DNA of 24,895 nucleotides from Candidatus Cloacimonadota bacterium (GTDB lineage Bacteria; Cloacimonadota; Cloacimonadia; JGIOTU-2), in the NCBI GenBank assembly GCA_016932035.1, contig JAFGDR010000062.1:1-24895 (forward strand). Reading direction: 5' to 3'. Positions 1 through 24,895 of this stretch are shown here, one piece after another. Below the pieces are notes generated by a model, which was not told the DNA's origin, searched no databases, and worked only from the letters and a program-made list of their open reading frames with translations. How positions within the stretch are numbered: the stretch's first letter is position 1; every line of letters starts with the position of its first letter. Position numbers and translations under genes: made by a program.

Positions 1-258
1 TCCCTCCTGTTTCATTGCATATACATCGAGCAGATCATATTCTTTATCTGACCAGGTAATATATGCCTTGCCGTCAGATTTTATCACACAGTGGTCCACG
101 CCCAAATAGTCGGAAGCTTCTTCTATTGCCTTATAATCCGGCTGTACCATTCTCGGGCACGTGACCGATCTGTATATCCACAAACAGCCAAGCACTGCTA
201 CAACAATTAAAACAAGCATCGCTATGATCATAAATATCTTATCGCTTTTTGATGTCAT
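1..258 (-). CDS. Membrane-anchored protein of unknown function, C-terminus cut by window edge
   Basis: I do not recognise this gene. On the minus strand an ATG at 258 opens a frame of 86 codons that runs off the left edge without a stop. The start has a good Shine-Dalgarno (GGGAGG, 4-5 bases upstream). Residues 1-6 are polar (MTSKSD), about 7-28 form one hydrophobic helix, and the rest is a soluble segment with basic, acidic and aromatic residues, including a Val-Ile-Lys-Ser-Asp-Gly-Lys-Ala-Tyr-Ile stretch that looks like beta-strand and turn. This suggests a single N-terminal membrane anchor with an exported domain; a lipoprotein is less likely because the Cys at the end of the helix lacks a clear lipobox. 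Its first 20 bases overlap the end of a small upstream ORF (239-352), so the two are probably translationally coupled. Confidence 0.6.
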   Translation of the reverse strand, partial: MTSKSDKIFMIIAMLVLIVVAVLGCLWIYRSVTCPRMVQPDYKAIEEASDYLGVDHCVIKSDGKAYITWSDKEYDLLDVYAMKQEG

Positions 259-352
259 GTATCCTCCCGTTATATTGTTCTCGTAATCGTTGAACCATAA
301 GTTCTGCCACTGGCTTCCTTCGGCAGAATATTCGACGCAGTAATTTTCTCAT
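239..352 (-). CDS. Small basic ORF, 37 residues, coupled to the downstream membrane protein
   Basis: A short frame starts at ATG 352 and stops with TAA at 239-241. It has a strong GGAGG (362-366) nine bases before the start, better than many long genes here. The product begins MRKLLRRIFCRRKPVAEL and is rich in Arg and Lys (about a third of residues), with one Cys and no membrane segment. The frame overlaps the start of the next gene by 20 bases in another frame, the usual geometry for translational coupling. A 7-bp inverted repeat (TTCTGCC/GGCAGAA, 302-328) lies inside it. It may be a genuine microprotein or a leader ORF that controls translation of the membrane protein; the sequence alone cannot tell these apart. 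Confidence 0.45.
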   Translation of the reverse strand: MRKLLRRIFCRRKPVAELMVQRLREQYNGRIHDIKKR

Positions 353-471
353 TGTTTTTTTCCTCCGCTTGTTTTTGGTATGTATAATTTTAAAAATATA
401 TTGTTTATCGATTTATAACATTGGGTGCAAAAAAAATGTTCCTTTATGTTTTTTGACCGCAGGCTGTTGTT

Positions 472-491
472 TTTTCTCATTCTTTTTTGCG
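472..491 (+). repeat. Direct repeat copy 1 (left flank of repressor gene)
   Basis: Core TTTCTCATTCTTTTTTGC. This copy is identical over 20 bp to the copy at 1223-1242, and the two flank the XRE repressor gene. On the minus strand the motif reads as an A-run followed by GAATGAGAAA. A looser relative (TTTCTCATTGTTTTTTTC) is at 345-362, over the start of the 37-residue ORF. Confidence 0.6.
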
Positions 492-619
492 CATTATTAA
501 TACGACTTATGTCCTTTAATATCAGAGACATGAGCAGTATAGCCAATTCTTATGGTTTTTACGTTTTTTCATTTCACTTGACATCATATTACTCTTGTTT
601 ATTTATTGATTTAGGTGCA

Positions 620-636
620 AGTGTTTAGTGAACACT
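620..636. promoter_or_regulatory. Palindromic operator O1 upstream of the XRE repressor
   Basis: AGTGTTTAGTGAACACT is a perfect 6-5-6 palindrome (AGTGTT/AACACT). It has the same design as O2 at 659-675, and the centres are 39 bp apart. It lies just upstream of the -35 element at 642-647. A second perfect palindrome, TTTAGTG/CACTAAA, overlaps it at 624-639. Confidence 0.7.
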
Positions 637-641
637 AAATT

Positions 642-670
642 TTGTCAAGTAGTTTTTTAATGTTTATTAA
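642..670 (+). promoter_or_regulatory. Sigma70-type promoter of the XRE repressor gene
   Basis: TTGTCA (642-647), a 17-bp spacer, then TATTAA (665-670). Spacing is ideal and both hexamers are close to consensus. The predicted transcription start is near 676-678, only about 8-10 bases before the ATG at 686, so the transcript would be nearly leaderless. No Shine-Dalgarno is visible before the ATG, which agrees with that. Confidence 0.65.
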
Positions 671-675
671 ACATT
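659..675. promoter_or_regulatory. Palindromic operator O2 covering the -10 box
   Basis: AATGTTTATTAAACATT is a perfect 6-5-6 palindrome (AATGTT/AACATT) matching O1 in layout: TGTT-TAnTn-AACA. The -10 hexamer TATTAA sits inside it, so a protein bound here would block RNA polymerase directly. This is the expected arrangement for autorepression by the adjacent XRE protein. Confidence 0.7.
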
Positions 676-685
676 TTGAAAAAAT

Positions 686-1063
686 ATGAATAGTTTTGGA
701 AAAAGAATTAAAAGTATTCGTTTGTCTAAAGATATGTCTTTAAGGGATTTATCAAATAAATCTACAATACATTATGCTATATTAAGTCAATATGAAAATG
801 ATTTAGTTTTTCCTCAGGTAAAAAATTTAATTCAATTGTCAAATACACTAAAGGTCAACATTCATTGGTTAATAACTGGTGAGGGACCGCAGGAGCTTCC
901 TGCTTTTATAAACCAAGATAATAAAAAAACGGAGCTTGCTGCATGTAAAAAGGAGCGAAACGAGTTACGGGACGAAATAAATACATTAAAAAAACAGCAT
1001 TATGATGATCTTCGTTATATAAATGAGTTGCAGCGTGAGTTGCTTCAATACAAAAAGTCATAA
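686..1063 (+). CDS. XRE/Cro-CI family transcriptional repressor with C-terminal coiled coil
   Basis: The 125-residue protein carries a helix-turn-helix domain of the Cro/CI type at about residues 5-65 (KRIKSIRLSKDMSLRDLS...LSQYENDLVFPQ...HWLITGEG). The WLITGEGP ending is typical of phage-like repressors. Residues 82-123 are charged and heptad-like (KKERNELRDEINTLKKQ...ELQRELLQ), consistent with a dimerising coiled coil in place of the peptidase domain of LexA/CI proteins. The gene has its own promoter and two matching palindromes upstream, so it very probably represses itself. Codon use is far more AT-biased than in ftsY or rnf, and the gene sits alone among repeats, which suggests acquired DNA. 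No phage or plasmid genes are visible next to it, and its targets beyond itself are unknown. Confidence 0.85.
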   Translation: MNSFGKRIKSIRLSKDMSLRDLSNKSTIHYAILSQYENDLVFPQVKNLIQLSNTLKVNIHWLITGEGPQELPAFINQDNKKTELAACKKERNELRDEINTLKKQHYDDLRYINELQRELLQYKKS

Positions 1064-1073
1064 TATTGATAAA

Positions 1074-1095
1074 TTTCTCATTCTTTTTTTCACAA
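1074..1095 (+). repeat. Direct repeat copy 2
   Basis: Begins TTTCTCATTCTTTTTTT and continues CACAA. It is identical over 22 bp to copy 3 (1110-1131), and the two starts are exactly 36 bp apart. It begins 11 bases after the repressor stop codon. Confidence 0.6.
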
Positions 1096-1109
1096 TAGCT
1101 TCGGTCGTT

Positions 1110-1131
1110 TTTCTCATTCTTTTTTTCACAA
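1110..1131 (+). repeat. Direct repeat copy 3
   Basis: A 22-bp exact copy of 1074-1095. The bases after the repeat diverge, so this is not a simple tandem array. Confidence 0.6.
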
Positions 1132-1222
1132 ACACCTAAATTACAGTATTTTTCTTGCAACACACAAAATGTCCCGAGGTTCGTTACAGGTTTATTAATA
1201 CTACATTTGCGAGTTTTTTCAC

Positions 1223-1242
1223 TTTTCTCATTCTTTTTTGCG
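1223..1242 (+). repeat. Direct repeat copy 4 (right flank)
   Basis: A 20-bp exact match to copy 1 (472-491), ending in TTGCG where copies 2 and 3 end in TTCAC. Copies 1 and 4 therefore form the outer pair and copies 2 and 3 an inner pair. Confidence 0.6.
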
Positions 1243-1440
1243 GGGGTTATGTACCAGGCTTTTTCCCAAAATATCAAAGACGATGAATATTATAGTGCCA
1301 CTTGTAATATACCGTCAAAACTCTCAACGAACGGAAAAACTCAATAACGCAATTCGTTAGAACTGTCGATAGTTTAATGAAGAAAAACTTGATTCATTCT
1401 CATCTATATAAAATTTCATGCAAAATTTTCGGAGTTTTTA

Positions 1441-2364
1441 TTGTCCCTTATTAGTAATTTAAAGAAGAAGTTAGCAAAAACTCATAACTCATTTGTTAAA
1501 AGAATCGCAGAAATTGTTCACTTGAGCGGACGCGTCGATGAGGAACTTATTGAAGATATAGAAGACATCCTCATCCAGGCTGATCTCGGAGTGTCAATCA
1601 CTCAAAAGATAATATCAAAACTTGAAGAACAAATCCGAGTACATAAATTAACAAAGCCAGATCAAATTTTCTCTGCCCTTGAACACATCATAATCACAAT
1701 CTTACAGGATGAATATAAAGACGTTACATCAATCGATTATAATACAAATATTAGTCCATATGTCCTCCTTTTTGTCGGAGTGAATGGGGTTGGCAAAACA
1801 ACCTCTATTGCAAAATGTGCTTTGAGATTTAAAAAAAACGGGAAAAAAGTTCTTCTTGTTGCCGGCGATACATTTAGAGCAGCAGCAATAGAACAGCTTG
1901 AGTTGTGGGCAAAGAGAGTTGGTGTTTCCATCATAGGGCAGGAATACGGTTCTGATCCTTCTTCTGTTATCTATAATGCTATGCAATCTGCAAAAGCTCA
2001 GTCTTATGATGTTGTACTGATCGATACTGCCGGTAGACTTCATACGAAGATCAACCTTATGCGAGAGCTGGAAAAGATAAAACGAACCATCCAAAAACAT
2101 GTTCCCGACGCACCGCACCAGGTTCTTCTTGTGATCGATGCGACAACAGGGCAAAATGGTGTTCAGCAGGCAAAGAAATTCCTCGAATCTATACCGATCG
2201 ACGGTATCATTCTTACGAAACTTGACGGCACTGCAAAGGGTGGTGTAGCTCTTGGCATCATGGACAGTCTTCAGATCCCAATCAAGGCAATCGGCATCGG
2301 TGAGCAAATGGACGATCTGAAAGATTTCAATGCAACAGAATTCGTGAAAGCGATCTTTGAATAA
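1441..2364 (+). CDS. ftsY: Signal recognition particle receptor GTPase FtsY
   Basis: FtsY docks SRP-ribosome complexes at the inner membrane by forming a GTPase pair with Ffh. The 307-residue protein has the helical N domain (about 1-90) and the NG GTPase core: P-loop GVNGVGKTT at 113-121, DTFRAAA at 143-149, DTAGR at 195-199, TKLDGTAKGG at 259-268 and the closing GIGEQMDDLKDF at 285-296. It lacks the long acidic A domain of enterobacterial FtsY, as is common outside Proteobacteria. The start is TTG, chosen because GGAG lies 6 bases upstream and because the N-terminus (LKKKLAKTHNSFVKRI) matches the family from its first residues. rnfC follows after 30 bases on the same strand with no visible terminator, so ftsY and rnf may be co-transcribed. 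Confidence 0.96.
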   Translation: MSLISNLKKKLAKTHNSFVKRIAEIVHLSGRVDEELIEDIEDILIQADLGVSITQKIISKLEEQIRVHKLTKPDQIFSALEHIIITILQDEYKDVTSIDYNTNISPYVLLFVGVNGVGKTTSIAKCALRFKKNGKKVLLVAGDTFRAAAIEQLELWAKRVGVSIIGQEYGSDPSSVIYNAMQSAKAQSYDVVLIDTAGRLHTKINLMRELEKIKRTIQKHVPDAPHQVLLVIDATTGQNGVQQAKKFLESIPIDGIILTKLDGTAKGGVALGIMDSLQIPIKAIGIGEQMDDLKDFNATEFVKAIFE

Positions 2365-2394
2365 TCATGATTATAAATTTTCAAAGGATTAAGT

Positions 2395-3720
2395 ATGTGC
2401 GCTAAAACCTTTAAGGGCGGTATTCATCCGCATGATTATAAGCATTTTTCAAATCATAAAAAAATTGAGAAATTCCCTGCTCCAAAAAAACTCTATATCC
2501 CGCTGATTCAACATATTGGCAGACCAGCAGTTCCGATCGTAAAGGTTGGAGATGAGATTAAAAAAGGACAGAAGATTGCAGATGCAAGCGGGTTTGTATC
2601 AATTCCTATGCACAGCCCAGTTTCCGGTAAAATTACAAAGATTGGACCGTATCCTCATCCAACGGGCACGATCCAGCATGCCATAGAAATTGAAAATGAT
2701 GGAAAAAATGAATGGATTTCAAAACTTCAGGACGATGAACAATTCATGTCGCTGAGTCCGGAAAAGATGAAGGAACGGATTCAAAACGCAGGCATCTGCG
2801 GCATGGGTGGTGCCGGATTTCCAACCCACGTTAAACTTTCTCCTCCTGAGAACCGCCCAATCGATATAGTTATTCTTAACGGCGTTGAATGCGAACCATA
2901 TCTCACTTCCGACCATCGTCTTATGCTTGAGAATCCGGAAGAGATTATTGCCGGTCTACGTATTATTATGAAAATACTTGGTGCGAAACGCGGTTATATT
3001 GGTATCGAGCTCAATAAAAAAGATGCGATCACGGTTTTTAAACAAATGCTCCGTGATGAAAAAAATATGAGTGTAGTCCCATGCATGCTGCGGTATCCCC
3101 AGGGAGCAGAAAAACAACTCATCTATGCAGCTACAAAAAGAAAGGTACCGGCAGGTGGACTTCCAATGGATGTCGGTGCTGTTGTTCAAAATGTAGGAAC
3201 TGCTTTTGCCATCTATGAAGCACTTCGCTATCATAAACCTCTCATTGAAAGGATTACGACAATGAGCGGTTCAATCGTCAATGAACCTAAAAATCTCAAG
3301 GTGCCGGTTGGTACTCCTCTTTCTCAACTTCTTGAATTTTGCGGAGGAACAACTGAAGATATCGGAAAGATTATATCCGGTGGTCCGATGATGGGATTTG
3401 CACTTCCAAACTCCGATGCTCCTGCCACAAAGACCACCTCAGGTTTTGTATTTATGAGTCCAGCTGAAGTAGTGGACACAACCGAAGCTCCATGCCTTCG
3501 CTGTGGACGATGTGTTGATGCCTGTCCTATGAATCTGATACCGACATTTATAGCTGAAAATGTTAAAAATGCTCAATACGATGCTGCCATGAAACTGGGA
3601 GTTCTTGACTGTATTGAATGTGGCTCATGCGGATATGTCTGCCCCTCTCATATTCAACTTGTTCAGTGGATCAAGATCGGTAAGATCGAAGTTAATAAAC
3701 TTAAACTCAAAGATAAATAG
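2395..3720 (+). CDS. rnfC: Rnf complex subunit C (NADH-binding, Fe-S flavoprotein)
   Basis: RnfC is the peripheral subunit that exchanges electrons with NAD+/NADH in the membrane-bound ferredoxin:NAD+ oxidoreductase. The 441-residue protein starts with the family hallmark FKGGIHPHDYK (residues 6-16). It contains the glycine-rich nucleotide/FMN region GICGMGGAGFPTHVK (133-147) and the NGVECEPYLTSDHRLM block (162-177). Two [4Fe-4S] motifs follow: C367-x2-C370-x2-C373-x3-C377 and C406-x2-C409-x2-C412-x3-C416. The length suits the short anaerobe-type RnfC without the Ala-rich C-terminal extension of gammaproteobacteria. An AAAGGA lies 6 bases before the ATG. It is the first gene of a complete rnfCDGEAB set. 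Confidence 0.96.
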   Translation: MCAKTFKGGIHPHDYKHFSNHKKIEKFPAPKKLYIPLIQHIGRPAVPIVKVGDEIKKGQKIADASGFVSIPMHSPVSGKITKIGPYPHPTGTIQHAIEIENDGKNEWISKLQDDEQFMSLSPEKMKERIQNAGICGMGGAGFPTHVKLSPPENRPIDIVILNGVECEPYLTSDHRLMLENPEEIIAGLRIIMKILGAKRGYIGIELNKKDAITVFKQMLRDEKNMSVVPCMLRYPQGAEKQLIYAATKRKVPAGGLPMDVGAVVQNVGTAFAIYEALRYHKPLIERITTMSGSIVNEPKNLKVPVGTPLSQLLEFCGGTTEDIGKIISGGPMMGFALPNSDAPATKTTSGFVFMSPAEVVDTTEAPCLRCGRCVDACPMNLIPTFIAENVKNAQYDAAMKLGVLDCIECGSCGYVCPSHIQLVQWIKIGKIEVNKLKLKDK

Positions 3721-3738
3721 TGTTCGGAGGTTTTTAAC

Positions 3739-4818
3739 GTGAATCTCGTGAATGTTTCTTCTTCTCCGCATCTTCATGAACATGTTAATGTTCGTAAAGT
3801 AATGTGGACTGTTGTCATTGCTCTTCTTCCTGCCCTGATTGCTGCATACATCTTCTTTGGATGGCGTTCCATCTGGATAACCATCCTCGGTGTTGCTGCA
3901 GCAGTTGGAACGGAAGCTCTCGTTCAATTTTTAACGAAAAGACCAATCACCGTCTCTGATGGAAGTGCTGTTGTCACTGGAATGTTCCTTGCCTTCAACC
4001 TTCCTCCGTTAACTGCATGGTGGATCCCTGTTGTTGGTTCTGTTTTTGCAATTACTATCGGGAAGCAGATATTCGGTGGCTTGGGATATAATCCGGTCAA
4101 TCCTGCACTTCTTGGGCGTGCATTCCTCATGGCATCCTGGCCTGTGCAGATGACAACCGGATGGGCAACCAAACTTGCGAATGCCGGTGTCTCAACTATA
4201 TCGGGACTTAAACAGACCTTGATTACAGGCGGCGATGCACAGCTTCAGAACCTTATCACTTCTGCCACTCCTCTCAATGTTGCTCAACAAATACGCGGTG
4301 ATATCATAGCAGGAACAGCCGGAGATTCAGCAAGAACCATCTTCCACCAGCTTTCATCCCTTGATTACATAAAGGAACTTTTCTGGGGAAATATCGGCGG
4401 TTGCATTGGTGAAGTTTCAGCAGCAGCGCTTATACTCGGCGCAGCAATACTCGTATATAAGCACTATATTGAGTGGCGAATTCCCATCAGCTATATTGGC
4501 ACAGTAGCGTTCCTCAGCTGGATGGTCGGAGGTATCGACGGTCTCTTCTCCGGTCCGATCCTTTTCCACATCTTTTCCGGCGGCCTGATACTTGGCGCAT
4601 TCTTTATGGCAACCGATATGGTGACTTCTCCCGTAACAAAAAAAGGGCGGCTGATCTTTGGACTCGGCTGCGGTATTCTCACCGTTGTTATCAGAACATG
4701 GGGTGGATACCCTGAAGGCGTATCGTATTCAATACTCATTATGAATGTTGCCACTCCTCTCATCGACAGATTAACCCCACAAAAGCCCTTTGGTTTCCGA
4801 AAAAAATCCAAAAAGTGA
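3739..4818 (+). CDS. rnfD: Rnf complex subunit D (integral membrane flavoprotein)
   Basis: RnfD is a polytopic subunit carrying covalently bound FMN. The 359-residue protein opens with the typical SSPHLHEHVNVRKVMW and has about ten hydrophobic helices. SATPL at residues 175-179 is the expected covalent FMN attachment site (Thr177), the counterpart of the S-G-A-T-P site known in this family. Other family blocks are SDGSAVVTGMFLAFNLPP (73-90), GYNPVNPALLGRAFL (116-130) and ATDMVTSPVTKKGR (291-304). The start is GTG, supported by GGAGG 8 bases upstream. The gene follows rnfC by 18 bases. Confidence 0.95.
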   Translation: MNLVNVSSSPHLHEHVNVRKVMWTVVIALLPALIAAYIFFGWRSIWITILGVAAAVGTEALVQFLTKRPITVSDGSAVVTGMFLAFNLPPLTAWWIPVVGSVFAITIGKQIFGGLGYNPVNPALLGRAFLMASWPVQMTTGWATKLANAGVSTISGLKQTLITGGDAQLQNLITSATPLNVAQQIRGDIIAGTAGDSARTIFHQLSSLDYIKELFWGNIGGCIGEVSAAALILGAAILVYKHYIEWRIPISYIGTVAFLSWMVGGIDGLFSGPILFHIFSGGLILGAFFMATDMVTSPVTKKGRLIFGLGCGILTVVIRTWGGYPEGVSYSILIMNVATPLIDRLTPQKPFGFRKKSKK

Positions 4819-4836
4819 CATAAATTTGAGGATACT

Positions 4837-5367
4837 ATGATAGATTTTATTCGTCCTACATTGGTTCTGCTGATCATTTGTGTGGTTGCTGGAGCAATTC
4901 TCTCACTGATCTACATGCAGACAGCTCCTCTCATTGCTGAAAATAAACTCAAGGCAGAAGAAGAAGCTCGCAGACTGGTGCTTCCTGATGCAAAATATTT
5001 CAATCCTGTTTCTGATAGCAGCACCATACTCTATTACGAAGGATATTCTTCAGACAGCACTCTTGCCGGTTATGTCTTTTCGTGCGTGCAATACGGTTAC
5101 AGTAGTGATGTAAAAACAATCGTTGGATTAACTCCCGATCTCATGATACAAGCAATAACGGTGGTTTCGCAATCAGAAACTCCTGGTCTTGGAGCTAACT
5201 GTACAAAGCCCGATTTCACTGCTCAGTTCTCAAGCAAAAATCCTGCTGATATCTACGTTGATAAAGATGGTGGTGACATCCAATCCCTTACCGGTGCCAC
5301 AATCACAACTCGCGCTGTTACCAATGCAATCCGTGACGCATTCCTCAAACTCAAAGATAGATTATAG
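4837..5367 (+). CDS. rnfG: Rnf complex subunit G (membrane-anchored, covalent FMN)
   Basis: RnfG has one N-terminal membrane helix (about residues 5-27) and an exported FMN-binding domain. SLTGATITT (150-158), preceded by D147, fits the ApbE flavin-transferase target D-x-x-S-(S/T)-G-A-T, with Thr155 the likely FMN-bearing residue. The SETPGLGANC block (113-122) is also characteristic. At 176 residues it is a compact RnfG. RBS is GAGG. It lies 18 bases after rnfD and 12 bases before rnfE. No apbE is in this window, so the flavin transferase must be encoded elsewhere. Confidence 0.94.
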   Translation: MIDFIRPTLVLLIICVVAGAILSLIYMQTAPLIAENKLKAEEEARRLVLPDAKYFNPVSDSSTILYYEGYSSDSTLAGYVFSCVQYGYSSDVKTIVGLTPDLMIQAITVVSQSETPGLGANCTKPDFTAQFSSKNPADIYVDKDGGDIQSLTGATITTRAVTNAIRDAFLKLKDRL

Positions 5368-5379
5368 AGGAGATCGCAT

Positions 5380-5988
5380 ATGAAAGCAATTCAAGAGTTT
5401 ACAAAAGGCATAATAAAAGAAAATCCCGTTTTTGTTATGGCGCTTGGTTTATGTCCCACGCTTGCTGTCAGCACCTCTGTACAGAATGCAATCGGTATGG
5501 GGGCAGCTGCCACATTTGTTCTCCTCTGTTCGAACATCATCATTTCTCTTATTAAGAATTTTATTCCAAGCAAGGTCAGGATCCCTTGTTTTATTCTTGT
5601 TATCGCTTCCTTTGTGACGATCGTTGATATGGTTATGGAAGCATATGTGCCACCTCTTCATAAAAGTCTTGGTATTTTCATTCCTCTTATAGTTGTGAAT
5701 TGTATTATTCTTGGAAGGGCTGAAGCATTTGCAAGTAAGAATGGTGTTTTCAAATCCATGCTCGACGGATTCGGTATGGGGCTCAGTTTCATGCTCGCTA
5801 TTATAGTTATTGCATCCATTAGAGAAATACTTGGCACAGGTGCAATCTTCAATGCTAAAATACTTCCTGCTTCATACAAGCCCATGATCGTAGCAATCCT
5901 TCCTCCCGGTGCTTTTGTCACAATCGGGCTTTTAATGGGTTTACTAAATATTTTGAAAAATAAAAAGAAATCTCAGGCACATTCGTAA
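5380..5988 (+). CDS. rnfE: Rnf complex subunit E (integral membrane)
   Basis: The 202-residue protein has six predicted membrane helices, and with RnfA it forms the membrane core. Cys25 (in ALGLCPTLAV) and Cys108 (in IPLIVVNCIILGRAEAF) occupy the two positions known in this family to bind a [2Fe-2S] cluster between RnfA and RnfE. It is told apart from RnfA by the NCIILGRAEAFA block (RnfA has NCAVLGVSLLN) and by its position in the C-D-G-E-A-B order. RBS is GAGG, 8 bases before the ATG. The C-terminus ends in a Lys-rich tail. Confidence 0.94.
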   Translation: MKAIQEFTKGIIKENPVFVMALGLCPTLAVSTSVQNAIGMGAAATFVLLCSNIIISLIKNFIPSKVRIPCFILVIASFVTIVDMVMEAYVPPLHKSLGIFIPLIVVNCIILGRAEAFASKNGVFKSMLDGFGMGLSFMLAIIVIASIREILGTGAIFNAKILPASYKPMIVAILPPGAFVTIGLLMGLLNILKNKKKSQAHS

Positions 5989-5997
5989 GGAGCACTC

Positions 5998-6600
5998 ATG
6001 GATTTCTCAACACTTTTTATCATAATTATCGGTTCTATTTTTATAAACAACTTCGTGATAGCTCGATTTCTCGGACTCTGCCCCTATATCGGTGTTTCCA
6101 AGAAAATGGACTCTGCATTCGGTATGGGCATGGCAGTTATCTTTGTCATGACGATGGCATCAACCATTACATGGCTCATTTACACATTCCTGCTGAATGC
6201 GGACACGAGCATCTTTGGTGTTGACCTGACCTTCCTTCGCACAATTGCCTTTATCTTGAGCATTGCAGTACTAGTTCAATTTGTTGAAATGGTTATCAAA
6301 AAAACTGCTCCAGAACTCTATAAAGCACTTGGCATATATCTTCCCCTCATCACAACAAATTGTGCTGTTCTTGGTGTCTCTTTGCTTAATATCAATGAAA
6401 ATTATAATTTTATAGAGTCTATCGTGAATGGTGCATCTGCGGGTGTTGGTTTCACGCTTGTTTTGGTGTTGATGGCAGGTATCCGTGAGCGGCTCGAATA
6501 TAGCAACGTTCCCAAATCGATGAAAGGCATGCCGATCTCATTTATTGTTGCAGGTTGTATGGCTCTTGCCTTTCTCGGATTTTCCGGAATGAAATTTTAA
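5998..6600 (+). CDS. rnfA: Rnf complex subunit A (integral membrane)
   Basis: The 200-residue protein has six membrane helices and is the inverted-topology partner of RnfE. Family marks are NNFVIARFLGLCPYIGVSKK (residues 17-36) with Cys28, and YLPLITTNCAVLGVSLLN (114-131) with Cys122; these two Cys are the expected ligands of the shared [2Fe-2S] cluster. IRERLEYSNVPKSMKG near the C-terminus (about 166-181) is the usual cytoplasmic segment. AAGGAG precedes the ATG. It lies 9 bases after rnfE and 12 before rnfB. Confidence 0.95.
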   Translation: MDFSTLFIIIIGSIFINNFVIARFLGLCPYIGVSKKMDSAFGMGMAVIFVMTMASTITWLIYTFLLNADTSIFGVDLTFLRTIAFILSIAVLVQFVEMVIKKTAPELYKALGIYLPLITTNCAVLGVSLLNINENYNFIESIVNGASAGVGFTLVLVLMAGIRERLEYSNVPKSMKGMPISFIVAGCMALAFLGFSGMKF

Positions 6601-6612
6601 GAAGGAGCACGC

Positions 6613-7596
6613 ATGTTACTGGTTTCTATTATTGTTTTAGGTGTTCTTGGAATACTATTTGGAATAGCACTCTCATACGCATCAAAAGTTTTTCATGTGG
6701 AGGTTGATCCTAAGATTGAGCAAATAGAAGAAATTTTACCACAAGCCAATTGCGGTGCCTGCGGTTATCCTGGATGTTCGGGCTATGCAGAAGCTATTGT
6801 TGTCTCAGGAGCTGATCCGACATTATGTGCTCCAGGCGGTGACGAGGTTGCTGGTAAGATTGCCCAGATCCTGGGGACAAAAGCCGGCAAGAAAGAAAGA
6901 AATATCGCTGTTATCCATTGCCAGAGCGGTGGGCTTAATAATACTAACTATACATTTGAAGATAAGGGTATCTCTACCTGTAAAGCTGCAGTATTGCTTG
7001 CAGGTGGTCATAATGCATGCAGTTTCGGATGTCTTGGGTTCAACGATTGCTATCGCGCATGCCAGTTCGATGCAATTACAATCGATGAAAACAACATGCG
7101 TATCATTGATGAGGATAAATGCACAGGATGTGGAAAGTGCGTCGAAGCCTGTCCAAGAGATCTTATCGAACTTGTGCCGATCAGTAAGAAAGTTCATATT
7201 CTTTGTATGTCCCACGATAAGGGTAAAGATGCAAAAGCCAAATGCGGGAACAAAACTGCCTGTATCGGTTGTGGGCTCTGTGCAAAAAAATGTCCAGTTG
7301 ATGCAATTACTATTGAAAATAATCTTGCCACGATCGATTATAATACATGTGTTTCATGCGGACAATGTGCCACCGTATGCCCCACAAAAGCAATTGAAGA
7401 TAGATTGCCGTCAAGGCCACAACCGGTCATCATTGAGGAAAAGTGCATCGGATGTACGATTTGTGCGAAGAAATGCCCCGTAAGAGCGATAACGGGTAAA
7501 CTCAAAGAAACACATAAGATAGACGAAGAGAAATGTATTCAGTGCGGTGTCTGTATCACTGTGTGCCCCAAGAAGGCAATCGAAGCAAAAGGATAA
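6613..7596 (+). CDS. rnfB: Rnf complex subunit B, extended polyferredoxin form
   Basis: RnfB accepts electrons from soluble ferredoxin. The 327-residue protein has one N-terminal membrane helix (about 3-22), then C47-x2-C50-x4-C55 with C72 ([10 protein letters not shown]), then an unusual spacing C136-x3-C140-x5-C146-x3-C150, and then five classical C-x2-C-x2-C-x3-C motifs starting at C170, C217, C246, C278 and C308. That is room for about seven Fe-S clusters, against three in the short enterobacterial RsxB. The long form is known from Rnf of anaerobes. GGAG lies upstream of the ATG. It is the last gene of the rnf operon, with a strong terminator 25 bases past its stop. Confidence 0.96.
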
Positions 7597-7621
7597 ATAA
7601 TTCCCTTAATAGATTTTTCTC

Positions 7622-7652
7622 GCCACTAAGTTTTACTTGGTGGCTTTTTTTT
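7622..7652 (+). terminator. Intrinsic terminator of the rnf operon
   Basis: A 9-bp stem, GCCACTAAG/CTTGGTGGC with one T-G pair, and loop TTTTA, followed directly by eight T residues. It has a T-tract only on the plus strand, so it serves rnfB. Confidence 0.9.
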
Positions 7653-7672
7653 ATTCATCATCTCAATTCTTG

Positions 7673-7693
7673 TCACAAAGTTTAACTTTGTGA
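7673..7693. other. Perfect 8-bp hairpin between convergent operons
   Basis: TCACAAAG, loop TTTAA, CTTTGTGA. There is no T-tract on either side, so it is a transcript-end stem or protein site rather than a complete intrinsic terminator. Confidence 0.45.
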
Positions 7694-7720
7694 AGAGTAT
7701 CTTTCATTTCAAGTAAACTC

Positions 7721-7750
7721 AAAGCGGACGATCTCTCGACCATCCGCTTT
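7721..7750 (-). terminator. Probable terminator hairpin for the pst-phoU operon
   Basis: AAAGCGGA and TCCGCTTT form an 8-bp stem around a 14-base loop that can pair internally (CGA/TCG). It lies about 70 bases past the phoU stop on the minus strand. The T-tract is short, so it may need help or may only protect the 3' end. Confidence 0.5.
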
Positions 7751-7819
7751 TACGTAATTGTAAGAAGGAGTAGGAGTACTATGATATTTTTTATATCACA
7801 CTCACAATTACAATGGACT

Positions 7820-8485
7820 TTATGGATTAAATGTTTTTAAATCTTCCATTTCACCATGAACAAGATACACAATTCGTTCACAGATATTTGCAACACGATC
7901 CGCAATTCGTTCAAGATCATGTGCGATCCAGAGAAAATATGTCCCAACCTTGAAGCGTTTAGGTTTTTCTTTTTCATAGGATACGATCTCGTCGAAAATC
8001 TTAACGTAATAATTATCTACAACATCATCGTGCTTGAAAATCTTTAAAGCTTCTTGGATATCTCTATCTATTAAAGCTTGTATACTCCTTTTTATCATGC
8101 GGAGTACTTCCTGGGCCATGTCGAATACTGTCTGAAGCGTTTTCATCGGAGGTTCAGATTCTAGGAGTAACATTACTTTTGCTATACCTTGTGCATGATC
8201 TCCCATACGTTCAAAATCCGTAATGATATTAAGGATGGCGATAATTTCTCTGAGGTCTGTTGCAACTGGCTGCTGTGTCGCAATGAGGAGTATGCATTTT
8301 TCTTCTACTTTCCAGCGTTTCTTATTGATGTCTATATCTCGTGAAATGACATCATATGCCAGTTCCGAATTATGTCTCATGAGCGCATTGATTGCATTAT
8401 TCAGCGCTTCCCAGACCATTTCGCCGATATTTATTGCACCCTGTTCAATCTCCTTTAATCCTTCGATATATTGTTCTCTAACCAT
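7820..8485 (-). CDS. phoU: PhoU, negative regulator of phosphate uptake
   Basis: PhoU couples the state of the Pst transporter to the PhoR kinase and keeps the regulon off when phosphate is plentiful. The protein is two repeats of a three-helix bundle. Its conserved signatures are visible as ATQQPVATDLREIIAILNIITDFERMGDHA in the first half and FLWIAHDLERIADRVANICERIVYLVHG in the second, with the metal-binding E/D-x3-D patterns (DFERMGDHA, DLERIADR). I start it at ATG 8485 (221 residues) because AGAGG lies 5 bases upstream. A longer frame from 8527 would overlap pstB and adds 14 residues unlike the family. It is the last gene of the porin-pst operon. Confidence 0.94.
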   Translation of the reverse strand: MVREQYIEGLKEIEQGAINIGEMVWEALNNAINALMRHNSELAYDVISRDIDINKKRWKVEEKCILLIATQQPVATDLREIIAILNIITDFERMGDHAQGIAKVMLLLESEPPMKTLQTVFDMAQEVLRMIKRSIQALIDRDIQEALKIFKHDDVVDNYYVKIFDEIVSYEKEKPKRFKVGTYFLWIAHDLERIADRVANICERIVYLVHGEMEDLKTFNP

Positions 8486-8499
8486 GTTTACCTCTTCTA

Positions 8500-9258
8500 T
8501 TAACCAAATTTCCCGCTGATGTAGCATTCAGTTAACTGGTCTTGTGGATTCATAAATACTTGCTCTGTTTCTCCATACTCGATCAGTTTACCAACGTAGA
8601 AAAATGCTGTATAATCTGAAACTCGAGCTGCCTGCTGCATGTTGTGTGTAACAAGTATAATTGTATATTTTTCTTTTAGCTTTTCCATAAGCTCTTCGAT
8701 CTTCAGTGTTCCTGCAGGATCAAGTGCTGATGCCGGTTCATCCATCAATACGATTTCCGGTTCCACTGCAATTGCTCGAGCCGTACAAAGCCGCTGTTGC
8801 TGACCGCCTGAAAGTGACATTGCAGAATCATGAAGGCGATCATTTACCTCATCCCAAAGAGCAGTGTCTTTTAGGCTTTGTTCTACGATCTCAGGTATTC
8901 TGCTCTTCTTGACTTGATTTATTTTCAAACCATATGCAATATTATCATAAATTGATTTTGGAAATGGATTCGGTCGTTGAAAAACCATACCAACCTTTTT
9001 CCTCAGTGCTGTAATATCGGTTTTTGGTTTGTATATATCTTCATCATCAATGAAGATTGAACCTTCTATTCTTGTGGTAAGGATCAGGTCATTCATCCTG
9101 TTCAGGCATCGAAGAAATGTTGATTTACCGCATCCTGAAGGACCCATTATTGCAGTGATCGATTTTTTTCTAATCTCTATATTAACGTCTATGAGGACGT
9201 GCTTTTTCCCAAACCACAGGTTAAGATTCTCTGTTTGAACGATCACGTCATTTACCAT
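8500..9258 (-). CDS. pstB: Phosphate ABC transporter ATP-binding protein PstB
   Basis: PstB is the ATPase that powers high-affinity phosphate import. The 252-residue protein shows Walker [10 protein letters not shown] (39-47), Q-loop Gln94 in [15 protein letters not shown], signature LSGGQQQR (149-156), Walker B IVLMDEP (169-175) with DEPASALDP, and switch His205. LNRMNDLI and [16 protein letters not shown] are typical of PstB as opposed to other ABC ATPases. The start overlaps the pstA stop by 7 bases (ATGGTAAATG), so translation is coupled. phoU follows 14 bases after the stop. Confidence 0.97.
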
Positions 9259-10100
9259 GTTTTTGCCTTTCTCGCTCTATATCTAATGATAATCGCAATT
9301 AAATTTATTCCAAGAACCAGAAGCAACAAGACCAGTGCTGTTCCATAGGCAATCGGCACCTGGTACTGCGGTTTTGTCCCTTCGGTCATAAGTGCATAAA
9401 TGTGATAGGGAAGCGCCATTACTTCATCAAAAACTGTTGAAGGCAATCTTCTAGTGTAGAAGGTTGCGGCAGTAAAGAGGATCGGAGCCGTTTCTCCGGC
9501 AGCTCTCCCTATACCGAGTATCGCTCCTGTCAAAATCCCAGGCATAGCAACAGGAAGTACTACATGTCGAACAGTATGCCATTTTGATGCGCCAAGACCA
9601 TATGATGCTTCTCTGAAACTTTCGGGAACTGTTGCAATTGCTTCTTCTGTCGATCTGATGATAATCGGCAGAATCAATATTCCAAGTGTAAGAGCACCTG
9701 AAATAAGCGATACTCCAAACTGGAAGAATTTCACAAAAACAGCTAATCCAAAAAGTCCAAATACAACCGATGGTACACCAGCGAGGTTATTGACGCCTAC
9801 TCTTATTATCCTTACCACTCTGTAACTTTTTGCATATTCGCGCAGATAGATCGCTGCGAGCACACCGAGTGGTAGTGCAAATAGGATCGCTCCAACTGCA
9901 AGCAGGAACGTTCCCATGATCGCAGGAAAGATACCTCCTTTAGTCATTCCATCTTTAGGAAATTCTGTAAGAAACGGTATTGATATGACTCCTGCTCCTT
10001 TTACAATGATCACGATGATAAGGGAAAATAAGAAGATCACAGCAAGGAGTATGGATAGTCTGAGAAGCAGAAATCCAAATCGTTGTTTAAATTTTCTCAT
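9252..10100 (-). CDS. pstA: Phosphate ABC transporter permease PstA
   Basis: This is an inner-membrane permease that pairs with PstC to form the phosphate channel. The 282-residue protein has about six membrane helices. The MetI-type coupling loop is [32 protein letters not shown] (about 152-183, the EAA motif). [19 protein letters not shown] and [14 protein letters not shown] are strong PstA signatures. Its ATG overlaps the pstC stop by 4 bases (ATGA), and it overlaps pstB by 7 bases at the other end. Confidence 0.96.
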
Positions 10101-10954
10101 ACTTTCCTCCTATGGGAGATCCAGTCTGCGAGAATATTGAATCCAAGGGTCATAAAGAAAAGAACTAATGCGATGGCAAAGAGTGCTTGATAATGCATAC
10201 TCCCCATTGGTGCTTCGCCCATTTCTGCTGCAATCGTGGCGGTCATCGTTCTGATCGGATCGAAGATAGAGTGTGGAATTTGAGCTGCTCCCCCAGCAAC
10301 CATGAGCACGGTCATGGTTTCACCAATAGCGCGACCAAGACCAAGAATAATGCTAGCGATAATACCTGAAGATGCAGCTGGAACAACCGATCTGGTGATC
10401 GTTTCCCACTTTGTTGCTCCAAGAGCAAATGATGCTTCCCTGAGTGATTTAGGAACAGACGAGATCGCATCCTCTGCTATACTTGCCACAGTAGGAAGTG
10501 CCATCATACCTAAAATTATCGAAGCAGTAAATGCATTCAATCCTATCGGAACGTTAAAAACTTTTTGAACAAGCGGTGCTAAAAAGACCATCCCAAATAA
10601 TCCATAAATAACTGATGGCACACTTGCAAGTAGTTCGACTGTGGGTTTCAAAATTTCCTTGATCTTATGAGAGGCGACTTCTGATATGTAGATAGCCGTA
10701 CCAACTCCAAGGGGAACTGCAATGATAAGTGTGCCAAGTGTTACGACAAGTGTACCGACAATGAGTGGCAATATCCCAAGCTCGGGCGGGTATCGAGTCG
10801 GGTACCAGTGTGTGCCGAACAAAAACTTGAAAATATTAAGCTCTTTAAATATCGACAGACTTTCTGTGAAGAGAGTGAGGGTGATACCACAGAGGAAGAA
10901 TATTGAGACAAACGCACAGGCGAGTAATATCAATTTGATTATTTTTTCTTTCAT
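10097..10954 (-). CDS. pstC: Phosphate ABC transporter permease PstC
   Basis: This is the partner permease of PstA in the inner membrane. The 285-residue protein has about six helices and the EAA loop AEDAISSVPKSLREASFALGATKWETITRSVVP (about 160-192). LLASVPSVIYGLFGMVFLAPLV and GLGRAIGETMTVLMVAGG are PstC signatures, and the FLFGTHWYPT segment near residues 44-53 is the usual PstC N-terminal loop. It lies 87 bases after pstS with a strong hairpin between them, and overlaps pstA by 4 bases. Confidence 0.96.
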   Translation of the reverse strand: MKEKIIKLILLACAFVSIFFLCGITLTLFTESLSIFKELNIFKFLFGTHWYPTRYPPELGILPLIVGTLVVTLGTLIIAVPLGVGTAIYISEVASHKIKEILKPTVELLASVPSVIYGLFGMVFLAPLVQKVFNVPIGLNAFTASIILGMMALPTVASIAEDAISSVPKSLREASFALGATKWETITRSVVPAASSGIIASIILGLGRAIGETMTVLMVAGGAAQIPHSIFDPIRTMTATIAAEMGEAPMGSMHYQALFAIALVLFFMTLGFNILADWISHRRKV

Positions 10955-10988
10955 CCTACTTCTTTCTACAATTTAAAAACTCTGCTTT

Positions 10989-11015
10989 AAAGGGCGAGCT
11001 CTTAACTCGCCCTTT
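10989..11015 (-). promoter_or_regulatory. Hairpin between pstS and pstC (attenuator or mRNA stabiliser)
   Basis: A perfect 10-bp stem, AAAGGGCGAG/CTCGCCCTTT, with a 7-base loop, 26 bases past the pstS stop. On the minus strand only TTT follows it, so termination would be partial. This fits differential expression: the binding protein upstream of the hairpin is made in excess over the permease subunits downstream. Confidence 0.75.
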
Positions 11016-11041
11016 TGGGAGAACAGCATCTCTTACGCTAA

Positions 11042-11875
11042 TTATCTAAGAGGCACAAAACCTAAATCTTCTACAATGCTCTGACCTTCTGCAGACCAGA
11101 TGAAATCAAGATATTGTTTAGCAAGACCTTTAGGATTGCCATTTGTATACATATAAAGCGGACGGGCGAGTTTGTATGAGCCTGCATTAACTGTGGCATT
11201 ACTGGGCATTACACCGCCGACCTTGAGAGCTTTTACTGCATCGGAAAGATATCCGAGACCAACATAACCAATTGAGCTGGGTGTTTGGCTTACGGTCTGT
11301 GCAACAGCATTATTTGATGCAAGAACAACCGCATCTTCGCGAACTTTACCACCACCAAGAGCAAGTGCGTTGAACACTTCATAGGTTCCGGATGAATTAT
11401 CGCGCGAGATCACAACGATAGGACCCGGCACTCCGCCAAGATCTTTCCAGTTGCTTATCTCTCCTGTATAAATTGCTTCGATTTGAGGAATCGTTATTTC
11501 GCTGATACCATTACTTGGATGTACGACAACTGCGATACCATCTTTTGCAACAACATTACCAACTGGGTTGATTCCTTTTTCTCTGGCAGCTTTTAGTTCT
11601 TTTGTCTTAATAGAACGGGATGCATCTGCGATCTGTACTGTTCCATCGAGAAGTGCTGCGATGCCAACACTTGAACCACCACCACGAACTGAAATGTTTG
11701 CATCAGAATGCTTGTCCATATAAACTTCAGCACATTTCTGAGCTATGGGAAGTACGGTTGTAGAACCTGTTATTGTAAGCGTGCCTTCATCTTTTTTTGC
11801 CCAGGGCCATTTGAAGGCAAATGCCGAGCTGCTGATGAAAACAAACAACATTAAGAGTACAAGTATTTTTTTCAT
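11042..11875 (-). CDS. pstS: Periplasmic phosphate-binding protein PstS
   Basis: PstS captures phosphate in the periplasm and delivers it to PstCA. Residues 1-20 form a type I signal peptide ending AFA; there is no lipobox Cys, which points to a free periplasmic protein and a diderm cell. Phosphate-binding segments are GSTTV (37-41), RGGGSSVGIAALLDG, ADASRS and ISRDNSSGTYEVF. The 277-residue length is typical of short PstS. AAGGAG precedes the ATG by 6 bases. The gene follows the porin after 17 bases, so both are driven by the Pho-box promoter at 12980-13009, and it is followed by a hairpin that likely raises its relative expression. Confidence 0.96.
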   Translation of the reverse strand: MKKILVLLMLFVFISSSAFAFKWPWAKKDEGTLTITGSTTVLPIAQKCAEVYMDKHSDANISVRGGGSSVGIAALLDGTVQIADASRSIKTKELKAAREKGINPVGNVVAKDGIAVVVHPSNGISEITIPQIEAIYTGEISNWKDLGGVPGPIVVISRDNSSGTYEVFNALALGGGKVREDAVVLASNNAVAQTVSQTPSSIGYVGLGYLSDAVKALKVGGVMPSNATVNAGSYKLARPLYMYTNGNPKGLAKQYLDFIWSAEGQSIVEDLGFVPLR

Positions 11876-11892
11876 TGTTTTCTCCTTATAAA

Positions 11893-12903
11893 TTAAAATT
11901 TAGGGGTTTTAAAGGTCCAGTTCAACTGTGCATATATCTTCTTGGTATCTTCAGATTTACTGCTTTCATATGAAATATTCTCATAGTTGAGCTGAAGGAT
12001 GACATTGCTAGCACAATAATAGTTCAATCCGGCAATCCACATATTCTTCTTGTCATTATCCTGATCTGTGTTCGGATCCCACTGGTCATAACGGAACACT
12101 AACTCGAAGTTGGGGAAAAGTTTGAGGATCGGCATAACCATGAAACCGGCACTCTTTGTCTCACAACTCGTTTTTGATTCTTCGGTGTAGTTTTTCATGA
12201 GGTATTCTGCCCATATATCAATTGGACCAAATACGAAGCGACCAACACCAGCATAAGCTGTCATTTTGTCGTAAGGTTCGGATGTTCCGACTTTATTTGC
12301 AATGATTGCAGATCCACCAACAGTAATTCCCGGTAACGGTGTTACGCGAACATTACCTGTGAATGCTGGATACTTGTTAACATCACTTCCAGTTTTCTTA
12401 TAACCTTCACCGTTGTACAAAGCTAATGCATATTCACCAAGTCCACCAGGGATCAAACCCGAAATGCCAAGACCATAGTCTGTGGATGAACAAACCTTGT
12501 AAAGGTCAGATGGATCTTTTTCTACGGTGATATAACTCCAATCATAGATCGTACCAAAATATTTTTTCATTAAACCTGCTGTGAATACAGCATCTGGAAT
12601 TGGAATAAGTTTTTTGAAGTCGAGATATGCATACTTGATCTTTAGACCAGCACCATCAAGACCATCTTCATCTGAGAAGAAATCAACGTTGAAGCGACCA
12701 AAGATAGCGCTACTAAAATTGTGATTCAAGCGCAGATAACCACGTGCAAGTGAGAATTGATCTTCTGTAACCTCGTCACCAGATTTCACGTAGGTGTAAC
12801 GATTCCATACTGTCATTTGGATTTGTGTGTCTGATGCAAAAAGCATGTTTGCACCAATAACTAACATTAACACAAAAGCGACTAAATATTTAACTTTAGC
12901 CAT
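11893..12903 (-). CDS. Outer-membrane beta-barrel porin, probable phosphate-starvation porin
   Basis: The 336-residue protein has a signal peptide (MAKVKYLVAFVLMLVIGANMLFA, cleavage near 23). After it come alternating amphipathic beta-strands rich in Tyr, Trp and Phe (for example QIQMTVWNRYTYV, YLRLNHNFSSAIFGRFNVDFF, IDIWAEYLMKNY, FELVFRYDQWDP), ending in NWTFKTPKF with a terminal Phe. These are hallmarks of an outer-membrane barrel. It resembles phosphate-selective porins (OprP/OprO type) in layout and context, but selectivity cannot be read from sequence. I start it at ATG 12903 because AAAGGAG lies 5 bases before; the ATG at 12918 has that RBS inside its own codons. It is first in the operon with pstSCAB-phoU, directly under a Pho box. 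Confidence 0.85.
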   Translation of the reverse strand: MAKVKYLVAFVLMLVIGANMLFASDTQIQMTVWNRYTYVKSGDEVTEDQFSLARGYLRLNHNFSSAIFGRFNVDFFSDEDGLDGAGLKIKYAYLDFKKLIPIPDAVFTAGLMKKYFGTIYDWSYITVEKDPSDLYKVCSSTDYGLGISGLIPGGLGEYALALYNGEGYKKTGSDVNKYPAFTGNVRVTPLPGITVGGSAIIANKVGTSEPYDKMTAYAGVGRFVFGPIDIWAEYLMKNYTEESKTSCETKSAGFMVMPILKLFPNFELVFRYDQWDPNTDQDNDKKNMWIAGLNYYCASNVILQLNYENISYESSKSEDTKKIYAQLNWTFKTPKF

Positions 12904-12979
12904 ATTAACTCCTTTCATTTCTAAAGTGCCTCTTGGGCTATTTTTTTATATGAATATTCTACGATTGAAGCATTAATAA

Positions 12980-13009
12980 TTTATAAACGTTTTGTTAATT
13001 TTGTGTTAA
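12980..13009 (-). promoter_or_regulatory. Pho box and promoter of the porin-pstSCAB-phoU operon
   Basis: Read on the minus strand: TTAACA (13009-13004), 5 bases, TTAACA (12998-12993), 7 bases, TATAAA (12985-12980). Two TTAACA-type half-sites with 11-bp periodicity are the classic PhoP/PhoB binding pattern, standing in for the -35 element. The distal half-site contains the stop codon (TAA, 13006-13008) of the gene upstream. The core AAAATTAACAAAAC recurs exactly at the second Pho box (16833-16846). The predicted leader before the porin ATG is about 70 bases. Confidence 0.8.
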
Positions 13010-13900
13010 GATGAAATATAAGTATTCTGTTTATTATTTTTGCTGAAAAGTCGCATAAGAAGTATCCCAATCGTTACCAAGATCATTCCAAGAATAGTAA
13101 AAACTGTTATTTGGAAACCCCTCAATGCAACCGCTTGTATCAAAATAGGAAATATAACATAAATGCAGTTTTGAATAGAAACAAGGACCGTTGCCCGTGC
13201 ATGCTTCGAAAATGCATATTGTGTCATAAAGAAAGCTCCAGTTGTGAAGAAAAAGCTGACGACAAAAAAGATAGTGCCAGTGGGCGTATGCGGTAGAAAG
13301 CTTGAAGAACCACCCAAGGATTGTCCGATGTATTTATATATGGGATCCAGGCTTGCGCATCCTCCGGTTATAATACCGAAAGCAATACCAACCTGAATCG
13401 GCGATTTTCGATCAAATACAAACAACAGCATTCCTACAGTAACGATAAAAAATATCAAAGTAATATATACAATCACCATCTCATTTATAACTATTAAGTC
13501 AGCGTTTTTTCTAAAGATTCCCTCGATTCCGAGAATAAGTGTACCTATCACGATCAATGCTGAACCAAGATATTCGTTTCTATCGAGATCCTCCTTTAGT
13601 ATTTTTGAAGAATATAACAACAAAGCAATAAGTCCGAGTCCATACATCGATGTGTAGTAGGATGCAGGGGCGAATCGATTCGACAAAATGATCCAGACGC
13701 CAATCGTATTGTTGAGAAAAACACCGATACTATATATAAGTGTTTTCTTTTTCAGGTACAGAATACCAGAGCTTGTTTTTTGATATTTTCTGAGAAATGT
13801 GTTTGAGTATTTCTATCCCCTGTTGCTGCATTCCTTTTGAAATATGGAATAATACTGTTCCAATCACACCAAATAACATTGCTATGAGTTTATTATACAT
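13006..13900 (-). pseudogene. DMT/EamA-type membrane transporter, split by a frameshift
   Basis: The downstream part (frame ending at 13006) has about eight membrane helices and the two-fold repeat look of EamA-family drug/metabolite transporters. Its apparent start at 13686 is only a TTG inside a helix (GVWIILSNRFAPASYY). The missing N-terminus is present in another frame: ATG 13900 gives MYNKLIAMLFGVIGTVLFHI, continuing through WYSVPEKEN to a TAG at about 13733-13735. Joining the frames near 13735-13755, at the A-rich GAAAAAGAAAAC, gives about 298 residues and ten helices, a normal length. The change corresponds to one extra base (or two missing). A sequencing error, a real mutation or programmed +1 shifting are all possible; no RBS is evident before 13900. 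The substrate is unknown. Confidence 0.7.
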
Positions 13901-13921
13901 GGATGTGATGAGTGTTTGAAC

Positions 13922-14410
13922 TTACGCTTTTATCCGCTGCCCGAATGTTCTTTGAATAAAATCAGCGAGGGGTAGTTTTATATGTAATGGAAGGGTGGAA
14001 TGCTCTTTCTTTAAGGTAATAAAAATCCATTTGTGCTCAAAAATATTAAATGCAGCAGAAAGATCCCACAAAGGCGGTACGACAACCTTAACTTCTTTGC
14101 CAACACGAACTAATTCCTGATAAAATTTTCCCGGATCATCCACGTGTTCGATCGTGTGGGAACATAAAACCTTTTCAAAATGTTTATCTCTAAAAGGAAG
14201 ATTATAGATATCCTAAACCATGTGAAAATTTGGGACAGAAGTATGTTTTACAATATCGGCATTCACCCCACCACCGTCTGTCTTTCCGCAGCAAATATTA
14301 AGATCCCAAACCCGGCTCTCCAAAACTCGTCTTTTCATAAAACGATAGCTAACAATGTTGCTAAGAAACATATAGCCAACAAGAAAGAGTATACAATAAA
14401 TGCTGACCAT
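13922..14410 (-). pseudogene. Membrane-anchored SAM-dependent methyltransferase with an in-frame amber stop
   Basis: The frame starts at ATG 14410 (or a TTG at 14425 overlapping the previous gene) with a hydrophobic segment (MVSIYCILFLVGYMFLSNIV). It then carries a class I methyltransferase core: VWDLNICCGKTDGGGVNADIV (SAM-binding loop region) and DIYNLPFRDKHFEKVLCSHT followed by IEHVDDPGKFYQELVRVGKEV, a pattern typical of type-11 methyltransferases. Between these, at 14213-14215, TAG interrupts the frame (FHMV, stop, DIYNLPF) with the same frame continuing on both sides. A single base change from a sense codon such as AAG or CAG explains it. The C-terminal half has no good start of its own. 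Other genes here end in TAG (rnfC, rnfG), so general amber recoding is unlikely. Total length about 162 codons. Confidence 0.7.
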
Positions 14411-14414
14411 GTGG

Positions 14415-16772
14415 CTAAGATACAAAGCTTTCTATGAGTTTATTCCATCCCCCTCTTTTTTTCGAAAGATCAACTGCGCGTTTAGACATCTGCCTGACCT
14501 TTTCTGGCTCGTTGTCACATAGCTTCATAAAATCAAGCATTCTTCTTCTCCAATAGTCCACGGTTACTTCTCTCAGTATATAACCCGATTCACCATCTTT
14601 AATCACTTCCTGAGGGCCGCCCTCATTTGAAACAAAAGCGATAAGACCACATGCTTGAGCTTCAACAACTACCATGCCAAAAGTGTCAGTTTTGCTTGGA
14701 AATACAAAAAGATCTGCTGCTGAATAGTAATTTGGAAGGATTTCTCTATCCTTTTTCCCCGTAAAAATGATATGATCATTGTGAGAAAAATCCTTTTTAA
14801 ATATGTCAATATCAGGCCCGGATCCAACGACGAAAAAGTAAGTATCGGGATTCTCTTTATGAAGTTCATCAAAAGCATTAAGTGCAACCTCAAGACTTTT
14901 ATCAAACGAAACTCTCCCAGTATAGAGAAAATAAAATCCTTCTTCAATATTATATGTTTTCTGAAGCCATTCGCGTCCTTTTATCTGAGGATAGAAGACT
15001 GATGTATCCACTCCGCGTGCAAAATGTTTCATTTTAGTTCGATCAAATCCCTGCGATTCAAGCATATCCATGTATGCATAGGTAGGTACCCTAATCTCAT
15101 CAACGAGCTGATAAAACCAGTTCACAAAGCTTCGCACCGTTGCACTAAGTGAAGTATCCACATTCATCTCCTCTATCTGCTTTGCAAAGTCTGTGTGGTA
15201 TATGCCAATGCATTTGACATTCAGCAACCTTGCTGCAAGAAGCCCCAGTAGACCTATCGATGCAGGTGTGGAAATAATTATGAGATCCGGATTGAATTTG
15301 CTGATCTTTTCCATTGATTTTAGTATTGAAGGAATGTTTATTTTTAAATACTCATAATAGGGTAAATTGAATGTATGTATGCTCGGGATATTAATAAAAT
15401 TCTTCCAATATTTTTCTTCTTTGACGCTGCCCACGAGATATACATTCCGCTTGGATTTTGTGGCATTTTCCCGAATCCTGTTTACTGTTACAGATACCCC
15501 GTTCAGATCTTCGATCGTATCACTGAACCAAAGAATGTTTTTCTCTTTTTTAGATGATTCCAGATTGAAATTATTCCTCAATTTTAGAATCAAATCACGG
15601 TTTGCAAACATATGGCGCAACGAGCTGAAAAAGGGAAGCATAAGAAAAATGCCTGAAATCGATGATGTGAAGTTTTGAATAAGTTTGAATACATCACCCT
15701 GCATCAAGTGCTTCTCAATCGAAGCAAACAGAAGTTTCAGAAACTCATCACTGATCGTTGCTATTTTCCTATATGCCACCGATATTTTTTCATCAAGTGA
15801 TTTATCTTTCTCCTTTTGTAAGGTTTCGACAAGATCGTTGAAGGCGGATTTCAACTCTGCATCTTTCCCGTTTTTATCAACTGTAGAATATGCTTTCATC
15901 TTCAGTCTATTCTTCCAATTAAGAGATTTATTTGTAAAAACAAGGTTATTGATCTGGCTGAGGAGTGACTGCGAAAAGCTGCTGCTCTTCGATCTTGAAT
16001 AATCATAGGCGACCTTATACACCATAAATACAAACGACTTATAATCGTTATGCCGCCCTACAGGTTGTGTGTTTTTATGCTTTAACTGTTGAAGAAATTC
16101 TTGAGTTGTAGATGCATCTCCTTCCGTATAAGTCTCTCCCAAAAAGAGACCGGAATGATCATCAGATCCGGCAGTCAAACCCTTTATCCAGGGTGTTTCA
16201 CTCATCGGTTCAATATTGTGTTTTTCATACATCTGCTCGATATGTTGTTCTTTAAGATTTTCGAGAACATTCATCCAAGTCAGATTGTGCATCTCGTTCC
16301 TGCCGCCATTAATCCCTTCGAATATGTCGAACATTAATAGCAACTTTTCCAAATGTTCGTATTTCAACTTCCCATTTACAGAAAAGGTAGCATGTGCAAT
16401 AGAATAAGCAAGGTCTTCTTCTTTTATATAATCTCGCAAATCATATATGTTTGTTCGGATCCTTTGAATTTCTACAAACTGCTTCTCATTGAGTCCGTAA
16501 AGAAGCACATGAACTTTAAACTCATCTTCAGGAAAATATGCTGTCGCTTCATCCCCAATAATTATCTCACCAGGATATTTTTGCTGCAAGAGCAATGCAC
16601 CCTCAATGTTATTATGATCTGTAATTGTAACAAAATCCATCCCTTTATTCTTCATATTCTCGTAAATGAAATCTGGTTCTGTATAAGATTCACCAGCACC
16701 GAGTCGTTGCAAGAACCATTCTGAGGGGTGTTCAGAATAGATAGAATGGACGTGTAGATCTACTTTCGCCAT
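14415..16772 (-). CDS. PHP-domain phosphoesterase fused to GT4 glycosyltransferase
   Basis: The 785-residue fusion has an N-terminal PHP metallophosphoesterase domain (about 1-225) with its metal ligands in place: H7 and H9 (DLHVHS), D52 and H53 (TDHNN), E75 (GDEAT), H88, H127 (IAHAT), D204 and H206 (GSDDHS). Residues 230-410 are a helical linker with a hydrophobic patch (SISGIFLMLPFF). Residues 411-785 are a GT-B family 4 glycosyltransferase: acceptor-side LWFSDTIEDLNGVSVTV, FARGVDTSVFYP, LYTGRVSFDKSLEVALNAF, and the donor-site FPSKTDTFGMVVVEAQACG, where Asp696 replaces the first Glu of the E-x7-E motif, as in several lipid glycosyltransferases. AAAGGA precedes the ATG by 9 bases. A Pho box drives it. 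The product's substrate is unknown; a role in lipid or envelope glycan remodelling is inferred. Confidence 0.88.
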   Translation of the reverse strand: MAKVDLHVHSIYSEHPSEWFLQRLGAGESYTEPDFIYENMKNKGMDFVTITDHNNIEGALLLQQKYPGEIIIGDEATAYFPEDEFKVHVLLYGLNEKQFVEIQRIRTNIYDLRDYIKEEDLAYSIAHATFSVNGKLKYEHLEKLLLMFDIFEGINGGRNEMHNLTWMNVLENLKEQHIEQMYEKHNIEPMSETPWIKGLTAGSDDHSGLFLGETYTEGDASTTQEFLQQLKHKNTQPVGRHNDYKSFVFMVYKVAYDYSRSKSSSFSQSLLSQINNLVFTNKSLNWKNRLKMKAYSTVDKNGKDAELKSAFNDLVETLQKEKDKSLDEKISVAYRKIATISDEFLKLLFASIEKHLMQGDVFKLIQNFTSSISGIFLMLPFFSSLRHMFANRDLILKLRNNFNLESSKKEKNILWFSDTIEDLNGVSVTVNRIRENATKSKRNVYLVGSVKEEKYWKNFINIPSIHTFNLPYYEYLKINIPSILKSMEKISKFNPDLIIISTPASIGLLGLLAARLLNVKCIGIYHTDFAKQIEEMNVDTSLSATVRSFVNWFYQLVDEIRVPTYAYMDMLESQGFDRTKMKHFARGVDTSVFYPQIKGREWLQKTYNIEEGFYFLYTGRVSFDKSLEVALNAFDELHKENPDTYFFVVGSGPDIDIFKKDFSHNDHIIFTGKKDREILPNYYSAADLFVFPSKTDTFGMVVVEAQACGLIAFVSNEGGPQEVIKDGESGYILREVTVDYWRRRMLDFMKLCDNEPEKVRQMSKRAVDLSKKRGGWNKLIESFVS

Positions 16773-16823
16773 ACACGATGTCCTTTGATTATTTTTTTGA
16801 TTGTACTCTTAATTTATTAAAAG

Positions 16824-16853
16824 ACTATAATTGTTTTGTTAATTTTCTATGAA
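16824..16853 (-). promoter_or_regulatory. Pho box and promoter of the PHP-GT4 gene
   Basis: Read on the minus strand: TTCATA (16853-16848), 5 bases, TTAACA (16842-16837), 7 bases, TATAGT (16829-16824). Periodicity (11 bp) and distance to the -10 are identical to the porin-pst Pho box, and 14 bases of the core match exactly. The distal half-site is weaker. The leader before the ATG at 16772 would be about 45 bases. It lies in the short gap after the sigma-factor gene. Confidence 0.72.
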
Positions 16854-16862
16854 GGTCTACGT

Positions 16863-17357
16863 TTAGGTTAACTCAATTCCCAGCTTCCTCAAACGTCTCA
16901 ATCCCTTCTCTTTGAGTTGACGAACTCTTTCTCGTGGGATACCGAGTTTCTCTCCTATCTCTCCAAGATCATAAGAACCATTTCCATCTAAGCCATACAA
17001 AAGAATAAGGACTTTCTTCTCCTTGTCGGGAAACGATGTAGGGAAGTTAATTCTCTCATAATTCTCTATCTCTTCAGTATTCTCTCTTTTGTGGTAGGAT
17101 ATTTCATCATTGTATTGAGCCGCATCCAAAGATGCATCATACTCTTTTCCGACTGCCTCGAGTATTCTTTTCTTAATCCAATATGTTGCATAAGTACTGA
17201 ATTTCGCATCCTTCTCTGGATCATATCTTTGCCACGCTTCCCATAATCCTATTGTGCCTTCCTGGATAAGATCCTCAAAAGGAATTGTCGAGTGTATATA
17301 TTTTGAAGCGATACTTTTTACCAATGCTAGATGTTTATCTATTTCTTTCTTATCCAT
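16863..17357 (-). CDS. Small sigma70-family factor coupled to phoR
   Basis: The 164-residue protein has sigma region 2 at about 8-68 (LVKSIASKYIHSTIPFEDLIQEGTIGLWEAWQRYDP...FSTYATYWIKKRI, including the core-binding and -10 recognition helices). Region 4 is at about 108-160, with the -35 helix-turn-helix (DLGEIGEKLGIPRERVRQLKEKGLRRLRKLG). It lacks regions 1 and 3. The region-2 sequence is closer to the sigma70 main family than to ECF factors. Its ATG shares one base with the phoR stop (TAATG) and has no Shine-Dalgarno, so it depends on translation of phoR. No anti-sigma gene adjoins it. A sigma factor in a phoBR operon suggests a second regulatory output under phosphate limitation. Confidence 0.85.
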   Translation of the reverse strand: MDKKEIDKHLALVKSIASKYIHSTIPFEDLIQEGTIGLWEAWQRYDPEKDAKFSTYATYWIKKRILEAVGKEYDASLDAAQYNDEISYHKRENTEEIENYERINFPTSFPDKEKKVLILLYGLDGNGSYDLGEIGEKLGIPRERVRQLKEKGLRRLRKLGIELT

Positions 17358-19105
17358 TATGCATTATATGGGAGAATAATAATAAACTTAGTTCCCTCAC
17401 CAACCTTACTTTCAACATATATCTCTCCGTTGTGCGCAAGTACAATATGTTTAACGATTGAAAGCCCAAGACCTGTACCACCAAGCTGTCGAGAACGGGA
17501 TTTATCTACAACATAGAAACGCTCGAATATACGGGGTAAGCTATATTCCGGAATTCCTATGCCGTTATCCTCGATCTCAATAATAACCTGATTATCTTCT
17601 AAGGATACATCAATCATAATCTTGCCTTTTTTTTCTGTATAGGTTACAGCGTTATCCAAAAGATTTATCATGAGTTGCTCGATAAGGAAAGGATCTGCTT
17701 GAAATTTCTTTATTGAACTATCATAATCAAAGGTGATATGAATGTTTTTCTCATCGATCTTTTTTTGCTCAATTAACAGTGAATTTTCAATAAGTTTTTC
17801 AAGATCAAATTTCTTATAATTGATAATATCGTGTTTGTTCTCAAGATTGGAAAGGACAAGAAGGTCGGACACGATATTGATGAGCCGGTCTGTATTCGAA
17901 CGTATGATTTTTATAAATCTTTTATGAGCCGAATCAATCTCTTCCTCCAGTGTTTCAGCAAAGCCCTTGATTGCCGTAAGTGGTGTTTTAAGCTCATGTG
18001 CAACATTTGCCACAAAATCTGTTTTCATCTCTTCAAGTCGCTTTAGTTCAGTTATATCATGCATAACAACGATGATACGTTTTTCAGGAATGCCGAGGAT
18101 AATAGAAGCACTGGTTAAATATATCTTTCCTTTAATCTCAATTTCCTTTGTAGCGGAATTATTTGTGTCTAACACATTTGTTAAAAGATTTCCAAACTCC
18201 TCTTGTCTTATATATTCCCAATACCTTTTACCCACCAATTTGTTCAGTTCACAATGTATTATTTCTGAAAAAATTTTATTTGCTGTTACAATAATTCCGT
18301 CTGGATTTAGAACAATTAGTGCTTCGACCATGGAAGAAAGAATCGTTTTTAGTTCTTCCTGCTCCTGGTTCAGTGATGTAATATACATCTCAAGCTCTCG
18401 CGCCATCTCGTTGAGTGATTCTGCTAATCTTCCGAGCTCATCTCTCCGTCTTGTATAAAGACGCGCTTTAAAATCTCCCTCTTTGATGCGTTGAGCGACC
18501 TGAGCAATATCCCGAACGGGTTTAGTATAGGCTTGTGTAATAAGTATTGATAAGATTAGTGCCAGAACTGTTATTACGATGGATATGTTCAGAATATCTT
18601 TTGTGATAACATGTATGCTTCTCTGGATATTTTCGAGGAATGAGCTTGTTCGTACAACACCGATCACTTTATCGTTCTGAACAATTGGAACAGCAACATA
18701 GAGCATGTCTTTCTTCAATGTTTCACTGAACCGGACACTTTTACCAATCCCGCTTCTTAATGCACCGATCACCTCCGGACGATTGCTGTGATTTTCCATG
18801 TTTTGCACATCCTCTTCCGAGTCACCAAGCACTGTTCCATCACTTCGTATGACCGTACATCTGATGCCGAGCTCATTGCCAAGATCGTGTGTTGTCGATT
18901 TGATATGCTGGTAATCATTCTCCAATACAAAGGATGTTATGAACTTTTGAATGAGCTGGGCATAGTTTTCCAATGTCAGTTCAAGATTCTGAAGATAGTT
19001 GTTCTTAATTTCCCTGGAGGCAAAATGGACGATCAGTCCTGCAGTGAGCACAATAATGATAAAAAAGGTGAGAAAAAGTTTCCACATGAATGAAAGATTT
19101 TTCAT
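17357..19105 (-). CDS. phoR: Sensor histidine kinase PhoR
   Basis: This is a membrane kinase partner of PhoB. Numbered from ATG 19105 (582 residues): helix 1 at about 7-27, an exported sensor region of about 140 residues, helix 2 at about 174-192, HAMP (about 196-240), PAS (about 250-355), HisKA with phosphoacceptor His370 in VAHELKTPLTAIKGFAETL, and an ATPase domain with N-box NLLDNAVTY (481-489), DNGIGIP (513-519), FERFYVVDKSRS and GGTGLGLS (542-549). The large periplasmic domain resembles the PhoR of Firmicutes and many diderms, not the minimal E. coli form. I chose 19105 since it lies 1 base after the phoB stop and gives a normal PhoR N-terminus; a GTG at 19132 would overlap phoB by 26 bases. 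Confidence 0.92.
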   Translation of the reverse strand: MKNLSFMWKLFLTFFIIIVLTAGLIVHFASREIKNNYLQNLELTLENYAQLIQKFITSFVLENDYQHIKSTTHDLGNELGIRCTVIRSDGTVLGDSEEDVQNMENHSNRPEVIGALRSGIGKSVRFSETLKKDMLYVAVPIVQNDKVIGVVRTSSFLENIQRSIHVITKDILNISIVITVLALILSILITQAYTKPVRDIAQVAQRIKEGDFKARLYTRRRDELGRLAESLNEMARELEMYITSLNQEQEELKTILSSMVEALIVLNPDGIIVTANKIFSEIIHCELNKLVGKRYWEYIRQEEFGNLLTNVLDTNNSATKEIEIKGKIYLTSASIILGIPEKRIIVVMHDITELKRLEEMKTDFVANVAHELKTPLTAIKGFAETLEEEIDSAHKRFIKIIRSNTDRLINIVSDLLVLSNLENKHDIINYKKFDLEKLIENSLLIEQKKIDEKNIHITFDYDSSIKKFQADPFLIEQLMINLLDNAVTYTEKKGKIMIDVSLEDNQVIIEIEDNGIGIPEYSLPRIFERFYVVDKSRSRQLGGTGLGLSIVKHIVLAHNGEIYVESKVGEGTKFIIILPYNA

Positions 19106-19106
19106 A

Positions 19107-19796
19107 CTATTTTTCAAGCTTGTAGCCAACACCTCGAACAGATTTTATTCGATCTCCAACCGTACCCAGCTTCTTTCTTATTTTCTGAATATGTACATCT
19201 ATTGTTCTGTCAAGTACGACCTTATCTTCACCCCAGAGCATATCAAGGAGTTTATTTCTCGAATACACCCATCCGGGATGAGACATAATAATGGAAAGTA
19301 ACTTGAATTCGGTTGTTGTAAACTCGATCACTTCATTTTTAAACCGCGCTTCATACGTATCGAGATCAAGCACAAGATCTTCATATTTGATGAGATTTTG
19401 ATGGTCAGCTTTCTGTTTGTCTCCACTTCTTCTCAGAACAGCTTTAACTCGTGCTACAAGTTCTCTCGGGCTGAAGGGCTTTACTACATAATCATCCGCT
19501 CCCATCTCAAGCCCAACGATCTTATCAATTTCTGTTCCCTTTGCTGTCAGCATGATGATCGGTATATTTTTAAGACTATCATTTGCCCGTATCTTTCTAC
19601 AAATCTCAAGCCCATCGATAGAGGGAAGCATCAAGTCCAGAATTACCAGATCTGGAATTGTATGTCTTAGATATTCAAGGAATGACTCCCCGTCATAAAA
19701 TGCATCAGTATGGTATTTTTCCTTTTCCAGGTGGTATTGGATGAGTTCAACGATATCAGGCTCGTCATCCACAACTGCGATCGTTTTTTTACTCAT
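19107..19796 (-). CDS. phoB: OmpR-family response regulator PhoB
   Basis: The 229-residue protein has a receiver domain (1-about 122) with acidic pocket Asp10/Asp11, phosphoacceptor Asp54 (LVILDLMLPSIDG), Thr84 and Lys106 (VVKPFSPRELVARVKAVLRR). A winged-helix DNA-binding domain follows (about 135-229), ending in HIQKIRKKLG...IKSVRGVGYKLEK with recognition-helix residues LDRTIDVHIQKIRKKL. It is called PhoB from its pairing with PhoR and from the PhoU-like and Na/Pi genes on its 5' side. It is the likely ligand for the two TTAACA-type boxes. It starts inside the end of the PhoU-like gene (8-base overlap). Confidence 0.93.
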   Translation of the reverse strand: MSKKTIAVVDDEPDIVELIQYHLEKEKYHTDAFYDGESFLEYLRHTIPDLVILDLMLPSIDGLEICRKIRANDSLKNIPIIMLTAKGTEIDKIVGLEMGADDYVVKPFSPRELVARVKAVLRRSGDKQKADHQNLIKYEDLVLDLDTYEARFKNEVIEFTTTEFKLLSIIMSHPGWVYSRNKLLDMLWGEDKVVLDRTIDVHIQKIRKKLGTVGDRIKSVRGVGYKLEK

Positions 19797-20484
19797 ATTC
19801 TGACTTCTTCTCGTATTTTTGGGTTACTGACTCCGGCATAAATCGAACTTTTTCGAAAGGTTGAACAAGTGCCGTTGCAATATTAAGAAGATGGGCAGCA
19901 ATCCTCTTCAAATAGCGAATGTAAAGAGCAGCAATGACTGCAGTCTGTACATCTAATCCCAGATCTTCAGTGATGAGTTTATGAAGTATCACCTCACATC
20001 GCCCTGTAAGTTTTTTATTTACAACAGATTCAGCTGATGCTTTATCAGACTTTTCAAATGATCGGGTAACAACATCAAAAAGGTGCTCAATGTCCAATTC
20101 TATTGCAGACAAATCATCATCGAGAACTCCTGCATTAAGCTCAATATTTGCTATTCTTGCGAGCTCAAGAATGTTCATCGTATAATCGCCGACCCGTTCT
20201 ATATCGATCACAATGCCTATAAGATTTATTGCAACTGGAGAATCCGCTGTTCCGGAAGCCGCAAGGTGTATCAACACTTTTTTGCGAACAATACGTTCGG
20301 TCTTATCTACCTTTCTCTCTTCATAATAGATATCAACATCAGGATGAGGAATGTCTCTGCCGCGAAGTCTTGCGCTTGCATTATCAAACATATTGTTTGC
20401 TCGGTCCAACATATCACATGCATCCTGGTGTGCTTCTTTATACAAATTGCTTTTTTTCAGGAGTTTAATTAATTCTTTTATCAT
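19789..20484 (-). CDS. PhoU-domain protein linked to the Na+/Pi symporter
   Basis: The 231-residue all-helical protein has the PhoU-type pattern, clearest at AINLIGIVIDIERVGDYTMNILELARIAN (about 84-112) and LYIRYLKRIAAHLLNIATALVQP (about 187-209). Its N-terminal part (KLLKKSNLYKEAHQDACDMLDRANNMF) resembles the PhoU-like domain often fused to the C-terminus of Na+/Pi cotransporters; here it is a separate gene 25 bases after that transporter. It is more divergent than the pst-linked PhoU at 7820-8485. GAGG precedes the ATG by 5 bases. It may control the symporter, or PhoR, or both. Confidence 0.82.
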   Translation of the reverse strand: MIKELIKLLKKSNLYKEAHQDACDMLDRANNMFDNASARLRGRDIPHPDVDIYYEERKVDKTERIVRKKVLIHLAASGTADSPVAINLIGIVIDIERVGDYTMNILELARIANIELNAGVLDDDLSAIELDIEHLFDVVTRSFEKSDKASAESVVNKKLTGRCEVILHKLITEDLGLDVQTAVIAALYIRYLKRIAAHLLNIATALVQPFEKVRFMPESVTQKYEKKSEYE

Positions 20485-20509
20485 GAGTACCTCGGATATA
20501 TATCCATTT

Positions 20510-21673
20510 TTATTTTGTTATTAAAAGAAAAAATATTGGTAAAATAAAAAAGATCAAAGCAATTAAGAGAATTGGATAGAGTTTGCTTTTCATTGTTAGA
20601 TTTGAAGCAGCGAGAGCGATTTTGATTGGAATCATTCTGATCGGCTTCAGGGGTAGAATTATTAACATGCCAAGAAAATTAAAGGTGAAGTGGGAAATGG
20701 CAACAACAAGTGCTGCAGGTGAGCATGTTGCCATAGCTGCCAACAGTGTTGTTACAGTCGTACCGATATTTGCCCCAACGGTATAAGGGAAAACCTGGTA
20801 GATATTGACGATACCGGCACCAGCCAGCGGAATCATGATAGACGTTGTTATCGAACTACTCTGCACAATTGCTGTTAAAATAATACCAAGGAGCAATGCG
20901 AGCACACCATTTCTGAAAATAAAATCAGAGAAAAATTGTTCTACTTTACCGATAACGAGCTGACGAATTACTTTTACCATAAATCGCAGGGCTATAAAAA
21001 GTAAGAATAACGCTATAACAAGGATAAAAATTTGAGAAAGGGTCGGCGAAAATATCTCTTGAATAAATCCAGGAGATCCATCACCCGGATACTTTGAATT
21101 GTATAAAAAATTTACGATCGGTTTTGTGATCATCCCGATCGGACTCTTGAATTCCGCTCCTCTAATGTTTGCGTGGAGGATGAAAGAACCCAGTTTTAGT
21201 GATATCTTTTCGATTAGTCCAAAATAAATTTCCAAAGGCAGGAGGACAGCAACTGCGATAATATTAAAGATATCATGTACGATAGCACAGCTATACGCTC
21301 GCTTGAATTCATCAGTTCGTGAGATATGCCCAAGCGAAACAAGTGTATTCGTGATCGTCGTCCCAATATTCGCTCCCATAATAATTGGGATCGCAATCCT
21401 TATCGAATCTGCGCCAAGAATATTGCTTGCTACAAGCCCAACGACAATCGAGGTTGTTGTCGACGAGCTCTGCACGATGCTTGTTGTGAGAATACCTATC
21501 AATAAACCCATGATTGGATTGCTCACACTTGTAATAAGATTTGTTGATAGTTGATGAAAACTTTTGAAGCCAGCTCCCATCATGACGATACTTAGAAAGA
21601 AGATGTATATCAGGAATATGAGAAGAAGTATCTTAAATAGTCTTGTAATGGTTGATGTCGACTGATCTGGCAT
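20510..21673 (-). CDS. Na+/phosphate symporter (PNaS / NptA family)
   Basis: This is an inner-membrane Na+-coupled phosphate transporter. The 387-residue protein has the inverted repeat typical of the family: QSSSTTTS at 68-75 with GANIGTTIT at 100-108, and QSSSITTS at 271-278 with GANIGTTVT at 300-308, the QSSS motifs being the substrate and Na+ sites. About eight to nine membrane helices. The usual C-terminal PhoU-like domain is absent and is encoded by the next gene. The ATG lies 9 bases after the hypE stop and has no Shine-Dalgarno, so translation probably re-initiates from hypE. It gives the cell a low-cost uptake route besides Pst. Confidence 0.92.
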   Translation of the reverse strand: MPDQSTSTITRLFKILLLIFLIYIFFLSIVMMGAGFKSFHQLSTNLITSVSNPIMGLLIGILTTSIVQSSSTTTSIVVGLVASNILGADSIRIAIPIIMGANIGTTITNTLVSLGHISRTDEFKRAYSCAIVHDIFNIIAVAVLLPLEIYFGLIEKISLKLGSFILHANIRGAEFKSPIGMITKPIVNFLYNSKYPGDGSPGFIQEIFSPTLSQIFILVIALFLLFIALRFMVKVIRQLVIGKVEQFFSDFIFRNGVLALLLGIILTAIVQSSSITTSIMIPLAGAGIVNIYQVFPYTVGANIGTTVTTLLAAMATCSPAALVVAISHFTFNFLGMLIILPLKPIRMIPIKIALAASNLTMKSKLYPILLIALIFFILPIFFLLITK

Positions 21674-21682
21674 ATTGCAACG

Positions 21683-22690
21683 TTAACAGATTCTGGGGGT
21701 TTGTTCTCGGGAGAGTAAAGGGAGTATCCTTCTTGCTCCAATGAAGGTCTTTAAATATAATTTCGGTGCGTCTGTTTTCTGCAAGATTTGACCAATACAC
21801 TGAGCATTTTTTCCAAGCGTTTTTGATCGCATAATCTTTAAGACTCTTTCTCCCTGATCTTCCGGGCATATGATGACAGCTCTGCCTTCGCATGCCATAT
21901 ACAGCGGATCTATACCAAGTGCATCACATACTCCTGTCACACTTTTTTTAATAGGAAGGGCTTCTTCGTTGATTTCAATATCTACCTGTGATGAAAATGC
22001 AATCTCATTTAGAATCGAAGCGAGACCTCCTCTTGTGGGATCTCGCAATGCATGGATGATGACATCATCATCAAGAAGCGCTTTAATCAGCGATGCGACA
22101 TTTGCACAATCTGATCTCAGCTCGGAATCAAATCCATTCCTATATGCCATGATCGCAGCACCATGGTCGCCAATATCACCAGTAACAATCACTGCATCAT
22201 CCGGCTGGGCATTCTTCGATGAGATAACTTGATCTGTTTGAATGATACCATAACCGGCAGTGTTAATAAATATCTTATCTATCTTACCTTTGCTTACGAT
22301 CTTAGTGTCTCCTGCTATTATTGAAACACCTGCCTTCATCGTTTGTTGTTTTATCGAAATTAATATTTTTTTTAGATCATCAAATTGGAATCCTTCTTCA
22401 ATCATTAACGAGAGGGTTATATACTTTGGTACAGCTCCTACCATTGCAAGATCATTTGTTGTGCCACAGATTGCTAATTTTCCAATATTGCCGCCGGGAA
22501 AAAAGATGGGATCGATCGTATAGCTGTCTGTAGTGATAGCAATTCTTGCTGAGTCTGCATCAAAACTTCCACTGTCTTCTCCATGATTAACAACAACATC
22601 TTCTAGTGTCTTGTATATCAGTTCCAGAAATTCCTGACTCAGCTTGCCACCACTCCCATGAGAAAGGAGTATTGTCTTCTTATCCATCAT
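21683..22690 (-). CDS. hypE: Hydrogenase maturation protein HypE (carbamoyl dehydratase)
   Basis: HypE converts the carbamoyl group placed by HypF on its C-terminal Cys into a thiocyanate, the source of the CN ligands of [NiFe] hydrogenase. The 335-residue protein is of the PurM/AIR-synthetase fold: LSHGSGGKLSQEF (about 9-21), TTDSYTIDPIFFPGGNIGKLAICGTTNDLAMVGA (53-86), IIAGDTK, VTGDIGDHGAAIM, RDPTRGGLASILNEIA. It ends in the obligatory PRIC with the acceptor Cys as the last residue. The start overlaps the hypD stop by 4 bases; a second ATG follows at once and is better spaced from the GGAG. Confidence 0.96.
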   Translation of the reverse strand: MMDKKTILLSHGSGGKLSQEFLELIYKTLEDVVVNHGEDSGSFDADSARIAITTDSYTIDPIFFPGGNIGKLAICGTTNDLAMVGAVPKYITLSLMIEEGFQFDDLKKILISIKQQTMKAGVSIIAGDTKIVSKGKIDKIFINTAGYGIIQTDQVISSKNAQPDDAVIVTGDIGDHGAAIMAYRNGFDSELRSDCANVASLIKALLDDDVIIHALRDPTRGGLASILNEIAFSSQVDIEINEEALPIKKSVTGVCDALGIDPLYMACEGRAVIICPEDQGERVLKIMRSKTLGKNAQCIGQILQKTDAPKLYLKTFIGARRILPLLSREQTPRIC

Positions 22691-23772
22691 TCTCCATATT
22701 TATAATATGCCGCACAAGCACCTTCAAAAGAAACCATGCATGGTCCCACTGGATTTTCCGGTGTGCATATATTTCTGAACAACGTGCATTCAAGGGGTGA
22801 CCTTTTGCCGGAAATAATATCACCGCAAATACACGCAGTTTGAAGTTCCACTTCATCAACTTGAATATCAAACTTTTGTGCTGCATCAAATTGCTCAAAA
22901 TCTTCTTTCAGCTGTAAACCGCTTCGAGGTATCATACCAAATCCCCGCCATGAAACATCAGATTCCTGGAAAACTGATGAGATCAAAACCTGTGCTGCCT
23001 TGTTACCTTCTGCTTTTACCATTCTGATATAACGATTATCAACTTTTGATGATCTCGATCTGATCTGTTCGACAAGAGATTCAACGCCAAGACCAAGATC
23101 AACCGACTCAAATCCCGCTATAGTGCAGGGAATATGATATTCTTCAGGAATAAACTCATACGGTTCTGAACCGATGATCACGCTGACATGTCCGGGAAGG
23201 ATAAAACCATCAATTTGACCGGTAAGGTGCGAGAGAAGGTATCTTAGAACATTGGGCATGGTTTTTACCAAGCAAAGAATGCTGAGGTTTTTAAGTTTTT
23301 GGGCATATGCATCAAGCACTAAACTCGCGATCACGGGAATTGTTGTTTCGAATCCAACCGCAATAAATATTACTTCTTTATTCGTATTTCGTGCGATCTT
23401 AAGTGCATCGAGTGGACTGTAGACGACATCAACCGTTGCCCCTTTTGCAATTTTTTTTTCAAGACTTGAATGAGATCCCGGCACTTTTATCAAATCGCCG
23501 AACGTCACAATATGATGTCCCTGCTGAGCAAGAAATATTATTTTATCGATATCTTGAGCAGATGTTACACATACCGGACATCCAGGTCCGGACAAGAATT
23601 TTATCGAGTCCTTGAAATACTGCCTGAAACCATATTTTAGGATTGATACTGTGTGAGTTCCGCATACTTCCATAAATTTCAATGGCCGATGTATAATATT
23701 GACTTCAATAGACGTTTGGATCTTATGCAGAAGCGGTTTAAGGTCGGGATGATTTCTGAATGTATTGGTCAT
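22687..23772 (-). CDS. hypD: Hydrogenase maturation protein HypD
   Basis: HypD is the Fe-S scaffold on which, with HypC, the Fe(CN)2CO unit is built. The 361-residue protein has the conserved CGTHT (C37-T41), GPGCPVC (C65 and C68) and the C-terminal Cys-rich block at about 314-353 (CICGDIISGKRSPLEC, then C336, C345 and C353) that binds the [4Fe-4S] cluster. GFETTIPV near the middle is a further family block. It lies 3 bases after hypC and overlaps hypE, so hypC-D-E are one transcription unit. Confidence 0.97.
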   Translation of the reverse strand: MTNTFRNHPDLKPLLHKIQTSIEVNIIHRPLKFMEVCGTHTVSILKYGFRQYFKDSIKFLSGPGCPVCVTSAQDIDKIIFLAQQGHHIVTFGDLIKVPGSHSSLEKKIAKGATVDVVYSPLDALKIARNTNKEVIFIAVGFETTIPVIASLVLDAYAQKLKNLSILCLVKTMPNVLRYLLSHLTGQIDGFILPGHVSVIIGSEPYEFIPEEYHIPCTIAGFESVDLGLGVESLVEQIRSRSSKVDNRYIRMVKAEGNKAAQVLISSVFQESDVSWRGFGMIPRSGLQLKEDFEQFDAAQKFDIQVDEVELQTACICGDIISGKRSPLECTLFRNICTPENPVGPCMVSFEGACAAYYKYGE

Positions 23773-23775
23773 GCC

Positions 23776-23997
23776 TCACTCTTCAGCTTCGCACAATTCA
23801 GTTAACAATTCCAATGTTTCTTTCGCATCCTCCTGGCTTACCCTCTGAATAGCAAAACCTGCATGAACAAGTACATACTCATCGATTTCCACATCTTCGA
23901 TAATGCGTATATCAATCTCTTTCTTCATACCGAAGACATCAGCAATCGCCTTATTTCCATCTTTTGAAATAATTCTATATGGTACAGCTAAACACAT
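23776..23997 (-). CDS. hypC: Hydrogenase maturation chaperone HypC
   Basis: A 73-residue HypC/HupF chaperone that binds HypD and then the hydrogenase large-subunit precursor. It starts MCLAVPYRI with the essential Cys2, and has the small beta-barrel pattern ending in DEYVLVHAGFAIQRVSQEDAKETLELL, typical of the family. The start shares one base with the hypF stop (TAATG). Confidence 0.95.
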   Translation of the reverse strand: MCLAVPYRIISKDGNKAIADVFGMKKEIDIRIIEDVEIDEYVLVHAGFAIQRVSQEDAKETLELLTELCEAEE

Positions 23998-24895
23998 TAT
24001 TGCCTGCTTTTCAGTAAATAAGCATAAACCTGACCGAGTGCAATTCCTGCATCGTTAGGGGGAACTTTTTCATTCCAGAATAAACGAAAGTCACGTCCAG
24101 CAAACACTCGTTTTATCATGTTCACAAGCACGACATTCTGGAATACACCACCGGATAATGCCACTGCATCGATGCCTGTTTCTTGCTTCATTTTTTTACA
24201 CAAATCGTAAACCAGGCTAGCAATTGTAAAGTGAAATTTTGATGAAATGTACTCCTTCGGTTTTTTCTGACGAATATCGTAAATAATACCCATAATAAGT
24301 TCTCCAAGCTCTATATGTGAAAGCTGCTTGTCGAATGTATAATTATAGGACTCTGACAAATCCTCGACGGCAAGAGCTTCCAGCTTCATCGGCGCTTCAC
24401 CTTCGTAAGTATTATAGTGACAGACATCAATCAGGCTTGCAACAGCATCAAAAAATCTGCCCATACTCGAGGTTTGGAGTTTAACCGTGTTATTGAAAAG
24501 CTGCAGAAGGATCATATCTTTTTGAGGAAATCTCTCTTCAGTAAAGAAGTCATCAACAAAATCATTACAATGCAGATATGCATAGATAAGACCCATTCTC
24601 CAGGGTTCCTTTGCTGCACGAGCTCCTGAAACCATTGGAACATAGTCCAGATGTGCAAATCGCTCACATTCATTCTTCTGCACGACGAAAAACTCTCCAC
24701 CCCAGATATTGCCATCATCCCCATAACCGGTACCGTCAAAGGAGACACCGATCACATCAGTGAGATTATTCTCAGCCATAACACTATAAATATGTGCTTT
24801 ATGATGTTGAACGAAATGAAAGGGTAAATCGTTATTGAGTGCATACTCTTTTGCAAACTGTGTTGAAAAATAATTTGGATGGGAATCTGCAACAA
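23997..24895 (-). CDS. hypF: Hydrogenase maturation carbamoyltransferase HypF, N-terminus cut by window edge
   Basis: HypF makes the carbamoyl group from carbamoyl phosphate and ATP and transfers it to HypE. The frame stays open to the right edge (298 codons visible); the ATG at 24779 is internal. The visible part is the C-terminal Kae1-like domain: VQHHKAHIYSVMAE with metal-binding His residues, VIGVSFDGTGYGDDGNIWGGEFF, ALSGGVFQNVVL and VPPNDAGIALGQ. In the last block Ala replaces the Gly most homologues have (NDGGIALGQ). The acylphosphatase, zinc-finger and YrdC domains lie outside the window. hypC follows with a 1-base overlap. Confidence 0.95.
   Translation of the reverse strand, partial: VADSHPNYFSTQFAKEYALNNDLPFHFVQHHKAHIYSVMAENNLTDVIGVSFDGTGYGDDGNIWGGEFFVVQKNECERFAHLDYVPMVSGARAAKEPWRMGLIYAYLHCNDFVDDFFTEERFPQKDMILLQLFNNTVKLQTSSMGRFFDAVASLIDVCHYNTYEGEAPMKLEALAVEDLSESYNYTFDKQLSHIELGELIMGIIYDIRQKKPKEYISSKFHFTIASLVYDLCKKMKQETGIDAVALSGGVFQNVVLVNMIKRVFAGRDFRLFWNEKVPPNDAGIALGQVYAYLLKSRQ

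Follow-up and report, generated by a model that had tools for sequence, protein, structure and literature searches.

Gene content of the region

The window analysed here, i.e., the whole 24,895-nucleotide stretch of a Candidatus Cloacimonadota contig, carries on its minus strand a porin-pst operon, a gene string that includes phoB, phoR and a small sigma factor gene, and, between these two, a gene for a fusion of a PHP domain with a family 4 glycosyltransferase, here called PHP-GT4 (Table 1). Among the NCBIfam response-regulator models, the product assigned to phoB matches TIGR02154 best, with 260 bits against a cut-off of 296, while its genomic context supports the predicted PhoB identity. 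The adjacent sensor kinase scores 393.6 bits with PnpS (cut-off 400) and 285 bits with the PhoR model TIGR02966, both below the curated cut-offs.

Table 1. Positions of the genes, domains and regulatory elements of the window
Feature	Position	Strand	Basis or details
phoU	7820-8527	-	ORF; name from sequence, gene order and tblastn matches in relatives
pstB	8500-9258	-	as for phoU
pstA	9252-10100	-	as for phoU
pstC	10097-10954	-	as for phoU
pstS	11042-11875	-	ORF, Pfam
pstSCAB-phoU block	7820-11875	-	
Phosphate-selective porin O/P, gene 1 of the pst operon	11893-12918	-	Pfam PF07396, E 6e-8
Putative Pho box and promoter, porin-pst operon	12956-13009	-	four repeats, 9-bp gap, -10
Porin-pst box repeats	13009-13004; 12998-12993; 12987-12982; 12976-12971	-	TTAACA; TTAACA; TTTATA; TTAATG
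Porin-pst promoter -10	12961-12956	-	TAGAAT, 9 bp past fourth repeat
PHP-GT4 fusion, 785 aa	14415-16772	-	Pfam GT4; CehA/McbA PHP model; AlphaFold; fold matches. PHP ~1-240, helical linker ~241-406, GT-B glycosyltransferase family 4 407-785
GT4 domain	14418-15554	-	H526, R620, K625, D696, E704; motifs GRVSFDKS, FPSKTDTFG
PHP domain	16053-16772	-	metal ligands H7 H9 D52 H53 E75 H127 D204 H206
Putative Pho box and promoter, PHP-GT4 gene	16800-16853	-	four repeats, 9-bp gap, -10
PHP-GT4 box repeats	16853-16848; 16842-16837; 16831-16826; 16820-16815	-	TTCATA; TTAACA; ATTATA; TTAATA
PHP-GT4 promoter -10	16805-16800	-	TACAAT, 9 bp past fourth repeat
Small sigma factor (sigma-70 regions 2 and 4), last of phoB-phoR-sigma	16863-17357	-	Pfam
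PhoR/PnpS-like sensor kinase	17357-19132	-	NCBIfam
PhoB response regulator, presumed reader of both boxes	19107-19796	-	TIGR02154; box co-occurrence
PhoU-domain protein	19789-20484	-	Pfam PF01895; upstream, same gene string as phoB
Na/Pi cotransporter	20510-21673	-	Pfam PF02690; upstream, same gene string as phoB

Two putative promoters with four 11-bp repeats

A sequence-only reading of this DNA had pointed to two matching sites, one before the porin-pst operon and one before the PHP-GT4 gene. The letters it gave are exact: the minus strand reads TTAACA-caaaa-TTAACA-aaacgtt-TATAAA at 13009-12980 and TTCATA-gaaaa-TTAACA-aaacaat-TATAGT at 16853-16824, with the 14-mer AAAATTAACAAAAC identical at both sites and without a further exact copy in the window. 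The direct repeats with an 11-bp period also stood, but the extent did not, the box being larger and composed of four TTAACA-like repeats with a -10 element downstream; the third hexamer (TATAAA/TATAGT) does not represent the -10 but shares letters with the third 11-bp repeat.

By itself, the short two-repeat motif is weak evidence. The 14-mer with up to two mismatches has three matches in the window against 0.94 expected, and the only exact TTAACA-N5-TTAACA of the 2.44-Mb genome is the one at pst. When at most one mismatch is tolerated, this pattern occurs 15 times genome-wide versus 32 in a reversed control, which represents no enrichment and is uninformative. Both sites are nevertheless real and far beyond chance, because comparison revealed a longer, 54-bp architecture. 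With a 54-bp matrix derived from 38 sites, all of them in other genomes, the porin-pst site (13009-12956) scores 42.6 bits and the PHP-GT4 site (16853-16800) 21.1 bits, while in 200 randomised windows the best score per window is -5.8 on average and at most 4.1. With a 34-site model that omits both window sites, they rank first (E 3.4e-6) and second (E 0.018) in the 2.44-Mb genome. Of the two boxes, that of PHP-GT4 is weaker, with TTCATA as its first and ATTATA as its third repeat and a genome-wide E of only 0.018.

Conservation of the box and its association with phosphate genes

Conservation upstream of orthologues had been set beforehand as a test of the motif, and it was found throughout the phylum and in many cases beyond it: the four repeats, the 9-bp spacing and the -10 are kept in 16/16 Cloacimonadota PHP-GT4 orthologues, in whose upstream sites repeat columns hold approximately 1 bit each and spacers approximately 0.35. 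A matrix trained only on PHP-GT4 sites retrieved the same architecture before porin-pst in 25 of 30 loci of relatives. The proposed scan of the genome and its relatives likewise returned mainly phosphate genes, since 67 of the 84 box matches in 124 genomes lie before pst or PHP-GT4, and about ten of the others precede truncated porins, phoBR, phoU/pstS or nptA. Furthermore, pst is preceded by the box in nearly every genome having both.

These data bear on a simpler reading, namely that the two sites are chance-alike, AT-rich sigma-70 promoters with TTAACA as -35 and TATAAA as -10, and that PHP-GT4 is unrelated to phosphate. By eye, TTAACA-N18-TATAAA at pst is a fair sigma-70 promoter, TTAACA is common in AT-rich DNA, and genome-wide the two-repeat core shows no excess over its control. 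An ordinary promoter arising by chance is refuted, however, by the orthologues, the pst loci and the randomised-window null, and the specificity of the 54-bp architecture for phosphate genes and its tie to PhoB leave this reading hardly any credibility.

The tie to PhoB is a strong one: among the 124 genomes, the box is present in 58 of 68 with PhoB versus seven of 56 without (p 6e-17), and it co-occurs with pstS (p 8e-17). The box might instead be read by an OmpR-family regulator other than the protein encoded at 19107-19796, given that the PhoB assignment falls under the NCBIfam equivalog cut-off, that direct-repeat sites are common to OmpR-family regulators, and that seven box-bearing genomes have no close PhoB match. 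Several of these exceptions, however, are incomplete genomes or contig-end cases (the G016 contig starts inside phoR), and the placement of the box before pst, porin, phoBR, phoU and nptA, together with its co-occurrence with PhoB, makes such a regulator very unlikely.

Outside the Cloacimonadota, genome scans of Firestonebacteria and Spirochaetes place the box ahead of pstS, porin and PHP-GT4, and the regions upstream of 68 PHP-GT4 genes in other phyla contain an excess of lag-11 repeats (z 6.6) that is absent farther upstream. In some phyla with PHP-GT4, no recognisable box of the TTAACA four-repeat type was found upstream. The corresponding regions in the order of an uncultured Desulfomicrobium (L172) give only a weak lag-11 signal (z 2.5). 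Genes for phoB, phoR or pst lie near PHP-GT4 in only about one third of 80 loci.

Proposed regulation of the porin-pst operon and PHP-GT4

The sites thus show the hallmarks of a Pho box, i.e., 11-bp direct repeats, conservation before phosphate genes and occurrence in PhoB-holding genomes. It is very probable that both are true Pho boxes and that PHP-GT4 is under phosphate-starvation control; its proposed membership of the phosphate regulon gains support from box conservation, pst association and PhoB co-occurrence. At low phosphate, phosphorylated PhoB would bind the four (C/T)TTAACA direct repeats, which are 11 bp or one helical turn apart, probably as two dimers, and would replace the -35 element, recruiting RNA polymerase to the -10 placed 9 bp past the fourth repeat. 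The porin-pstSCAB-phoU operon would be turned on in this manner, and PHP-GT4 would be turned on separately, from its own promoter within the 90-bp gap that follows phoB-phoR-sigma. That PHP-GT4 is mainly transcribed by read-through from phoB-phoR-sigma, its box being minor in the source organism, is suggested by this 90-bp distance on the same strand and by the weaker box, yet in G081, G098, G107 and others PHP-GT4 is located apart from phoBR and the box is still present, rendering read-through improbable as the main route.

Comparison with known Pho boxes

The Bacillus subtilis PhoP box consists of TT(A/C/T)A(C/T)A repeats, which the Cloacimonadota box resembles in half-site sequence, 11-bp period and number of repeats (four); Bacillus is a monoderm, however, and the Cloacimonadota regulator is assigned to the PhoB/PnpS-PhoR group. 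The E. coli Pho box has two 11-bp repeats of the CTGTCAT type (PMC1906773, PMC4971064) and shares with the present sites the 11-bp direct repeats in place of a -35 element, whereas the Cloacimonadota box has TTAACA rather than a TGTCA core, four repeats rather than two, and a different -10 spacing. The likeness of the half-site to that of Bacillus, which the sequence-only reading had pointed out, is confirmed, but its presence in a diderm is not as surprising as was suggested, because cyanobacterial SphR binds three or more tandem copies of CTTAACCT with a 3-bp linker (PMC1906773). The SphR box is thus similar in its TTAAC-type half-site, 11-bp period, at least three tandem repeats, position upstream of pst and diderm host, while the Cloacimonadota box differs in having four repeats, a half-site that usually ends in A, and a -10 that is always spaced by 9 bp and preceded by a near-invariant G. 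A phosphate regulon can hereby be defined for Cloacimonadota, an uncultured and little-studied phylum known here by genome assemblies only, and the sequence model may be used to find the box elsewhere.

The PHP-GT4 fusion and its possible role in lipid remodelling

Members of the PHP-GT4 family were retrieved with an alignment query, single-sequence peptide patterns yielding none, and are found in many diderm phyla, mostly anaerobic. In the order to which L172 belongs, 61 of 120 genomes carry one. The CehA/McbA PHP model matches 58 of 60 members, and PF02811 (PHP) just 16 of 60 at E 1e-3. The metal ligands of the PHP domain are invariant in 60/60 sequences, except E75 (59/60), and the GT4 catalytic residues are invariant across the same number of sequences (D696 and H526, 60/60 each). 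AlphaFold models (pLDDT 89 and 94) match MshA for the GT4 part (Z 38) and PHP phosphoesterases for the PHP part (Z 16-19). By its residues and modelled fold, the PHP domain is predicted to be an intact phosphoesterase, combining the PHP fold with conserved metal ligands, and the second part has the GT4 profile, the GT-B fold, the catalytic Arg/Lys and E/D-x7-E of GT4 enzymes. This part furthermore carries FPSxTDTFG, with Asp replacing the usual Glu, and the catalytic His, i.e., the Agt/GTcp motif: FPSxTDTFG and catalytic Asp, His, Arg and Lys have been reported for GTcp/Agt diacylglycerol glycosyltransferases (PMC8231724).

PlcP and Agt constitute a Pho-regulated pair for low-phosphate lipid remodelling (PMC4796936), which PHP-GT4 resembles as a predicted Pho-regulated phosphoesterase joined to a GT4 of the Agt motif type. 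It differs in being one polypeptide, in occurring in mostly anaerobic diderm phyla and in having a PHP domain, which belongs to a fold family other than PlcP; PHP-GT4 may therefore work like the PlcP-Agt system, without being a member of it. The PHP domain, in a metal-dependent reaction, would attack a phospholipid or derivative and release phosphate or diacylglycerol from it, and the GT4 domain would transfer a sugar onto diacylglycerol, giving glycolipids in place of phospholipids. We somewhat favour this one-polypeptide version of the remodelling pair as the function of PHP-GT4, and PhoB-box regulation of both units together with such remodelling is considered a likely overall explanation.

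In Bacillus, teichoic acid gives way to teichuronic acid when phosphate is low, and PHP-GT4, while regulated as proposed, could by analogy act on a different acceptor, building an envelope polysaccharide without phosphorus or a lipopolysaccharide sugar, or trim sugar phosphates. GT4 similarity is indeed broad: high-scoring folds include those of MshA, BshA and WaaG, there are matches to LPS and EPS models, and many non-lipid GT4 models match at similar E-values, none above cut-off. The Asp-type FPSxTDTFG and invariant His, however, fit the GTcp/Agt lipid clade (PMC8231724), and lipid glycosyltransferases are among the best-scoring sub-cut-off NCBIfam models, near the top of the ranking, so that a different acceptor is a serious but less probable option.

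Lipid remodelling by PHP-GT4 also finds a parallel in Desulfovibrio alaskensis, where the glycosyltransferase Dde_3613 is described as an 'Agt homolog' and a mutant in it is devoid of glycolipids under low phosphate (PMC5193443). Its homologues, at E < 1e-100, occur in >50 Deltaproteobacteria, a spread that fits the one seen for PHP-GT4 in the order to which L172 belongs; a text search of PMC5193443 returned no mention of PHP. Anoxic waters and sediments are rich in lipids without phosphorus, which have been ascribed in part to sulfate reducers with 'agt' homologues (PMC5193443), and PHP-GT4, if it makes glycolipids, would help to explain their abundance. A literature search turned up no account of a phosphate-controlled PHP-glycosyltransferase fusion; PHP-GT4 with its predicted Pho box thus appears to be a hitherto undescribed two-part enzyme under a phosphate switch conserved in many distant bacteria, and it ties to phosphate starvation a large uncharacterised protein family of many diderm phyla, mostly from anaerobic habitats.

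The small sigma factor and the G before the -10

Two observations were absent from the earlier reading, namely that a small sigma factor gene follows phoB-phoR phylum-wide, the order phoB-phoR-sigma being present in 54 of 60 genomes with both PhoB and the sigma factor, and that a G directly before the -10 of the Pho promoters is nearly invariant. A control based on TTGACA-N17-TATAAT matches returned about as many as its reversed counterpart and is uninformative on the G. The same G is also common, though with exceptions, in phyla that showed no sigma factor of this kind near PHP-GT4, and is therefore no proof of its involvement. It is a tentative and rather doubtful idea that the small sigma factor, which has regions 2 and 4 only, is dedicated to Pho promoters and reads their CG-TATAAT -10, such that Pho genes would need both the sigma factor and PhoB bound to the four repeats, with PHP-GT4 as a widespread one-protein phospholipid-to-glycolipid converter. 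A comparable case is the alternative sigma factor VreI of Pseudomonas aeruginosa, whose promoters require PhoB and a pho box (PMC4971064), although VreI is an ECF sigma factor with an anti-sigma factor, while that of Cloacimonadota is part of the phoB-phoR operon. With the phoB-phoR-sigma arrangement, one may ask whether phosphate genes have a sigma factor of their own.

Architecture of the Pho box

The candidate PhoB site (Pho box) preceding the PHP-GT4 fusion gene displays a fixed architecture in all sixteen orthologues identified among 124 Cloacimonadota genomes. Alignment of the upstream regions revealed four hexamers resembling TTAACA, arranged with an 11-bp period and followed after 9 bp by a -10 hexamer, the whole beginning 80-89 bp before the start codon, with ~1 bit of information per column in the repeats and the -10 and ~0.35 bit in the spacers. 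The base directly 5' of the -10 (window positions 12962 and 16806) is G in 16/16 PHP-GT4 sites and in nearly all pst sites, and CG often precedes the -10 in the Pho promoters of relatives, yielding CGTATAAT.

A sequence-only reading had described two boxes in the window, one before the porin-pst operon and one before PHP-GT4, and inspection showed its letters and coordinates to be correct; the 14-mer AAAATTAACAAAAC that it reported as common to both occurs there exactly twice. Neither of the third hexamers which it named, TATAAA or TATAGT, is the -10; both overlap the third repeat. TTAACA-N5-TTAACA was found once in the 2.44-Mb genome by pattern search, and its near-matches are not commoner than those of the reversed control; the two-repeat core taken alone is weak evidence.

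Coordinates of the boxes and of neighbouring or related features (window positions unless a locus, L, or a contig, C, is named)
Feature	Position	Strand	Description
PHP-GT4 site	16853-16800	-	TTCATA, TTAACA, ATTATA, TTAATA, then TACAAT
porin-pst site	13009-12956	-	TTAACA, TTAACA, TTTATA, TTAATG, then TAGAAT
Sigma factor, 164 aa	16863-17357		Between phoR and PHP-GT4; regions 2 and 4 only
EamA-like transporter frame	13006-13900		Apparently interrupted near 13733 (stop and frame change)
Methyltransferase-like frame	13922-14413		Directly after PHP-GT4; in-frame TAG stop
Methyltransferase gene, G016	L063 3206-3694		Place corresponding to the preceding frame
Third-match gene string	L266 1501-7222 (own genome, C52, ~31.0-36.7 kb)		Three genes bearing type IX secretion tails
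Box, arsenate-reductase-like gene	L109 13019-13071		
Box, arsenate-reductase-like gene	L112 5395-5447		Porin-like gene follows

When trained exclusively on the upstream regions of PHP-GT4 genes, the window's own site being one of its 16, a matrix detected the same architecture ~1.1-1.3 kb upstream of pstS, in front of the porin, at 25 of 30 pst loci. No such match was obtained at the remaining five, for all of which the upstream DNA examined was shorter. A whole-genome scan with a 34-site model from which both window sites were left out ranked the porin-pst site first, at 28.9 bits (E 3.4e-6), followed by the PHP-GT4 site at 17.2 bits (E 0.018). Within the window, a matrix of 38 foreign sites gave these two sites 42.6 and 21.1 bits, respectively, the best of 200 randomised windows reaching 4.1. 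A third, partial match in this genome (E 0.04) precedes a string of genes, the last of which encodes a secreted Endonuclease I. Known Pho targets include extracellular nucleases, such as nucH in cyanobacteria (PMC1906773).

The probable phosphate regulon and a small sigma factor

At a threshold of E <= 0.001, the 124 genomes yielded 84 matches, 52 upstream of pst and 15 upstream of PHP-GT4. Approximately ten of the remaining 17 sit before contig-end porins, phoB-phoR (L231), a porin with phoB-phoR behind it (L225), divergent pstS and phoU (L221) or a Na/Pi cotransporter (L230). A few lie upstream of secreted-protein genes. The box is present in 58 of 68 genomes with a close PhoB as compared to 7 of 56 without, and the split relative to pstS is similar. 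The regulon is patchy, several same-genus genomes (G001, G003-G007) being devoid of pstS, PhoB, sigma and box.

The small sigma factor is phylum-wide, occurring in 64/124 genomes, and its presence is associated with that of the Pho box and pstS. It is typically third in a phoB-phoR-sigma arrangement (L236-L265): of the 60 genomes possessing both phoB and sigma, 54 have them in this order, within 3.5 kb of each other and on the same strand. Its region 2.4 carries a lysine-rich WIKK, which, aligned by eye, we take to stand where sigma-70 has its -10-reading residues. This motif and the near-invariant G before the -10 suggest that it may be a dedicated Pho sigma factor. In phyla that showed no such sigma close to PHP-GT4, G is also common at this position. 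The pairing of PhoB with an alternative sigma has a precedent in VreI-PhoB of P. aeruginosa (PMC4971064).

The box in other phyla

Full-length PHP-GT4 was found at about 70 loci across many diderm groups. The family is also present in 61 of 120 genomes of the order to which an uncultured Desulfomicrobium (L172) belongs. Upstream of 68 non-Cloacimonadota PHP-GT4 genes, base matching at lag 11, as well as at 22 and 33, is strongly in excess between -130 and -45 (z 6.6), the excess being absent from -300 to -140. In Firestonebacteria and Spirochaetes, the Cloacimonadota model has its best genome-wide matches in front of pstS, porins, an arsenate-reductase-like gene and PHP-GT4 itself. Together with the lag-11 excess, these placements argue that in several phyla the four-repeat box is, as judged from sequence, a Pho box whose predicted regulon repeatedly includes PHP-GT4.

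A TTAAC-type half-site is no novelty among diderms, since cyanobacterial SphR has tandem TTAAC-type boxes with the same 11-bp period, CTTAACCT (PMC1906773). A literature search returned neither a multi-phylum four-repeat box before PHP-GT4 nor this family as a phosphate-starvation protein; to our knowledge, the former and the putative latter role are new.

The arsenate-reductase/low-molecular-weight-phosphatase-like gene follows a box in L109, L112 and L313 (Firestonebacteria and one Spirochaete). Several genomes of the L172 order (L281-L287) carry, ~120-140 bp upstream of PHP-GT4, an inverted repeat of the type CTGTCACA-N4-TGTGACAG, the sequence of which differs from genome to genome.

The PHP-GT4 enzyme and neighbouring frames

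PHP-GT4, for which the AlphaFold models are confident (pLDDT 89 overall, 94 for residues 1-260), combines, according to fold comparison, a PHP fold (residues 1-240; Z 16-19 to PHP phosphoesterases, RNase AM and PsfC) with a GT-B glycosyltransferase near MshA (residues 407-785; Z 38.4, 2.6 A over 354 residues). Among 60 sequences, the PHP metal ligands H7, H9, D52, H53, H127, D204 and H206 are fully conserved (E75 in 59), and the GT4 residues H526, R620, K625, D696 and E704 are invariant. The glycosyltransferase part has the FPSxTDTFG motif, in which Asp replaces the usual Glu, and the catalytic His, Arg and Lys. These features are reported for GTcp and Agt, enzymes that glycosylate diacylglycerol when lipids are remodelled at low phosphate (PMC8231724). 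Fusion of such a glycosyltransferase to a phosphoesterase suggests by analogy that PHP-GT4 may be a counterpart of the PlcP and Agt pair (PMC4796936). The 'Agt homolog' Dde_3613 of Desulfovibrio alaskensis, whose mutant is without glycolipids at low phosphate (PMC5193443), may be a PHP-GT4, in which case half of the function would already be shown.

At the place corresponding to the EamA-like frame, G016, another Cloacimonadota genome, has no gene of at least 100 aa; at that of the methyltransferase-like frame it has a methyltransferase gene.
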